Source: Myxococcota bacterium
Lineage (GTDB): Bacteria > Myxococcota_A > Polyangia > Polyangiales > Houyiibacteriaceae
Direction: 5' to 3'
DNA: 64,000 nt
Assembly (NCBI GenBank): GCA_028284955.1
Contig: JANQQS010000080.1
Location: 1-64,000 of the forward strand
Every line of letters starts with the position of its first letter. The stretch's first letter is position 1. Below are positions 1 through 64,000 of this stretch, piece after piece. The notes below the pieces were generated by a model that worked only from the letters and a program-made list of their open reading frames with translations, had not been told where the DNA came from and did no database searches. A program made the translations under genes and the position numbers.

Positions 1-124
1 TTGTTGCGACTGGAGCTGTGCGAGGCGGAGCGGACGAAGTCCGTGGAGCTGCACAGGTCTAGACGCAGTACGGGTCCGAAGGACCCTAGTCCAGCCGCGT
101 TCAGGCCAAAAGGCCGCCGCTCTA
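1..124 (-). repeat. Dispersed TAGAGC hairpin element, copy A (cut by window edge)
   Basis: Read on the minus strand from position 124, this begins TAGAGC and aligns without gaps to 45145-45268 on the plus strand, with 7 mismatches in 124 bases by eye. It contains the GGGTCC-TTC-GGACCC and CGGAC-TTC-GTCCG hairpins. The copy at 45145 runs on to 45361, so this one probably continues left of the window. The TAG at its end (122-124) is the stop codon of the flavin reductase gene. Its mechanism of spread is unknown. Confidence 0.85.
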
Positions 125-637
125 ACCTAGGAGGCGGTAGGAGCCGTTGAAATACACCAAAGGCTCTCCGTCGCTCCACTCGGCAGCGCCTACCCGCCCG
201 AAGCACACGGTGTGGCTTCCCACGCGCTCGCTCTTCATCAACGTGCACTCTAGTCGAGCAAGCGTATCGGGAAGAATTGGAGCTCCGGCAGCGCCGGTGC
301 GCCATTGCAGCCCGTCAAAACGAGCTCCTTCAAACTGCGCGTCACTAAATCGCTTGGAAAGGTGCTCCTGGTCGGCTCCGAGGAGATGAACGGCAAAGGC
401 GCCGGACCGCACGATCAAAGATTCGGTTGAGGAGCTTTGGTTCGCACACACGAGCACGATGGGAGGGTCCGCGGACACGCTGGAAAACGCAGACACCGTC
501 ATTCCCCGCAGCTCACCATCATGCTGGGCGGTAACCACCGTTACACCCGAAGCCCATCGTCTGAGGGTTTGTCTGAAGGTTTGTGGATCGAGTGCCACGG
601 GGTGTCCTGTTTCGCCTGCCTTGCGCGTTCCCGTCAA
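122..637 (-). CDS. Flavin reductase domain protein (HpaC/DIM6-type)
   Basis: The 171-residue product has the single split-barrel flavin reductase fold typical of the small subunit of two-component monooxygenases, which uses NAD(P)H to reduce free FMN or FAD. Visible hallmarks are the N-terminal FRQTLRRWASGVTVVTA stretch, the GMTVSAFSSVSADPPIVLVC segment (flavin-contacting in the family) and the C-terminal PLVYFNGSYRLL. The length is normal for the family. No monooxygenase large subunit lies nearby, so the oxygenase partner cannot be named. It is divergent from the dehydrogenase gene at 737. Its stop codon lies inside the repeat element at 1-124. Confidence 0.88.
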   Translation of the reverse strand: MTGTRKAGETGHPVALDPQTFRQTLRRWASGVTVVTAQHDGELRGMTVSAFSSVSADPPIVLVCANQSSSTESLIVRSGAFAVHLLGADQEHLSKRFSDAQFEGARFDGLQWRTGAAGAPILPDTLARLECTLMKSERVGSHTVCFGRVGAAEWSDGEPLVYFNGSYRLLG

Positions 638-736
638 TACCTTTCGGGTAGCGGTCAGTAGCGCCGCTCCACGCGCGAAGCAATGTCTAAGTTGCGTTCC
701 GCAAGCGCAGCCAACATCGGTATGTTAGTTTCCGGC

Positions 737-1660
737 ATGCGACGGGTTGCGCTGGTGACCGGCGCCAGCACGGGAATCGGGCTCGAAACCGCACACGGGC
801 TTGCTCAACGTGGCTTTTCCGTCGTTCTTTGCGGCCGACACGCACAACGCCTCGAGGGCGCGCGGACGAGCGTCCAAGCCATTGCCCCCAGCGCGGAAGC
901 CCAATCGATCCAGTCAGATTTTGCGTCTCTAGCCCAAGTGCACAACCTCGCCCGCGATTTTTTGTCTCGCTTCCATCGACTTGACGTGTTGATCAACAAC
1001 GCGGGAACGTGGGTGCCGAAGCGGCGAGAGAGCGTGGATGGTCATGAATACACCTTCGCCGTGAATCATCTCGCACCATTCTTGCTGACCGAGTTGCTTC
1101 TCCCGCTGTTGAAAGAAACAGGTCGTCGAAGCGGCTCACCATCTCGTGTCGTATTTGTTTCCTCGCGCCTCCATCGGAGACCATCGGAGTTTCCCTTTGG
1201 TGACGTCCACAACCAGCGACGCTATCGCGGAATCGTTGCCTATGCTCAGTCAAAACTCGCCAACGTGATGTACGCAAATGAACTCGCGCGGCGGATGCGC
1301 AACACCGAAGTCACTTCGAACAGCCTTCACCCAGGAGAAGTCGCGACCCACATCGTGCGCCATCACCCCATTCTTCGGCACGCGATTCGTTTCGCACGAC
1401 CCTTTCTCCAAGACCCCGCACGCGGCGCAAAACCTTCGATATTCGTCGCCACGTCGCCAGAGCTGAAGCAGACAACCGGAGCCTATTTTCACGCCTGCAA
1501 GATGCGCGCGCCCAACCCTTACGCGCAACGCGAGGACGCCCAGGATCGACTGAGAGCGCTTTGCGTGCAACTCACTCGCGCTTCTCAGCAAACACTTCTT
1601 GAGCGCCCGTCTGGCCCTACGCAGGAGAATTCATGGACCACACCGAGCACCTCATCGTAG
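737..1660 (+). CDS. Short-chain dehydrogenase/reductase (retinol-dehydrogenase-like)
   Basis: A classical SDR oxidoreductase using NAD(P)(H). It has the cofactor-binding TGASTGIG near the N-terminus, NNAG in strand 4 and the catalytic YAQSK with an upstream Ser in VFVSSRLH. The first candidate start is ATG 683, but ATG 737 puts the Rossmann motif six residues from the N-terminus as usual, so I use 737 (307 residues); 722 is also possible. The sequence resembles retinol dehydrogenase/WW-domain oxidoreductase-like bacterial SDRs. The substrate is unknown. The 3' end overlaps the next gene by 28 bases, so the two are probably co-transcribed. Confidence 0.9.
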   Translation: MRRVALVTGASTGIGLETAHGLAQRGFSVVLCGRHAQRLEGARTSVQAIAPSAEAQSIQSDFASLAQVHNLARDFLSRFHRLDVLINNAGTWVPKRRESVDGHEYTFAVNHLAPFLLTELLLPLLKETGRRSGSPSRVVFVSSRLHRRPSEFPFGDVHNQRRYRGIVAYAQSKLANVMYANELARRMRNTEVTSNSLHPGEVATHIVRHHPILRHAIRFARPFLQDPARGAKPSIFVATSPELKQTTGAYFHACKMRAPNPYAQREDAQDRLRALCVQLTRASQQTLLERPSGPTQENSWTTPSTSS

Positions 1661-2907
1661 GCGGCGGAATCAGCGGCCTTGCGTACGCCGATTGGCTGAA
1701 CACGAGCGACTACTTGATCTGCGAAGCCGACACCGACGTCGGAGGCTATTGCAAGACGGTGACCCAAGATGGCTTTGTTTGGGACTACTCCGGTCACTTT
1801 TTTCATTTTCGCCACCCCGAAATCGAGCGTTACCTCATCGAGCGCATGGGCGATCAACGAGTGCTCAAAGTTGCCCGCCAAAGCCGCATTTACTTCGGAG
1901 AAACGCTGATCGATTTTCCCTTCCAAAAAAATATTCACCAGCTGCCTCGGGAAGACTTCATCGACTGCTTGGTCGACCTGTACTTCAAAGATGACGGACC
2001 ATCGTCGAACTTCCAGAACATGCTTTACGCGAAATTTGGCAAGAGCATCGCGGATAAATTTTTGATTCCATACAACCAGAAACTCTACGCGACGGAGCTC
2101 GACCGCCTCGACGCGAACGCCATGGGCCGCTTCTTTCCCTACGCCAATATCGACGAGATCATTCGCAACTTTAGAACGCCGGACAATGCGAGCTACAACG
2201 CAACCTTCACGTATCCCGAAGGGGGTGCCATTCAATACGTTCGCGCGCTCCAAAAAGAAATTCCGGGGTCACAGATTTCGCTCTCCGAACGTGTACTTTC
2301 CATCGACCTCACGCGTCGACAGGCCCGCACCAACAAACGCTCGCTCTCGTTTACGCATCTGGTCAGCACGATGCCCTTTCACCGACTGCTCCGCATGTGT
2401 TCCCTCGACGGTCGCCTGCTCGATCATGACCCCCGCATCTACAGCTACAATCAAGTGCAGATATTTAACCTCGGATTCGATGCCAAGGGATGGACGAACG
2501 CCCATTGGATCTACTTTCCCCAAGAAGAGCTTCCGTTTTACCGGGTTGGCTTCTACGACAATATATTTGGAACCGACCGCATGAGCCTCTACGTCGAAAT
2601 CGGCCGACCCGCGGATTTCTCGACCGACGCGCAAGCCACCGCGTCCACACTCGACAGCGTGCTCAGCGCGCTCAGGCACTGCGGGATCGTGACCGATCAA
2701 AACATGATCTCTCATCACCACGTTGTGCTGGATCCCGCGTACGTGCACATCACTCAAGCATCCCTTGGAGACGTCGCCGAAAAGAAGGCTCTACTCGACG
2801 CACACGGAGTGCATTCGATCGGCCGCTACGGCTCGTGGACGTATTGCTCTATCGAAGACAATATCGTGGAGGCGCGAGCACTTGCGGACGAGCTCGGCAA
2901 ACCATAG
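1633..2907 (+). CDS. FAD-dependent amine-oxidase-like protein
   Basis: The 424-residue protein starts with a dinucleotide-binding motif (LIVGGGISGLAYADWL) followed by an acidic residue in CEAD and the GGYCKT segment, as in the NAD(P)-binding/amine oxidase and UDP-galactopyranose-mutase-like families. The SGHFFHFRHPE segment and the YNQKLYATELD region fit the mutase/protoporphyrinogen-oxidase-like subgroup often found in glycan gene sets. A purine-rich AGGAGAAT lies just before ATG 1633. It overlaps the upstream SDR gene, so they may act in one pathway. The exact reaction is not determinable from sequence alone. Confidence 0.82.
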   Translation: MDHTEHLIVGGGISGLAYADWLNTSDYLICEADTDVGGYCKTVTQDGFVWDYSGHFFHFRHPEIERYLIERMGDQRVLKVARQSRIYFGETLIDFPFQKNIHQLPREDFIDCLVDLYFKDDGPSSNFQNMLYAKFGKSIADKFLIPYNQKLYATELDRLDANAMGRFFPYANIDEIIRNFRTPDNASYNATFTYPEGGAIQYVRALQKEIPGSQISLSERVLSIDLTRRQARTNKRSLSFTHLVSTMPFHRLLRMCSLDGRLLDHDPRIYSYNQVQIFNLGFDAKGWTNAHWIYFPQEELPFYRVGFYDNIFGTDRMSLYVEIGRPADFSTDAQATASTLDSVLSALRHCGIVTDQNMISHHHVVLDPAYVHITQASLGDVAEKKALLDAHGVHSIGRYGSWTYCSIEDNIVEARALADELGKP

Positions 2908-3013
2908 CTGTCCGCTGGAAGCGCCTCGCCGGCAATTTGCTATCGAACGTTATTGAACGGGAATGACGGTCTTGACCACGCGCACGCGCTGGAAGCGTGA
3001 GGGCAAGAAACGC

Positions 3014-3039
3014 AAAAGGCGCCCGCCGGAGCGGACGCC
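3014..3039 (-). terminator. Probable intrinsic terminator of the 3070-4053 gene
   Basis: Read on the minus strand the sequence forms a 9-bp GC-rich stem (GGCGTCCGC with GCGGGCGCC, one mismatch) around a TCCG loop and is followed by TTTT. It sits about 30 bases past the stop codon of the DUF4397 gene. A sister hairpin follows the paralogous gene. Confidence 0.65.
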
Positions 3040-3069
3040 TCTATGCATGTTTGAAGAACGTTGTGGGAT

Positions 3070-4053
3070 TTACGAGGCAGGCGCGGTGTTCACCACCGTA
3101 ATGAGCCGCTCGATCGGATTGTAGAATATCGTGACTGCGGCTCCGTTCATATCCGGAATCGCCGTAAACGGCGCGTCGCCTCCTTCGACGGCGCCAAAAA
3201 AGTCGCCGTCCGCGCAGCGCGTTTCGTCCATGCCGGGCAATCCAAGAAGAAACATCTTGTTCGACGAACCAATGCCGTCGAGAACAGCTCGGTCTATTTC
3301 AACCCGGGTCGTTTCCCCGTACTCCACGCCGTCCGGGTCGGAGGCGGTCAAGTCAGTATCCTCGGAGTCGTTCAGGCAAAGCAACGTGGGCTCCGTTCCC
3401 GCCCGAACGTTGACGAAGGCAATCGACAGCAGCGAGCTATCCATCGGTGCCAACACCTCTTCGTGCGCAAAGAGCGTCGGCTGAGTTTCCATCTCATCCG
3501 AATCCAGATCACCGATCGCGGCGACGGTGTACGCTTTTGCGGGGTCAATGTTGAGATCCGCGAGCGCGATGGAAATCACCGGAGTTTCACTGCCCGAACC
3601 GTCCGGGCAAGTCGTTCCAGAAATATCGCCGAACTCGTAGACTTCGAGGGTCGTGCCGGCCGGCAACGCCGAGGCCGGCGCGAGCAGGAAATCGGTAATG
3701 TCTTCTTCGCTGAGAGGCGGAGGCGTTACAGCGTTGAGCAGGGTGTTGAGCAACGTGATCTCAGAACCCGTGTTGGCGCATACTCCGACGTCTCCCGCGC
3801 CGTCGATAAAGTGCGCGAAGCGCAATGTAATGAATGTCTCCTGAGGACCGCTGTCTGCAGCGGCATCGCTGGTGCTCGAGTCGCTTGTTCCACTATCGCG
3901 AACCACGGTTCCGCTATCCCGCGTGATGGTGGTTCCGCTGTCCCGGGTCGTGGTTCCGCTGTCCCGGGTCGAGACGGAGTCGTCGTCTCCACATCCCATG
4001 CCCGCGACCGCGAGCATCGACGCAACAAATAGATAAGAGCATTTTCGTTTCAT
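3070..4053 (-). CDS. DUF4397-type lipoprotein, paralogue 1
   Basis: A secreted lipoprotein: a Lys/Arg-rich N-terminus, a hydrophobic stretch and a lipobox (AGMGC, Cys near residue 22), then an Asp/Thr/Ser-rich spacer with repeated TRDSGTT units (residues about 28-65). The remaining 250 residues have the beta-rich pattern of DUF4397 (FITLRFAHFIDGAGDVGVC, GTTLEVYEFGD, KAYTVAAIGDLD). A good ribosome site (AGGGAGA) precedes ATG 4053. It is the downstream member of a tandem duplicate with the gene at 4264-5244, and both have similar upstream and terminator sequences. Its role is probably surface or periplasmic; the function is unknown. Confidence 0.85.
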   Translation of the reverse strand: MKRKCSYLFVASMLAVAGMGCGDDDSVSTRDSGTTTRDSGTTITRDSGTVVRDSGTSDSSTSDAAADSGPQETFITLRFAHFIDGAGDVGVCANTGSEITLLNTLLNAVTPPPLSEEDITDFLLAPASALPAGTTLEVYEFGDISGTTCPDGSGSETPVISIALADLNIDPAKAYTVAAIGDLDSDEMETQPTLFAHEEVLAPMDSSLLSIAFVNVRAGTEPTLLCLNDSEDTDLTASDPDGVEYGETTRVEIDRAVLDGIGSSNKMFLLGLPGMDETRCADGDFFGAVEGGDAPFTAIPDMNGAAVTIFYNPIERLITVVNTAPAS

Positions 4054-4207
4054 AAAGATTGTCTCCCTCTACGGCGTCGTCCCGCGATTTCCCCCGGTTT
4101 CGAGCCCCTCGCCAAAACACGCCTTATGTAAACATTTTCCGATATCAAAACCAAAGCAAACATGCGAAGCGTTTGTCGCACGGAGAATCACGCGTATCGC
4201 GAATGCG

Positions 4208-4236
4208 AAAGGCGCCCCCTGAAGAGGACGCCTTTT
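4208..4236 (-). terminator. Probable intrinsic terminator of the 4264-5244 gene
   Basis: On the minus strand GGCGTCCTC pairs with GGGGGCGCC (two G-T wobbles) around a TTCA loop, followed by TTT. It is similar in stem and position to the hairpin at 3014-3039, so it was probably duplicated together with the gene. On the plus strand it is followed by a T-rich run, so it may work in both directions. Confidence 0.6.
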
Positions 4237-4263
4237 CTTTTTTGGTAGGTTTGACGGTGTGGA

Positions 4264-5244
4264 CTAAGGAGCGGTCGGCGCAACGTTCGGCACCACAACC
4301 ACCCGATCGTTAAATCCAGTCACAAATAATGTCGCCGCGTCTCCATTGTCGGGAAACGCGTTGAGGTCCTCATCCTCATCCACAGGAATATACGATACCG
4401 ACTCGTCTGGACATCCGCCTGGGCTCACTTCGTTGAAGTACACGAGCGAGGTGAGCGTTTCTACTGGGAACTCGGCGGTGCCGAACTCGCCAAACGCGAG
4501 CCCCTCGGTATCTCCCGGACGCAGATTGGTTCCTCCGGACGTCAGAATGCAGAAGAGAAAAGCAGGCTCCCGAGGACGCGCCAGCACCAAGTTTAGGATG
4601 GAGTTCGCAGGGTCCGCTGGTTCGAATACTTCTTCGACAGCAAGGAGTGTCGGCTCTTCATCCATGATATCGGTGCCAATCTCGCCGATCGCCGCGATGG
4701 TGTAGGCCTTCGTCGGGTCGATGCCCAAGTCCGCCAAGGCAACCGAGAATATGGGAGACTCGGAGCCCGATCCGTCCGGACACGTCGTTCCAGAAATGTC
4801 GCCAAACTCGTAAACCTCGAGGGTCGTGCCAGCGGGCAATGCCGACGCAGGTGCCCAAACAAAGTCGGTCACGAGCTCTTCGCTAAGGGCGGGCGGAGCT
4901 CCGTCGCCAAGCAGCGTGTTTAGTAGCGTGATCTCGGTGCCGGTGTTGGCGCACACCCCCACGTCCCCAGCGCCTTCGATGAAGTGCGCGAAACGCATCG
5001 CTATGAATGTCTCCATCGGCCCGCCATCGGCCGCAGCGTCACCGGTACTTGAGTCGCCGGTACTTGAGTCGCTAGCACCGCCATCGCGAACCACGGTTCC
5101 GCTATCCCGCATGACGGTGGTTCCGCTGTCCGGGGTCGTCGTGGTCCCGCTGTCCCGGGTCGAGACCGAGTCGTCATCCCCACATCCAATGCCCGCGACC
5201 GCGAGCACGGAAGCGACAAGCAAATAAGAGCATTTTCGTTTCAC
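4264..5244 (-). CDS. DUF4397-type lipoprotein, paralogue 2
   Basis: Tandem paralogue of the 3070-4053 product, with a nearly identical signal peptide, lipobox (AGIGC) and DSVSTRDSGTTT spacer. The start codon is GTG here (ATG in paralogue 1), preceded by AGGGAGG at the same distance. The DUF4397 core is conserved in the first half (MRFAHFIEGAGDVGVCANTG, GTTLEVYEFGDISGTTCPDGSGS) and diverges in the C-terminal third. The spacer carries a 15-base duplication giving SSTGDSSTGD. Both genes probably arose by a local duplication that included promoter and terminator. The function is unknown. Confidence 0.85.
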   Translation of the reverse strand: MKRKCSYLLVASVLAVAGIGCGDDDSVSTRDSGTTTTPDSGTTVMRDSGTVVRDGGASDSSTGDSSTGDAAADGGPMETFIAMRFAHFIEGAGDVGVCANTGTEITLLNTLLGDGAPPALSEELVTDFVWAPASALPAGTTLEVYEFGDISGTTCPDGSGSESPIFSVALADLGIDPTKAYTIAAIGEIGTDIMDEEPTLLAVEEVFEPADPANSILNLVLARPREPAFLFCILTSGGTNLRPGDTEGLAFGEFGTAEFPVETLTSLVYFNEVSPGGCPDESVSYIPVDEDEDLNAFPDNGDAATLFVTGFNDRVVVVPNVAPTAP

Positions 5245-5786
5245 AAAGATTGCCTCCCTCTACGGCGTTTCGTCCCGCGAGTTCTCCGATTTCGAGCCCC
5301 CCGGTCAAAACACACATTATGTAAACATCTATCTATATCAAAATCGAGGCGAACATGCGAAACGTTTGTCACACGCCGCCAAGTTTTCTATCCGATCCGA
5401 CCCGACCCACGGCCACCGACTCAACAAATCGCCACCCCTTGATCGTAGTTTCGCCGCTTGATCGTAGTTTCGCCGCGGCTCGTACCGCACTCCGGACCCA
5501 TCCTCCGAAGCGGATCCGGAATCAGCTTTTGTGATCCATCCCCGGTTACCGACCTTCGCCGCGAATAGCAACAACTTGTTTCGTCGGAACGATTTTCATT
5601 CTGGCACGACGTGCTTCGCAAGTTTTGATTGTCTTGTGGTATTCTATTTTCCGCGTTGCAGACGGCAGTGGGGATGTCGAGAGATAGAGCAATGTGGGGT
5701 GTGGGTGCATATCCGGCGGCGGCGGTTCGGCGAAGACATGGGTCCCCAAACGACGATCCAAAGACCATGAAGGAGCGTACAATCCG
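5245..5786. other. Long intergenic region between divergent genes
   Basis: The first 110 bases resemble the region upstream of the paralogous gene at 3070-4053 (shared TTATGTAAACAT and CGAAACGTTTGTC blocks), so they probably hold that gene's promoter. A perfect 19-base direct repeat (CTTGATCGTAGTTTCGCCG) occupies 5438-5456 and 5457-5475. The part from 5560 on is more AT-rich and should contain the promoter of the 5787 gene, but I cannot place it. The short open frames here overlap one another and look like chance. Confidence 0.5.
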
Positions 5787-6656
5787 ATGATCGGTGAAGA
5801 TCTGCGGCCACAAGAGTGGTGCACGCCCAGAGCGTGGGGGAAGATCAAATGGATCCTGGTATCCGCAGCGATGATGGGCTTGTGGGGCTTAGCTCCAGCC
5901 GCTGCGTTCGCGCACCCTGCGATCGAAAAAAGCGAAGAGCTTTACAACGAAGCCAAGTTTGACGAGGCGCTCGATGCGTTGGCCGAAGCCGAAGCCGCGC
6001 CCGAGCTATCCGTGGACGAGCTCAAACAACTGCTCGAAGTTCGAGCGAGAGTGTATTTGGCCAAGGGCGACTTTTTGGAAATGGAGACCGAGCTCATTCG
6101 ACTGGGACTTGTCTCTCCCAACCACACCTTCGATCGTCGCACCCCACCCGACATCACCCGAACATTCCAGCAGGTGCGCGGCCGCACTCGAGGGTCATTC
6201 CGCGTCGAAGTGGAGACCAAAGCCGTAGCCGGCAACGTAACGTTCGAAGCGTCCCTGTCGCAAGAAGCGTTCGGATTGGTACGAAAGATTGAAGTGTATG
6301 CGCGGAAAAAAGGCGTTGCTAAGTGGACCGTGCACGACACCACGGTCGTAATTCCAGCCAAAATCGGGGACAGCGTTGAGTACTACGCCCGCGCGGTTGG
6401 TCCGGGTCAAGTCATCGTCGCGGTGGCCGGGAGCAAGAAGGAGCCGCTGACTTTTGTGGTGGGCAGTCCGGAGCCCCAAGGTGGACGAAACGCGTTCGGC
6501 GAGCCTAGCGACAGCAAGCGCAAAGTCGGCGCATGGCCGTGGATCGTCGCCGGAGTCGCGGTAGCCGCAGGCGTCGCAGTGCTCACCTGGCTGCTCGTAT
6601 CCGATTCCGGAGACGGTGAAAACACCAACCCTGCGGTTCCTAGTTTTGAGTTCTGA
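5787..6656 (+). CDS. Secreted TPR-like protein with C-terminal membrane anchor
   Basis: ATG 5787 is preferred over 5694 because AAGGAG lies upstream and the signal peptide then starts properly (hydrophobic WILVSAAMMGLWGLAPAAAFA). The 289-residue product has a tetratricopeptide-like helical region (EKSEELYNEAKFDEALDALAEAEA, then LLEVRARVYLAKGDFLEMETELIRLG), a beta-rich middle domain and one transmembrane segment near the C-terminus (WPWIVAGVAVAAGVAVLTWLL) with a short acidic tail. This architecture is common in myxobacterial envelope proteins. It lies 6 bases upstream of the beta-helix lipoprotein gene, so the two are one operon. The exact function is unknown. Confidence 0.75.
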   Translation: MIGEDLRPQEWCTPRAWGKIKWILVSAAMMGLWGLAPAAAFAHPAIEKSEELYNEAKFDEALDALAEAEAAPELSVDELKQLLEVRARVYLAKGDFLEMETELIRLGLVSPNHTFDRRTPPDITRTFQQVRGRTRGSFRVEVETKAVAGNVTFEASLSQEAFGLVRKIEVYARKKGVAKWTVHDTTVVIPAKIGDSVEYYARAVGPGQVIVAVAGSKKEPLTFVVGSPEPQGGRNAFGEPSDSKRKVGAWPWIVAGVAVAAGVAVLTWLLVSDSGDGENTNPAVPSFEF

Positions 6657-6662
6657 GGTCTG

Positions 6663-8642
6663 ATGCACCAACCCCGGTTTGCCCATAGTCTATTCGTTTT
6701 CGCGTTTGCGCTGAGCGGCGCATGCAACAAAGTGAAACTCAATCCCCTCCCTGACTCGGGGGCACGATTCGACTCTGAGGCAAACGGAGACGCCAGTGGC
6801 GACGCGGGTTCGAATGTCGTCGTATCGGATGCGCTCCAGATTTATCCGCAAGCCCCCAACGCGGTGCAGAGCTCCACGTTTCAAGTGCGCGTCAACGGCA
6901 GTCCCGTATTCGTCGAAGAAAATCGCCGGATCAGCCACAGCCATTTCGCGTTTGCCGGCACCGTGCAGATTGAAGTGGAATTTGTGGATCCAATCCGCTC
7001 GTTTCGGCTAAGCCCGCTGCACGGAATCGAACCCGAGGTCGACGGCAATGTGCTGTCGTTTTCGCTCTCGGTCCCGCGGAAACTGATTCTCCACCAAGTC
7101 AACGGCGGCGCGGCTGACTTCGCGCTCGACCGACGCCTCTTCATCTTTGCGGATCCTCTTGCGGCTCCGCCGCCTGATCCGAGCCTGCCGGACGTACAAA
7201 GCGCGGTCGGCATGGGCATCAATCCCACCAGCGGGGATGACCAAACCGGCGCGATTCAAGCACTGATCGATGGTCTGTCTTCCTCTGGTGGCGGAACACT
7301 GGTGTTTGACCCCGGGCTCTACGTCGTCCGCTCGCTGTTCATGAAAGATGACGTCACGTTGCACATCGCGCCGGGAGCGCGCATCCAAGGGTCCGACGTT
7401 CCCCCAGGCGAAGACGGGCTTATCAAGTTCTTCCGAGTCAACAACGCCCATCTCAAAGGACGCGGCTCGGCAAACGCGAATGGCGTTTTTCTTCGCTATC
7501 AACGGGGGTCCAACAGTTCGATCATCCGCGCCGACGAATCATCCAACTGCACGATGGAAGACGTGATCCTACTCGATCCATCGTCGTTTGCCGTCTGGGT
7601 ACGCAAATCTGAGCATTGGACGATGTACAACACCAAGCAAATTGATTACGCGAACACCGATCTAGAAAATACCGGCGGAGAAGACGGCATCGACCCCGAT
7701 GCCTCTCGTCATTTCCTCGCCGACAATATTTTCATCTACGCTGGCGACGATGCGACCGCCATCAAAGCGATCGATCCGCCGTTCGAGTTTGTCGAAGACA
7801 TTACGTTCCGCAATAGCGTGATCTTCAACGCCGCGCTCGGATCCGGGCTCGGAATCGGTAGCCAACTCGGAAACAGTCATTTGCGGGACATCACGTTCGA
7901 AAACAACGATGTGGTGGCCGCGCGCTTCAGTTTGGATGCCGGAATGCGGGAGTTCACTTCCTCGGCAGACGACACCCCGATTCTGGAACGCGTCTGGTTT
8001 CGCAACAATCGATTTGGCTTCGCGCGCGGCTCCTACGTGTTTGGTGCCACAGTCGCCAGAAGGGGCATTTTTCGGGATTTCGTGCTGGAAAACTTGGACT
8101 TCGCCGGCCATCAAGACGGCCCCACGGCCAACTTCCCTCAGCTCCAGACGTTGGGCGACGAAAGCGTAATTACCCGGTGGACCTTGGACGGAGTTCGCAT
8201 CGCGGTCACACTCTTACGAGACCTCGACCAGTTCTCAGACGTCGGCCCCCGCGTTTCCGAAATCACATTCGCAAACTCAACGCCGAAAGTAGTTGGCGTC
8301 TCTTTGCTCACTGGCGACGACGCCGAGGAGGACGCCTACTTCGTGGCAGAAGGCGCCGAAGCTCGCTTCCGTGTGCAGCGCACCGGGGACACGAGCGCGC
8401 CCGTCGACGTCACGTACCAAATGCACGGAATGGGCGATAATGGCGAAGACTACCAAACGCTAAGCGGAACCGTCACCATTGACGCGGGGCGCGACTCCGC
8501 GGACATCGCACTCCAGACCATCGCCGATGGTGTTGAAGAAGGCCTCGAAACGGTATTGATCTCGCTCACCAACACGCACGGTGGCCCGTACATGATCGGC
8601 CCCGACTACCACGCCATGGTCACCATCGCCGACGGTATGTAG
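6663..8642 (+). CDS. Lipoprotein with GH28-like parallel beta-helix and Calx-beta domain
   Basis: A 659-residue lipoprotein (lipobox LSGAC). Residues about 60-170 form a beta-rich N-terminal module. Residues about 185-530 are a right-handed parallel beta-helix like polygalacturonase/GH28 or GH49 enzymes (GGGTLVFDPGLYVV, then EDGIDPDAS and YAGDDATAIK). The usual GHG catalytic-site motif reads GSGLGIGS here, so the His is missing. Residues about 560-650 match a Calx-beta domain (AEGAEARFRVQRTGD, VTIDAGRDSADI). It probably binds or cleaves a polysaccharide at the cell surface, but activity is uncertain. It forms an operon with the 5787 gene. Confidence 0.82.
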   Translation: MHQPRFAHSLFVFAFALSGACNKVKLNPLPDSGARFDSEANGDASGDAGSNVVVSDALQIYPQAPNAVQSSTFQVRVNGSPVFVEENRRISHSHFAFAGTVQIEVEFVDPIRSFRLSPLHGIEPEVDGNVLSFSLSVPRKLILHQVNGGAADFALDRRLFIFADPLAAPPPDPSLPDVQSAVGMGINPTSGDDQTGAIQALIDGLSSSGGGTLVFDPGLYVVRSLFMKDDVTLHIAPGARIQGSDVPPGEDGLIKFFRVNNAHLKGRGSANANGVFLRYQRGSNSSIIRADESSNCTMEDVILLDPSSFAVWVRKSEHWTMYNTKQIDYANTDLENTGGEDGIDPDASRHFLADNIFIYAGDDATAIKAIDPPFEFVEDITFRNSVIFNAALGSGLGIGSQLGNSHLRDITFENNDVVAARFSLDAGMREFTSSADDTPILERVWFRNNRFGFARGSYVFGATVARRGIFRDFVLENLDFAGHQDGPTANFPQLQTLGDESVITRWTLDGVRIAVTLLRDLDQFSDVGPRVSEITFANSTPKVVGVSLLTGDDAEEDAYFVAEGAEARFRVQRTGDTSAPVDVTYQMHGMGDNGEDYQTLSGTVTIDAGRDSADIALQTIADGVEEGLETVLISLTNTHGGPYMIGPDYHAMVTIADGM

Positions 8643-8707
8643 TCAGCTCGTCGACACTGATTCTGAGTCCGAGGCTGACACAGATTCAGCATCTGCATCC
8701 GCTCCTG
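8643..8707. repeat. Short hexamer-type tract
   Basis: The stretch contains GATTCTGAGTCCGAGGCTGA and GATTCAGCATCTGCATCC, the same six-base-phased style (TC then variable bases) as the long tracts at 23.8, 40.5 and 53.7 kb. It lies between two convergent genes and adjoins element copy B. Confidence 0.45.
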
Positions 8708-8781
8708 ATGTTCGGGTTCCGAAGGACCCCCAGTGTAGATAGGCAGGGGCAGCCGCGATCAGGCAAAAGGCCATTGCTCTA
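8708..8781 (-). repeat. Dispersed TAGAGC hairpin element, copy B (short or truncated)
   Basis: On the minus strand it starts TAGAGCAATGGCCTTTTGCC followed by TGATCGCGGCTG and then GGGTCCTTCGGAACCC, matching the first 30 bases and the first hairpin of copies A and C. I find no matching distal end, so it is truncated or diverged. Its TAGAGC starts 6 bases after the stop codon of the RCC1 gene at 8788. Confidence 0.7.
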
Positions 8782-8787
8782 GCTATC

Positions 8788-10581
8788 CTATTGGAGGCAG
8801 ATTGAGGTCAAACCAAAACTAACCAACTCGAAATCGTCACTCGCGAGCTGGGCGCTTACGTTTTCGCCCGTGCATTCCACAATTCCGGTTGCTCGACCGG
8901 CGCACATCACGTTACTGCCCATCGAAAGCGCCTCGGGAAGCCAATCGCCAGCGGTCCCCACCGGCGTCGGGACTACCTTGTTGCTTGCTTCGGTCAGCCC
9001 GATTTGACCTTGACCGTTGAATCCCCAGCAAAATAGGCCGTTATTGGTTCCGTCGCTCCGAATGCCGCAGGTGCTCTGATCGCCACCGGAAACACGTATC
9101 CAATCGGTCGCGGTGCCTGCCTGGGTAGGCACCAGACGCGGGTCTTCATCTCCAACGCCCAGCGGCCCCGCTGGATTTCGCCCCCAACACCACAGCGACC
9201 CATCGGTCTTCAGCGCGCAAACGTGGTCCACGCCAGTATCTACATCCGCCCAATCGGTGTCGGTACCCACCTGCGCGGGGACTTCGCGCCGCATTTCATC
9301 ACCGTGCCCGGTGCGACCTTGACCGCCGTTGCCCCAGCACCATATGGTACCGTCGGTGCGAATCGCACAAGTGATTAACTCTCCGAGGGAGACGTCCGCC
9401 CAAACGGATTCGGGCCCAATCAACGTAGGCGCGTCACGCGGTTCTAGTTCGTCCTCCCCGACACCCAGTTGTCCGTGATCGTTTCGGCCCCAGCAGAAGA
9501 GCGAGCCGGCGCGGATTCCGCACGTGTGATCTCCACTACGCGATGCTTCGATCTGGCTCCAATCGGTCTCCGTGCCTACTTGAGCGGGGAAGTCGCTACT
9601 TCCAGACGGTCCCAATCCAAGCTGCCCCTCATTGTTCTCGCCCCAACAAAACACCGTGCCATTGTTCTTAAGCGCGCAAGTGTGCGCTTCGCCCGCTGTG
9701 ACCGCGCGCCAATCGGTGTCGCTGCCTACCTGTACAGGAACCGGGCTCACGATGACCGCCTCGCCACTGCCGCCCACGCCGAGTTGACCGCTTGAATTTG
9801 CCCCCCAGCAAAACAGCAAGCCTTCGGTCGTCACCATGCATACGTGGTCGCGGCCAACCGTCGTATCTTGCACCGAATGCCGCAAGATGCAGGCGCCGTC
9901 GGCGCAGGTACGCGTCGGACACGCGCAGGCCTGACAGGTGCCTCCGCTCACCCCGCACGCGTCCGAGGTATCGCCGGCTTGGCATAGCGCACCATCCCAG
10001 CAACCGGCGCAGCACGCCCCCGAGCGGCACATGCCTCCCGAACCGCAGCTGACGCCTTCTTTCTCGGGACGAACCTCGCAGCCTCGAGTTGCCGGGTCGC
10101 AGGTCAGACATTCCGCGCAATCGTCGTCGCTTTCGCAGTTCGTGCAGCGGCCGTTCATGCACGACGAAGCCCCACACAGCTCCACTTCTTCCGACCGCTG
10201 CAAGGAAACCACGATCTCAGTGCCCTCACTCGGAAGGTCTACGGTGGTACACCCGCGCGCAAACGATCGGCATGAGACGTCTTGAGCGGTGCCAATGAAA
10301 CTATATCGACCAGGTGGTAGTTGGGGCGGCGCTTCCATTTCGCCCGATCCGTCGCGGTCTTGATCCGCGCGATACAAAAACACTCCGGAATCGCACTCGC
10401 CTTCCAGAATCTCGCCCCGAAGCAGCGTCGCCCGCGCGCTCAGGCTCTCGTCTTCAAAGCGCACCAGCCACGAGAGGGTCCGCGCTTCTGTGTCTCCGCA
10501 TGATGTGAGCTCAAGCGACACCAAGCTGAACACGACCGCACACCACACCCCCAATCGCTCACCACGGCTGCATCTCACCAT
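8788..10581 (-). CDS. RCC1-repeat lipoprotein, paralogue 1
   Basis: A 597-residue predicted lipoprotein (lipobox LTSC near residue 28). After an about 90-residue beta domain (GVFLYRADQDRDGSG, LPPGRYSF) comes a Cys-rich knot region (residues about 130-230: CMNGRCTNC, CAECLTCDPATRGC, CPTRTC). Six RCC1 blades follow, each with a [LVI]x-CWGxN-xxGQLG core (LLFCWGANSSGQLGVG is the first), plus a degenerate seventh (VECTGENVSAQLA). This predicts a beta-propeller on the cell surface. It is a tandem paralogue of the 10681-12495 gene, with closely matching protein and upstream DNA. Partners are unknown. Confidence 0.88.
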   Translation of the reverse strand: MVRCSRGERLGVWCAVVFSLVSLELTSCGDTEARTLSWLVRFEDESLSARATLLRGEILEGECDSGVFLYRADQDRDGSGEMEAPPQLPPGRYSFIGTAQDVSCRSFARGCTTVDLPSEGTEIVVSLQRSEEVELCGASSCMNGRCTNCESDDDCAECLTCDPATRGCEVRPEKEGVSCGSGGMCRSGACCAGCWDGALCQAGDTSDACGVSGGTCQACACPTRTCADGACILRHSVQDTTVGRDHVCMVTTEGLLFCWGANSSGQLGVGGSGEAVIVSPVPVQVGSDTDWRAVTAGEAHTCALKNNGTVFCWGENNEGQLGLGPSGSSDFPAQVGTETDWSQIEASRSGDHTCGIRAGSLFCWGRNDHGQLGVGEDELEPRDAPTLIGPESVWADVSLGELITCAIRTDGTIWCWGNGGQGRTGHGDEMRREVPAQVGTDTDWADVDTGVDHVCALKTDGSLWCWGRNPAGPLGVGDEDPRLVPTQAGTATDWIRVSGGDQSTCGIRSDGTNNGLFCWGFNGQGQIGLTEASNKVVPTPVGTAGDWLPEALSMGSNVMCAGRATGIVECTGENVSAQLASDDFELVSFGLTSICLQ

Positions 10582-10680
10582 ACGCGCTACGCCCCCACCA
10601 TCCTACGCCTCGCAAAGCTACGACAAGACTACCAGAAACCTAGTGGACCCGTTCCCTTCGTTGAAGAGCACAGCGCGCGA

Positions 10681-12495
10681 TCATTGAAAGCAAATCGGAG
10701 TAAACGCGAAAATTATGGAGTCAAAATCATCGCTCGCGAGTTGACCGCTCTTGTTCCACCCAGTGCACTCCAAAAGCCCTCCTGAGCGGCCCGCACAGGA
10801 CACATCCTCGCCCATGGAAATCGTCTCCGGCACCCAGTCGGTGGCCGACCCGATGGGCGTAGGGACCACCTTGTTGCTCCTGTCTGTAAGCCCCACCTGA
10901 CCATCGTCATTGAAGCCCCAACAAAACAGGTTGTTGTTGGTACCGTCGCTCCGAATGCCGCAGGTGGTTTGGTCCCCGCCGGTCACGGCAATCCAATCGG
11001 TGGCGATGCCCGCCTGCGTGGGCGCCAAGCGATCGTCTTCATCACCGACGCCTAGCGGTCCCGCGGGATTTCGCCCCCAGCACCACAACGAGCCGTCGTT
11101 TTTGATCGCACACGTATGAGATCGAGCGACCGAGATAGTCATCCAGTCGGTGTCCGTGCCAACCTGGGTGGGTTCTACACGACGCATTTCGTCGCCGAGA
11201 CCCAACCTGCCGCGATCGCCATTGCCCCAACACCAAAGCGTCCCGCCCATTCGAATCGCACAGGTAGAAAGCTCACCCGCGGATGCGTCTACCCAAACAT
11301 TCGCGGGTGGGATAAGCGTGGGTGCATCGCGAGAATTCAAGTCACCCACGCCGAGTTGGCCGTGGTCGTTTCGACCCCAGCAGTAGAGCGAGCTCCCTCG
11401 CAAACCACAGGTGTGGTCGCCATCGTTTCCTGCATCAATCAAACTCCAATCGGCTTCTGTGCCGACTTGAGCCGGGACTTCGCTCCCTCCCGAAGGTCCC
11501 AATCCGAGCTGTCCCTCGTTATTCGCGCCCCAACAAAACACCGTGCCATTGTTCTTGAGTGCGCAGGTATGCGCCTCACCCGCCGTAACGGTACGCCAAT
11601 CGGTGTCGGTGCCCGCTTGCAGCGGGACCGTGCTGATCGTGATGGCTTCGCCGCTTCCCCCAACCCCAAGCTGACCTGACGAATTCATTCCCCAGCAAAA
11701 TATCAGGCCCTCCGTCGTCACCATGCATACGTGGCCGGTTCCAGTCGCCGAGTTCTGCACCACATGCGGGAAAACGCAGGCACCTTCGGTGCAAGCACGC
11801 GTGGGGCACGCGCATACCTGACAGCTGCCCCCGCTGACGCCACACGCGTCTGGGGTGTCGCCAGCCTGGCACAGGGAGCCATCCCAGCATCCCACGCAGC
11901 ACGCCCCCGAGCGACACATGCCTCCCGAACCGCAGCTCATTCCCTCCTTCTCAGGACGAACTTCGCACCCTCGAGTCGCTGGGTCGCAGGTCAAACATTC
12001 CGCGCAGTCGTCGTCGCTTTCGCAATTCGTACACCGACCATTCATGCACGACGAAGCTCCACACAGCTCGACTTCTTCGGATGGCTGCAGCGAAACCACA
12101 ATCTCCATCCCCTCGCTCGGAAGGTCGACCGTCGTGCATCCTCGCGCGAACAATCGGCACGAACCGTCCTGCGCGGTGCCCACAAAGCTATATCGACCGG
12201 GCGGAAGCGAAGGAGGCGCTTCCATTTGGCCGGACCCGTCGCGGTCTTGGTCGGCGCGATACAGAAACACTCCCGAATCGCACTCGCCTTCCAAAATCTC
12301 GCCCCGAAGGAGCGTGGCTCGTGCGCTCAGGCTCTCGTCTTCAAAGCGCACCAACCACGACAGCGCGCGTGTTTCCGTCCCTCCACATGACGTGAGCGCC
12401 AGTGATATCAGGCTGAGTGACACCAGGCCGAGCACGAATCTGCACCGAACCTTCCATCGCGAAGCCTTTTGCCCGCCACGGCCCCAACCCACCAT
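10681..12495 (-). CDS. RCC1-repeat lipoprotein, paralogue 2
   Basis: A 604-residue lipoprotein (lipobox LTSC) with the same layout as its neighbour: beta domain, Cys-rich segment, and six RCC1 blades with CWG cores (LIFCWGMNSSGQLGVG, VFCWGANNEGQLGLG and so on), then a degenerate last blade (LECTGWNKSGQLAS). The N-terminal 250 residues are almost identical to paralogue 1, and the blades differ by scattered substitutions. Both genes share a GGCGTA-CGC-TATGGTG-like start region. About 100 bases separate the genes. The propeller could bind a protein or carbohydrate outside the cell; no enzymatic motif is seen. Confidence 0.88.
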   Translation of the reverse strand: MVGWGRGGQKASRWKVRCRFVLGLVSLSLISLALTSCGGTETRALSWLVRFEDESLSARATLLRGEILEGECDSGVFLYRADQDRDGSGQMEAPPSLPPGRYSFVGTAQDGSCRLFARGCTTVDLPSEGMEIVVSLQPSEEVELCGASSCMNGRCTNCESDDDCAECLTCDPATRGCEVRPEKEGMSCGSGGMCRSGACCVGCWDGSLCQAGDTPDACGVSGGSCQVCACPTRACTEGACVFPHVVQNSATGTGHVCMVTTEGLIFCWGMNSSGQLGVGGSGEAITISTVPLQAGTDTDWRTVTAGEAHTCALKNNGTVFCWGANNEGQLGLGPSGGSEVPAQVGTEADWSLIDAGNDGDHTCGLRGSSLYCWGRNDHGQLGVGDLNSRDAPTLIPPANVWVDASAGELSTCAIRMGGTLWCWGNGDRGRLGLGDEMRRVEPTQVGTDTDWMTISVARSHTCAIKNDGSLWCWGRNPAGPLGVGDEDDRLAPTQAGIATDWIAVTGGDQTTCGIRSDGTNNNLFCWGFNDDGQVGLTDRSNKVVPTPIGSATDWVPETISMGEDVSCAGRSGGLLECTGWNKSGQLASDDFDSIIFAFTPICFQ

Positions 12496-12592
12496 ATGCG
12501 TTACGCCCCCACGATCTACGCGACTGCAGAACCATTCCCCGCTTTGTTATATCGTTGAACGGACCTGCTACGCAATTCGTGAGAGCTTGCGT

Positions 12593-14647
12593 TTACTGTT
12601 CTGGGTCTAGGCGCACCACCAAACGGACCAGCCCGGTCGCCGGAACGTCGACCACCCGGTTGATGGACGGCCCCTCACCATACGGAAACAGCGAGATGGT
12701 GTGACGCCCCTGAGTGAGCCGTATACGTGTGGGTGAACGACCTACCCGCATGCCGTTAACATAGATCTCGGCCCACCCGGGCGGAGTAGCGACCGAAACC
12801 GTATTCATCGCCATCCCGGTCTGCGTCACCGTCGCGGTATCGGTCTTGCTTGGCGCAGTCGTCGTTTTCTGAGTCTGGGCGGCTTTTTGTTTTGCTACCC
12901 GGTTCGCACCAGCGCCTTTGCGGACACGCCGGACACGCACCTTTTGCTCGCTGGACACGCCGGTCGGGTCTGTATTCTGCGCGGTATCCGGTGAAGTCGT
13001 CGTTTCGTCCGGATCGCGCGTCTCAGTATTCTCTTCTTTCGACGACACGGGGCTAGATATCGCGTCCGCGGCCGGTTTCGTGGGTTCCTTCTGCGCACTC
13101 TCGTCCGACTGCCCAGAGTTCGCCGGCGCAGCGGACTCCTGCGTTGGCGCAAAGGGGAACACGCCGGCTCGCCAACTCCAGAATGTGAACGCGCCAACCA
13201 TTGCACCGAGTAGTGCAAGCACGCGAAGCCACTTTTTCCTGGATTTTCTCGCCCGGAGCTGCGCGATAGAAGATCGCTCGCTCCCGTCAGGCATCGATCG
13301 CTCTCCGGTATCGCTGAGACCTTTGAGATGCGGAGGACGAATCGATGGATGCGGCTCGGCACGGGCGACTCGATCGAGCATCTCCCGATGTTCTGAGATT
13401 TCTTTTCCAAACAGCGAAGTCATCCAATCGGCAACGTCCGCGGTGCTGATTCCACCTTCCGAGGCGATGACCGAATTCAGGTCGCGCGCCATTTGCCGAG
13501 CCGTTTGATAACGTTCGTTCTGTGAGCGACAGAGCGCTCGCATGACGATGCGGTCGAGCTCTTCGGGAATGTTTGGCCGCACCTCAGATGGACGAGGAAT
13601 GCGAGAGTTGAGCACTGCGGTGAGGGTCTCGGCGTGAGACTCGCGAGAAAATAGTCGCCGAAGCGTGAGCATTTCCCAAAGACAAACGCCGAGCGCCCAA
13701 ATGTCCGTGCGGTGATTGAGTGGCTCCTGCGAAAGCTGCTCCGGCGCCATATAGCGAAACTTACCTTTGACGATTCCCGTCGCGGTTTGGTGGTCACGCC
13801 CCACCGCGCGCGCAATGCCGAAATCGAGCACGCGAATACCGCCATCGTAGGTGACGAAAATGTTGTGAGGCGACACGTCGCGATGAACGACCTCGAGCGG
13901 CACGCCACGCTCATCGACCAGCGTGTGCGCTGCGTGAAGGCCTTCCGCGGCTTCCGCGATCACCCGTGCAGCAAGCATCAAATACTCCGCTGGACGTTCC
14001 TTGGGAGGCTGGCGAGCGACCTTTCGTGCGACCGCCGAGAGGGGTACGCCGGCGAGGTACTCCATAACGAGGAAGTAGGTTCCGTCGTCCTTGCCGAAAT
14101 CGAATACGCCACACACGTTGGGATGGCTGATTCGCGACGCGATTCGAGCCTCCTCGAGGAACATCTTGACGAACACCTCTTCCTTGGCGAGATGCTCGTG
14201 AATCACTTTCACGGCGAAGAGTTTGGAGAAGCCCTCCGTCTTTGCAGAGCGAGCCAAGTACAGGGTCGCCATTCCGCCCGAAGCGATTTCCGCGCTCAGC
14301 ATATAGCGACCGAGGCGACGCGTCCGCGAGGAGTTGTGAACGTGGGTGAGGGTGTACTCTTCGTTCCCGGGCGAATCATCGTCCTCGGACCCAATGTCCT
14401 CCACGTCGATGCTTGGCTCGTCTGCGCCCTCTTCAGGGCGTTTCGACTTGCGATCCGCGTTCATGCTGGGCCTGTCCGCTGAGCCACCGGGGGGCGGCTG
14501 AGACGAGCTTAGCCCGATCGGGTCAGAAGATCGCCTTATGGATCTGGACCCAGATTCCTGGGAGTTGGTTCGGGATATCGATTCGCTGCTCTGGTCGAGA
14601 GCTGGTGGTGGCGCGGAGGAACGATCATCGGCCGAAAATTCGGTCAT
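12593..14647 (-). CDS. Transmembrane Ser/Thr protein kinase with C-terminal PEGA domain
   Basis: A 684-residue Hanks-type kinase. After an acidic, low-complexity N-terminus (about 1-105), the kinase domain shows the Gly loop (ASGGMATLYLA), the catalytic Lys (FAVKVIHEH), HRDVSPHN, DFG in VLDFGIARA and the MAPEQ motif, all intact. A single transmembrane helix (LRVLALLGAMVGAFTFW) is followed by a Ser/Thr/Glu-rich periplasmic linker and a PEGA-type beta domain at the end (GWAEIYVNGMRVGRSPTRI). A GGAAGAG site lies before ATG 14647. It presumably senses an envelope signal and phosphorylates cytoplasmic targets, which are unknown. Confidence 0.92.
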   Translation of the reverse strand: MTEFSADDRSSAPPPALDQSSESISRTNSQESGSRSIRRSSDPIGLSSSQPPPGGSADRPSMNADRKSKRPEEGADEPSIDVEDIGSEDDDSPGNEEYTLTHVHNSSRTRRLGRYMLSAEIASGGMATLYLARSAKTEGFSKLFAVKVIHEHLAKEEVFVKMFLEEARIASRISHPNVCGVFDFGKDDGTYFLVMEYLAGVPLSAVARKVARQPPKERPAEYLMLAARVIAEAAEGLHAAHTLVDERGVPLEVVHRDVSPHNIFVTYDGGIRVLDFGIARAVGRDHQTATGIVKGKFRYMAPEQLSQEPLNHRTDIWALGVCLWEMLTLRRLFSRESHAETLTAVLNSRIPRPSEVRPNIPEELDRIVMRALCRSQNERYQTARQMARDLNSVIASEGGISTADVADWMTSLFGKEISEHREMLDRVARAEPHPSIRPPHLKGLSDTGERSMPDGSERSSIAQLRARKSRKKWLRVLALLGAMVGAFTFWSWRAGVFPFAPTQESAAPANSGQSDESAQKEPTKPAADAISSPVSSKEENTETRDPDETTTSPDTAQNTDPTGVSSEQKVRVRRVRKGAGANRVAKQKAAQTQKTTTAPSKTDTATVTQTGMAMNTVSVATPPGWAEIYVNGMRVGRSPTRIRLTQGRHTISLFPYGEGPSINRVVDVPATGLVRLVVRLDPEQ

Positions 14648-15078
14648 CGATCTCTTCCAATACCTTTGTAGCCCAACATGGAGTTCAACACCCCCTCCAA
14701 CATTCTACAAATTTAAATTCGATATCCTAAACGTTTTTCACAGTCAGCGGCCGGTTTCGCTTGTTTGTCTTCTTTTTGGCTGCTTTTTGTGGCGGACCCC
14801 CAAAGTGTGGGGTGGCCCCAAGTACGAGAAACGATCACCGCTTTTTGCCAAGCTCCCAGGTCGACTGGCAAACCCCCTCTTGTGAGAGATCTCACATCAA
14901 GCCTCGGGAAGCAACCAGATGTACACGTTGACGTCTGGGGCCGGGCCAGCGTGCAAGGCAAGGGTGAATTGCGCACTCGCATTTTCATCACCAATTTACA
15001 GTACATAGCCACAATTGCAATTACTCAAGGGTTAAATTCGGCCATCGTTGACAATGTAGTCAACCGACCCCCACGGCT
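14648..15078. other. Intergenic region, about 430 bases
   Basis: No convincing gene is present. The 14690-14740 part is AT-rich (ACAAATTTAAATTCG) and is the likely promoter zone of the kinase gene. A small dyad (CCCCA-AAGTG-TGGGG) lies near 14798-14812. The dyad at 15047-15064 is listed separately. Confidence 0.4.
15047..15064. promoter_or_regulatory. Perfect dyad, possible operator or weak terminator
   Basis: GTTGAC and GTCAAC form a perfect inverted repeat around a 6-base spacer, 14 bases beyond the stop codon of the minus-strand hydrolase gene. No T-run follows, so a protein-binding site is as likely as a terminator. Confidence 0.3.
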
Positions 15079-15744
15079 TCATTGCAAGGCGGAGACCACC
15101 ACCCGCTGAGCCCGTGCATCGAACAGGATTTGGTTGTGGCTGACATCGTCAAGGCAGACGATGCGCGCATCTTCGACGCGGCCCGCGCTTTCGGGAGGGG
15201 TGATCATTCGGTCCCGCCCCGCGATGATCGCAACATGAGGTAGGGGGCCGTGTTCGCTCGCGGACGGACCGAGCGCGCGAAGCACCGCGCTACCGGGGGC
15301 CATGGCCCGGGTGAGTGAGAGCGCGCCGACTCCAGCCGCGTAGGTTCCGGAATGAGGCGTGGCCAATGTGACCAAACGATCCACACGAGCTGCACCGCCG
15401 AGGCGCTGCACGTACCACCGAGCCAACAATCCACCGAGCGAATGCCCGACCAGCGAAACGCGGGCTCGAGACGGGAGCCGGCGATCGATGAAGGCTCTCA
15501 GCTCATGGGCAACTGAATAGAACGACGCAAGAGGAGAATATGTGAAACTTACACAGGACCATCCTGTCTCGCGATTCACGCGGGTCATCATGGGTTCAAA
15601 GACCGCTCCCGCGGCCAAGAATCCGTGCACAAACACGACCGCATGTGTGCCTTGACCCGCGTCGACTTCGGACCGCACCGCGTGCTTGGCCATAAGCCAG
15701 CCTTGCCGAACAATGGCCGAGGCTTCGAGCAAGCGAGAGTTCAT
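15079..15744 (-). CDS. Alpha/beta-hydrolase (lipase/PGAP1-like)
   Basis: A 221-residue esterase/lipase-type hydrolase. It has the oxyanion-hole HG in VVFVHGFLAAG, the nucleophile elbow GHSLGG followed by LLARWYVQRLGG, an acidic residue in IIAGRDRMITP and the catalytic His in DVSHNQILFD near the C-terminus. The pattern fits triacylglycerol lipase or PGAP1-like proteins. No signal peptide is evident, so it is probably cytoplasmic or membrane-associated. It ends a run of minus-strand genes with the epimerase and trp genes; the 75-base gap to the epimerase gene would allow co-transcription. Confidence 0.85.
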   Translation of the reverse strand: MNSRLLEASAIVRQGWLMAKHAVRSEVDAGQGTHAVVFVHGFLAAGAVFEPMMTRVNRETGWSCVSFTYSPLASFYSVAHELRAFIDRRLPSRARVSLVGHSLGGLLARWYVQRLGGAARVDRLVTLATPHSGTYAAGVGALSLTRAMAPGSAVLRALGPSASEHGPLPHVAIIAGRDRMITPPESAGRVEDARIVCLDDVSHNQILFDARAQRVVVSALQ

Positions 15745-15819
15745 ACCGCCGCCCTGTTTTCCTCCACACCGTTCACTGCCGCACCGTTCATTGCTGCTCG
15801 GGTCATCGCCGCCGAATCA

Positions 15820-16890
15820 TCACCGAGAGTATCGAGGCACCCAGCGTTCCGCCTGATACCACCGCAAAACCTGCGACCACCCCTCTTCGAACCGACCAAA
15901 ACGCGGCGTCCAACCCAGTTGGCGCAGCTTGGAGGAGTCGACGACCAGATCTTGATAGATCAGCGTCATCGCTTCGCGGTCGAGCCTGGGTCGCAGCGCT
16001 GGTTTGAGGCCGTGACGTAAGATCACCAATCGCCATCCGGCGAGCGCCGCAGCGTCCGCGCCGTGCCACGCCCCGGGAGCTTGGAGCACGCGAGCCGCAC
16101 CTTCCAAAACGAGATGAGGCAACGATCCGGTCGCGACGCTCCGAAGCCCGTAGGCGTCAAAGGTCATCCCGATGCGGTCGCCGAGCGAGATCGCGTCGCC
16201 ATCGGATACGTTGTACACCTGCCACGCGGTGTCCTCTCGCTCGAGCACAAACAACAGAGCGCGCGCGACATCTTCGGCATGAACCATGGTGGCCATCGGG
16301 CCTCCACTTGGCCGCGGCAACACTGGGCTCGCGAGCCGAAGCAGCGGCCCCAACGAAAGCAAGCTTGCTGCGAAATGCCGACCCCGTTGCCCATAGATCG
16401 GAGCCGCACGGAGAATCGTCCAGGCCGGCCCCCCGGCGTCGTTTCGGCCGCGCAGGAACACATCCGCGCCGTGCTTGGACATTCCGTAGGGGCCGCGAGG
16501 CGCAATCGGCGATCCCTCGCGCAGCGTGGCCTGCTGCAGCGACTGGTAGAGCGTTGCCGTAGACATATGCACAAAGCGCTTCACCCCCGCGCGACCCGCC
16601 GCTTCGTACAGGTGCACCACGGCGTCGGTGTTGGTTCGGGCGAGCTCTGCGGAATCCGCGGCGACGTCGAGCTGCGCGGCAGTGTGGATCACGTAGTCAC
16701 ATCCGGAGACCAGCTCCGCTGCGACCTCCGGATCCCGCAAATCCGCAGCGCGCACTTCTCCGTGGACCGGGGCACGAATTCCTCGCTCGGTTAGATCCGT
16801 AGCGATGACCCGATAGCCTACCGCATCGGCCAAGCCCACCACATAACTCCCGACGGTACCGCGCGCACCTGTCACCAATATGGTCTTCAC
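15820..16890 (-). CDS. NAD-dependent epimerase/dehydratase (3-beta-HSD-like extended SDR)
   Basis: A 356-residue extended SDR. The NAD-binding motif is TGARGTVGSYV at the N-terminus, with the adenine-side D in ATDLTERG and VIHTAAQLD. The catalytic YGMSKHGAD (YxxxK) follows SMSTATLY-type strands. The start is GTG 16890 with GAGGAGA upstream. The family acts on nucleotide sugars, sterols or other secondary alcohols; the substrate is not evident. About 50 bases separate it from trpC, so it may be transcribed with the trp genes although it has no known role in tryptophan synthesis. Confidence 0.86.
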   Translation of the reverse strand: MKTILVTGARGTVGSYVVGLADAVGYRVIATDLTERGIRAPVHGEVRAADLRDPEVAAELVSGCDYVIHTAAQLDVAADSAELARTNTDAVVHLYEAAGRAGVKRFVHMSTATLYQSLQQATLREGSPIAPRGPYGMSKHGADVFLRGRNDAGGPAWTILRAAPIYGQRGRHFAASLLSLGPLLRLASPVLPRPSGGPMATMVHAEDVARALLFVLEREDTAWQVYNVSDGDAISLGDRIGMTFDAYGLRSVATGSLPHLVLEGAARVLQAPGAWHGADAAALAGWRLVILRHGLKPALRPRLDREAMTLIYQDLVVDSSKLRQLGWTPRFGRFEEGWSQVLRWYQAERWVPRYSR

Positions 16891-16940
16891 CGCGTTCTCT
16901 CCTCATGCATCGAAACCTAAGCCCACGACCCACAAAACCT

Positions 16941-17777
16941 TCACGACCCGGTTGATGGCTCGCCGCCCGCCAGGCTTAGCACGTCTCGAAGCTGAGTCTC
17001 AGGGTCGGCTGCGCGCATCAATCCCTCTCCGATGAGCGCTGCGTCGGCCCGGCTGCCCGCGACCGCCGCGAGGTCGTTTTTGGTGCGAATTCCGCTCATG
17101 AACACGGCCACCCGGTCTTCCGGAACGGTCTCGATCGCGCGGGTCGCAGCCGCGCGATCGACGCCAAACGTCCGAAGATCCCGGGCATTGACGCCCACCA
17201 CGGTGGCTTCGGTGGCGAGCGCTCGCTCGAGTTCTTCTCGGTTTGCCGCTTCGACGACTGGCTCGAGACCAAAAGTCCGCGCGGCCGCGATCAGCGACCT
17301 GAGCTCGTCGTCTGAGAGCGCTCGCACGAGCAATAGCACTAGCGATGCCCCCGATACGTAGGCCCACTCCACCTGGATGGGATCGAGGACGAACTCTTTC
17401 AGCAGAACCGGAGCATCGATCGCACGGGCCACGCGGCGCACCTCCAATAGCGAACCGTCAAAACCCGCTCGGTCGGCAAGCACGCTGACTGCCTTTGCGC
17501 CAGCCCGTTCGTAGGACTGGGCAATGCGAACGCCCTCCCCCGCCGCACGCACACGAATGGGACCAGCGCTGGGGCTTTTGAATTTGACCTCCGCGATCAC
17601 GCCTATGGCGCCACGCCGCCGAAGCATGTTGACCGCGTTCGCACCTCGCGTCGCGTGCGTTCCCGCCTGATCCGCGTTTCGGGTTTGGTCGACCCAATGC
17701 CTGAGGGCGCTCTGGTACCGATAGCGGCGGCGCACCTCGGTTCTTTTTCGTTTCAAAATTTCCGACAGATAGTCCAC
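16941..17777 (-). CDS. trpC: Indole-3-glycerol-phosphate synthase
   Basis: Catalyses ring closure of carboxyphenylamino-deoxyribulose phosphate to indole-3-glycerol phosphate, a late step of tryptophan synthesis in the cytoplasm. The 278-residue (beta/alpha)8 barrel shows the KFKSPSAGPIR substrate loop, the catalytic Lys in PVLLKEFVLD, VVGVNARDLRTF, the FMSGIRTKNDL strand-7 turn and ALIGEGLMRA. The start ATG 17777 gives the usual N-terminus (MDYLSEILKRKR). It is third in the order trpG-trpD-trpC. It is single-function; no TrpF fusion is seen. Confidence 0.96.
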   Translation of the reverse strand: MDYLSEILKRKRTEVRRRYRYQSALRHWVDQTRNADQAGTHATRGANAVNMLRRRGAIGVIAEVKFKSPSAGPIRVRAAGEGVRIAQSYERAGAKAVSVLADRAGFDGSLLEVRRVARAIDAPVLLKEFVLDPIQVEWAYVSGASLVLLLVRALSDDELRSLIAAARTFGLEPVVEAANREELERALATEATVVGVNARDLRTFGVDRAAATRAIETVPEDRVAVFMSGIRTKNDLAAVAGSRADAALIGEGLMRAADPETQLRDVLSLAGGEPSTGS

Positions 17778-17850
17778 CGACGTTACCCCAAGGCTTCAAT
17801 CCTTTGCATGTCTCCCCGTTCGAAGTGGCTGTGAAGCGACTGTGAAGCGT

Positions 17851-18900
17851 CTACACTGAGGCTTGAGTTGCCTCGCGCCATGCGGCGAGCGTGCGCTCGG
17901 CGCGGCCAGAGTCAATCGCTTCGGCGGCACGCGACGCGCCTTCGCGCAGGGAAGAGACGGCACCCGCCACCACCAACGCGGCTCCCGCATTGATGAGCAC
18001 CGCGCTCCGAGCGCCGCCCTGAGCGCCACCCAATATCGCACGGGCGATGCGTGCGTTCTCGTCCGCATCTCCGCCTTGCAGTTCGCTCGGCGGAACCCGC
18101 GCCAGCCCAAAATCCTCCGGCGTCACTTCGAATGTGCGCACCGAGTTGGCAGTAGAATCGCTGGCTCGAATCTCCGCGACTTGCGTTGGGCCACATGGCG
18201 AAATTTCGTCGAGGCCGCCGTCGCCGTGAACGACCCAGGCGGCGGTAGAGCCCAAGCGGCCAAGCACTTCCGCCAGCTGGGTCACCCTCTGAGCATCGTA
18301 TACGCCCACGAGCTGATGGGTGGCCTCCGCCGGATTCGCGAGCGGACCCAGTAGGTTGAACAGGGTGCGAACGCCGAGCTCTCGTCGAATAGGCGCTGCA
18401 TGGCGCATCGCTGCATGGTGCGCTGGCGCAAAGAGAAACCCAATGTTCAGCTCGCGAATGCATCGCGCAACGTCTTCGGGCGAACGATCGATCCGAACTC
18501 CGAGCGCCTCGAGTACGTCCGCACTCCCTGCGCGGGACGACACTGCGCGGTTGCCGTGTTTGGCCACCGCGACGCCACACGCCGCCACCACGATAGCCGA
18601 GACCGTGGAGATATTGAATGTATCCGCGCCGTCGCCTCCAGTACCACACGTATCGAGCAACGTTCGATCGACCGAAGTGCCGGGTATCTGCGCGCTGATA
18701 GTGGCCGAGCGCGCGCGCATCTCCAGCGCAGCTGCGGCGAGTTCCTCCGTGGTTTCGCCCTTCATACGCAGCCCGATCAAAAAAGCGCTCATCTGCACCG
18801 GACTCGCCTCTCCGGACAGGATATGACCCACCGCCGCGCGCATCGATGCCGAGGACAGCGACTGCCCCTGCACGATCTGGTGAATAGCATCACGAAGCAT
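17851..18900 (-). CDS. trpD: Anthranilate phosphoribosyltransferase
   Basis: Transfers phosphoribose from PRPP to anthranilate. It contains the PRPP-binding DTCGTGGDGADTFN, the Mg-related KHGNRAVSS and the conserved GSADVLEALG. ATG 18900 (349 residues) is preferred to the in-frame TTG at 18912 because GGGAG lies six bases before it. It overlaps the trpG 3' end by 11 bases, so translation is probably coupled. The C-terminal ASRAAEAIDSGRAERTLAAW helix is typical of the family. Confidence 0.96.
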   Translation of the reverse strand: MLRDAIHQIVQGQSLSSASMRAAVGHILSGEASPVQMSAFLIGLRMKGETTEELAAAALEMRARSATISAQIPGTSVDRTLLDTCGTGGDGADTFNISTVSAIVVAACGVAVAKHGNRAVSSRAGSADVLEALGVRIDRSPEDVARCIRELNIGFLFAPAHHAAMRHAAPIRRELGVRTLFNLLGPLANPAEATHQLVGVYDAQRVTQLAEVLGRLGSTAAWVVHGDGGLDEISPCGPTQVAEIRASDSTANSVRTFEVTPEDFGLARVPPSELQGGDADENARIARAILGGAQGGARSAVLINAGAALVVAGAVSSLREGASRAAEAIDSGRAERTLAAWREATQASV

Positions 18901-19495
18901 GCCGGCTCCCAAGAGCTTGTGGCCTCTGCGCTACGAACGCGAGCCAGCTACGCAGCAAATCATGGCCGTGCTCGGTGAGAAACGATTCGGGATGAAACTG
19001 AACGCCTTCGATGGGTAGCGTTCGATGGCGGACCCCCATCGTTTCGCCCTCTGATGTCCACGCCGTCACCTCGAGGTCGCTAGGAATCGAATCCTTTTCG
19101 ACGATCAGCGAGTGATATCGAGTAGCGGTAAAGGGACTCGGCAGCGTTTTGAATACCCCTTCACCACGATGAAGAATCTGGGATGTTCGTCCATGCATCA
19201 ATCGATCCGCGCGCACCACCCGTGCGCCAAAATGCTGCGCGATGGTCTGATGCCCGAGGCACACTCCGAACACAGGAACCTCTTGGCCGAGCTCCGCAAC
19301 CACCGACTGGCTCACACCGCTGTCCTCAGGCCGTCCGGGCCCCGGACTGATCAGTACGCCGTGGGGCCCTAGCGCACGAATTCCCGCAACGTCGATGGCG
19401 TCATTTCGGTGAACGCTCACCTCAGCCCCGAGTTCTGCCAAATACTGAACTAGGTTGTAGGTAAACGAATCGTAGTTGTCGATGACCAGAATCAT
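18890..19495 (-). CDS. trpG: Anthranilate (or aminodeoxychorismate) synthase glutamine amidotransferase subunit
   Basis: A class I glutamine amidotransferase that supplies ammonia to the TrpE (or PabB) subunit. MILVIDNYDSFTYNLVQYL is the classic N-terminus, so ATG 19495 is used rather than the upstream 19564. It has the GPGRPED oxyanion region, the nucleophile Cys in GVCLGHQ and the His-Glu pair in VQFHPESF. TrpG and PabA cannot be told apart by sequence; the trpD-trpC context favours TrpG, perhaps with dual use. TrpE is not in the window. Confidence 0.94.
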   Translation of the reverse strand: MILVIDNYDSFTYNLVQYLAELGAEVSVHRNDAIDVAGIRALGPHGVLISPGPGRPEDSGVSQSVVAELGQEVPVFGVCLGHQTIAQHFGARVVRADRLMHGRTSQILHRGEGVFKTLPSPFTATRYHSLIVEKDSIPSDLEVTAWTSEGETMGVRHRTLPIEGVQFHPESFLTEHGHDLLRSWLAFVAQRPQALGSRHAS

Positions 19496-19620
19496 AAGGT
19501 GGCTGCCGCTCCGCGGTGGAAATCGGAGACCGGGACGGTGCGTCCACTCTGCTTCAATTCGCAAGACTCGGCAAAGACCGCCTGTCTGTAGTAGGGTCTC
19601 CCGTCCAAAAGAGGGGGTTC

Positions 19621-21636
19621 ATGAAACGTCGCGTGGATGTGGCGTTGCCATCGATGGAATGTGGCGAGTTGCTCCCGGCGCTCAATCGCGCCGGTTTCAC
19701 CGCTGTAGCTCGCGCAGCATCCTCCATCGCAACGGAGGGCAGCAGCGCAGATCTCGTGATCCTCGATGCCGACGATCCGTCCGGACGACAGACTATGCTT
19801 CAGCTGCAGCGCGCGGCCCGACCGAAGCCACTACTGATTGCGGTGTGCAGTCAGGGGACCAACTTTCCACAGGCCACCACCGCCGACGCAAAATATCTTC
19901 GGCCTCTCGCGGTCGACCGCGTCATCCGAAAAGTGGAGACATTTCTGACCGGTGAGACAGAACGGCTTCCGCGCCCAACCCCGCTCCCTCCGCCTCGAAA
20001 CCCGACCCAAGCCACTCTGGCTCCGGATTCCTCGATCGCTGAGAATGCGGTCACGGGCCGGACCGATGTATTCGCAAAACTTGCCGCGCACGACGAATCG
20101 CCGGAATCGTCGGAACCAACCCAACAACTGCGAGGGCTCTCACCCGGCGTCGACCAAATGCTGCAAGACGCCGATCGTCGGGTGTTTGAGCATGAAAGCC
20201 CGCTGCGCATGATGTTTCCCGCCAGCGAGTCGCCGGCCCACGTACTGGTGCCGGGCGACTTCCTCACCCTCGGTTCGCTCGCCAGCGACGACCGCGAATT
20301 CGACCCCGTTGATGGTCTCACGCTGCTCCGCGCACCCATCGAAGCTGCGCCCATCGAAGGCGTGCCGATCGAGGAGCAATCGGTTTCGCCCACCCCCGAG
20401 CGGCTCGAAAGTAAGGTGAACGAAAGCACCGGCACCGTATACCGCGAGCCCCTATTCGAAGCCTCAGCCGAAACAACCACCTCAGTCGGCAGTCGCCCGG
20501 AGCGCATTCCGTTCGGGCAGAACCATCTCGTAGCCGGAAACGGCATCGGTTTGTCGTGGCGGCTCTCGGAGCATGCCAGCGATCTCATGCTTCGCGTGAC
20601 GTGGCCATCGGAACGCGACGACGCTCGAAAAGACGACGCTCGAAAGGACGACGCGGAAACAACCGAGCGAAAGCAAACCATCACGCTGGGTTTGCGCAAC
20701 GGGTGGGTTTACCACTTCGGAGGATCCGCCGGGCAACGTGTGCTCAGGGAGCTTCGCTCGGAAGGTCGCGTGGAAACGCTGGCGGAAAACGAACGGCATG
20801 CGCAAAAACTCCTTGATGAGATGGTCGAAAAGCAAGCCGTCACGCGCTACGAGCTCGACCGCCGGATTCGTGTGGCGCGCACCGAGCTGATCTACGACGC
20901 GTTTACTGCGCCCACCGCACTTGCGACAGTACTGCCATGCCAGGCGATGCCGTCCCGCGAATCGATGCCGTCCCGCGAATCGATGCCATCTCACGAAAGG
21001 GATTCGCCCTACGAAGAATCGCCGTGGACCGAAGAACAGCGCCGTTCGATATTCGGCTCATCGATCGTTCCCATTTTGGTCGACGCCGCGCGAGCACGTT
21101 TCGACTCAGCGTTCGTGTTGAAGGAAATCGGCGACAGCGTGATGCAATTCACGTCCGACAGCTACCGCCGTTTCGACGAATGCCTGCTTCCTCCGGAAGA
21201 GATTCTTTTGCTGGAACGCCTTCGGGGACAGCCGCTCAGCACTTGGTGCGGCGCGCTTGCACCTGCAGTCGGTCTGGCCGGGCTCGTATTCGCGCTTCAC
21301 AGCGTGGGCGGGCTCGTAGCCCGCGAGCAACCTACGCCAAGGATAGAAACCGCACCCTACGCGATTCCTCAAGATCTCGCCGCGGAGACACATCTGCGCG
21401 CTGCATATGCCAAAAACCGAAACGCGACCTACTTCGAAATCCTTGGTACCCCCAAAAACGCGACCGCTCGGATGGTCGAGCAAGCCTACCTTCGACGCGC
21501 GCAAGAAATCAAAGCGATCCCCACCCGCGACGAATCGCTAAAGCACCTGCGAAACGATATCCTCACCATGCTGGAGGAAGCCCACGAGGTTCTTCGTTTG
21601 GATCACCTGCGAGCGGCCTACGCCGCGGCCGTTTGA
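19621..21636 (+). CDS. Receiver-like plus J-like multidomain protein
   Basis: ATG 19621 is used because a GAGGGGG site precedes it; the frame is open from 19516. The first 115 residues resemble a response-regulator receiver (DLVILDADDP, with the strand-3 Asp, and a late KYLRPLAVDRVIRKVETFL). A Pro/Thr/Glu-rich linker (about 120-300) follows, then a PATAN/DUF4388-like module (LGLRNGWVYHFGGSAGQRVLRELRSEG shortened here by eye) and a C-terminal J-domain-like end (YFEILGTPKNATARMVEQAY) lacking HPD. Two in-frame tandem repeats (15 and 18 bases) lie at 20617-20655 and 20946-20999. The function is unknown; it is probably a cytoplasmic regulator of a myxobacterial signalling type. Confidence 0.7.
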   Translation: MKRRVDVALPSMECGELLPALNRAGFTAVARAASSIATEGSSADLVILDADDPSGRQTMLQLQRAARPKPLLIAVCSQGTNFPQATTADAKYLRPLAVDRVIRKVETFLTGETERLPRPTPLPPPRNPTQATLAPDSSIAENAVTGRTDVFAKLAAHDESPESSEPTQQLRGLSPGVDQMLQDADRRVFEHESPLRMMFPASESPAHVLVPGDFLTLGSLASDDREFDPVDGLTLLRAPIEAAPIEGVPIEEQSVSPTPERLESKVNESTGTVYREPLFEASAETTTSVGSRPERIPFGQNHLVAGNGIGLSWRLSEHASDLMLRVTWPSERDDARKDDARKDDAETTERKQTITLGLRNGWVYHFGGSAGQRVLRELRSEGRVETLAENERHAQKLLDEMVEKQAVTRYELDRRIRVARTELIYDAFTAPTALATVLPCQAMPSRESMPSRESMPSHERDSPYEESPWTEEQRRSIFGSSIVPILVDAARARFDSAFVLKEIGDSVMQFTSDSYRRFDECLLPPEEILLLERLRGQPLSTWCGALAPAVGLAGLVFALHSVGGLVAREQPTPRIETAPYAIPQDLAAETHLRAAYAKNRNATYFEILGTPKNATARMVEQAYLRRAQEIKAIPTRDESLKHLRNDILTMLEEAHEVLRLDHLRAAYAAAV

Positions 21637-21639
21637 TCG

Positions 21640-22887
21640 CTATAAAATCGAGGTACGCTCGAGCTCTTCGAGCTTTGTCTCCGGAAACCATCGCCAAACG
21701 AGCGCCAGCGCGACGATAGGAAAGATCGAGGTAGCGGCAACTACAGGGCCAAACGCGCCCCAGTATTCCGCCGCCGCACCTACGGCGAGCGGGGACAGAA
21801 CATAGCTGATGCGGCCGAGCAGGTTATTCGACCACGCAAACGCGTCACCGCGGAGATCGGTGGGAAAAAGCTCCGCACCATATGCGTTCAAAATCGGGAG
21901 GTACGCGCTAGCCGCAAAAATTCCGAGTGACAGAGCAACCGTCAACGGGACAAAACCCTTGAGTGTGTAGCATGCAAACGTCGCCACAGATGCGATGCCA
22001 AATACGATCGCGGCTCCGGCGCGACGCCCGACCACGTCGATCAACTTGCCGGAAGCGAAAAGCAGAGGCATGGCCACCACGGCCGCCACGCTAATCGCAA
22101 GCCCCACGTCAGCATCTGAAAACTCTCGTTCGCCGACCGCAAACTCCTTCCAAAAGGCCACGCTGTTCTGCGCGCAGATATAGGCAAAAAACCAAACTGC
22201 GGCGAGCTTGAGCATGCGCGCGCGGTACGGAGTTCGCCAAATATGCACAAGCGGTCGACGCGAAATTGTCTCCTGAGCCAGAAAGCGCCCCGTCTCTCGA
22301 AGGCCACGACGAGCGTAGCCAAGGATCGCCAAAGGAAGCACGCCGACGAAATACACCGCGCGCCATCCGTAGTCCGTGGACAAGAGTAGCGGCGCAACTC
22401 CAGCGCAAAACACCGAGCCAAGACTCGACGTCGCCTGAATCACCCCGATCACCATGCCCCGACGCGACGCGGGAAACTCTTCGGCGGCGATGACCATGCT
22501 GATGGCCCATTCGGCGATAAGAAAAATCCGCGCGAGCAACTGCAACACCACGAATACCGCAACGTTCGGCGAAAACCCGGTGAGAAAGGTCGTCACCGTA
22601 TACCCCGCGATCGTCCACGTGAGCACCGGCCTGCGCCCCCACGAATCGGCACGCCGCACCAACAAATAGGCGATCACGGTGCCGACGTTGATGCAAAACA
22701 CGATCGTCCCCGCCCACCCGATCGACAGCCCGAAATCGGCACGCACATTGGGCAAAATCTGGGTGAGCGCGAGGAAATCGTAGCCCTCAAAAAACGTCGC
22801 GACGCTCAAAAACACAAACAGCCGGCGCTGATAAGGCGTGAACGGAACCTTTTCGGATTTCTCGGTTGTCGCCGCAGGGTCGGTCAT
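21640..22887 (-). CDS. MFS transporter (aromatic acid/sugar-porter-like)
   Basis: A 415-residue 12-TM major facilitator. TM1 contains FFEGYDFLALTQILP, and the loop 2-3 signature is ADSWGRRPVL. Loop 8-9 (KLIDVVGRRAGA) repeats the family motif, and PTDLRGDAFAWSNNLLGR in the second half fits the AAHS/sugar-porter-like group. The substrate is probably a small organic acid or sugar but cannot be set. Its stop codon lies only 3 bases from that of the convergent 19621 gene, leaving no room for a separate terminator between them. Confidence 0.88.
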   Translation of the reverse strand: MTDPAATTEKSEKVPFTPYQRRLFVFLSVATFFEGYDFLALTQILPNVRADFGLSIGWAGTIVFCINVGTVIAYLLVRRADSWGRRPVLTWTIAGYTVTTFLTGFSPNVAVFVVLQLLARIFLIAEWAISMVIAAEEFPASRRGMVIGVIQATSSLGSVFCAGVAPLLLSTDYGWRAVYFVGVLPLAILGYARRGLRETGRFLAQETISRRPLVHIWRTPYRARMLKLAAVWFFAYICAQNSVAFWKEFAVGEREFSDADVGLAISVAAVVAMPLLFASGKLIDVVGRRAGAAIVFGIASVATFACYTLKGFVPLTVALSLGIFAASAYLPILNAYGAELFPTDLRGDAFAWSNNLLGRISYVLSPLAVGAAAEYWGAFGPVVAATSIFPIVALALVWRWFPETKLEELERTSIL

Positions 22888-22973
22888 CGAGTTGTGCGCT
22901 AGCTGTCTAACACTCTGCTGGCGGGCTCGTCACCAGGTTCGCGATCAATCTGCGCTTCCACTATCATGCGCGC

Positions 22974-23789
22974 ATGCCGGCCCATTCCTCGTACCCCCCC
23001 TCCGGACCCGCGTTAGAACGGTCGCTGGGAAAATCCATCGGGAGGCTCCGGGCCTTTGTCGAACAGAGCGGGGAAGCCGCGCTTCTCGCCCAAAAGACGC
23101 TAAAAACCTTATTCTCGACCCGGCTCGAAGCCTCCGCGCTGATTCAACAGGTCGAGCAGCTCGGCGTGCGCAGCCTCGCCATTGCCGCCGCCACGGCTGT
23201 CTTCGTGGGCATCGTGATGACGATTCAGTTCGCCGTTTCAGTGGAGAAATACGGCGCGACCTACACGCTTGGTCGCGTGATCGCGCTTTCTGAAGCTCGT
23301 GAGCTCGCCCCCTCGCTGACTTCGCTGGTGGTGGGCACGCGCATTGCCGCGGGCATGACGGCAGAAATCGGCTCGATGGCCGTCACCGAACAAATCGACG
23401 CCATTCGCGCGCTCGGCGCCGACCCCATTCGCAAACTCGTGGTGCCGAGACTCGTCGCCGCCACCATGATCATGCCGCTCATCGCGGTGCTCGCCTTCGT
23501 GCTGGGAATCTTCAGCGCGATGGTGGTGGCCAACGTATCGTACGGGTTGCCCGCAAAGTTTTTCATTTCATCGGCGCTCGATGCGCTGACCCTGCGCGAC
23601 TACCTCAGCGGGCTGAGCAAGACTCCGTTTTTCGGTTTTCTCGTCGCGCTACTCGGTTGTTACTACGGGCTGCATACCCATGGTGGAACCGAGGGCGTCG
23701 GCCGGGCGACAACGCAATCGGTGGTGGTGGTGTCGATCGCGATCTTGGTGGCTGATGCTTTGCTGACGCAGATTTTCGTCGCTTTGTGA
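22974..23789 (+). CDS. MlaE-family ABC permease (orphan)
   Basis: A 271-residue inner-membrane permease of the MlaE/TrnE (DUF140) family, which with MlaF ATPase and MlaD MCE protein moves phospholipids between membranes. It has the typical TAVFVGIVMTIQFAVSVEKYGA start, the EARELAPSLTSLVVGTRIAAG cytoplasmic motif, the AEIGSMAVTEQIDAI EQ-loop-like segment and GCYYGL followed by TEGVGRATTQSVV. The usual downstream mlaF/mlaD genes are absent; a hexamer repeat tract begins right at its stop codon. The partners must be elsewhere if it works. Confidence 0.93.
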   Translation: MPAHSSYPPSGPALERSLGKSIGRLRAFVEQSGEAALLAQKTLKTLFSTRLEASALIQQVEQLGVRSLAIAAATAVFVGIVMTIQFAVSVEKYGATYTLGRVIALSEARELAPSLTSLVVGTRIAAGMTAEIGSMAVTEQIDAIRALGADPIRKLVVPRLVAATMIMPLIAVLAFVLGIFSAMVVANVSYGLPAKFFISSALDALTLRDYLSGLSKTPFFGFLVALLGCYYGLHTHGGTEGVGRATTQSVVVVSIAILVADALLTQIFVAL

Positions 23790-23811
23790 CGTTCGAGCCG
23801 GAGGCCCGTGG

Positions 23812-24025
23812 CGACGAATCAGAATCGGACGCCGACGCGGAATCAGAATCGGACGCCGACGCGGAATCAGACGCAGAATCAGACGCAGAATCAGAATCAG
23901 ACGCGGGTTCAGACACAGAATCAGGGTCGGGTTCAGGTTCGGCGTCGGGATCAGGTTCAGGTTCGGATTCGGGTTCGGCGTCAGCGTCGGGGTCCGTGTC
24001 GGCATCGGCACCAGCTTCTGCCCCA
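23812..24025. repeat. Degenerate six-base tract (TCRGNN-like)
   Basis: About 34 successive six-base units of the form TCAGAA, TCGGAC, GCGGAA, TCAGGT, TCGGGT and so on. Unit boundaries hold for over 200 bases although the units differ. It separates the convergent mlaE-like and lipoprotein genes. Because the unit is six bases, all frames stay open and one frame reads as Ser-Asp/Ser-Glu/Ser-Gly dipeptides; I do not call it coding. Confidence 0.85.
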
Positions 24026-24065
24026 TCGAAGTTCGCGCTGCGAAACCTATCCCGCCAAAGCGTTT

Positions 24066-25283
24066 CTAGAGAGTCGGCTCGGACGCAGAAGTGGATGCAT
24101 TTGCGACTCGGGCGCACCCGTCATTCAGTAGCTCCAGGGCCTGCTCGTCACATGGATGAGCGTACGACTTTCCATCCGGCGAGAAGTACGTCACTCCGCC
24201 GGCAGCCACCCTCAACTCACGAATCACCGTTCCGAGAGGGTTTTCGAACGGCACGATGAGATCATATTCCTCTGGAAAGTCCGGAACGGGCTGGCAGCCG
24301 AGTTGCGCGGAATCAGCCGCCGTGCCGGGACTGACTGCGGCGCCAAATATTTGGAATCCGTTGGTCACGCTGACCTTGACGTCTTTGGTCGAGCGAAGTG
24401 TGACGAACAGGCTGTAGTTCTTCTCTGTGGTGCCAGAATACTCCTTGCATCCAAGCTCATACTGCGTTTGCCCCACAGAGCGGGGAGGTCCACCCTGCGC
24501 GCTGGCGGACCCATCAGGGACGATGTCCCGCGTGGGCGAGCTCTCTGACCCGCCGCACACGGACGTGGCCACCTTCATGTGCGCGGTGTCGATTGGGTCT
24601 TCGCCTTGGCCAGCGCTGTCGGTCGCGTCCCCGTCACCGTTGCTGCGGAACGTGGAGAGCTTGCTCGATTCGATGGCGATGGCGCGAGGTTTGTCGTTCT
24701 GGGAAGAATCAGCGGGGAGGTCGCTCACGTCGGCCAAGTCGGCGCTATCGGTATCGACAGGGACTGCTGCGGAGGCGTCCGCCGTTTTGGTGTCGGCGGT
24801 ATCGATCGCGTCCGGCTCGCTGTCGACCGCAACCACGGTAAGCACCGGATCTTCGCTCTTGCTCTTGGCCCGATAGGTGCCCTTCCATTCGAACCCTTCG
24901 CTGCGAATGCGCTTCATCTCAAGCGAAATCGGCTCGGCGTTTTTGTAGACGCGCAGCTCGTCGGTGGCGGCCGGCGCGACCACGTAGAGCTCATAGGAAT
25001 TGGCGCGGGACGCGTGTTCCTTGATCTCGAAACGCATGCTGATTTCCGCAAACTGGTCGGGGGAAAGAGAGCTATTGTAAACACGGCATTCGAGCTCGTT
25101 GCTCTGGCCTTGTTTTTGCGCGCTGTCGGACGGCCCTGCTGCCGCCGCAGTACATCCCGCGCCCGTCAGCCCAGCAAGAAGACCTGCCGCCCCCAGCGAC
25201 GCTGCCTTCCTCACCCATGCTGCCTTCCCCACCCAGACATGACGTTCCGCTCGACCCCACGACCACGATTGCCGGTCTGTCAT
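24066..25283 (-). CDS. Hypothetical lipoprotein with Asp/Ser/Ala-rich middle
   Basis: The 405-residue product has a signal peptide with lipobox (LTGAGC). Residues about 60-150 form a beta-rich domain (ECRVYNSSLSPDQFAEISMRF), 155-250 are rich in Asp, Ser, Ala and Thr, and the last 130 residues form a second Cys-containing domain (YELGCKEYSG, LGCQPVPDFPEEYD, YAHPCDEQALELLNDGC). Even Cys numbers suggest disulphides outside the cytoplasm. GGAGGAAG precedes ATG 25283. I do not recognise a family. The next minus-strand gene upstream also encodes a lipoprotein. Confidence 0.72.
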   Translation of the reverse strand: MTDRQSWSWGRAERHVWVGKAAWVRKAASLGAAGLLAGLTGAGCTAAAAGPSDSAQKQGQSNELECRVYNSSLSPDQFAEISMRFEIKEHASRANSYELYVVAPAATDELRVYKNAEPISLEMKRIRSEGFEWKGTYRAKSKSEDPVLTVVAVDSEPDAIDTADTKTADASAAVPVDTDSADLADVSDLPADSSQNDKPRAIAIESSKLSTFRSNGDGDATDSAGQGEDPIDTAHMKVATSVCGGSESSPTRDIVPDGSASAQGGPPRSVGQTQYELGCKEYSGTTEKNYSLFVTLRSTKDVKVSVTNGFQIFGAAVSPGTAADSAQLGCQPVPDFPEEYDLIVPFENPLGTVIRELRVAAGGVTYFSPDGKSYAHPCDEQALELLNDGCARVANASTSASEPTL

Positions 25284-25540
25284 CCCGCTTCCTCCACCTG
25301 CATCAGCGAATTTGGGAACAGTGCACTCGACGAAACAGTGCGCTCAGGAAGCAATCATCTGCACGATTCGTGCCTTACCCATTTGCTGTGCGTCGTCGGT
25401 ACTTCTCTGCAAAAAACGACGTTTCGGGCCAATCCAAACCCTGCGTGTTGCCCGGAATCCAAGGCCAACTGGCCCCGCTGAGGCCAACAGACTCCAATGC
25501 TCTACGCGCCAAAACCCCCATCCCGCCGCCTGCCCTGAAG

Positions 25541-26395
25541 CTACCGCGACGGGCCCGGAGGCCAGGTGTACGCTTTCAGCATCTTCAACGTTTCTTGCCA
25601 CGGTCCGTCCCGACGCGCAAAACTCACCTTGAGTTGGTAGTGGTAAACAACAACCGGAGCGGCCGAGCCGTCACACGCACGATCAGCGAGGAATCGCTCT
25701 GCGTCGGGCGCGCCGAGAAGCACATCAATGACTCGAGGGTCTGGCAGCAACTTGCATTGGTAGTTCCCGATTGTCCGGAGAAATTGGTGTCTCGCGATGG
25801 CACCATGCGACTGTTGCTTTGCTGCTGTCGCGATCGCGATCGCGATATCGTGGGCAAATTCCGCCGTATCGAGAGGGCCAAGTTTTTGCCATAGGAGATC
25901 GTACCAGCACGCGGCGAGTCCTTGAAGAGCCGCTCCAAAATAATCGTAGGCAGTCGGGTTGAGCACATGCACGATCACCGAGTTAATCGGAGTAGTACGA
26001 CCTTCGTGCTCCACCCACCCCCCGTCCACGCGAACGATTCCGCAGTTGTTGTGAGGGTCCCGCCGTTTCGCCTTGGTGCGATTGGCCGCGAGGAGCGCTT
26101 CGGACGTGTCGTTGGTCGTCTCCCACAATCGAACCCTATCAAATCCTGTGTCCGATCTATCCGACGACGCGGATATCGCTCCCGTGCCAATGGCCAGCAA
26201 TGCATCGCGCAACCAAGCCCAAAAATCCACCTTGGCTTCGGTCTCGCTCGGAAGCTCCCACAAGTATTTTGATGCCTCGTCGTCGCCTACATCGGTTTGG
26301 GCCGCGCATCCATGAATGGTGACGCTGCAAACCGCTGCGAGGCACACGCCGACGCTCGAGCCCATCGCACCGCGGAACCCACGTTCGTACTTCAT
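25541..26395 (-). CDS. Hypothetical lipoprotein
   Basis: A 284-residue product with a signal peptide ending in IHGC (lipobox-like). The mature part has a hydrophobic patch (LRDALLAIGTGAISAS) and then a mixed domain with GGWVEHEGRTTPINSVIVHV and FAHDIAIAIATAAKQQ, with no motif I recognise. AGGAG lies nine bases before ATG 26395. Upstream of the start is a six-copy 15-base tandem repeat. There is a 257-base gap before the next lipoprotein gene (24066-25283), in which I see no feature. Confidence 0.7.
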   Translation of the reverse strand: MKYERGFRGAMGSSVGVCLAAVCSVTIHGCAAQTDVGDDEASKYLWELPSETEAKVDFWAWLRDALLAIGTGAISASSDRSDTGFDRVRLWETTNDTSEALLAANRTKAKRRDPHNNCGIVRVDGGWVEHEGRTTPINSVIVHVLNPTAYDYFGAALQGLAACWYDLLWQKLGPLDTAEFAHDIAIAIATAAKQQSHGAIARHQFLRTIGNYQCKLLPDPRVIDVLLGAPDAERFLADRACDGSAAPVVVYHYQLKVSFARRDGPWQETLKMLKAYTWPPGPSR

Positions 26396-26408
26396 CCGCT
26401 CTACTCCT

Positions 26409-26498
26409 CAGTGCTGCAAGGTTCAGCGCTGCAAGGTTCAGTGCCGCAAGGTTCAGTGCCGCAAGGGTCAGCGCCGCAAGGGTCAGCGCCGGTTGCGG
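26409..26498. repeat. 15-base tandem repeat, about 6 copies, upstream of the 25541-26395 gene
   Basis: The unit is CAGTGCTGCAAGGTT with one to four changes per copy. It starts 13 bases before the lipoprotein start codon on the minus strand, so it lies in the 5' untranslated or promoter zone. On the minus strand it reads as (AALNL)n in one frame, but that frame then overlaps the real gene. Confidence 0.88.
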
Positions 26499-26653
26499 AG
26501 ACGAGACGACTCTTGGCGGCGCCGCCACGCGATGTCACACACGTGTCACATTAGCAACTCGATCAGATCGGAAGCCGCCTCGAGCCTGATGCTCATCGCA
26601 TCTCGCGTCGCAAACGCGAGTCGTGTCCCATGGAGCAGGGGATTTGGTCTCGC

Positions 26654-27151
26654 CTAGCCCAGCGCAGCGAGCGCGGCGTCGTAGTTTGGCTCCTGCACGA
26701 TTTCAGGAACCAGCTCGCGGTGAACCACCTTGTTCTCCCCGTCAAGCACCAATACTGCGCGTGCGGTCAGGCCCTGCAGCGGTCCGTCGAGCATGGTGAC
26801 GCCGTAGTCGTCAGAGAAGCTCGAGCGGTAGCTCGATAGGCCAACGACGCCCTCAATGCCTTCCGCTTCACAAAATCGTTTCTGCGCGAACGGCAGGTCG
26901 GCACTGATCATGAGCACCACCGTTCCAGTGCGCGCGGTCGCTTTTTCGTTGAACGCCCGGGCCGCTTTTTGACACACGCCGGTGTCGTAGCTCGGGTTGA
27001 TGGTCAAAATCTTCTTCTTGCCCGCGAAATCTCCGAGCGATTGTTCGGCAAGCGCGCGATCGACGAGCGCGAAGTCGGGTGCGGTCGCGCCCACTGCGGG
27101 GAGCTCGCCGCTCGTCTGAACCGGGTTTCCTTTGAACGTAATAGACGCCAT
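26654..27151 (-). CDS. tpx: Thiol peroxidase (atypical 2-Cys peroxiredoxin)
   Basis: Reduces peroxides with electrons from thioredoxin. The 165-residue protein is standard Tpx length. The peroxidatic site is NPSYDTGVCQKAAR (PxxDTxxC) and the resolving Cys is in SADLPFAQKRFCEAEGIE. The conserved N-terminal FKGNPVQTSGELPAVG is present. GGAGG lies nine bases before ATG 27151. A thioredoxin reductase gene is at 37.8 kb in the same window. The signals of induction cannot be seen. Confidence 0.95.
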   Translation of the reverse strand: MASITFKGNPVQTSGELPAVGATAPDFALVDRALAEQSLGDFAGKKKILTINPSYDTGVCQKAARAFNEKATARTGTVVLMISADLPFAQKRFCEAEGIEGVVGLSSYRSSFSDDYGVTMLDGPLQGLTARAVLVLDGENKVVHRELVPEIVQEPNYDAALAALG

Positions 27152-27315
27152 AAACGTGAATCCTCCAGCCGCTGACTACGAAAGGTTGGCTCGGATTGCA
27201 AGCCGCCCCGCACACGCAGCGCAGTATACGGCGCAAGCGCGCCGCATGAGCCGTATGGACACAGGGCGGGTCGACATCAGTCGAATACAGCCAGGTTTTA
27301 CGCTAGCGTTCGCCC

Positions 27316-29124
27316 ATGTCTGGCCGCGCCCCTCTGCTCGAAGTCCGCGGGCTCCGCACCTACTTTCATACCGACGAAGGCACCGTCCGAGCCGTAGACG
27401 ACGTTTCGTTTGCGATTCAGCCCGGCTGCACGCTAGGGCTGGTCGGCGAATCGGGGTCGGGAAAGTCGGTCACTTCGCTCTCCATCATGCAGCTCCTGCC
27501 CGAGCTTGTTTCCCGCATCGAAGGCGGCGAAATCTCCTTTCTCGGCCGAGACCTTGTTAAGTTGCCCCCGCGCGACATGCGCGCGCTCCGCGGTCGCGAC
27601 GTGGCGATGATTTTTCAAGAGCCCGGAACGGCGCTCAACCCCGTTCATCGCGTAGGCCGCCAAGTCGAAGAAGCGATTCGCTGCCACCACAAGGTATCAG
27701 CCGCCGAAGCGCGCGCGCGCACCATCGAGCTCTTCCAGGAAGTCGGCATTCCTGACCCCGAGCAGCGCGTGCAGAGCTATCCCCACGAAATGTCGGGGGG
27801 GCAAAAACAGCGTGTGATGATCGCGATGGCCCTGAGCTGCAACCCCAAACTCCTCATCGCCGACGAACCGACCACCGCGCTCGACGTCACCATTCAAGCG
27901 CAAATCTTAGATCTCTTACGGCGACTGCGCGACGAACGCGGCATGTCGATTCTCTTCATCACCCACGACCTCGGAGTCATCGCGGAAATCGCCGACGAGA
28001 TCGCGGTGATGTGGAAAGGCGCGATCGTCGAGCGCGGCGACGTCGCACAAGTGTTCTCTGCACCTGCGCATCCGTATACCCAAGGCCTGCTCGCATGTCG
28101 GCCGCGCCTCGATTCAAACCCGCGCCGTTTGCAAACCGTCGCCGACTTCATGAATCCGTCTGAAGATTCCCAAGCCCCATCCGGCGAGCGCACCCGATTG
28201 CTTCATCCATCTTCAGAACGCCCCCAAAAGAGCGACGACAGTGGAGACCAGTTCGTGCCCGAAGGCACACCGCCGCTGCTGTCGGTGCAAGACTTGAAAG
28301 TCCATTTCCCAATTCGAGGCGGTTTCTTCGGGCGCGCCAAAGACTACGTGCGCGCAGTGGATGGCGTGAGCTTTGATGTCTACCCGGGCCAAACGCTTGG
28401 CATCGTGGGCGAGTCTGGGTCCGGCAAGACCACCACCGGCCGCGCCATCCTTCGCCTGATTGAGCCCACCGAAGGCACGATTCTCTTTTCTGGCGAAGAC
28501 ATTTCGACGATCAAAAAGCGTGAACGTCTACGAAATCTGCGGCGCAGCATGCAGATCATCTTTCAAGACCCCTACAGCTCGCTTAACCCGCGCATGACGG
28601 TGGAAGCCATGCTCACCGAAGCCATGCTCATTCATCGCCTGGGAGATTCGTCGCGCGACCGACGAGACCGCGCCGCGAAGCTGCTGGAAGAGGTCGGCCT
28701 GCAAGCCGCTCATCTGCGACGCTACCCCCACGAGTTCTCCGGAGGGCAACGACAGCGCATCGGAATCGCGCGCGCGCTCGCGGTCGAACCGGAGTTTATC
28801 GTATGCGACGAATCCGTATCCGCGCTCGACGTATCGGTGCAAGCCCAGGTGCTCAACCTGCTTCGGGATCTACAGGAGGAACGTAATCTGACTTATATTT
28901 TTATCAGTCACGACCTCAGCGTAGTGAAGTACATGTCCGACATGATGGCGGTGATGAAAGATGGGAAAATCGTCGAGTTTGGCCCGGCCCAAGCCATCTA
29001 CGCGCAGCCCGAAGAGGAATACACCAAGCAGCTGATTTGTTCGATTCCTAACGATTCGATCGAAAGCATTCGAGCGCGCGTGGCGAGCCGGAAGCAATCG
29101 CTGGCAGCTGCTGAACACGCCTAA
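27316..29124 (+). CDS. Oligopeptide/dipeptide ABC transporter, fused double ATPase
   Basis: The 602-residue protein contains two complete OppD/OppF-type nucleotide-binding domains. Domain 1 (about 5-260): Walker [10 protein letters not shown]-loop IFQEP, signature MSGGQ, Walker B LLIADEP, H-loop ITHDL. Domain 2 (about 320-570): [43 protein letters not shown]. Each is followed by the family C-terminal piece ([16 protein letters not shown]). This GsiA-like fusion normally works with two permeases and a binding protein, none of which is in the window. Confidence 0.93.
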
Positions 29125-29178
29125 CGATCCAAATCGGGAGCTTGACCGAAGGGCTCTTCGATCCTACGAGCAGCAGCC

Positions 29179-30417
29179 GTGCTTAAGCTTATCGTCATTG
29201 GGGATCTCCCGGCGGCTCCGGTCGACCAGGGTGTGTTTATTTCAAAGAAGTTCGTGACCGGCATGCGCCGCTACGCCGAGTTATGGCCCGGGGAGGTGAC
29301 TGCGCTGCTCCAAGCCTCAGAAAAATGCACCGAGGATTTGGACGTCAAACATTTCTCTCTCGAGACGTTGGGCTTCGGCCTCAAGACGGCCGCCTTTGAT
29401 TCGGACGAGTTGCGGGCGTGGCTTCGCGAAGAACGCCCCAACGTCGTACTCGGGGGGGCCAACTACCAACTGCTCGACCTCGGCGACATCTGCCGCTCAA
29501 TCGGCGCAAAGTTTGTGTGTTGTACGGAGTACACCCTCCGCACCAACCTGCAAATCTCTGCCGCCGACAATCCCTCCTTGCTCGGCCGGGCCAAGTCGTC
29601 TGCATGGTTGCTTCGCCACGAGCTGCGGACTCGCGCGCTCATCAAAAAGAGCGCGGGGCTACAGTGCAATGGCACACCAACCTTCGACGCCTACCGAGAG
29701 CTCAATCCGAACCCGCTCGCCTACTTCGATTCTCGCATCTCCAAATCTATGGTGGCTGGGGCGGAGCATATCGAAGCGCGTCTTCGGCGCATCGCAAACC
29801 CCGCTCGTCCCGCGACGCTCCTGTTCAGCGGGCGCCTGAATGCGATGAAAGGGGCGAACCATCTTGTGGGCGTGGCCGATGCGCTCCGCTCGCTGGATGT
29901 GCGTTTCCGATTGCTGATCTGCGGCGACGGCCCCCTCGCTCCGCACATGAAAGCGGAGGCCGAGCGCAGAGGCCTCGAGCAACATATCGAGTTTCGCGGC
30001 GTGCTCGATTTTGAGCGAGAGCTCGTTCCCCTGGTGCGCGACGAAGCGGACCTATTTCTTTGCTGCCACGTGCAAGGCGACCCGTCGTGTACCTACCTCG
30101 AGACAGCAGCGTGTGGTGTGCCCATCGCCGGCTACGCTAACGAGGCGTTCCGCGGAATCCTTCGGCGCTACCCCATCGGTGTCGCGGCGCCGGTCGGTCA
30201 ATCGCTCACGCTGGCCAAGGAGATTCGGGCGCTCCTCCGGTCGCCGGGGCGCATGGCCTCGATGGCCAACGCGGCCGTGAAGTTCGCCGAAGAAAACACC
30301 TTCGACGAAGTCTTTGCCCAGCGAATCGATCATCTACTGAAGCTCGCCTCGCCGCAGGCCGCCACCAAACGCACGTTCCCCAGCGTTCGATGGGGCGCCG
30401 CTTCAGCGAGTCCGTAG
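29179..30417 (+). CDS. Glycosyltransferase family 4 protein
   Basis: A 412-residue GT-B fold enzyme that transfers a sugar from an activated donor. The second domain is clear: LLFSGRLNAMKGANHLVGVADAL, LLICGDGPLAPHM and the donor-site block DPSCTYLETAACGVPIAGY, where the usual EX7E acidic residue is seen in LETAACG. The start is GTG 29179. The N-terminal domain is divergent. It follows the ABC gene by 54 bases and is convergent with the phosphatase gene. The acceptor is unknown. Confidence 0.85.
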   Translation: MLKLIVIGDLPAAPVDQGVFISKKFVTGMRRYAELWPGEVTALLQASEKCTEDLDVKHFSLETLGFGLKTAAFDSDELRAWLREERPNVVLGGANYQLLDLGDICRSIGAKFVCCTEYTLRTNLQISAADNPSLLGRAKSSAWLLRHELRTRALIKKSAGLQCNGTPTFDAYRELNPNPLAYFDSRISKSMVAGAEHIEARLRRIANPARPATLLFSGRLNAMKGANHLVGVADALRSLDVRFRLLICGDGPLAPHMKAEAERRGLEQHIEFRGVLDFERELVPLVRDEADLFLCCHVQGDPSCTYLETAACGVPIAGYANEAFRGILRRYPIGVAAPVGQSLTLAKEIRALLRSPGRMASMANAAVKFAEENTFDEVFAQRIDHLLKLASPQAATKRTFPSVRWGAASASP

Positions 30418-30425
30418 CGTCTAAA

Positions 30426-32114
30426 CTAGTCGGTTCGATGTTCGATTTCGGGCGCACGCTGAAAGAAAGCGTTGCGATCGGGGTCGTTGTACGTCTGGTA
30501 GTCAATATCCCACGGCGTAAAACTCAACACACCGCTGGCATGCGACACCGTCAACGCCTTCGGGGTCACTTTTCGATAGCTCGAGTCCGCAGGCAGGTCG
30601 GCATTGTCCATGCCTCCAGCCGAGAACAGGGTCATCAACGTGACCAGCGGGTCGTCGAAGTGCTTTTTGAAGCCGTCATTGACCTTCTCGTGTCCGCGCA
30701 CGAGCGTATGACACCCAAGGCGCTTCAAGAACGCGGCCGCCTGCAGACGACCAAACGGAAACCGCGCCGACTGCTCCTGGAGCGCCGCGGGCACCACATC
30801 CACCGAACTCGGATCGCTCCACATCATTTGAAAACGAATGTCGGGGTCGTTGAGCGAAGAGAGATCCTTCCAGCGCTCTTTCACCAACTTGTCGCGCGGA
30901 ATGCCGCCGTGAACAAAGAGGAGCTGGTCGAAGAGCAGCATGCTCGGCATGGCGTCGAAGAGCCGCATGTAGTGTCGAAACACATCGATGGGCAGATGCG
31001 GCTTGAGCGAGTTGATCGCCTCCGCAGGCTTCACCCCTCCGTAAATCTGGCCCTTGTATTCCAGATAGTACTCATGGTTCCCGCGAAGCACGAAGACATG
31101 GTCGGGAGCGCTCACAAAGAGACGCATCACGCTGCGCAAGACGCCATTTAGACTGAATAGCCCGCGGTCGATATAGTCCCCGAGCAGCACGAGCAGTGGC
31201 TTGGGGGTGTTTTTGGGATCGCTCTTGTATTGGTTCACCCGATCGAGAAACTTCGTTTGCGCCACCGCGCCCTTTAAGCAGCTGTAGCAGCCGTGCAGAT
31301 CACCGAGCACGGTGAGGTCATACCCCGCGTCCGGAACGACCGGGTGCACATACACGTGCCCGTCGAGAAACGGCGGCTCGCCCGCGAACTCGCTCACCGA
31401 CGCTTTTCCGTTGAGCTTGCCCGCCCCCGCTTCACGCTGCTTTTCAAACGCCGCAAGCACATCGTCGATCAACGCGCGGTCCGCATCGATCTGTCGCGCA
31501 ATGGTCGTCGTATCGCGAGAGTAGTGAAACTCGAACTGGTCAAAAAACGGATGCGGCTCGAGCGCCTTGGGCTTTTCGAGCGGCGCGGTCACCACGACGT
31601 TTTTTCCCTCGGTCTCCTCTTCAAGCTCGATATCGAGATCGGCGTTGAAGAGCTCGACCAGCTCATTGCGAAACTGCTCCTCCGCGGGATGCACGTGGCC
31701 ATCGGCCTCGATCAATTCGTTCATGGTGTCGAGCAACGATTCTTGGTTCGCTCGATCGAAACCTTGGAAGATTTCAAAGCATCGCAGCTTCAGCTTGGCG
31801 TGAATGAACTCGTCTTGCTGCTCATCGCGCGCCACCGCTTCGGTGAAGAGCTCCTGCACGTGGTGGTCGATGCCTTCGAATACTTCGTGAAAATGCGCCG
31901 TGAACTTCTGAATCATTTCGTCACGCAACGCGCCTTCGGCCTCGGGCATGCCGGCGCGAACCCGCGTCTCAACCAGCGAGCGAATCGTGTCGCGGACGAA
32001 TGCCTGCTCTGTGTCATCAAAATCGCCGTCGATGTAGCCGAACGTGGTGAGATAAAAAATCACCGCGCGCATCTGCTGCTCCGCGATCTCCGGATTGCTG
32101 CTGAATGTCACCAT
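30426..32114 (-). CDS. PPP-family metallophosphatase with TerB-like N-terminal region
   Basis: A 562-residue protein with a eukaryotic-type PPP phosphatase domain in the second half: GDLHGC, GDYIDRG, RGNHEYY, VHGGIP and RGHEKVNDG, the complete metal- and phosphate-binding set. The first 230 residues are alpha-helical and acidic with a repeated helix-loop pattern (TTFGYIDGDFDDTEQAFVRD; MNELIEADGHVHPAEEQFRN) like tellurite-resistance TerB domains. It could reverse kinase action on Ser/Thr; a link with the kinases in this window is inference. No signal peptide is seen. It is convergent with the glycosyltransferase gene, 8 bases between stops. Confidence 0.85.
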   Translation of the reverse strand: MVTFSSNPEIAEQQMRAVIFYLTTFGYIDGDFDDTEQAFVRDTIRSLVETRVRAGMPEAEGALRDEMIQKFTAHFHEVFEGIDHHVQELFTEAVARDEQQDEFIHAKLKLRCFEIFQGFDRANQESLLDTMNELIEADGHVHPAEEQFRNELVELFNADLDIELEEETEGKNVVVTAPLEKPKALEPHPFFDQFEFHYSRDTTTIARQIDADRALIDDVLAAFEKQREAGAGKLNGKASVSEFAGEPPFLDGHVYVHPVVPDAGYDLTVLGDLHGCYSCLKGAVAQTKFLDRVNQYKSDPKNTPKPLLVLLGDYIDRGLFSLNGVLRSVMRLFVSAPDHVFVLRGNHEYYLEYKGQIYGGVKPAEAINSLKPHLPIDVFRHYMRLFDAMPSMLLFDQLLFVHGGIPRDKLVKERWKDLSSLNDPDIRFQMMWSDPSSVDVVPAALQEQSARFPFGRLQAAAFLKRLGCHTLVRGHEKVNDGFKKHFDDPLVTLMTLFSAGGMDNADLPADSSYRKVTPKALTVSHASGVLSFTPWDIDYQTYNDPDRNAFFQRAPEIEHRTD

Positions 32115-32252
32115 GCGGCAATGATATCGACTTTATCGCAGTATCGGAGCAATAATCCGCTGTGGTTCAAGTGGGTGCCACACCGACATGGCGAGCCATC
32201 GCGGCTGCAACTCCAGCGACCACCCTCTCCGGGAAGCGGTGCACTTGCCGGG

Positions 32253-32271
32253 GCAATTGATATTCATTATC
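32253..32271 (+). promoter_or_regulatory. Fur box before feoA
   Basis: The 19 bases ending in ATTCATTATC match the classical Fur consensus (GATAATGATAATCATTATC) at 15 of 19 positions by eye, with the whole right half except one base identical. It lies 8 bases before the feoA start, so binding of Fe-Fur would block transcription or elongation. Regulation by iron is inferred from this match and from the genes behind it. Confidence 0.72.
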
Positions 32272-32279
32272 AGAAGGAT

Positions 32280-32531
32280 ATGAGTACGTCGCAGGTCGCG
32301 CGTTCATTGGCCGACCTCTCTCCAGGGGACTCCGCAGTGGTGCAAAACGTCCGCTGTTCGCCAGCGATCCGCTTGCGACTGCTGGAAATGGGTCTCCTTC
32401 CAGGGACACCGGTCACCGTCGTGCGCACCGCTCCCCTAGGAGACCCGATGCAGCTCCGCATCCGCGACTACGATCTTTCGATTCGCCGGGATGACGCCGC
32501 CGCGGTTGCCGTGACTTCGCGCGATGTCTAA
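32280..32531 (+). CDS. feoA: Ferrous iron transport protein A
   Basis: A small (83-residue) SH3-like cytoplasmic partner of FeoB. The family pattern is clear: SLADLSPGDSAVVQNV, then RLRLLEMGLLPGTPVTVVRTAPLGDPMQLRIRDYDLSIRR shown here in parts. AAGGA lies just before ATG 32280, with a tight one-base gap; a TTG at 32307 is a weaker alternative. The open frame extends far upstream (from 31293), but that part is the shadow of the phosphatase gene. It overlaps feoB by 8 bases. Confidence 0.94.
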   Translation: MSTSQVARSLADLSPGDSAVVQNVRCSPAIRLRLLEMGLLPGTPVTVVRTAPLGDPMQLRIRDYDLSIRRDDAAAVAVTSRDV

Positions 32532-34824
32532 CCCTGCGCGAGCCATGTCTGACGCCGCGGCACACATTTCGACGACTTCCGCGACGAGGTCAACCGCGAT
32601 GCGCGTATTGCTGGCGGGCAACCCCAACGCAGGAAAGACGACCCTCTTCAATGCGCTGTCGGGGGCCAAAGCGCACGTCGCCAACTACCCCGGAGTCACC
32701 GTGGAGCGCCGTTCGGCGTCGATTCGGCTCTCTGGAATTCGCTGCGAACTCATCGACGTACCCGGGACCTACAGTCTCTCCGCGCGGTCTCTGGAAGAGC
32801 AAGTCGCGGCGCGCGAGCTATTGCCGTTTGTCCCTAAAGAAGTTGACGCGCAGGCTGCCCACACGACCCAACTGGTCGTCGCCGTCGTCGATGCGACCGC
32901 GCTCACGCGCAACCTATATCTCGCGCTGCAGGTGATCGAAACGGGCGTCCCCGTGGTCATCGCGTTGAACATGGTCGACCTCGCCGAGCGCAATGGCCTA
33001 TCCATCGACGCCGCGGCGCTGCAATCGGCGCTCGGCTGCCCCGTAGTGCCGATCTCTGCCGCACAGGGCCACGGCCTTGAAACGCTCAAGGCAGAAATGG
33101 TGCGCGCCCTGGATCGTTCGTCTGCCGAAGGGTCGCCCCGCAAGACATGGCCCGCGCGCGTGGACTGGGGATCGTCGCTCGCTGCCGACGTAGACGCGAT
33201 CGCCGCCGCAGTCTCCCGCGATAATTCCGAGGGCGACGCGTCCAAGCCGCCGCTCCCCGAATCGTATGCGTGGGCGCGTTGGGCCCTGCTCTCGGCAGAC
33301 GCTCCGTTTCCTGTCGATTCAAACGGAGCCAGCCCAGGCCGCGCAGCTCAACGCGCAATCGAACAAATCCGCGCGCGAGCCGACGAGCAAGGTCGAGACC
33401 TGCCCCTCGAAATCATCAGCGCTCGCTATCGATTTCTCGAGCACGCCACCGCACAAGCGATTCGAAGATCGCCGTCGACGAGCGAACAGTGGACCGAGCG
33501 CGCCGACCGCATACTCACCCACCGGGTATGGGGCTTCGCGATATTCGGATTGCTGATGCTCGTGCTCCTGGAAGGCCTCTTTCGCGGTTCCGAGCCCGCC
33601 ATCGAATCGATCGAGAGCATGATCGCAGCCCTGCAGTCGACGGTCGGCGATGCGCTACCACCGGGTCCATTTCAAAGCCTCCTCATCGATGGCGTCATCG
33701 CTGGAGTGGGCAATGTCGTGGTGTTTGTCCCCCAAATCGCGTTGCTGTTTTTCGTCCTCGCGTTTCTCGAAGACTCCGGCTACCTCGCGCGCGTCGCATT
33801 CGTCATCGACCGCGCTATGGCCGGTATCGGCCTCCACGGCAAAGCGTTCGTGCCCTTGCTCAGCGGCTTTGCCTGCGCCGTGCCCGCGGTGCTGGCCACG
33901 CGCACCATCGAAAGCCGGCGCGATCGTTTGGTCACCATGCTGGCGCTGCCGCTCATGTCGTGCAGCGCGCGACTGCCGGTCTATGTTTTGGTCATCGGCA
34001 CTGTCTTCGCTGGGTCGCCTCGAGTCTTCGGGATTCTCAGCATGGGGGCAGTGATGCTGGGCGCGATGTACGCCGGCTCTTTGCTCACTACGCTCGCCGC
34101 GGCGGCGGTGATCAAGCGCACCGTACTGCAAGGCCCTCGCCCGCCCTTCATTCTCGAGCTTCCGCCCTACCGAATGCCCCGCGCCCGAAATCTATGGCTC
34201 GCGACATGGCGCCGCGTGCGCACGTTCCTCACCGATGCGGGCACGATCATCCTCGCCTTCACCATCGTGCTTTGGGCGCTGCTGTCGTTCCCGAAGAGCG
34301 AAACCATCGCGGCAGAGTATTCCGCTCGTCGAAGCGTCGCGACCGCGGACGCCGAAATCGCCCAGCTCGATGCGGAAGAGGCCGCGCTCCAGCTTCGCCA
34401 CAGCGTGGGCGGGCGCATCGGAATCGCGCTCGAGCCCGCGCTCCAGCCGCTGGGCTTCGATTGGCGCCTGGGAGTTGGCATTCTGGGCGCGTTCGCGGCG
34501 CGCGAAGTGTTCGTCTCTACGCTCGGGATCGTATTCGGCATCGCCGATTCTGGACAGGCCGATTCTGGACAGCACGATGAATCGCTTCGCGCAGCGCTCC
34601 GTCGCGCGAAAAAGCCGAATGGCGCTCCCCTCATGACCCCGCTCGCAGGGGTGTCTCTGATGGTGTTTTTCCTGCTCGCGTGTCAATGCATGAGCACGCT
34701 GGCGGTGGTCCAGCGCGAATCAGGCTCATGGCGCTGGCCTCTCTTCTTATTTGCCTACATGACTGCGCTCGCCTACGCGTCATCCTTATTGGTGTACCAA
34801 GTCGGAAGAGCACTACTCATGTAA
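32524..34824 (+). CDS. feoB: Ferrous iron transporter B
   Basis: The 766-residue inner-membrane Fe(II) transporter. The N-terminal G domain has GNPNAGKT (G1), the DVPGTYSL (G3) motif and NMVD (G4). The membrane part includes the Gate/Nucleoside-recognition repeats (IGLHGKAFVPLLSGFACAVP and the later GFDWRLGVGILGAFAAREVF). A perfect 15-base direct repeat (GATTCTGGACAGGCC; 34546-34575) inserts DSGQADSGQ in a loop before the last helices. feoA overlaps its start, and a Fur box precedes the pair. FeoC is not seen. Confidence 0.96.
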   Translation: MSNPARAMSDAAAHISTTSATRSTAMRVLLAGNPNAGKTTLFNALSGAKAHVANYPGVTVERRSASIRLSGIRCELIDVPGTYSLSARSLEEQVAARELLPFVPKEVDAQAAHTTQLVVAVVDATALTRNLYLALQVIETGVPVVIALNMVDLAERNGLSIDAAALQSALGCPVVPISAAQGHGLETLKAEMVRALDRSSAEGSPRKTWPARVDWGSSLAADVDAIAAAVSRDNSEGDASKPPLPESYAWARWALLSADAPFPVDSNGASPGRAAQRAIEQIRARADEQGRDLPLEIISARYRFLEHATAQAIRRSPSTSEQWTERADRILTHRVWGFAIFGLLMLVLLEGLFRGSEPAIESIESMIAALQSTVGDALPPGPFQSLLIDGVIAGVGNVVVFVPQIALLFFVLAFLEDSGYLARVAFVIDRAMAGIGLHGKAFVPLLSGFACAVPAVLATRTIESRRDRLVTMLALPLMSCSARLPVYVLVIGTVFAGSPRVFGILSMGAVMLGAMYAGSLLTTLAAAAVIKRTVLQGPRPPFILELPPYRMPRARNLWLATWRRVRTFLTDAGTIILAFTIVLWALLSFPKSETIAAEYSARRSVATADAEIAQLDAEEAALQLRHSVGGRIGIALEPALQPLGFDWRLGVGILGAFAAREVFVSTLGIVFGIADSGQADSGQHDESLRAALRRAKKPNGAPLMTPLAGVSLMVFFLLACQCMSTLAVVQRESGSWRWPLFLFAYMTALAYASSLLVYQVGRALLM

Positions 34825-34890
34825 GAATGTCCGTGCTGGGGCGTAGAGCCCTAGATACAAATCCTAAGTAGAAACTCTCGGTAGGCAGTT

Positions 34891-35130
34891 GTGACGGAAA
34901 TCGTGCAGGAAATCGCTGTGTTGCTCGTGGTCGCGGCCGCCGCCGGATACCTCCTCGCGCGAGCGTGCAGATTCTCGCTGCAGCGTCCTCGCAAGGCACG
35001 CACGCAAGAGCCGATCGTGCCCCGAGACCGATTGCTTCAGAAGCGCACCCGCGCCGGGACGCGCCCCCCGCAGCCAAACTCAGATGACTTTTTCGTCAGT
35101 AACGCTAAAATACACCGACATGATACGTAG
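34891..35130 (+). CDS. Small single-pass membrane protein after feoB
   Basis: A 79-residue frame starting at GTG 34891 with a weak GTAGG site. It has one hydrophobic helix (IAVLLVVAAAAGYLLARA) followed by a basic, unstructured tail. It lies 66 bases behind feoB and overlaps the next gene (ATG 35120) by 11 bases, which supports a real coupled gene. Position and topology recall FeoB-associated small membrane proteins, but the several Cys of that family are absent (one Cys only). Chance is not ruled out. Confidence 0.45.
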   Translation: MTEIVQEIAVLLVVAAAAGYLLARACRFSLQRPRKARTQEPIVPRDRLLQKRTRAGTRPPQPNSDDFFVSNAKIHRHDT

Positions 35131-36184
35131 CCTCCACCAATCGGGGACAGAACCTCCCCCGGGGCACGATCGCCTGCAACGAAAGTTTCGGGTGCGTCGG
35201 TTTGCTGGCCCCGTGGCGCACGTCGATCATGTCGATCACCTGCGCGTGGTTCACCTAACCGACCTGCACGTCGGCCGGATTACCCCGCTGCCGGTCCACT
35301 TCAAGGCCGTCGAAATCGCCAACGCAGCGCGACCTGATCTGGTGGTCATCACCGGAGACTTCGTCTGCCACAGCCAGCTCTACCTCGACGCCCTGACCGC
35401 GGTGATCCACGCGATCGAAGCGCCCGTCATGTGCGTACTGGGAAATCACGACCATTGGTCAGGTGCCGACGAAGTGCGCTGGGCCCTGCGGCGGGGGGGC
35501 GCAGAAATTCTCGACAACTGCCATACCGTCATCGAACTGCGTCACGAACGGCTCCAAGTCGTCGGAGTAGACGACGCCTACACGGGACACTCCGACGTCC
35601 GACGCGCCGTTCGAGGATTGCGCCACGACCTTCCGACCCTCGGCCTCTCCCATATCGCCGAAGAAGCCGACGCCATGTGGCAGTACGGCGTTCCCCTCGT
35701 GCTCTCCGGACACACCCACGGGGGCCAGGTCACATTGGCTCGCCTTCACGAATTAGCGGTCGGCCGAGTCGCCGGCCACCGCTACGTACACGGACTCTAC
35801 GGCTCCCGGCACGATATCGCGCCTTGCGAGCCGATGATGTCAGGACATAGCCGTCTCGAAATCTACCCCGCCGACGCCAACTCGGGTGCGCCGCCTTCGC
35901 GCAGTGAAGAGACCTATCGCGCGCGGAATCGAAAGAGCGACCGTCAAACCGGCGCGGTCTACGTCAACGCAGGCGTCGGCGCGGCGGTCATGCCCATCCG
36001 CCTCGGCGAACGCGGACAACGCGAAGTATCTATCTTCGAACTCGGCCATCACCCCGGCTCATTCGACGAGCACCACCAAGAGCAACCAGCGCTCCCCGGC
36101 CGCAAACCCTCGCCCCGCGTACAAACCAAACGCGCCGCCGCCGTCGTGAAAAAGCGGCACCGTCGACTCAAACGCGTTTTGTGA
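35120..36184 (+). CDS. Calcineurin-like metallophosphoesterase (YkuE/YaeI-type)
   Basis: The product is 354 residues from ATG 35120 (the frame also allows 35084). The metal-site motifs are in order: HLTDLHVG, GDFVCH, GNHDHW and GHTHGGQV, with a late YVNAGVG segment. This order fits the YkuE/YaeI branch, which hydrolyses phosphoesters such as lipid A or UDP-linked substrates. It has no signal peptide; the last 70 residues are basic and Pro/Arg/Lys-rich. It is downstream of feoB and the small membrane gene and may be on the same transcript. Confidence 0.87.
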   Translation: MIRSLHQSGTEPPPGHDRLQRKFRVRRFAGPVAHVDHVDHLRVVHLTDLHVGRITPLPVHFKAVEIANAARPDLVVITGDFVCHSQLYLDALTAVIHAIEAPVMCVLGNHDHWSGADEVRWALRRGGAEILDNCHTVIELRHERLQVVGVDDAYTGHSDVRRAVRGLRHDLPTLGLSHIAEEADAMWQYGVPLVLSGHTHGGQVTLARLHELAVGRVAGHRYVHGLYGSRHDIAPCEPMMSGHSRLEIYPADANSGAPPSRSEETYRARNRKSDRQTGAVYVNAGVGAAVMPIRLGERGQREVSIFELGHHPGSFDEHHQEQPALPGRKPSPRVQTKRAAAVVKKRHRRLKRVL

Positions 36185-36203
36185 CGCGACTAGCTCTGAA
36201 TGA

Positions 36204-36887
36204 CTATCGCTCCGGGCCGAGCAAGGCCGGACAGGGCTGCCCTTCACTGGCTCGGGGCAGCGTGGTCCAAAGCATGGGCAGCATCGACTTGAACTCGCAA
36301 CCTGGAACTTCGTACCCGCTTCCATTCGGATTGACGACGAAGCGAGCGTTCATGCGGTCGATCTGCACGTGGGTCGCGGGCAGTTGCGTTTCCTCGCTGG
36401 CCTCTCGGCCCTCGAAACTGCGGCTGGTCGAATTATTCTTCACCTCGACGTCAAACGACTGGTACGTCGTCGACCCTGTTCCGCCGTAGATATTCTCGCC
36501 ACACTGGTACGAAGGCGTAAACTGGAGCACGCGACGTTCGAGTCTCCGTCGGCCGGCAGCGCCCGATGTGCCGTCGCCCATTTCGCTACGGCTCGCTCGC
36601 AGAGCGGAGTCTTTAACGTAGGTAAGGCTGATCAGGTTGCCGATCAGGAGCAGATCGACGCTGACCAGTCCGCTGTGCTCAGTCCCCATGTCGGTGGACC
36701 CGCTTTGACACTTTCCAATAACCCCCGGCGGCCATTCTGGATCAGCAAGCACCGTACCCGATCCGTGGTTGCGCGAGTTCACCTTGGAGTCGAGCTCTCC
36801 GTTGCCCCTCGCATCCGCGCTGCACGCGAGCAACGCCGTGCCCCACACCAGCGGACGTACGTATCGAAGCCATTGCGTGCACAACAT
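36204..36887 (-). CDS. Hypothetical lipoprotein
   Basis: A 227-residue product with a lipobox (ALLAC, near residue 22) and AGGAG before ATG 36887. The mature part has four further Cys (KCQSGS, YQCGENIYGG, PGCEF, QPCPA), suggesting disulphides, and a beta-rich centre (SVDLLLIGNLISLTYVKD). No family recognised. It is the first of three short minus-strand lipoprotein genes between 36 and 40.4 kb, all with only genus-level style similarity. Confidence 0.68.
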   Translation of the reverse strand: MLCTQWLRYVRPLVWGTALLACSADARGNGELDSKVNSRNHGSGTVLADPEWPPGVIGKCQSGSTDMGTEHSGLVSVDLLLIGNLISLTYVKDSALRASRSEMGDGTSGAAGRRRLERRVLQFTPSYQCGENIYGGTGSTTYQSFDVEVKNNSTSRSFEGREASEETQLPATHVQIDRMNARFVVNPNGSGYEVPGCEFKSMLPMLWTTLPRASEGQPCPALLGPER

Positions 36888-36990
36888 CGCACTTCTCCTG
36901 AGACTGCATCTCGATGCCGAGACTGCATCTCAAAGAATCGATGCAAAATCGTAGCCAACTCGCGCGCGCGGCCGCTCGTCAACGCCTGCT

Positions 36991-37695
36991 CTACTGGGAC
37001 GAAACGTTTCCGCCGATGCCTGCCGCGCCGCCCGGTCCCAGCTGTTCACCCTCAAACTGCAGCGGATGGGAATTGCGTTCGATGTTCAAAAGATAGTCTG
37101 CTTGAAGGACATAACTTTGGCCGTGCAGCTTGAGCCGGTATGGGATCGACAGCGAGTACGACCAATCGTTCGATGCTGTTTTTCGGCGTGTGACGGTCAT
37201 AGGACCGCTGATCTCGCCTTGTCCCTGCGCCACATCGTGGTCAGAAGCGATGGCCAGATGTGCTAACTTAGTCGTCCGCAGCGTGAACTGCTCCCCGCCT
37301 TGGATCTTGCTTAGGATCCCTCGCGACACATTTGAGCGTTCGAATGTCCAAGAAAAACCACCGCGACGTTGCGCTCCAGCGATCTTTATATAGGGATTCG
37401 CGGGGTTGAATTTGCTTTTGCCGGAGAAGTGCCAAACGCTGTTCTGCGGCGCTCTTTTCATCGTGAACGCCCCGCCGTAGCCCGCCACGATCTCCTCTTT
37501 CTCGTGGTATATCCTCCAAGAGAGAATCGTCACGGCGACTTGTGAGCTCTTCGTCTCACTCATTTCGGGCGGCGACACCTCCGCGACGCACGCGGAAAGC
37601 GCCAGCAAACCGAGCGTCAATCCCGCGCGAATCTTCCGCCCGTGACGGCACCGGCTTCCTCCGCCCCTGAGGACGATTGTCGACACCAAGGCCAT
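36991..37695 (-). CDS. Hypothetical lipoprotein
   Basis: A 234-residue product with an Arg-rich N-region and a lipobox (ALSAC, Cys near 36). The mature part is beta-rich with aromatic strands (SWRIYHEKEEIVAGYGGAF; FSWTFERSNVSRG; WSYSLSIPYRLKLHGQSYVL, each within limits) and a Gly-rich end (GPGGAAGIGGN). GAGGGG precedes ATG 37695. It has no known motif. About 100 bases separate it from the next lipoprotein gene downstream (36204-36887), and the two may be one unit. Confidence 0.68.
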   Translation of the reverse strand: MALVSTIVLRGGGSRCRHGRKIRAGLTLGLLALSACVAEVSPPEMSETKSSQVAVTILSWRIYHEKEEIVAGYGGAFTMKRAPQNSVWHFSGKSKFNPANPYIKIAGAQRRGGFSWTFERSNVSRGILSKIQGGEQFTLRTTKLAHLAIASDHDVAQGQGEISGPMTVTRRKTASNDWSYSLSIPYRLKLHGQSYVLQADYLLNIERNSHPLQFEGEQLGPGGAAGIGGNVSSQ

Positions 37696-37771
37696 GCGCC
37701 CCTCATTGACGCAAAATCAAGGCCAACAGGAACGACCACAACATCTCGAACCATCCCCGCAATTAGACTGA

Positions 37772-38734
37772 CTACGCACTTGCCAGGAAGTGTTCGACTT
37801 CGAGCGCGGCCATGCATCCAGTACCGGCGGCGGTAATGGCCTGGCGCCATTTTTTGTCTTGCACGTCGCCGGCCGCGAATACTCCGGACACGCTGGTGGC
37901 CGTGGAGTCGGGCTTCGTGATCACGTAGCCGTCGTCGTCGGTCTCGAGCTGCCCGTTCAAGAACGAGGTGTTGGGCAGGTGACCGATCGCGAAAAATAAT
38001 CCCGTCGCTTCGATTTCTCTCTCGGTGTTGCTCTTGAGATCTTTGACGCGTACGCGCTCGAGCCCATCGCCGCCGAGCGCTTCCGTCACCACATGCGACC
38101 AAAGAAACTCAATCTTGGGATTGTCCATGGCCCGTTGCTGCATGATCTTTGACGCGCGCAGTTCGTCGCGACGGTGCACGATGTACACCTTGGAACCGTA
38201 CTTGGTGAGAAACGTCGCCTCCTCCATGGCCGAATCGCCGCCGCCGATCACCACCAAGGGTTGATTTCGGAATGCGGGGAGCGCTCCGTCGCACACCGCG
38301 CACGCGGACACGCCCCGCTGCCAAAGCTCGCCATCGCGCGCACCCGATATATCGAGTCGCTTGGCGGTCGCGCCGGTCGCAATGATGAGCGTCTCCGCGG
38401 TTCCCTCCTGGCTGTCGCTGCGGTAGGTAAAAGGTCGCTTCGACAGGTCGACTTCGGTGATCGTTTCGGTGTGGATTTCGGTTCCAAAGCGGACCGACTG
38501 GGCGCGGAATGCGTCGGTCAAATCGGGCCCGGTGACCCCTTCGGGGAATCCTGGGAAGTTTTCAACGTCGGTGGTGGTCGTGAGCTGGCCTCCGGCCGCT
38601 ACGCCTCCGGCCATGAACCCTTCAAAGAGCACGGGCTTGAGCTCGGCTCGGGCTGCATAAATAGCGGCTGTATGCGCGGCGGGGCCGCTGCCTACAATCA
38701 CCACTCGATGATTCTCCACACGTTGCGCAGACAT
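37772..38734 (-). CDS. trxB: Thioredoxin reductase
   Basis: NADPH-dependent FAD flavoenzyme that reduces thioredoxin. The 320-residue form from ATG 38734 is used because GAGGAG lies five bases upstream and the FAD motif ([19 protein letters not shown]) then starts at residue 10; the frame extends to 38845. The redox site is CAVCDG, followed by the NADPH motif [12 protein letters not shown] and [10 protein letters not shown]. The C-terminal [15 protein letters not shown] (FAD-binding) is intact. It is divergent from mazG with a 190-base shared promoter region. It could supply the Tpx at 26.7 kb through thioredoxin. Confidence 0.95.
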
Positions 38735-38924
38735 AAGTCTCCTCGCTTGTTCCAGCCAGTCGATGAGCGTCGCGTCGACAACCGTCGGGCCGACCCACGC
38801 CTCGAAACCCAGCATGTCTCTGAGGCCGGAAGGTGTCGCATGCAAGGCGGTCGCTGTCGACCATTGGCCGATCGACGGGGCTTTGCCACCTCACAGGCAA
38901 GCGGGTACAAGCAGCGAGCGAACC

Positions 38925-39743
38925 ATGGACGAACAAGGCACCACGCTCCCCAAACTTGTCGGCATCATGCGGCAGCTGCTCGGCCCCGAAGGCTGTCCTT
39001 GGGACCGAAAACAGACGCTCGAATCGCTGCGGCCCTACGTCATCGAAGAAGCCTTCGAGGTGGTCGACGCCATCGACCAGGGAGAACCCGAAGCCCTGCG
39101 AGAAGAGCTTGGCGATCTCTTACTCCAGGTGGTCTTTCAGGCCGAGCTCGCGCGAAGCAAAGGTTGGTTCGGAGCCGACGGAGTGATCGACGCAATTTGC
39201 GAAAAACTCGTTCGGCGCCACCCGTGGGTGTTTGGAAACGAACCCGTAGAAAACGCCGACGACGCGATGAACCAATGGGAACGCATCAAAGCTGAAGAAA
39301 AACGTCTCCGCGCCGAGCGCGGCCTCGCCCCCAAACCAACCGGCGCCCTCTCCGGCGTGCCGGTGGCGCTTCCCGCGCTTCTGCGTGCGATGCGCGTCGG
39401 GGAAAAAGCCAGCGCGGCAGGGTTTGATTGGCTCGATGCGCAAGGCCCACGAGAAAAAGTCGACGAAGAACTGCGCGAGCTCGACGAAGCCGTGCGCAAC
39501 GGAGACAAAGCCCATCAACAAGACGAACTCGGAGACGTCCTCTTCGCGCTGGCAAACTTCGCCCGCAAACAAGGGCTCGACGCTGAAGCCGCGCTCCGCG
39601 GCACGCTCGACAGATTCTCCAGGCGCTTTCGGCATGTCGAAGAACAAGCCGAGACAGCCGGGCGTTCGCTCAAAAATATGAGCCAAGACGAACTGGACGA
39701 GCTTTGGAACCAAGCCAAACGGTCGGTGCGCGAGAGCGTCTAA
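38925..39743 (+). CDS. mazG: Nucleoside triphosphate pyrophosphohydrolase
   Basis: Hydrolyses (d)NTPs to monophosphates and pyrophosphate (house-cleaning). ATG 38925 gives 272 residues, the usual length, with the canonical start (LPKLVGIMRQLLGPEGCPWDRKQT in parts). Two tandem MazG domains are seen, with metal-binding EEAFEVVDAI...EELGDLLLQVVF and DEELRELDEAV...DELGDVLFALANF. The open frame upstream of 38925 is the shadow of the trxB region. No toxin-antitoxin partner (MazE/F) lies nearby. Confidence 0.95.
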   Translation: MDEQGTTLPKLVGIMRQLLGPEGCPWDRKQTLESLRPYVIEEAFEVVDAIDQGEPEALREELGDLLLQVVFQAELARSKGWFGADGVIDAICEKLVRRHPWVFGNEPVENADDAMNQWERIKAEEKRLRAERGLAPKPTGALSGVPVALPALLRAMRVGEKASAAGFDWLDAQGPREKVDEELRELDEAVRNGDKAHQQDELGDVLFALANFARKQGLDAEAALRGTLDRFSRRFRHVEEQAETAGRSLKNMSQDELDELWNQAKRSVRESV

Positions 39744-39814
39744 AGCAGCAACTGAAACGACCTGCCGCGTCAGTCGCGAGCGCCTTGCCTGCAATGACGC
39801 AACGAGCAGCGCAG

Positions 39815-40321
39815 CTATAACTCCGAGTTCGAAACGTATGTCGGTCCACGCTCGCATCGGATTCCGATAAACCACGATGCGAAATGCTTTTTTTCGTCCC
39901 ATGAATTCTTTATTGGATTCCAAACGACAACGGATCGGTTAACTGTCCCGTGGAGTGGGATGTACGAATTTGCGCTTCCGTTAATTTTGGCACGGCAAAA
40001 TTTGTTGGCGGAGATCCGTTCCGCCGCGGTATCGCAAGTCACATCGCCTTCAAACCCACCCTTCTTCGTGACACACGGCGCAACCAGTTTTCCGCTGATC
40101 CGCAGACGTGGCGGGTTCGCCAGTGTGGGCCACCAGCGGCGAATATTCTCCACTTCATTGGACGAGAAACCATATTGAACGACCTGCCCCGTCTGCTTCG
40201 CGGTCTCACCGCTAGACTCGTCGCCCGAAACACCCGCGACGCAACCGAATGCGACGGTGCACAGCACCAATGTTCCGAGCGATGCGAGCACGCGCGCCAC
40301 ACCAACCATGGAACGCTCCAT
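39815..40321 (-). CDS. Hypothetical lipoprotein
   Basis: ATG 40321 gives a typical lipoprotein signal (MERSMVGVARVLASLGTL then VAFGC); the frame is open to 40378. The mature product, about 140 residues, contains five Cys and a beta-rich pattern (RLRISGKLVAPCVTKKGGF; INGSANSYIPLHGTV). No family recognised. It lies between mazG (convergent) and a long hexamer tract. It is shorter than, and not visibly homologous to, the lipoproteins at 36.2 and 37.0 kb. Confidence 0.65.
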   Translation of the reverse strand: MERSMVGVARVLASLGTLVLCTVAFGCVAGVSGDESSGETAKQTGQVVQYGFSSNEVENIRRWWPTLANPPRLRISGKLVAPCVTKKGGFEGDVTCDTAAERISANKFCRAKINGSANSYIPLHGTVNRSVVVWNPIKNSWDEKKHFASWFIGIRCERGPTYVSNSEL

Positions 40322-40429
40322 AGCTTGCCTGCGAACACAACGTCTATTCGCCACCGATATGTCTTCCGAAATCGTCATGCTTTCGCATATCTAACACACG
40401 CGACCTTTTCCCGACCACCGACCCAATGG

Positions 40430-40770
40430 CACGGGATCGGAAAGCCCGCGCCGCTGCCGAAACCGATCCAAAACCGATCCTGATTCGGACGCCGATTCAG
40501 ACGCCGAAACCGATCCAGACGCCGAAACCGATCCCGCAACCGAACCTGACACCTGATCCCGGTGCTGAACCTGTTCCCGATCCCGTACCAGTTTCGGGTG
40601 CTGGTTCAGGATCGGTGTCGGGAACCGGATCGGGATCAGGTTCAGCCTTGGTTCAGCCTCGGGATCAGTGTCAGGTTCGGGTACGGCAGCGGTTACCGCA
40701 TCAGCCTCGGTTTCTGCGTCCGTCTCAGCTTCTGTTTCTGCGTCCGGATCTCCTGCGGGCAAGCCACAGG
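40430..40770. repeat. Degenerate six-base tract
   Basis: A continuous run of six-base units such as GCCGAT-TCAGAC-GCCGAA-ACCGAT in the first half, then TTCAGG-ATCGGT-GTCGGG-ATCAGG and then TTTCTG-CGTCCG. It belongs to the same class as the 23.8 and 53.7 kb tracts but its base composition drifts along its length. It fills the gap upstream of the 39815-40321 gene and runs through the stop codon of the DUF2330 gene at 40725. No gene is called in 40379-40724. Confidence 0.8.
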
Positions 40771-42410
40771 CCCATGCCCATCAAACAGAGCAGGCTTTCG
40801 AAGAGTTTGTGACGAGGCACGACGCGTACTGCGCATCCGCTGCCGCCCGACATGCCGCCGCCAGCGCCCGTTGCTGTCACGAACGTCGATCCTTCGACCG
40901 GCGGCAAGTTGGGAAACGGGGGAATGTCATCGCCAACTTCTTCGCACGTCACGCGGTTGATAGGATTGCCGTCGCTTCCGTTGTCGGTGCGGGCCACCGC
41001 GCCGTACCCAGCTTCGCACGCGCAGGTCGGGTTGCCATTGATGGTCAAGCACTCTCCATGCTCGCCGCAGTCGAAATCCGTGCATCCGTCAGGGAAATCA
41101 GGGCCCGTCGCTTCGCCGGCCGCGGCCGACATGAAGTTGAGGGCGACCGGCTCGCAGTAGAGGCTGAGCTGCCCATTGGCGGTGGTGGTGGGGCGCGCAG
41201 TGGTATCCGCCGCACACACGCACGCGTCTTGATCGCCCTCCAACGTTTTCACGCACACGCCGTTGCGGCCGCAATAAGTGAACACGCATGGCTCCGGCGG
41301 TTGCTCGCACGAGTTCGGGTCGATGTCGGGGTCATCAATATTGTGAATGTTGTCCACTTCGCTTTGGTCTTCAGCCACCGCGAACATCGGATCTCGGCTC
41401 ATCTCTTCGGCGCTTACGCGAGTATATAGGCGCGTGACATAGTCATACTGGCGCAATAAGTTGAGCACTGCTTCGTTCGCTTCCATCGCGTCGTCGTTGT
41501 TCGGCGGGACGAACTGGTTTTCGAACATCTGAATCAGCTCTGCGCTCGGCTTCGCATACTCGGTCACAAACGCGTGCCCGCCGACCTTGTCGACTTCACG
41601 AGAGACCACGGTCAGGTAGTTGTTGCGGAACCCAAACGAATCGAACTCGATGAGCTCGTCGGGAATCTTGAGGTCTTCGAAGTTTTCCGGGGCGTACCGT
41701 CGGTCGGCAAGAATCCAAGCCTTGACGCCCATCTCCGGTTGCGCGGCCACCGTGGTGAGCCGGATCGGAATCATCGGCTTTTCGGATTGGTAGGTCATCT
41801 GAATGGGTTCGATATCGTCGACATCGGAATCGGGAAGCAGCTTCATCGCCAAGAACTTCATGCCCTCGCGAACGTAGGGCTCAATGAACGGCACCATCGA
41901 ATCGGCGATGCGGTATTCATTGTCCTGTAGCCACGACACAAGCTCTTCGGCGGATTCGCCTTCCAGCGTCACCGTGTCAAACGGGCCGACCGCCTCGCGC
42001 GCGATCACCGTCACGCCGCTGCCGCCATTTGAACTATCCTCAGACGCGCTCGCGACACGCAAGAAGCACTGATTGTTTTGGTATTGCGGCTCGGTGGCTA
42101 AGTCGAGGCCTTGCATCGCGAGCTGAGGAAAGCCCACGTCGAGATCAGGGCGACTCGGTACTGGCACAATCCACGCAAAGTTGTCTCGGTCGCCGGCGTA
42201 AGTGATTTGCACGTATGCCGTGATGGTCCCATCCCCGTTCACCGTGAAGATGATCCGTTCGGCCGTTTGGTCGACGGGGGTACGCGAGCAGAAGAACCCG
42301 CCGCACGCTTCGGCGGCCTTTGGCCAAATCATCATCGCACTCGCCGCGCACGCGAGTCCCGCCAAGAACGCTTTCGCCCCCAAACCCCGTATCACCCGAT
42401 TCCGCACCAT
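40725..42410 (-). CDS. DUF2330 protein with EGF-like region and GC-transmembrane-Arg surface tail
   Basis: ATG 42410 (561 residues) is chosen because GGAGGA precedes it; the frame extends to 42497. After the signal peptide comes the DUF2330 hallmark EACGGFFCS, then the beta-rich domain (FTVNGDGTITAYVQITYAGD, FAWIVPVPSRPDLDVG). Residues about 390-520 hold two Cys-rich EGF-like parts (GCTDFDCGEHGECLTINGN). The end is a MYXO-CTERM-like sorting tail: GSGCAVRV, a hydrophobic helix (LLCLMGMGLWLA) and RRRSGRRNR. It is probably anchored on the outer surface. The last codons run into the hexamer tract. Confidence 0.88.
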   Translation of the reverse strand: MVRNRVIRGLGAKAFLAGLACAASAMMIWPKAAEACGGFFCSRTPVDQTAERIIFTVNGDGTITAYVQITYAGDRDNFAWIVPVPSRPDLDVGFPQLAMQGLDLATEPQYQNNQCFLRVASASEDSSNGGSGVTVIAREAVGPFDTVTLEGESAEELVSWLQDNEYRIADSMVPFIEPYVREGMKFLAMKLLPDSDVDDIEPIQMTYQSEKPMIPIRLTTVAAQPEMGVKAWILADRRYAPENFEDLKIPDELIEFDSFGFRNNYLTVVSREVDKVGGHAFVTEYAKPSAELIQMFENQFVPPNNDDAMEANEAVLNLLRQYDYVTRLYTRVSAEEMSRDPMFAVAEDQSEVDNIHNIDDPDIDPNSCEQPPEPCVFTYCGRNGVCVKTLEGDQDACVCAADTTARPTTTANGQLSLYCEPVALNFMSAAAGEATGPDFPDGCTDFDCGEHGECLTINGNPTCACEAGYGAVARTDNGSDGNPINRVTCEEVGDDIPPFPNLPPVEGSTFVTATGAGGGMSGGSGCAVRVVPRHKLFESLLCLMGMGLWLARRRSGRRNRS

Positions 42411-42583
42411 GTCCCGTCCTCCTGGTCGCACCTTGGCTGACCGCGTACGCCGCAAACCGTACATGCAGACCGCCCTATGTTCCAAGATGCATACCAAACT
42501 CAGCTTCCTCCACCGATTCGAGAAAACCCTATTATTTTATACACCTAAACAGTGGCCGAACACCTCTGATCACAATCATGTCA

Positions 42584-43387
42584 TCACTTCTGCGTGCCAG
42601 GCTGTGCCATGCCGAGGTCGCGTCCCCCCAACTTCTCGCTCAATCTACGCAGACGCTCGATTCGTTTTGTGGTCAGCGGATGGGTCGATGCCCATGCGAG
42701 CGCGCGTCCGGCTTCGCTCTCCATCGCCGACATCGATTCGAAAAAATCGAGCGTTCCCGTTGTTGTTCCGTACACCTTGTGGACCAAGCGCAAACCAAAC
42801 TCGTCGGCGCGAAACTCTGCCGCTTGCGAGTACTGCCGGTCCGCAAGGAGCGCTGCGGTTTCGAACACCGAGACCCCCGAGCGACCGAACATCAAACTCA
42901 GCGCGGTATGCTGCAACAGCGCCCGCCCCATCGCTCGCAGTGCGTCGCGATGCGCGTGATGCCCGAGTTCGTGCGCCAACACCATCGCAAGCCCCATGTC
43001 GCTTTTGGCGGCATCTCGCAATCCCGCGGTGATCCCGATGCCGCCACCAGGCAGCGCAAACGCGTTGGGAAGGGGCTCGTCCAGGTAGAACAGCCGATAC
43101 GGCAAATCGCGTAGTCCCGGGCCTGTACGAAGCCGCTCTAGGATCGCGCGGGCGCGCTGAACGTCCTCGTTGTTCTTAGGGGGCGAACCAAGATCCACCT
43201 GAAACCATTCTGCCTCTTTTTGATCCGAAATCCGAGCGGCGACCAAATCCGCAATCCATCCAAGAGACGCATAGACCGCCACCGCCACACCCACGACAAC
43301 ACCAACCACCTTGAGCGTCGTGCGAGGCGAAGCTTGTCCGCGCGATGCGTCGGCGGTGTGCTCAAGCTCTTTGGGGACGTACTTCAT
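42584..43387 (-). CDS. M48-family zinc metalloprotease, membrane-anchored
   Basis: A 267-residue peptidase with one N-terminal transmembrane helix (TLKVVGVVVGVAVAVYASLGW) and an M48 domain: NAFALPGGGIGITAGL, the zinc motif HELGHHAHRD, and the downstream metal ligand in AAEFRADEFGLRLV. The C-terminal TKRIERLRRL helix matches BepA/LoiP-like proteases. It probably degrades misfolded envelope proteins. Next to the YbjQ pair on the same strand with a 37-base gap. It lacks the TPR domain of BepA. Confidence 0.9.
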   Translation of the reverse strand: MKYVPKELEHTADASRGQASPRTTLKVVGVVVGVAVAVYASLGWIADLVAARISDQKEAEWFQVDLGSPPKNNEDVQRARAILERLRTGPGLRDLPYRLFYLDEPLPNAFALPGGGIGITAGLRDAAKSDMGLAMVLAHELGHHAHRDALRAMGRALLQHTALSLMFGRSGVSVFETAALLADRQYSQAAEFRADEFGLRLVHKVYGTTTGTLDFFESMSAMESEAGRALAWASTHPLTTKRIERLRRLSEKLGGRDLGMAQPGTQK

Positions 43388-43424
43388 CGGCCAGCCCCAT
43401 CAAGAACGAGTGCGGCAGCTCAAA

Positions 43425-43910
43425 CTATTCGGATGCGACACTCGGCCCTGCAAACTTGAGCGCGGTCGCATACGCCAGCACCTCGACGGTGCCGATAGCG
43501 TCTCGCCCTGACGCGTTCGAAATGGAGGAGGTAACCAGCCGCGTGTTCACGTAAGAATCCGCGTCGGGCTGAGATTCTTTCATGCGTAGCAGCGCTTCTC
43601 GGCGCGCGCGGTCAATAAGCGATGCGTAGGAATGAATCTCGCCGCCGAACAGCATGGTGAATACGCTGACAAAGCGCTTAAAGTGATCGATGGACACAAC
43701 CACCGAGCCTACTGCCATCGTCGACTCCCGCACCATCATGCTCGAGTCCCACTGCTTCGAGGTCAGTGCAGGTTTATGCAAAAAACGCCGCTCGCGCTCT
43801 TTGATCGACGCGTAATGCTTCTTCTCCGTCTGGGAGCCGACATACCAGCCGGCAGCGATTAACAAGATCGGCAGCCCCAGCTGGAGCCCGAAAATCAGAA
43901 AGTCGGCCAT
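43425..43910 (-). CDS. YbjQ-like (UPF0145) protein with N-terminal membrane helix
   Basis: The 161-residue product has an N-terminal transmembrane helix (FGLQLGLPILLIAAGWYVG) and a charged linker, then a diverged YbjQ/DUF74 domain (AVGSVVVSIDHFKRF, IDRARREALLRMKESQ, VNTRLVTSSIS, VEVLAYATALKF). Compared with its neighbour the Gly-rich loop is changed, so it may be non-functional in oligomerisation. Its ATG overlaps the stop of the 43910-44227 gene by one base, so the two are coupled. Confidence 0.8.
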   Translation of the reverse strand: MADFLIFGLQLGLPILLIAAGWYVGSQTEKKHYASIKERERRFLHKPALTSKQWDSSMMVRESTMAVGSVVVSIDHFKRFVSVFTMLFGGEIHSYASLIDRARREALLRMKESQPDADSYVNTRLVTSSISNASGRDAIGTVEVLAYATALKFAGPSVASE

Positions 43911-44227
43911 CAGTTCTGCACCAGTACCGCCGTACCGTACGCCAAGATCTCGGATGCCCCCTGCGCGACCGACGAGGTTGTAAATCGTACATTGATGATC
44001 GCGTTCGCGCCGAGCTCGGTGGCTTGCGCGACCATGCGCTGGGTCGCTTCCGCGCGGCTCTCCTGGAGGAGCTCGGTGTAGCCTTTGAGCTCGCCTCCGA
44101 CGATATTCTTGAGCCCGGCGGCAAAGTCTCGCCCAAAATGCTTGGCGCGAATGGTGCTGCCTTGCACCAGACCAAAGTGTTGCACGATCGTCGAACCAGG
44201 AATGCTATCGATATTCGTCAGAATCAC
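43910..44227 (-). CDS. YbjQ family (UPF0145/DUF74) protein
   Basis: A 105-residue soluble protein with the full YbjQ pattern: TNIDSIPGSTIVQHFGLVQGST, GGELKGYTELLQESRAEAT, ELGANAIINVRFTTSSV and EILAYGTAVLV, each seen in part. Members form pentameric rings and were proposed to bind metal; the biological role is unclear. It is upstream of and coupled to the membrane-anchored paralogue, so a mixed or membrane-tethered ring is an inference. Confidence 0.9.
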   Translation of the reverse strand: MILTNIDSIPGSTIVQHFGLVQGSTIRAKHFGRDFAAGLKNIVGGELKGYTELLQESRAEATQRMVAQATELGANAIINVRFTTSSVAQGASEILAYGTAVLVQN

Positions 44228-44364
44228 GCCGCGTTACCCTCCCTGCAAGGTTCCTCGGCGAGGAAGCTTGCGAGGCTAGGTTACCAGATTGTCGGCTGCC
44301 GCGACAAAGTCGACCTCCCCGAACGTGACTTGCCGGGCGCGCGTTCTGTAGCGATAACCCAGAT

Positions 44365-45147
44365 GTGACCGAGCTCATCGAACCCAAGCACATCGCCCCC
44401 CTCGAACTGACCAACGAAGATCGCGTATTCGTGCTCACCGGCGCCGGGGTCAGCGCCGAAAGCGGCCTACGCACCTTCCGCGATTCAGACGGTCTTTGGG
44501 AACAGCATCGGGTGGAGGATGTCGCAACGCCTGAAGCATGGGCGCGCGACCCAGAGCTCGTGTGGAGATTCTACAGCTTACGACGCGAGCAAGCCGCCAA
44601 AGCTGAACCCAACGCGGCGCACCATGCACTGGCGCAGCTCGAACAAAAGCTCGGCGAGCGCTTCTATCTGTGCACCCAAAACGTCGACGACCTGCACGAG
44701 CGCGCGGGCAACAAGCGCGTGCACCACATGCACGGCATGCTCTTTCTCAGTCGCTGCGAACAAGGCTCCAGCCAAAACGACGGCCTGCGATATCACTGCC
44801 CCTGCGGACGCGACGACCCCCAAGCCGACGCCAAGAGCTACCCCGACCTCGCGTCCGTACCGCGCTGCACAGACGGAGGTCGTCTGCGTCCTCACATCTG
44901 TTGGTTCGGCGAAGTCCCCTTCGGCATGAACCAAATCATCGGCGAACTCAGCCGCTGCACCGTGTTCATCACCATCGGCAGCTCCGGATCCGTATACCCC
45001 GCCGCCGGATTCGTGCGCCACGCCCGCGGCCTACCCCACAACCCCAAACGCATCTACATCGGCCCCGAACCCCCAGACAACGCCCACGAGTTCAACCAAA
45101 TCCTCCAAGGCCCCGCCACAGAAACACTACCGCGGCTCGTGGGCTAG
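44365..45147 (+). CDS. Sir2-family NAD-dependent protein deacylase
   Basis: A 260-residue sirtuin removing acyl groups from Lys with NAD. Motifs: GAGVSAESGLRTFRDSDGLW, TQNVDDLHERAG, the catalytic HMHG, four zinc-binding Cys (SRCEQGS; YHCPCGRD; PRCTDGG) and PHICWFGE. The longer Cys-Cys spacer, with 14 to 30 residues between the Cys pairs, is unusual. The start is GTG 44365. The stop codon TAG (45145-45147) is the first three bases of element copy C, so the last residue Gly is directly followed by repeat DNA. Confidence 0.93.
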   Translation: MTELIEPKHIAPLELTNEDRVFVLTGAGVSAESGLRTFRDSDGLWEQHRVEDVATPEAWARDPELVWRFYSLRREQAAKAEPNAAHHALAQLEQKLGERFYLCTQNVDDLHERAGNKRVHHMHGMLFLSRCEQGSSQNDGLRYHCPCGRDDPQADAKSYPDLASVPRCTDGGRLRPHICWFGEVPFGMNQIIGELSRCTVFITIGSSGSVYPAAGFVRHARGLPHNPKRIYIGPEPPDNAHEFNQILQGPATETLPRLVG

Positions 45148-45361
45148 AGCGCTGATCTTTTGGCCTGATTGCGGCTGGACTAGGGTCCTTCGGACCCGTA
45201 CTGCGTCTAGACCTGTGCAGCTCCACGGACTTCGTCCGCTCCGCCTTGCACAGCTCCAGTCGCAACAACCTCCTCGCTCTCTCCCTGCGAAAGGCTCGGA
45301 GCCTTCCTCAGTCGTTCGTTGTGGGGGCGCTCGCAATCAGACTCAAAATCTCAGCACTCTA
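45145..45361 (+). repeat. TAGAGC hairpin element, copy C, complete with 11-bp terminal inverted repeats
   Basis: Starts TAGAGCGCTGA and ends TCAGCACTCTA (10 of 11 bases inverted-complementary), both ends bounded by TA. Inside are three-base-loop hairpins: GGGTCC-TTC-GGACCC (45183-45197), CGGAC-TTC-GTCCG (45226-45238) and AAGGCT-CGG-AGCCTT (45291-45305), and a longer CTGTGC/GCACAG pairing. The first 124 bases match copy A. The size (217 bp), TIR and TA ends recall MITEs of the Tc1/mariner-IS630 type; this classification is inference. Confidence 0.8.
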
Positions 45362-45418
45362 TGAGACGCGGCTTAGCCTTTTCGACCAGCGTGAAGGCAT
45401 GCCGCGAACTCTCCGGTA

Positions 45419-45453
45419 ACCAGGTCACGTGCATCCCGGCGGGGGAGCTTGGG
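45419..45453 (+). repeat. 35-bp direct repeat, left copy
   Basis: ACCAGGTCACGTGC followed by a C-rich block and GCGGGGGAGCTTGGG; it is repeated at 45595-45629 with 3 mismatches. Confidence 0.85.
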
Positions 45454-45462
45454 AGACTGTGT

Positions 45463-45495
45463 TGTTCGGAGGGTTTGAGGCAAACCCTCCGAACA
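45463..45495. other. 15-bp perfect hairpin with three-base loop
   Basis: TGTTCGGAGGGTTTG and its exact complement flank the loop AGG. No T-run follows on either strand, so it is not a simple terminator. It lies between the two 35-bp repeats and is symmetric on both strands. Confidence 0.85.
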
Positions 45496-45594
45496 CGCGG
45501 GTACGACCCGCGCCGGGCCCCCTCCCGACTCCGGCCGCTGTCGCGACCGCCCCATCGCTTCGCGGCGGGGCCCCAGCAGCACACGACTTACGCG

Positions 45595-45629
45595 ACCAGG
45601 TCACGTGCGTCCTGGCGGGGGAGTTTGGG
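45595..45629 (+). repeat. 35-bp direct repeat, right copy
   Basis: Partner of 45419-45453. The repeats are 176 bases apart start to start. Confidence 0.85.
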
Positions 45630-45656
45630 TGAATCGGCGGGGTCGTACCCCGACGA

Positions 45657-45679
45657 GAGGGTCTGGGTGCCAGACCCTC
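45657..45679. other. 10-bp perfect hairpin with three-base loop
   Basis: GAGGGTCTGG and CCAGACCCTC around GTG. A further CGGGGT-CGT-ACCCCG hairpin lies at 45638-45652 and CGGGT-ACG-ACCCG at 45498-45510. All share loops of three bases. Confidence 0.8.
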
Positions 45680-45687
45680 AATCAACG

Positions 45688-45814
45688 TAGAGCAGTGGAA
45701 TTTTGGTCTGAGCTTGAGCGCCCCGGCAGCACAGCCCGGATGACGCACGAATAGTGCTTCGTCCGGGCGAGCAGGGGAGGTAAGCCAAGATCAGGGCAAA
45801 AGGCCGCTGCTCTA
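45688..45814 (-). repeat. TAGAGC hairpin element, copy D, complete with 11-bp terminal inverted repeats
   Basis: On the minus strand it begins TAGAGCAGCGG (45814 down) and ends CCACTGCTCTA (45688), 10 of 11 complementary and bounded by TA. The next bases, CCTTTTGCCCTGATCTTGGCT, match copies A to C. The centre is a long imperfect stem (GCCCGGA... TCCGGGC with loop GAATA). The stop codon of the parA gene (45812-45814) is its terminal TAG. Confidence 0.8.
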
Positions 45815-46561
45815 GCTGCATTGGGCGAAGGCGGGTTCGTACACCCGCAACCGCTCGTACTCTTCGAACGCTTTGCGATCTCGAATGGGGACTGGCGGGG
45901 CAATGAACTTGGGTCGAGAAGGAGCCCGAACTGCTTCATGCACTTCGTCGGCCAGCGCGCGCACTTCGTCGGCGGCTTTGCTCATCGGCGCGAACGCGGT
46001 CACGCCGAGCCCCATCTTGGGTGCTGCCTGAAATGCGATGCGGTTGCCCCATTCGCTTTTGAGCAGGTCGAACCCATAGTTCGAAAGCAAGCTTCGTGCG
46101 CCAGCCGCGACATGGGTGCGAGCAACCTGTCGGTTGATGAGCACAAAGGATTTGAGTTGACTGCGAACGATCGCGACACGTTGCACAAGATCGAATGTCT
46201 CATTCAAAGCCCACGCGTCCACCACGGAGGGCGCAGAAGGCACCAGCGCAGCGTCAGACGCCATCAGAGCAGCGCGCTGAACTTCCGGCTGACGAGCAGG
46301 GCAGTCGATAATCACGATATCGTTATCGGCCTTAAGGCCAGGCAAATCGGTCGAACGCATCCGGCGAATGTCGTACGTCGCAACATTCGGGGCTTGGCGC
46401 TCTTGTTTGCGCGCCTCCTCCGCCCACTTCGACGCGGACCTCTGGGGATCGGCGTCCACGACCAGCACACGCCGTCCTCGTTCCAACCATTCAAGAGCGA
46501 GCGACATCGAGACCGTGGTCTTGCCCGTTCCACCTTTCGTTCCGCAAAGAGAAATAATCAT
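45812..46561 (-). CDS. Orphan ParA/MinD-type P-loop ATPase
   Basis: ATG 46561 (249 residues) puts the deviant Walker A (GTKGGTGKTT) at residues 7-16; the frame is open upstream to 46783 but that is the shadow of the RND gene, and 46582 is another candidate. It has VVDADPQRSASKWAEEA (Walker A' and specificity helix), IIDCPARQ (Walker B) and the later FVLINRQVARTHVA. The closest known style is plasmid/chromosomal ParA of the small VirC1-like type. No ParB follows; the gene ends in element copy D. It may move cargo or DNA; the role is unknown. Confidence 0.85.
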   Translation of the reverse strand: MIISLCGTKGGTGKTTVSMSLALEWLERGRRVLVVDADPQRSASKWAEEARKQERQAPNVATYDIRRMRSTDLPGLKADNDIVIIDCPARQPEVQRAALMASDAALVPSAPSVVDAWALNETFDLVQRVAIVRSQLKSFVLINRQVARTHVAAGARSLLSNYGFDLLKSEWGNRIAFQAAPKMGLGVTAFAPMSKAADEVRALADEVHEAVRAPSRPKFIAPPVPIRDRKAFEEYERLRVYEPAFAQCS

Positions 46562-46601
46562 GGGAGAGGTTCGATATGTCATCGGCGATCGGGCGTCAAA
46601 A

Positions 46602-49600
46602 TTAAGCGGCGAGTTTTTTTTGTGCCCTACCCCGCGCCTTCCACAGGAGCGAAAACAAGCTCGGCACGACAAAAAGAGTAAGCACGCTCGAGAGCGCAAG
46701 CCCGCCCAGCACAATCGCGCCAACACCTCGATAGAGCTCCGAGCCAGCTCCCGGAAAAAGCACCATAGGCAGCAGGCCCGCAAGACTCGTCAGCGTCGTC
46801 ATGAACATCGGACGCACGCGTGACTTCACGGCATCGACCACGGCCTGCTCTAGCGAGTCGCCTTCGCGCAGCCTTCCGAGCGCACCATCGACAACCAAGA
46901 TCGCGTTGTTCACCACCACGCCAATGAGAATGAGAAAGCCGAGCGCGGTCATCAAATCAAGCGGCTGAGGGGAAAGAAACTGGTCTACCAAGGCGAGCCC
47001 CAACAAACCTCCCGCGCCCGCCAGCGGTACCGTGATGAGTACCGCAAGAGGCGCCAAGAAATCTTCAAAGAGCGCGGATAGAAGCAAGAAAGAAATCAAT
47101 ACCGCCAGCAACAAAACATCGACGAAACGCTTCTTGGCTACATCGAGTTTTCCGGCTGTTCCGCTGAGCTCCACGCGAACTCCCGCGGGGACATCTCCCG
47201 CGCGCTCGGCCGGTGCAACGATTTCATTCTGAATGGTGCGAATCGCAGATTCGATGGGCATGTCTTCCGCGGGAGACATCTGCAAAGTGATTGCGCGCCG
47301 CCGTTCGATTCGGCGTATGCTGTTTGGGCCGAGCGTTTCTTCAAATCGAGCGAGCGCTCCGAGCGGCACGATACGGCCGGTCGACGTGGCAACCGGAGCG
47401 CTCTCCAAATCCTGCACGCTTCGAACGACGTTTTCTTCTCCAGAACGCGCACGAAGCACAACGTTCAACTTCGGTTCTCCCTGAGGCCCGATCTCCCCGA
47501 TGATGGCTCCGTCGACTAGGGCATCCACCGCCAACCCCAGCTCGTCGCCATTCATTTCGAGACGCGCGGCTTCTTCTCGACGCGGCACAACATGCAACTC
47601 CGGAACACCCGGATCGAGAGAAGGAATGGGGCGTACTTGGCCGCCCGGCAATTGCTCTTGAATCGCCGCCATAAAGTCTCCTGCAATGCGAGAAAGCTCC
47701 GCTAAGTCACTCCCCGACACATCCACTTCTACGCTTCGTCCGCCGCCAAGGTTCCCGAACAACGGAGCCTGCGCCGCAAACGCAAACACCCCGGGAATCT
47801 TGCTCTGCACACGGCGAAGAATCTTGACGATGTCTTTGGCTTCATCCGGGTTCTCAGCCGCGCCGCCGGCGTAGATTAGGCTCGGAGTGCCCACGAAGAA
47901 TGTGCGCAACAACGCTGGCAAACCGTCGGTTTTTTTGTGCAGATGATTCAGCATGCGGGCTTGTGTGGCGACGCCCATTCGCTCGATCTCTTCTACCGAA
48001 GAACCCGGGGGCGGCACCAACATGCCAAACGCCAAGTTTCGATTGCCTACCGGCAGGTATTCGATGGGCGGCATCAGCGCCACCGACAACGCCACCGCCG
48101 CCCCCACTGCACCAACTACCGCGACCACATTGCGAGCCATCGATTGAGTCACCCGGCCGACAATCGCGCCTACGGAATTACGAAACCGAACCCCCCACGC
48201 AGCGAGCCGAGACGGGTTCGTTTCTGGTTTGGGTTTGAGCAATCGAGCGGCGAGACTCGGAATCACCATCACCGAAACGACGAGCGAAGAACCCACCGCC
48301 AAGGTGATCGCGACTGCTACATCGCGGAGCAACTGCCCCACTTCGCCGTCCCACGTGATGATGGGGAGGAATACCGCACAGGTCGTTAGCGTGGATGCCA
48401 AAATCGCGCCCCATACCTCGCGCACTCCGTGGTAGGCTGCCTCCGCGGCGGTTTTGGCTTTGCGCCTCCACGTGTCGATGCTTTCGAGCGACACGATGGA
48501 GTTGTCGAGCACCATGCCCACCGCAAAAGTAATTCCCGCGAGGCTCACCACATTGATGGTGCGCCCCGTCAGCATCATCCCAAGCGCAGTCCCGAACACG
48601 CTCACCGGAATCGAAATAGCAATGATCGCCGATGCGCCCAGGCTGCGGAGAAAGAACACCAGCACGATCACCGCGAGAACCGCGCCGAGCAACAGGTTTT
48701 GCCGCACGAGGTTTAGCGAATCGCCAATGTACCGCTTTTGATCGCTAACGATTTCAAACTTCAGCCCCTCAGGTGCAAAACGCTGCTCGTTGAGCTCGTG
48801 CACACGATCTCGCATCGCCTGCGTGACCTCCAGCACGTTGGTGCCAACTTCCCGTCGCAGCAAGATGATCATCGAAGGACGGTCGTCGTGCCGCGCCATC
48901 CCGCCGGGCTTGCGTAGCCCTTTGCCCACGTCGGCTACATCTCGGAGCAACGTGGGCGTGCCGTCGCGCGATGTTCCGACCACGATCTGCTCGAGCCGAG
49001 CCACTTCGGTCGGAACAAGCGGCGTACGCACTAGGTAACGACGCTTGCCCAAGGTGACATCGCCTCCGCTGACATCGCGAAGCTCCCCCTGCACCCGCTC
49101 GGACAAAGTTTTCACGGTGAGCCCGCGCGCGGCGAGCGCCACCGGATCGAAGTCGATATGCACCTCGGTATCGCGACCACCCACCAAAATCGCGGAGGCC
49201 ACACCCGGAATGCGTTGCAGCTCGGGCAAAATCTCCTCGTACACCCAGGTGCGATACGGCGCGACCTCGGATCGATCGTGCGCCCGAATCGTCATCACCG
49301 CGAGAAAGGGCCCGGTGCTATCGGCCGTTTCCACCACCGGTTCCTCGGCCGCCTCGGGGTAACCCGCAACTTGGCTGAGCCGATTGGTCACCCGCACCAG
49401 CGCCTCGTCGATCGGCGTGCCGACTTCGAGTTCGAGACGTAGCGACCCTTCCCCGAGATTGGCGGTGCTGGTCATTTCCACCAATCCATCAATATCTTTC
49501 AGTGCCTCTTCTTGACGTTCAAGAATCTCGGTCTCGATCTCGACCGGCGCAGCGCCAGGCCACCACGTATTCACCGAGAGCACGGGTTGAGCGACGTCAG

Positions 49601-49736
49601 GCGTGAGCTGCACGGGCAAGTCCGCCACCGAAAGCGCGCCGAAGAGGAGCACCAGCACAACACCCACCGAAACGGTGACCGGGCGCGCGATGGCGGTGCG
49701 CAGTAGCCCGCTCGATCCCTCGCGATGGGTATTCAT
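46602..49736 (-). CDS. RND multidrug/solute efflux transporter (AcrB/HAE family)
   Basis: A 1044-residue inner-membrane proton antiporter with 12 TM helices and two large periplasmic loops. The N-terminus (ARPVTVSVGVVLVLLFGAL) and the internal GTPSL/GVPELHVVPRR motifs fit the HAE group. In TM4 the proton-relay region reads GMVLDNSIVSLE; the first Asp is present, the second position is Asn, as in many HAE relatives. The C-terminal IGVVVNNAILVVDGA and MTTLTSLAGLLPMVLFPG are intact. It is 16 bases downstream of the adaptor gene. No outer-membrane factor is in the window; the substrate is unknown. Confidence 0.95.
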   Translation of the reverse strand: MNTHREGSSGLLRTAIARPVTVSVGVVLVLLFGALSVADLPVQLTPDVAQPVLSVNTWWPGAAPVEIETEILERQEEALKDIDGLVEMTSTANLGEGSLRLELEVGTPIDEALVRVTNRLSQVAGYPEAAEEPVVETADSTGPFLAVMTIRAHDRSEVAPYRTWVYEEILPELQRIPGVASAILVGGRDTEVHIDFDPVALAARGLTVKTLSERVQGELRDVSGGDVTLGKRRYLVRTPLVPTEVARLEQIVVGTSRDGTPTLLRDVADVGKGLRKPGGMARHDDRPSMIILLRREVGTNVLEVTQAMRDRVHELNEQRFAPEGLKFEIVSDQKRYIGDSLNLVRQNLLLGAVLAVIVLVFFLRSLGASAIIAISIPVSVFGTALGMMLTGRTINVVSLAGITFAVGMVLDNSIVSLESIDTWRRKAKTAAEAAYHGVREVWGAILASTLTTCAVFLPIITWDGEVGQLLRDVAVAITLAVGSSLVVSVMVIPSLAARLLKPKPETNPSRLAAWGVRFRNSVGAIVGRVTQSMARNVVAVVGAVGAAVALSVALMPPIEYLPVGNRNLAFGMLVPPPGSSVEEIERMGVATQARMLNHLHKKTDGLPALLRTFFVGTPSLIYAGGAAENPDEAKDIVKILRRVQSKIPGVFAFAAQAPLFGNLGGGRSVEVDVSGSDLAELSRIAGDFMAAIQEQLPGGQVRPIPSLDPGVPELHVVPRREEAARLEMNGDELGLAVDALVDGAIIGEIGPQGEPKLNVVLRARSGEENVVRSVQDLESAPVATSTGRIVPLGALARFEETLGPNSIRRIERRRAITLQMSPAEDMPIESAIRTIQNEIVAPAERAGDVPAGVRVELSGTAGKLDVAKKRFVDVLLLAVLISFLLLSALFEDFLAPLAVLITVPLAGAGGLLGLALVDQFLSPQPLDLMTALGFLILIGVVVNNAILVVDGALGRLREGDSLEQAVVDAVKSRVRPMFMTTLTSLAGLLPMVLFPGAGSELYRGVGAIVLGGLALSSVLTLFVVPSLFSLLWKARGRAQKKLAA

Positions 49737-49752
49737 CGTCGGCGCGCCCGCT

Positions 49753-51021
49753 CTACTTTGGCTCGGAGTGTTGCTTTGGGGTTTCCGAATGCTCTTCGAT
49801 CACCGTAACAGGCTGCCCGGGGCGCAACCGTTCGTTGCCGCGTACAACCACCGCGTCGCCCGCGCGTAGTTTCTCAGACTTGACGAGAATTTCGTTCTCG
49901 CCGCGCGCAATCACGTCGACGCTCACAAGCTCTGCGGAATCGGCTTGCTCATCTTCGGCACGCACCACCCGCGCGACACGACTCGCCGCCACACCGACCA
50001 CCAGCGCATCTCGCGGCACCAGCACCGCTCCCGGCGCGCTTCGCTCCACGGAAAAAATCGCGCGTACCGGCGTGCCCGCGAGCAACCATGTCGGCCGCGC
50101 GGCAGGCTCGAGGCGCAATCGCAGCGTTCGACTATCTCGATCGAGTGCCCGCACGACGCCCCGCACCACTGCGCGAACTTCATCGCGACTGTCGTGCTCA
50201 CTAGCATTGCTACGCTCACTAGCATCGTCGTGCTCACCAGCTTTGTCACGCTCACCAGTATCGGCGCGCTTGCTGCCGTCGCCTTCTCGTGCAGGGGACG
50301 CTCCGGGCCGTCGAATCGCCGCGGGCATGCCTCGCTTAACAAAGGGCGCAAACTCCCGGTGCACATCCACGAACACCTGTACGTTCTCGTCGTCCACCAA
50401 CCGCAACGCCGGGCTCCCTGGCTCGACCCAGTCGCCAGGATCGATCGAACGCACCGCCACCACTCCGCCGAACGGCGCCCGTACGCGATGACGGCCGAGT
50501 TGCGCGCGCCGCTCACTGGCCGCTGCACTCAGTTCCTCAACTCGACGGATCAACGACGACGCCTCGGTTTCAGCCGAGTCGATCTCCGCCTCGGCAACCA
50601 CCTCGCGACCCGCCTGCTTGCGGCGCTTCGCTTCCCGCGTAGCTCGATCCCGCTCGACCTCGAGCGCCGCTTGAGCGCGCTCCGCCGCTTGAAGCTGAGC
50701 GCGCGCCACGGACGCGTCGATCTGAAACAACAGCTGCCCTTTGCGCACGCGATCGCCTTCGCGGACCAACACCTGTTTCACTTCGCCGGACGCACCCGCA
50801 GCCACGTCGGCCTCCGCAAGCGATGCCGCGTCTCCGAGAAAACGATATCGGACATGGAGGGCCCCTTCGCGCACCTGCCCCACCGCAACCCGCGCAGATG
50901 GGGGCCCGGGAGACTTCGCATCCTTAGCATCTGCCGATCCGCAACCCGCCAGACCGCAACCGACCAGACCCGCAAGAGCGGGCATCAACTCGGGCCACCA
51001 AGCCTTTCGCTGTCGATCCAT
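49753..51021 (-). CDS. Periplasmic adaptor (membrane fusion) lipoprotein of the RND pump
   Basis: The 422-residue lipoprotein (lipobox LAGC, near residue 27) connects the RND pump to an outer-membrane channel. The lipoyl domain halves are AGASGEVKQVLVREGDRVRKGQLLFQID and RVRAPFGGVVAVRSIDPGDWVEPG (seen in part), split by a coiled coil (ERAQAALEVERDRATREAKRR). The beta-barrel domain carries an odd insertion of about 45 charged residues (DTGERDKAGEHDDASERSNASEHDS region) of 15-base repeat origin. It is upstream of the RND gene in one operon. Confidence 0.92.
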   Translation of the reverse strand: MDRQRKAWWPELMPALAGLVGCGLAGCGSADAKDAKSPGPPSARVAVGQVREGALHVRYRFLGDAASLAEADVAAGASGEVKQVLVREGDRVRKGQLLFQIDASVARAQLQAAERAQAALEVERDRATREAKRRKQAGREVVAEAEIDSAETEASSLIRRVEELSAAASERRAQLGRHRVRAPFGGVVAVRSIDPGDWVEPGSPALRLVDDENVQVFVDVHREFAPFVKRGMPAAIRRPGASPAREGDGSKRADTGERDKAGEHDDASERSNASEHDSRDEVRAVVRGVVRALDRDSRTLRLRLEPAARPTWLLAGTPVRAIFSVERSAPGAVLVPRDALVVGVAASRVARVVRAEDEQADSAELVSVDVIARGENEILVKSEKLRAGDAVVVRGNERLRPGQPVTVIEEHSETPKQHSEPK

Positions 51022-51207
51022 GGACGACGGTCTCTTACGAACTAAAGTCTTTTACGGCCACACCGTACTCTCGTCGAGGCGTCGAGTGGGTGTCACGCGA
51101 ACATTCTTACAGATTTCGGGCCGCGATAGGCGATCCGCAACGCGCGTGTATGTGAGCTCGCACACAAACGTACAATGTGTGCACACCTTGACGTCGTATG
51201 TCACAAT

Positions 51208-51588
51208 ATGGGTATGCTTGCGCAGTTTGCTCCTCCCCTTTCGTTACCTGGTGCTGTTTACCCTCGTTGGATGGAGCGGCTGCTCGCGACCACGCTGGTA
51301 TTCAACGTTGTCGACTTGATGCTCACCTTGCTCGTGGTGCTCGGAGGGCTGGCCGTCGAAGCGAACCCGCTCATGGCCGTGTTAATCTCAAGCAGCCCCG
51401 TGGCCTTCGCGCTCGTGAAGCTCGGCGTGGTCTCGTTCGGCGTATGGGTGCTGTGGCGAGCTCGAACGCGGCGGCTCGCGGCGGTTGGCAGCGTAGTGAT
51501 TTTTTCCGCGTATTCCGGGGTGATGCTGTACCACGTATTGTCGGTCAAGATGGTCGTAAGCCACGCGTCGACCCTCTTTAGTATCTAA
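51208..51588 (+). CDS. DUF5658 membrane protein
   Basis: The product has about 126 residues from ATG 51208 (51175 and 51214 are also possible). It has three or four TM helices with the DUF5658 pattern NVVDLMLTLLVVLGGLAVEANPLM (Asp in the first helix, EANP at its end), then ALVKLGVVSFGVWVLW. The family is of unknown function. It is divergent from the RND operon, and a 17-base repeat begins at its stop codon. Confidence 0.78.
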   Translation: MGMLAQFAPPLSLPGAVYPRWMERLLATTLVFNVVDLMLTLLVVLGGLAVEANPLMAVLISSSPVAFALVKLGVVSFGVWVLWRARTRRLAAVGSVVIFSAYSGVMLYHVLSVKMVVSHASTLFSI

Positions 51589-51634
51589 CGCGGTTTCGTA
51601 TCTAGCGCGGTTCGGTATGTAGCGCGGTCCGCGC
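51584..51634 (+). repeat. 17-base tandem repeat, 3 copies, over the DUF5658 stop codon
   Basis: Units TCTAACGCGGTTTCGTA, TCTAGCGCGGTTCGGTA and TGTAGCGCGGTCCGCGC. The DUF5658 stop TAA lies in the first copy; extra TAG or TAG-like stops come with the other copies. Confidence 0.85.
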
Positions 51635-51732
51635 GACACCGTTCGCCTGGCGCATCGTCCCAAATCAGTGCACAACGGTCCGATCGGCGCTCGGGCTCTC
51701 CGTCCGCGCACGACGAGTTAGGCATTTCACAA

Positions 51733-53664
51733 GTGACTTCTTCTTTCGACGACCTCGCGCTCGACGGACCGCTGCTGCGCGCAATCGAACACCAAGGCTA
51801 CACGCAGCCCACACCGATTCAGGCCCAAACCATTCCGCTGATTCTCGAAGGGCACGACGTCATCGGCCGCGCGCGTACCGGGTCTGGAAAAACCGCGGCC
51901 TTTGGATTGCCGCTGCTTCAGCGAATCCGACCGAGTTCCGCGCCGCTCCCCGCCAAAGGCCCTTCCCGAAAAGAATCCGCGAAAAAAGCACCGGCAGAGC
52001 CCGTGCGCGCATTGGTTCTGACTCCCACACGCGAACTTGCGGGCCAAGTCAGCAACGCGCTGAAAACCTACGCCGCGCACATGAGCGTACGGATTGCCAC
52101 CGTCTACGGTGGGTCCGCGTATGGTCCGCAGCTCCGCGCGCTGCGCGAGGGCAGCTCCGTCGTTGTCGGCACACCGGGGCGACTGATCGATCACCTCGAA
52201 CGCGGAGCACTTCAACTCGACCAGCTCGAGATGCTGATCATTGACGAAGCCGACGAAATGCTTCGCATGGGCTTTTTCGAAGACGTCACCAAGATTCTCG
52301 AAGCGTCACCCACATCGCGACAGGTCGCGCTTTTCTCCGCGACGATGCCGGCGCCGATTCGCGAAGTCGCGGCCGCCCATCTACGCGACCCGAAAACCAT
52401 TCAGGTCGAAGCGCGCGCGCTCACCACGAAACATATCACACAGCGAGCCATGGTCGTTCCCGAGCGACACAAACCGGATGCCCTCGTTCGACTGCTCGCG
52501 CTCGAAGACCACTCCGCGACCATCGTCTTTGTGCGCACCAAAGCAGGATGCGCAGAGCTCGCCGCAACCCTGATCGCGCGAGGGTACTCGGCCGACGCGC
52601 TGCATGGAGACCTCAGCCAAAGCGCACGTGAGCTCGTGCTTTCCAGGCTTCGCGCGCGCCAAGTCGACATCCTGGTCGCAACCGATGTCGCCGCACGAGG
52701 CCTCGACATCGACCACTTGGGGCACGTCGTCAATTTTGATCTGCCCTACGATGTGGAAAGCTATGTGCACCGGGTGGGGCGAACTGGACGAGCCGGTCGG
52801 GATGGCACCGCAACATCGCTCGTCACACCTCGCGAAACCCGAAAACTGCGCGCGTGGTCACGAGCCGTCGGTGCGCCGATCGACTCGATCGATGCACCAT
52901 CCGACGCGCAGATTCGCTCCACTCGACTCGCCCGACTTGCAACACGCATCGCCGACCAAGGCGACACCCCACCCCCAGCGCTTCATGACCTGGCCGCGAA
53001 GCTAATCGAAAGTGACGACGCGAAGGAGATCTTGGCATCTGCGCTGACCGAGCTCACGCGGCTCGAAGGGTTCGACTGCTCCGGCGAAGCCGATACACGC
53101 CCGCCATCCTGGAGCCGACCCCACCCGCTTCCACGCAATGGTTCTTCGAAGAGCAATGGTTCTTCGAAGACCAATGGTTCTTCGAAGACCAATGGTTCTT
53201 CGAAGACCAATGGTTCTTCGAAGAGCAATGGTTTCTCGAAGAGCAACGTGTCCTCAAAAAATGGCGTTGCTTCAAAGAACGGCGCGCGCACCAACGGCAC
53301 GGCAGTGCCTTTGCCGGTCGGACTATTTCTGCCGATCGGAACATCGCGCGGCCTCAAGCCCAAAACGATCGCCGACGCGCTCTCGCAGCTTGGCGTGTCC
53401 ACGCGCGAAGTCGGCTCGTTCCATATCAAAACCAACAAGACTTTTTTCCAAGTTTCTCGAAGCGTCGCAGACCAGCTCCTCGCAGAACGAACTACCCTTC
53501 CGCTCTGCGGCGACGCGGTGCCCGTATCGCGCGCCAAGCCGCGTGCGTACGGGAAACCCAGCCACGGAAAACCCGGCCACAAGAAATTCGTCCGGGGAAA
53601 ACCTGGCCGCGGCAAAGAAAAGCTCCGCAAGGCGCGTACGAAGAAGCAGGCGCTCGCGGTCTGA
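51733..53664 (+). CDS. DEAD-box RNA helicase with DbpA-like RNA-binding domain
   Basis: A 643-residue ATP-dependent RNA helicase. Conserved motifs: Q motif (TQPTPIQAQTIP), ARTGSGKTAAF, PTRELAGQV, GTPGRLIDHL, IDEADEML (DEAD), SAT, FVRTKAG, ATDVAARGLDI and HRVGRTGRAGRDG. Residues about 470-500 are six-residue NGSSKT repeats. A DbpA-like C-terminal domain follows (GLFLPIGTSRGLKPKTI), then a Lys/Arg/Gly tail. GTG is the probable start. It is likely involved in ribosome assembly or RNA turnover in cold or stress. Confidence 0.95.
   Translation: MTSSFDDLALDGPLLRAIEHQGYTQPTPIQAQTIPLILEGHDVIGRARTGSGKTAAFGLPLLQRIRPSSAPLPAKGPSRKESAKKAPAEPVRALVLTPTRELAGQVSNALKTYAAHMSVRIATVYGGSAYGPQLRALREGSSVVVGTPGRLIDHLERGALQLDQLEMLIIDEADEMLRMGFFEDVTKILEASPTSRQVALFSATMPAPIREVAAAHLRDPKTIQVEARALTTKHITQRAMVVPERHKPDALVRLLALEDHSATIVFVRTKAGCAELAATLIARGYSADALHGDLSQSARELVLSRLRARQVDILVATDVAARGLDIDHLGHVVNFDLPYDVESYVHRVGRTGRAGRDGTATSLVTPRETRKLRAWSRAVGAPIDSIDAPSDAQIRSTRLARLATRIADQGDTPPPALHDLAAKLIESDDAKEILASALTELTRLEGFDCSGEADTRPPSWSRPHPLPRNGSSKSNGSSKTNGSSKTNGSSKTNGSSKSNGFSKSNVSSKNGVASKNGARTNGTAVPLPVGLFLPIGTSRGLKPKTIADALSQLGVSTREVGSFHIKTNKTFFQVSRSVADQLLAERTTLPLCGDAVPVSRAKPRAYGKPSHGKPGHKKFVRGKPGRGKEKLRKARTKKQALAV
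53137..53250 (+). repeat. 18-base tandem repeat inside the helicase gene
   Basis: Six or more copies of AATGGTTCTTCGAAGACC (with AGC variants). It encodes (NGSSKT)n between the helicase core and the RNA-binding domain, so copy-number change alters only linker length. Confidence 0.92.
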
Positions 53665-55040
53665 TGATGAACGGACGTCGGGTTCGGCGTCCGCGCCGGG
53701 TGCGGCATCGGGATCGGGTTTCGCGTCGGGTGCGGCATCCGGTTCTGGATCGGCATCGGGGTCATCGGGGTCGGGGTCGGCATCGGGGTGCATCGGGGTC
53801 GGGGTCGGGGTCGGGGTCGGCAACTGCATCCGAGTCGGGTGCGGCATCGGTGTCGGAGTCGGCACCGGGTTCAGATTTGGCATCAGGCTCTGCGTCTGCG
53901 TCTGCGTCGGATTCAGCATCAGCTTCCGGTTCGGTATCAACGTCGGGATCCGTTTCAGCGTCGAGATCCGCATCCGATTTGGCGTCGAATGTTCCGCATG
54001 CAAAAACGTGCTCCGTGAACGATTCGCCGCAAACAGAAGGCCCTTACTCGCCAGACAAACCGGGACGCTACGAAGTGCGCGTCACCTCTTTGTCGCGCAC
54101 ATACGACACGCGAACGCTTCCTATCGAAGTATGGCGCCCTGAGGCACCGAGCGATCGTCCATGGCCACTCGTCGTCTATTCCCACGGCTCGTGGGGATCA
54201 CGACTTCACGCCTCAGCATTTTGCGCCCACCTCGCGAGCCACGGATATGTGGTCGCCGCGCCCGATCACGTCGGCAACACCGTGCACGACACTGCCGCCC
54301 AAAAAACCGCGCGCGAAGCACTGGCCAAAGCGCGCGACTACCGTCCGCGCGATGTCTCCTCCGTCATCGACATGGCATTGAGCGATGGGGCATTGAGCGA
54401 TGGGACACTGGGCGATGGCCTCGCGACCACCAGCAACGCGACTATTGATGCAGACCGGATCGGCGTCGCCGGCCTAAGCCTCGGCGGCTGGGCCAACCTC
54501 GCGGCGCTGGAAACCGATGCGCGCATTCGTGCCGCGCTCCCCTTCGCGCCCGCCCTCGGTGAAAGCCCGCTTGGCGCGACGATGCGAGAAAACGAAGCCG
54601 CGCTCACCCACTGCCGACTTCGCGCCGTGCCTACTCTGATCTGCGCCGCCGAACTCGACCGCCTGGTCTTGCTCCCCGCGCTCCGCCGCTTATTCGAAAC
54701 GCTACCGCCACCGAAACAGTTCGTGGTCATCAAAAACATAGGCCACTGCTACTTCGTCGATCGCCCCGCAGAATGCCACGAACGCATGCGGCGCGAGTTC
54801 ATGACCAGCCCCCCCGGCCTCGACGGAGTCGACTACCAAGCCATCGCCCGTTCACTCCCGCCGGCCCACGAACTCCTCCCCGACACCAGCGCCGAACTCG
54901 CCACCCGCACCCTCGGCGTCGCACACTTCGATGCCCACCTCAAAAACGACCCCCGGGCACTCCACTTCCTCGAACACGACCTAGTTCCCTGGCTCAACAC
55001 ACACGGCGTGAACACCGAAAGCCTCTTCGAAACCCTCTAG
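53664..55040 (+). CDS. Alpha/beta-hydrolase of the dienelactone/PAF-acetylhydrolase type, after a low-complexity N-terminus
   Basis: From residue about 135 it is a clear hydrolase: LPIEVWRPEAPSDRPWPLVVYSHGSWGS, nucleophile in VAGLSLGGWANLAAL, an Asp region in ICAAELDRLVLL and His in NIGHCYFVD. The first 110 residues are repeat-coded (Arg-rich, then Ser-Xaa). The start is uncertain: ATG 53664 overlaps the helicase stop by 1 base, but the Ser-rich frame is shifted within the tract (see finding). There is no clear signal peptide. An internal 15-base repeat at 54375-54419 reads ALSDGTLGDG. Confidence 0.72.
   Translation: MMNGRRVRRPRRVRHRDRVSRRVRHPVLDRHRGHRGRGRHRGASGSGSGSGSATASESGAASVSESAPGSDLASGSASASASDSASASGSVSTSGSVSASRSASDLASNVPHAKTCSVNDSPQTEGPYSPDKPGRYEVRVTSLSRTYDTRTLPIEVWRPEAPSDRPWPLVVYSHGSWGSRLHASAFCAHLASHGYVVAAPDHVGNTVHDTAAQKTAREALAKARDYRPRDVSSVIDMALSDGALSDGTLGDGLATTSNATIDADRIGVAGLSLGGWANLAALETDARIRAALPFAPALGESPLGATMRENEAALTHCRLRAVPTLICAAELDRLVLLPALRRLFETLPPPKQFVVIKNIGHCYFVDRPAECHERMRREFMTSPPGLDGVDYQAIARSLPPAHELLPDTSAELATRTLGVAHFDAHLKNDPRALHFLEHDLVPWLNTHGVNTESLFETL
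53685..53995. repeat. Degenerate six-base tract with a phase shift
   Basis: Six-base units GGTGCG, GCATCG, GGATCG, GGTTCT and so on up to 53780, then runs of GGGGTC and later TCGGCA/TCAGCG/TCGGAT units. The unit phase slips near 53770-53800. It lies between the helicase stop and the folded part of the hydrolase. Confidence 0.8.
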
Positions 55041-55705
55041 CCAATCGCGCGCGTAGCAATCTCGTCGAAAAACGCGCGCCAGCGTGCCCAATGGTCCGCC
55101 GCGTGGCGGATGATGGATGACCGCTCGTTCGCCGAGAACTCGTCCTCGATCGAGAGATTCGCTTTGGCGACGTGGTTCGGCTCTTGGCGTACGTGAATGT
55201 CGACCCATTCGAGATCTACGGCGCCGGTCACCCGATGCATCACGCGACCGATGCCGCCCACCAAGAATAAATCGATGACTTCGGTGGCGTAGATGCACCC
55301 GATCGCTGCCACGGGGTCGCCGGAGCATGTTTGGTAGTGGTCGACGAGCGATGTGGTGGCGTCGAACGCAGGAGCGCTCGAAATCTCGCGGGCATCGAAA
55401 CCTGTCGATGCCAGGGTACGCAGGTAGACCTGCTCGTGCGCGTGCTGCGGATCTCCTTCGCCAAGCTCCTCGTTGAGGATGTTCGCGACATAAGACTTGA
55501 TGGTCACGCTGGGGGATACGGCAACGCATCGCGAGAGAAAGGTCGGGAAATAATGCAGCGGATGCCACCACTGACCGAGCAGAGTTTCGGCGCCCTGCCG
55601 ATCGAAGCACATGATCGCATCGCTGAGAAAGATGCGATGTTCGAGTAGCGAGCGTCTTTCGGCGTGGTTCGAAAGCACCGTTTCGAGTCGGTGGTGGCTG
55701 CGCAT
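55037..55705 (-). CDS. Haem-oxygenase-like iron-containing redox enzyme (HDO superfamily)
   Basis: A 222-residue helical protein with the HDO/iron-containing redox enzyme pattern: HPLHYFPTFLSR, the NILNEELGEGDPQHAHEQVYLRTL helix (Glu and His ligands, seen in part), GCIYATEVIDLFL and the final EWVDIHVRQEPNHVAKA (Asp/Glu-His ligands). Such proteins bind two metals and act as oxidases or oxygenases (UndA, SznF, CADD-like). AAGGAGT precedes ATG 55705. Its stop shares CTAG with the stop of the convergent hydrolase. The substrate is unknown. Confidence 0.8.
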   Translation of the reverse strand: MRSHHRLETVLSNHAERRSLLEHRIFLSDAIMCFDRQGAETLLGQWWHPLHYFPTFLSRCVAVSPSVTIKSYVANILNEELGEGDPQHAHEQVYLRTLASTGFDAREISSAPAFDATTSLVDHYQTCSGDPVAAIGCIYATEVIDLFLVGGIGRVMHRVTGAVDLEWVDIHVRQEPNHVAKANLSIEDEFSANERSSIIRHAADHWARWRAFFDEIATRAIG

Positions 55706-55737
55706 GGTGACTCCTTCGAGCTAGTGGCCGGGGGCAG

Positions 55738-55880
55738 GCCATCCGGCACCGGGATGAGAAGTTCTACCCCAATGCTCGGCGATTGGCCGGCTTCGCCCGC
55801 GGAATTCTCGCCCCAGCAATAGAGGTCACCGTCTAGCGACCGAAGCCAATCCCAACGCCGAAACCAACCGCAGCGTTCTC
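55738..55880 (-). pseudogene. RCC1-repeat protein remnant
   Basis: On the minus strand an open stretch reads WDWLRSLDGDLYCWGENSAG then EAGQSPSIGVELLIPVP, one RCC1 blade of the kind in the lipoproteins at 8.8-12.5 kb. No signal peptide, further blades or start codon lie around it, and it is flanked by the HDO and SRPBCC genes. I call it a gene fragment from an old duplication or insertion. Confidence 0.7.
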
Positions 55881-55917
55881 CAAACCTGCGCGCGCGAAGG
55901 CGCCAGTTGGCGATTCA

Positions 55918-56415
55918 CTATGCGGCAGCTTCAGCGGGAGTCATCGATGCGCCGTCGGCTCCGACCTCTTCACCCGTACGCACGTAGGTATCGAGACCCG
56001 CGAGCACCTGAGCGAGAATGCTTTTGAACTTTCGGCGCATCACCATCGCATCCATCGCTCGTCCGATGACGCCGAACTTGGGTTCGTAGCTCATCGTAAA
56101 ATCTACTTCGGTGCGACCGGCGCCGGCAGCCTCGAGGGTGAATCGCGCGGTGGCGCGTTTTAGAGGCATCGTCCCCTCGTAGATCTTCACCGCCAGCGAC
56201 CGACCATCGACCCAATCCACCACGCGCTCGCTGATGTGATTGCCGTCATGAAACTCGCACATCCGCTCGGCCCCGACCCCTCCAGTTTGTTCGGTGAGCA
56301 ACGGCGACCGCTGCACCAGGGGATGAAAACGATAGATTCCGCCGATATCCGAGAGCGCGCGCCACACGTCTTCGCGGCTCGCTTCGATCACCCGTTTCAC
56401 TTGTACCTCGCCCAT
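55918..56415 (-). CDS. SRPBCC (START-like) family protein
   Basis: ATG 56415 gives 165 residues with GGAGG upstream (the frame reaches 56523 but has no site there). The START-like fold is seen in VKRVIEASREDVWRALSDIGG, the MCEFHDGNHISERVVDWVDG strand pair and RTEVDFTMSYEPKFGVIGRAMD before the long C-terminal helix. The cavity probably binds a hydrophobic ligand; polyketide cyclase or coenzyme-binding relatives are known. Divergent from the LysR gene, and so probably its target. Confidence 0.86.
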   Translation of the reverse strand: MGEVQVKRVIEASREDVWRALSDIGGIYRFHPLVQRSPLLTEQTGGVGAERMCEFHDGNHISERVVDWVDGRSLAVKIYEGTMPLKRATARFTLEAAGAGRTEVDFTMSYEPKFGVIGRAMDAMVMRRKFKSILAQVLAGLDTYVRTGEEVGADGASMTPAEAAA

Positions 56416-56484
56416 GATGCCTCCTTCGATGACCGCGGCGGTCCAATGCGCGGTTTTCTTCAATGGTCTCAACCTCCAAGATTC

Positions 56485-56500
56485 ACGTTCGATTACGTTC
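56485..56500. promoter_or_regulatory. ACGTTC direct repeat in the SRPBCC/LysR divergent promoter
   Basis: ACGTTC-GATT-ACGTTC places two identical six-base blocks ten bases apart, one helical turn, about 30 bases before the LysR gene start. Possible binding site for the LysR-type protein. Function inferred. Confidence 0.35.
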
Positions 56501-56528
56501 AGTAAATGAGATAAAGTGAGCATCTATT

Positions 56529-57422
56529 GTGCAAAATCGTTCAATCGCAGATTGGGACAGGCTTCGCTATGTGCTCGCGCTGGCGCGCCAGGGCACACTC
56601 AGCGGAGCCGCGGAAACGCTCGGAACGACCCATACGACGGTGGCCCGCCAGATTCGTGCCCTGGAAGCAACGATCGGTTCGCGCGTATTCGACCAGCACA
56701 GCGACGGATTTGTGCTCACCGCGGTCGGCGAAGCTATTCGTGCGGTTGCTGAAGAGGTCGAAGAGGCCATGCATCGGCTCGATCGCGAGCTGTTGGGTAG
56801 CGACACCCAGCTCAAAGGCCCGCTTCGGGTCACTACCCTTGGCGTCGTGGTGCAATGGTTTGCGGACGCGTTTCGTACATTCGTCGAAACCTATCCGGGC
56901 ATCGATCTGGAAATCACGTCGAGCCGCACGTTCGAAAACCTCACCAAACGAGAAGCTGACATTGCCTTGCGCGCCACCAATCAGCCCCCCGAGCAACTCG
57001 TGGGCCGTAAAGTGACTCGCTTCGAATACGCGGTATTTGGCGCGCGATCGCTGGTTGGGTCACCTCCGCAGCCACCGCTCGAGGAGGACTTCTCATCGCT
57101 CGAAGCCTACCCCTGGATCACCTGGGAGCAGCGATTGCGTGCCCGCGCCACGGAGCAGTGGATGGCAGAGCATGTTCCGAACGCGCGCATCGCCATGCGG
57201 ACTGACTCGCCCATCGTCATGAACGCAAACGTCGCAGCCGGCGCAGGGCTCGCGTTGATTCCCTGCATCGCCGCGCAGCCTCATCTCGACCTCATCCAGC
57301 TCAGCTCCATCATTCCTGATTTCGGGCTGGATCTATGGATCCTCACCCATCCCGATCTCAAGCACACCGCGCGGGTCCGCGCGTTCATGAGACACATGGC
57401 GAGCGCTATCGATGACCCATGA
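56529..57422 (+). CDS. LysR-type transcriptional regulator
   Basis: A 297-residue regulator with an N-terminal wHTH (WDRLRYVLALARQGTLSGAAETLGTTHTTVARQIRALE in family order) and a substrate-binding domain (GPLRVTTLGVVVQWFADAFR, MRTDSPIVMNANVAAGAGLALIP). The start is GTG 56529. It is divergent from the SRPBCC gene, typical for LysR and its target. The coinducer is unknown. Confidence 0.92.
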   Translation: MQNRSIADWDRLRYVLALARQGTLSGAAETLGTTHTTVARQIRALEATIGSRVFDQHSDGFVLTAVGEAIRAVAEEVEEAMHRLDRELLGSDTQLKGPLRVTTLGVVVQWFADAFRTFVETYPGIDLEITSSRTFENLTKREADIALRATNQPPEQLVGRKVTRFEYAVFGARSLVGSPPQPPLEEDFSSLEAYPWITWEQRLRARATEQWMAEHVPNARIAMRTDSPIVMNANVAAGAGLALIPCIAAQPHLDLIQLSSIIPDFGLDLWILTHPDLKHTARVRAFMRHMASAIDDP

Positions 57423-57429
57423 CTTCAAA

Positions 57430-57510
57430 AGCCACGATGTCTTCAATGGCCAGGGTGTCTTCAATGGCCAAGGTGTCTTCAATGGCCAGGGTGTCTTCAA
57501 CGCCAGGAAG
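57430..57510. repeat. 18-base tandem repeat at the kinase-operon end
   Basis: Units like GTGTCTTCAATGGCCAGG, four copies with small changes. It lies between the LysR stop and the stop codon (57497) of the TPR-type gene, and the last copy contributes that gene's final codons. Confidence 0.88.
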
Positions 57511-58303
57511 TTAGCGTAGAGGCGCTTCCCAGAAACCCTGGCGACGTCGGATCCGTGCGACGAACGCGGAGGGCAATCGCGGTCGCCGCCCCGCCGGCCG
57601 CAAGCAAGACAACGGTCGCGGCGACAATCCACCTTCGGCGGCGCCGTCGATGGCGATCGTCATCGTCTCGAGGGTTGGCTCGAGGCTCCAGTCGGAGCGC
57701 CAGCGTCCTGCGCATTCCGCGAGTTGCATGGATTCGTCGCTCGGCCGAAACGCGGTCGGCCGCCGATACCTGCAGCACGTGGGGCCCTGGATCGAGAAGC
57801 AACACTGAGTCCATTGGTTGTCCAACGCCCTTCGAGAGCGACTCCCCATCCAGCCGCACGTGATAGGATGTGGCACCCGACACTTCGAGGCGAAGCCGCG
57901 CAACTTGGCTCTTCCACCGTTCGAGCGCCGCAGACCACTTCGCCCGCAGCGCTTCGGGCGGGCTGCCCCATCGGCCGGCAAGCACCGTCGTCAACATTTC
58001 CGTCGCCTCGACAACCTGCCCCGTACGCTCGAGCGCCACCGCAAGATTGAACGCCGTTCGGACATCCCGGCGAAGCGCAAGCGATCGACGAAGCAGGTCT
58101 CTGGCTTCGGCCCAGCGGCCTTTTTCTTTGGCGCGCACCGCTCGAGCATACAACCGTTCGGCATCATCGGTTTCGGCACGTTGCTCCGATTCTTCGGCAA
58201 GCGCAGGTTCCCCCGAATCCTGCTGTTGAGCGCGCGCAACAGGCGTGGCGATGCCGCCCGCGAGAAATACAAAAACGAGCGCTTCTGTCTTCATGGTTCC
58301 CAA
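57497..58303 (-). CDS. TPR-like/PEGA-like membrane-anchored protein, kinase partner
   Basis: A 268-residue product with a signal peptide (VFVFLAGGIATPVARA), a TPR-like region (RLYARAVRAKEKGRWAEARDLLRR, then TAFNLAVALERTGQ), a PEGA-like beta domain (YHVRLDGESLSKGVGQPM, PGPHVLQVSAADR), a basic stretch and one TM helix (WIVAATVVLLAAGGAATAIAL). Its start overlaps the end of the kinase gene by 13 bases, so the two form an operon. Similar in domain style to the 5787 product. Function inferred as envelope sensing. Confidence 0.8.
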   Translation of the reverse strand: MGTMKTEALVFVFLAGGIATPVARAQQQDSGEPALAEESEQRAETDDAERLYARAVRAKEKGRWAEARDLLRRSLALRRDVRTAFNLAVALERTGQVVEATEMLTTVLAGRWGSPPEALRAKWSAALERWKSQVARLRLEVSGATSYHVRLDGESLSKGVGQPMDSVLLLDPGPHVLQVSAADRVSAERRIHATRGMRRTLALRLEPRANPRDDDDRHRRRRRRWIVAATVVLLAAGGAATAIALRVRRTDPTSPGFLGSASTLTSWR

Positions 58304-59820
58304 AATTCAGGCGCCGGTTTCGAAGTTGCAGTTGGCTCGGCGCGTGCAGGGGCGGAGCGTTTTCGAGTCGTTCGGCTTCGCCGAGCCCGATCGCGACGCA
58401 TTTTTCGACGCGCGCGATTCATGTTTGAGCTCGTGCGGCGTTCGGAGTGTTTCTTGGTCGCGGTGTTTGATACGTCGGCATCGACTTCCGAGATCGGGTT
58501 ACGTATCGCCGCCGTTTGTGTTTTTGTCGAGTTGTCTGCCGTGGAACCATTTTTCTCTGGTGCTGGAGTTGAAACCATCGACGACGGCCGCAGCTCCGAT
58601 GATGCATCGCCAGAACGGTATTGAATCCACCATCCTGCAACTAAACCGGCCGCCATCAACATCACGATGATGCCCCACCGACGAATCGTTCCTCCGCGAG
58701 GCGAACGTGAAGTTACATCGCGAACTACCGTCGTTGCCGCGCTCTCCTCGACTGCGCTCTGCACCGAAACGGCTCGCGTTCGCTCTCGCTCACCTTTGAG
58801 GCCACGAAAACGGTCTTCCAAAAAGGCATCGACGTCGAGCTCTTCTTCCTCCAGGACGACGGTTCGATGGATGGCGCGCAGTCGGCTCGCCACTTCGCGC
58901 GCGCTCGCGGGTCTTCCTTCGCGTTCAAAACAAAGCAGTTCAAACAGCAACTCGGTCAAAGCGGCAGGACAATCGGCGCGAAACTCATCTACATCCAAGA
59001 GCACTCCGTCGAGAATAAGGGTTGCGGTGTCGCGGGGGGTAGCGCCGCGAAACAGTCGGCGACCGCATAAGAGCTCCCAAAGCACTACGCCAAACGCAAA
59101 CAGGTCAGACCGAGGATCGACAGGCTCGAAGCGAAGCTGTTCTGGCGACATGTAACCAAACTTTCCACAAAGCGTCAGCATAGTTTTGTTGCCCGAAACC
59201 CCGGCATCTTGAAACACAAAATCAAGAGAAAGTGAGCTTTGAGATTGCGAGTCGCCGATGGGCGTTAAACGCGCTTCTAGTTCGACCGGTGAACTCGCGG
59301 AAAACGCTTCACCGGCAACCAACGCTTTGGATACGCCAAAATCGGTGACCCGAACGACTCCGTCGAAACCCACGAGAATATTCTGGGGAGAAACGTCGCG
59401 ATGAACGAGTTGAATCGGTTCCCCATTCATTGACGTAAGCTCGTGCGCAGCCGACAAGCCATCAGCCGCTTGACGGGCGATGCTGAGACAGATTTGCAGC
59501 GGAAGAAGCTCGCCTTCGTCGAGCAGTTGTTGCAGCGTCGATAGCGCCAGCCCATCGACGAAGTCCATGAGCAAAAAAGGACCTTCAACATCGGTGCCCA
59601 CGTCGAGCACGCTAACTACGTTGGGATGCCGGATAAGACCCGCCACGCGCGCTTCCTCGAGAAACATCTCACGAACTCGGCGGTCGTCGCATAAATGGGG
59701 GTGGAGTCGTTTGAGCGCGTACAGCCGCTGGAAGCGACCTTCCTGACGCAACACCAGGTTGACGTGGCCCATGCCGCCGCGGGCGATCGGCGCGACGTGT
59801 ACGTATCGGTCATCACTCAC
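58291..59820 (-). CDS. Ser/Thr protein kinase with transmembrane helix
   Basis: A 509-residue Hanks-type kinase. Catalytic residues present: Gly loop ARGGMGHVNLV, Lys in YALKRLHP, HRDVSPQN, DFG (VTDFGVSKAL) and the MSPEQ motif. The activation region contains an about 35-residue insertion (VELEARLTPIGDSQSQSSLSL region) between DFG and SPEQ. A TM helix (WGIIVMLMAAGLVAGWW) lies near 395, followed by a basic, Ser/Thr-rich tail. A three-copy 18-base repeat lies upstream of the start. Probably a signalling kinase of the outer cell region; the partner is the TPR protein. Confidence 0.92.
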   Translation of the reverse strand: MSDDRYVHVAPIARGGMGHVNLVLRQEGRFQRLYALKRLHPHLCDDRRVREMFLEEARVAGLIRHPNVVSVLDVGTDVEGPFLLMDFVDGLALSTLQQLLDEGELLPLQICLSIARQAADGLSAAHELTSMNGEPIQLVHRDVSPQNILVGFDGVVRVTDFGVSKALVAGEAFSASSPVELEARLTPIGDSQSQSSLSLDFVFQDAGVSGNKTMLTLCGKFGYMSPEQLRFEPVDPRSDLFAFGVVLWELLCGRRLFRGATPRDTATLILDGVLLDVDEFRADCPAALTELLFELLCFEREGRPASAREVASRLRAIHRTVVLEEEELDVDAFLEDRFRGLKGERERTRAVSVQSAVEESAATTVVRDVTSRSPRGGTIRRWGIIVMLMAAGLVAGWWIQYRSGDASSELRPSSMVSTPAPEKNGSTADNSTKTQTAAIRNPISEVDADVSNTATKKHSERRTSSNMNRARRKMRRDRARRSRTTRKRSAPARAEPTATSKPAPEFWEP

Positions 59821-59852
59821 TACAGATTTCCATCGAGTCTACAGCTTCCACG

Positions 59853-59905
59853 GGAGCACCGTGCGATATGGAAGCACCGTGCGATATGGAAGCACCGTGC
59901 GATAC
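59853..59905. repeat. 18-base tandem repeat upstream of the kinase gene
   Basis: Three copies of GGAAGCACCGTGCGATAT (the first 17 bases long) 32 to 85 bases before the kinase start on the minus strand. Could change promoter spacing or leader structure if copy number varies. Confidence 0.9.
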
Positions 59906-59998
59906 CGCCTACGACTCGTTACGAAACATGATTGACCGAGGGGAGGCTGCAAGCTGACCACTCGGCTCAGCATACCATCTGTGGCAAAGTATACGTGT

Positions 59999-61627
59999 AT
60001 GGCTGACCGTTCTGTGGGACGAACTACCGAACGCCCAACCAACGAATATCTCTGCCGCGTGTATCGCTCAGCACTCCGAGGAGATTTCGTGGCGGTCGCT
60101 CCTGAACGGGAGCGCTTAGCCCGGTCGGCCGATTCTGGAGACCAGGCCTGGGCGCGCGCTTTGGGCACAATGGAGTGGGTGTTCTCTCAGGCTCCGGCTT
60201 TGCATCCATCCCCCGCAACCATCGAGCAAGATGCGCACAGAAATGCGAGAGCCCAACACGCCGCGGCCGTTGCCGCCGGGCAAATGGCGCTTCGCGCGTT
60301 CGTCGCCGTCCAGCCTCGGGAACTCGATCAGTGGAATCGTATTCTCGAACGTATCGCGAGCCGAAACGAAACCGTCGAGGTGTCGCTCGAATATGCACTT
60401 GCTCAAGGCTGGTCGTCGATCTTGCGAGGCGAGACCGTCCACATGCAGGAGCAACTGGCCACACTCGAGCATCAGGGGCGTGATGCCCGCTTCGCTCACA
60501 TCACCACGCTATTCGCGATCCAGCGAGCCTTCGCTGCGCTGTCAGCACGCGATATTGACGGCGCGACAACGTTTTCGCGACGGGCGTCGCGAATGGCGCG
60601 CGCAGAATCTTTTCTGCAGTGCGAATATCTTGCGAATATTGCACTCGCACGCTCCCGGCGGCACGCAGGGCGAGGCTATCTCGCATTGCGTATTCTCGAT
60701 GCGTTGGCTCAGGTTACGCCTGTAGATTGGCAGAGATGGCTCGCGTTCGAACGCGGCCTTTGCGGAGCTGGATCAAGCAATGAAGCGCCAGCGAAGACAT
60801 CTTTCGTCGCGCTCGCCAACGCGATCGAACGTGGTTCGCGAATCGACTGCCAGCATGCTGGCGAGGCGCTCGCGGTGTGGGCCCAAGGATTTCACGACCT
60901 CTATGAAGAATGCGCCGCGTTGCTCGCGACGATCGGTGTAGCTCCGATCTCCGTTGAAGCCGATGCTTGGTGTCGGGGTCGCTCAGACGCCATCCCATTC
61001 GGGATTCGGGATCCCTGCGCGGACACTGAATCGTTTGTCATCATGGACGCGGGCCCGAGTCGACGAATGCTCGCATCCGGGCTTCGCTTGCTTCGCGCCG
61101 AGCAGCCGATCTGGACAATCAACTCCAGCAAACGGCAAGGCACGCGCAACCATCGTGCGCTGGCGATTCTTGCTATGGCGGGAGACGCAGGGGTCACCCA
61201 AGAAGAACTCTTTGCAGGAGTCTATGGGTTTGGATTCGATGCGGTACGCCACGGACGTCTCCTGCGCACTCTGGTCTTTCGTATCCGCGCAGAACTCGGC
61301 GATGTTGCGTCGCTAGAGCGTGACGGGACGCAGCTGCGTCTGGTCGCCCATCGAGCCATCGCCATTCCAGACCCACGTTCGGCGCTCGATCTCGGGGAAA
61401 AGATTCTTGCCGAAGTTGCGAGCGCATCCGGCCGTTCCACTGCGCGAGAGGTTGCGCGCGCGATGAAGGTTCCCCTCCGTACCGTGCAAGCAACCCTCCA
61501 CGGGTTGGTCGACGAACATCTATGCACCACAGAAACGGACGGAAGACGTGTCGAATACGTCGTGGAGGATACGACGTTTCGAGAACCATCGCTTCTCCGC
61601 CTACGCGGTTCGCTAAAGCCTCGCTGA
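59999..61627 (+). CDS. Double winged-helix regulator with helical sensor region
   Basis: ATG 59999 gives 542 residues (59981 is also open). Residues about 20-330 are Ala/Arg-rich helices, TPR-like in places (ATTFSRRASRMARAES). From about 390 comes a first wHTH resembling OmpR/SARP (GVTQEELFAGVYGFGFDAVRHGRLLRTLV shown in part), and from about 480 a second one of MarR/ArsR type (STAREVARAMKVPLRTVQATLHGLVDEHLC). The pair of HTHs suggests DNA binding at two sites. Divergent from the kinase-TPR operon, which may be its target. No known family name. Confidence 0.75.
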   Translation: MADRSVGRTTERPTNEYLCRVYRSALRGDFVAVAPERERLARSADSGDQAWARALGTMEWVFSQAPALHPSPATIEQDAHRNARAQHAAAVAAGQMALRAFVAVQPRELDQWNRILERIASRNETVEVSLEYALAQGWSSILRGETVHMQEQLATLEHQGRDARFAHITTLFAIQRAFAALSARDIDGATTFSRRASRMARAESFLQCEYLANIALARSRRHAGRGYLALRILDALAQVTPVDWQRWLAFERGLCGAGSSNEAPAKTSFVALANAIERGSRIDCQHAGEALAVWAQGFHDLYEECAALLATIGVAPISVEADAWCRGRSDAIPFGIRDPCADTESFVIMDAGPSRRMLASGLRLLRAEQPIWTINSSKRQGTRNHRALAILAMAGDAGVTQEELFAGVYGFGFDAVRHGRLLRTLVFRIRAELGDVASLERDGTQLRLVAHRAIAIPDPRSALDLGEKILAEVASASGRSTAREVARAMKVPLRTVQATLHGLVDEHLCTTETDGRRVEYVVEDTTFREPSLLRLRGSLKPR

Positions 61628-61681
61628 ACCATGGGCTCGGAGCGTGGCGCGCACGGCACGGCGGGTGGTAAGATATTGCCG

Positions 61682-63355
61682 ATGCGTTGTGTGGCATGGG
61701 TTGAGGTTCGGCCTTGTGCGCTGATCTGCCTTTATTCCGCAGGTTGCTGTCTTCTGGCCTGCGAGCGCGACGAAGTCGCCGCCACGCGCGTCGACGTGAC
61801 CATCGATGCAGACGCCGCCGCGCGCTCCGCTGCAGCCCGCATCGTCGTGCGCGTGTTCGGCACCGAAGGAAACGAGGTTGCCATGTTCGACCGCGCGTTC
61901 ACAGAGAACGATTTCCCGGCGTCGATTCGACTCACGCCGGGAATGGGCGCGCCGCCGCGAACGTTTCGAATCGAAGGAGAGCTCATCGACCCATCCGGCG
62001 TCGCTGTGAGCTGGATTCGCGCGCGCGGCGGCTATATCGAGGGTCAAGCAACCGAACTCCGCCTTCGTTTTGACGCAGCCTGCGGCGATTCGGAATGCCC
62101 GCCCCATGAAGCATGCGAGCTGGGTGCGTGTGTGGGCGCGTGCTTTGTTCCTTCAGAACTCGAATCGCTGACGTTCGAGCGATCGAATTGCCCGAGCGAA
62201 GTGTTCGTAGATGGAGAGCGCGGAAAAGATATGCCGAGCACATGCATCGACCCTGGGACCCCCTGCCGAACGATTCAATACGCACTCGACCAATACGTCA
62301 CGGGCACCGACGGCGCCGTCGTCAACGTGCGGGGAGGAGTGACGTATCGTCCGGAGGCCGAACACACGGCATTGGTGTCACTCCGACGACGACATAGCGG
62401 CACGGCGGATCGGCCGACCACCATTCAAGCCTGGCCCGAAACCGGAACGCCAGTGCTCGATGGCGGCGGCCAAGTCGATCGAGGCATCGAATTTTGTTGC
62501 GACGAAGACATCAACGACAACGCCTCCGCAAGCTGGGTGGTGGTTGACGGCTTTGAGGTCGTAGGCGCCCGCGAGCATGGAATCACCTTCAACGGGAGCT
62601 CCGCCCGCGAGGTGACGGTTCGCAACTGCGTTCTCTCCGGCAACGGCGAAGGGCCCACGAGATTCGACAATCGAGCCGGCATCGCGCTCAACAACGGTGC
62701 CCACGATATTGAAATTATCGATAGCGAAATTCACGACAACCAGTCGGCAAACCCCGACGAGGCAGCGGCAGGCATGTACATCAACAAAGCCACCAACGTT
62801 CGCGTAACCGGAAACATCATTCGCAACAACCAGGGCGACGGAGTGTTCGTTGCTCTGACCGAAAACCTTCGCTTCGAACGCAATCGAATCGTGAACAATG
62901 GTGAACATGGGATGAGCGTGTCCGGAACCGGAATCTTGATCGAAGATACGTCGTTTTGCGCCAATGAAATACACGGGATTCGGTTTTCCGGAGGAGACGC
63001 ACACAGCGCAAACCACATCAACTCTGCACGCAACGGCGCGAGCGGCATTCGAATCGCCGCCGAGGTGCTGGGAGTGGCCATTCGCAATAGTATCTTGGCT
63101 GCCAACCAGACGTTCGGTGTAGCCGCGGAAACCGCGGCATCGAACTCCACCAGCGAATTCAATCTTTATTTCGACAACCAAATTGCGGCGCAAGAAAATA
63201 TTGTCGCCGATCCAACCGAAATATTTGACGAAGACCCTCGCTTCATCGACATCGCAGCATGCATGGATGCTTTGCGTGACGATTCTCCAGCGAAGGGCGC
63301 ATCACGCGAAGGCGTCGACCTCGGAAACCGCCTTGCGGCGCCCCAATCGCCGTGA
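61682..63355 (+). CDS. Lipoprotein with right-handed parallel beta-helix
   Basis: ATG 61682 gives 557 residues with a lipobox (CCLLAC). Residues about 40-130 form a small beta domain; a Cys-rich stretch follows (CGDSECPPHEACELGACVGAC). Residues about 220-530 contain PbH1-type repeats (VVDGFEVVGAREHGITFNGSSAREVTVRNCVLSGNG in order). Polysaccharide lyase or epimerase-like folds share this, but catalytic residues cannot be set. It follows the regulator gene by about 55 bases. Confidence 0.8.
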   Translation: MRCVAWVEVRPCALICLYSAGCCLLACERDEVAATRVDVTIDADAAARSAAARIVVRVFGTEGNEVAMFDRAFTENDFPASIRLTPGMGAPPRTFRIEGELIDPSGVAVSWIRARGGYIEGQATELRLRFDAACGDSECPPHEACELGACVGACFVPSELESLTFERSNCPSEVFVDGERGKDMPSTCIDPGTPCRTIQYALDQYVTGTDGAVVNVRGGVTYRPEAEHTALVSLRRRHSGTADRPTTIQAWPETGTPVLDGGGQVDRGIEFCCDEDINDNASASWVVVDGFEVVGAREHGITFNGSSAREVTVRNCVLSGNGEGPTRFDNRAGIALNNGAHDIEIIDSEIHDNQSANPDEAAAGMYINKATNVRVTGNIIRNNQGDGVFVALTENLRFERNRIVNNGEHGMSVSGTGILIEDTSFCANEIHGIRFSGGDAHSANHINSARNGASGIRIAAEVLGVAIRNSILAANQTFGVAAETAASNSTSEFNLYFDNQIAAQENIVADPTEIFDEDPRFIDIAACMDALRDDSPAKGASREGVDLGNRLAAPQSP

Positions 63356-63499
63356 TGTCCCACCCCAATTCGCGCTGTCCTAGAGATACCTTGACGTAAC
63401 AACACCGTATCATCTCGCGCTTAGCGAAAGCGCCGACGGAAACTAGCCCCCGAGCATTGACTACCGTGACCCGATGCCGCAGCGTGCACGCGGTAGGCC

Positions 63500-64000
63500 A
63501 TGAAGAAGTCTTTCGTAGCCCGAGGAATGGCGCTATTTCTGTCGGTGAGCGCTCCCTGGACCGGCGGAGCGTCGCTTCTCGCGTCCGCTCGGGCGGCGGC
63601 CCCAATCGGCATGTTTGTCTTGTCTGGGTGCACGGCTGAGGCCGCAGGAGTCAATGAACACCAAGACTCGCCCAAGCTGGTGTGGACTCCCCAAGCGGGA
63701 ATCCCGCTCGCCGTAAAACTTGTGAAAGCCAGCTTCGTCGCGGGATGGACAATCTCTGCCCCCGTCGCTGCGTTCTTTGTCGTCACCGCGGTGGTTTCCG
63801 CGGGCGCGATGTTCGTTTGGGAATCCATCGTCGGACGTTGGCAGTCGTTTGTCCGGGAGGCCTTACAACCTCCTCCGGACGTACGTCGCTATGCCGCGCT
63901 CAGCGTGACCGCGATGACGAGTTTCCTGTTGGCCCTCGACGCTCCGCAATCGGCCTCAGACCACTATCGCGCCATCCACGAGGCCGCGACGCTGGTCCGC
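63500..64000 (+). CDS. Membrane/secreted protein, truncated by the right window edge
   Basis: The frame from ATG 63500 (MKKSFVARGMALFLSV start) stays open for 167 codons to the window end with no stop. It shows a signal-peptide-like N-terminus, an LSGC sequence near residue 44, and a TM-like helix around residues 78-108 (GWTISAPVAAFFVVTAVVSA). Codon use fits the neighbours. No family recognised. Confidence 0.6.
   Translation, partial: MKKSFVARGMALFLSVSAPWTGGASLLASARAAAPIGMFVLSGCTAEAAGVNEHQDSPKLVWTPQAGIPLAVKLVKASFVAGWTISAPVAAFFVVTAVVSAGAMFVWESIVGRWQSFVREALQPPPDVRRYAALSVTAMTSFLLALDAPQSASDHYRAIHEAATLVR

Follow-up and report, generated by a model that had tools for sequence, protein, structure and literature searches.

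The segment and its neighbours

Within the window, the whole stretch of 64,000 nucleotides that was analysed, a gene for a Sir2-family NAD-dependent deacetylase (44365..45147, plus strand) runs into a segment of 217 bases that extends end to end from 45145 to 45361. The gene-side end of this segment is TAGAGCGCTGA (45145..45155, plus strand; the end of the pyrimidine strand), its first three bases being the TAG that serves as the stop codon of the upstream gene. The far end (45351..45361, minus strand) is TAGAGTGCTGA, or TCAGCACTCTA as given beside the gene-side end, and the two 11-base ends are complementary at 10 of 11 positions, with the inverted repeat extending inward beyond them. These positions and this pairing are as a first-pass annotation had described them for what it took to be a complete MITE-like copy bounded by TA. 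In the window alone the 11-mer end with one mismatch is found 2 times against 0.82 expected, which is not significant. The segment was also said to be rich in hairpins and this is borne out on both strands, the minus strand folding far better than shuffled sequence (RNA z -6.87) and the plus strand also beating its shuffles (RNA z -3.98). The element as a whole (45145..45361) is assigned to the minus strand, its purine-rich strand, which is probably the one that folds judging by the copies, the fold and the strand-specific wobble pairs.

The most conserved part is a structured core at 45254..45340 on the minus strand, CGAGCGCCCCC..CGACTGAG-hairpin-CGCAGGGAG..GAGGAGG, that is matched at 63.5 bits by R1, a covariance model of the core, and is further defined by its covariation. 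The canonical unit of the family is 125-127 nt (L038, for example, is ~126 nt), and the window copy is a composite in which such a canonical ~126-nt palindrome is joined by ~91 nt from another hairpin module (45177..45267, with no strand assigned) that is absent from canonical 126-nt copies. Part of this module, bases 66-123 of the query (45205-45262), stands alone in related genomes, and the extra ~91 nt were probably acquired through a nested insertion. The second module was seen alone at L060, L075 (G030), L066 and L071, in tandem in one of these genomes and adjoining tRNA genes in two others. In most copies a conserved tail of ~45 nt follows the right end, whereas here there is only a short tail-like stretch (45362..45378, plus strand) that resembles the conserved tail TGGGATGCGACTT.. 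found after the far end of other copies; the family's true outer boundary therefore probably lies elsewhere than at 45361.

The segment has relatives within the window. Another family member, 127 nt long and with a different inner hairpin, lies at 45688..45814 on the plus strand, and its gene-side end at 45814 supplies the TAG stop of a convergent gene (45812-46783, minus strand). A further copy on the minus strand (1..127) is cut by the start of the contig, the assembly breaking in the repeat, and the gene-side end of a decayed copy is found at 8764..8781 on the minus strand. Between the first two elements there is another hairpin-rich repeat (45419-45683), and a query of 45362-45687 has 82 matches in the same genome, often adjoining elements docked on stop codons.

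Copies and stop-codon docking

The genome to which the window belongs is a draft of 6.07 Mb in 223 contigs, in which a 227-base query gives 54 BLAST matches, the longer ones with 81-100% identity and several of them near full-length. As many of these matches sit at contig ends, the repeat probably breaks assembly in these MAGs. The BLAST matches divide into modules, and with R1 at least 124 matches to the core are found in the same genome, a copy number that settles the reality of the segment. Further copies with matching ends at TA are present, with two end types among the copies of this genome. The segment described in the first pass is real, with the qualification that this copy is composite and that the family probably does not end at 45361.

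Within the order, 42 of 183 genomes have the core by R1, and in a sample taken across the phylum 33 of 377 do so at E<=1e-5, other classes included. Nearly all of the named carriers are uncultured Myxococcales, Polyangiaceae and Deltaproteobacteria MAGs, some being named just 'uncultured bacterium', with two carrier records labelled Bdellovibrionales and Alphaproteobacteria, where the label may be wrong. Tandem core elements within a few hundred bases were observed at L309 and L131 (G005) and at L314 (G008). Viral contigs gave no exact match to the core pattern, and a literature search found no described Myxococcota repeat of such a kind. A known Rfam RNA was rejected, as for the window there is no family at the gathering threshold and there are only chance-level matches to an E of 5.

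Docking was scored in the own genome for 88 distinct gene-side ends with enough flank, with open reading frames of at least 100 codons, and in 80 of these the gene-side end gives the stop of the upstream gene or lies within 12 nt of one. The in-frame stop is the element's own TAG in 48 of the 88, it lies 0-12 nt upstream of the element in 32, and there is no stop in the remaining 8. The docked stops are TAG in 75 cases, TAA in 5 and TGA in none, TGA making up 20 of the 49 stops among the genes of the window under a crude gene calling. Within a related genus the TAG of the gene-side end is the exact stop in 17 of 18 cases, the count for far ends being 7 of 26, and many copies in other families are docked likewise, the stop being TGA or TAA in some lineages. 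Measured against a rough null, the 29 stop-codon TAs among 199 non-coding or stop TAs of the window, the docking has a binomial p of 3e-18 in the own genome and 9e-14 in the related genus, values that are orders of magnitude only given greedy ORF calling and related copies. The genes downstream of docked elements are convergent in 27 cases and codirectional in 20.

Insertions probably survive mostly at stop codons because an element that begins with its own stop triplet would leave the protein unchanged. Survival by neutrality predicts both orientations, however, and it fails for the fixed orientation and for the scarcity of the element elsewhere in intergenic DNA. As orientation is left unexplained, the account of neutral insertion at stops is kept as part of the story only.

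The attC sites of integrons are structured sites that also lie at gene 3' ends in one orientation, with the bottom strand folded, and in being structured and placed at gene 3' ends in one orientation the repeat is like them. Unlike attC, it occurs as scattered single copies by ordinary genes and also between convergent genes. An integron attC was rejected as the flanking genes of the window converge, the host genes are ordinary (gyrB) and there is no cassette array.

The folded core and the gyrB sites

An alignment of 99 distinct cores, fitted to the model and so favouring structure, has 93.9% of its cells forming standard pairs, with both sides changed in 22 of the 28 core pairs and a covariation score of 0.511 compared to 0.133 for shuffled alignments (0 of 500 reach 0.511) and at most 0.091 for slid ones; earlier model-free MAFFT alignments agree. 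When the pairs are read on the purine-rich strand there are 156 G-U against 35 A-C, or 77 against 35 once one nearly constant G-U pair is taken out, and RNA of this strand is more stable than that of its complement in 84 of 98 copies. The wobble pairs indicate that the strand which would fold is the purine-rich one, and this better-folding strand is antisense to the gene at which the element is docked. Outer stems from different lineages are unrelated, although they are paired inside each copy, so that the ends of the element vary by lineage and the core is kept. Several outer stems, each self-paired, can surround the same core in one genome (L282-L285 in G065; L298, L300 and L301 in G028). 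The hairpins were thus rightly set apart from those of ordinary MITEs, as they belong to a nested composite built around a covarying structured core.

Mobility was examined at the 3' ends of gyrB in 18 congeneric genomes, a single locus. G001 and G055 have a full element on the stop of gyrB, in G011 the stem is kept and the core deleted, and short end remnants are present in G018, G020, G022 and G051. The site is empty in G016, G019, G023, G050, G052, G053 and others, the empty site of G023 (TAGCTGGCGCG..) compared to the occupied (..CACACTAGGCGG..) or remnant (..TAGCCGGTGCGG..) state fitting a duplication of TA or TAG. Gain and decay of the element are thereby seen directly, at one locus, although the empty state could be loss rather than non-insertion. 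As the occupied, deleted and empty states fit a TA (or TAG) duplication, the repeat moves, or has moved. The term MITE-like of the first-pass annotation is apt in the broad sense only, in that the element is non-coding, bounded by TA and inverted repeats, present in many copies and missing from orthologous empty sites.

It might be assumed that the repeat is an RNA element of the host, a terminator or a determinant of mRNA stability at 3' ends that is selected by the host and spread and homogenised by recombination, its docking and orientation reflecting function. The element sits at gene ends in a position and orientation that hardly vary, also between lineages with different stop codons, and its core shows compensatory evolution, both of which are in keeping with this. 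However, the strand that folds better and bears the wobble pairs is antisense to the gene at the dock, many orthologous gyrB genes within one genus lack the element, and the nesting of modules and the close similarity of copies within a genome look like mobility. Selection as a host RNA element is therefore doubtful as the explanation.

Candidate movers and known repeats

The derivation from Tc1/mariner-IS630 elements that was first proposed would make the segment an ordinary MITE, a deletion derivative whose terminal inverted repeats are recognised by an IS630 transposase, which moves it and duplicates TA. The TA ends, the inverted repeats, the size of 100-200 nt and the empty sites consistent with TA duplication are all as such a MITE would have them, and in distant families the elements that share the core end in long TIR-like sequences near TA, for example AGAGGGTGTAGCCAAA. 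Against it, a DDE_3 (IS630) transposase is absent from the own genome, and among genomes of the order core carriers have DDE_3, if anything, less often (11 of 42) than non-carriers do (65 of 141), a comparison made without kinship correction. No autonomous carrier of the ends was found, and around seven IS630 loci of carrier genomes both the ends and the core are missing, with one chance-like 9-mer in L360. In addition the ends diverge whilst the core is conserved, the opposite of a MITE defined by the terminal repeats of a transposase, and the core covaries in a strand-specific manner. An IS630 origin is accordingly not supported and is unlikely.

A second candidate mover is a Y1 (HUH) tyrosine transposase that recognises a folded single strand, as in REPIN/RAYT systems. 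The hairpin is strand-specific, and the sole Y1 protein of the own genome (L244:1432-2340) resembles REP-associated tyrosine transposases, although at 73.6 bits it falls below the NCBIfam cut-off of 80. Y1 is commoner in core carriers (31 of 42, compared to 55 of 141 non-carriers; Fisher p 9e-5, uncorrected, without kinship correction and confounded by kinship), and the termini of GTAG-REPs often supply a TAG stop codon (PMC3733652). The element flanks neither the Y1 gene of the own genome nor 13 Y1 loci of carrier genomes, however, and three genomes (G011, G063 and the complete-looking G001) have the core with no Y1 detected. The repeat is moreover a single long palindrome with another core, and paired GTAG hairpins were not seen, short of a systematic tag search. 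A REPIN/RAYT-like system is thus unlikely; in total 20 transposase loci of carrier genomes were inspected, and none has the core in its vicinity.

The best explanation is probably a structured mobile repeat of Myxococcota, non-autonomous, docked on stop codons and moved in trans, of which the segment is a composite copy. A postulated trans-acting recombinase would recognise the folded purine strand (as ssDNA) or the ends, and would insert the element at TA, duplicating the TA. So placed, the hairpin would directly follow the upstream gene as its 3' untranslated region, and by analogy with what is reported for ERIC it would probably affect the 3' ends or stability of transcripts. A bolder proposal is that of a phylum-wide mobile class inserting specifically at stop codons in one orientation, with the folded single strand recognised, the core rather than the terminal repeats as its signature, and an as yet undescribed enzyme as its mover; this is put forward tentatively, as a possibility that is somewhat improbable.

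Several known repeats share features with this one. The ERIC (IRU) elements of enterobacteria are ~127-nt imperfect palindromes, intergenic, with TA ends and a stable RNA fold, and in Yersinia an orientation-dependent effect on upstream transcripts has been reported (PMC2229807). By its described features, a canonical palindrome of 125-127 nt at TA in intergenic DNA, the repeat is like ERIC, but it differs in host phylum, in its conserved core and in near-obligatory docking on stop codons. REPs and REPINs are likewise palindromic, with REPs mostly downstream of genes, yet REPs measure 20-40 bp and carry a GTAG/CGTC tag, whereas the repeat described here forms a single structure of ~126 nt around a core of 87 nt, and no RAYT is linked to it. 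The Correia/NEMIS and RUP MITEs are ~100-200 nt, non-coding and have inverted repeats and TA ends, those of RUP matching IS630-Spn1 (PMC2229807). The Myxococcota repeat is like them in size, inverted repeats, TA ends and lack of coding, but unlike RUP it has no IS630 partner that could be found and its ends vary between lineages. It is best filed among the small structured repeats of the ERIC/REPIN/MITE type, new in its host range, core and strict docking on stops. The single features have precedents, whereas their combination and regularity are without precedent as far as the literature found shows.

If this is true, many Myxococcota genes get their stop codon and 3' untranslated region from a structured element that is mobile. 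That its orientation on stops is nearly fixed is a sharp regularity which simple models of insertion at TA do not predict, and a conserved core with changing ends challenges the practice of tracing MITEs to their transposases by means of terminal repeats.
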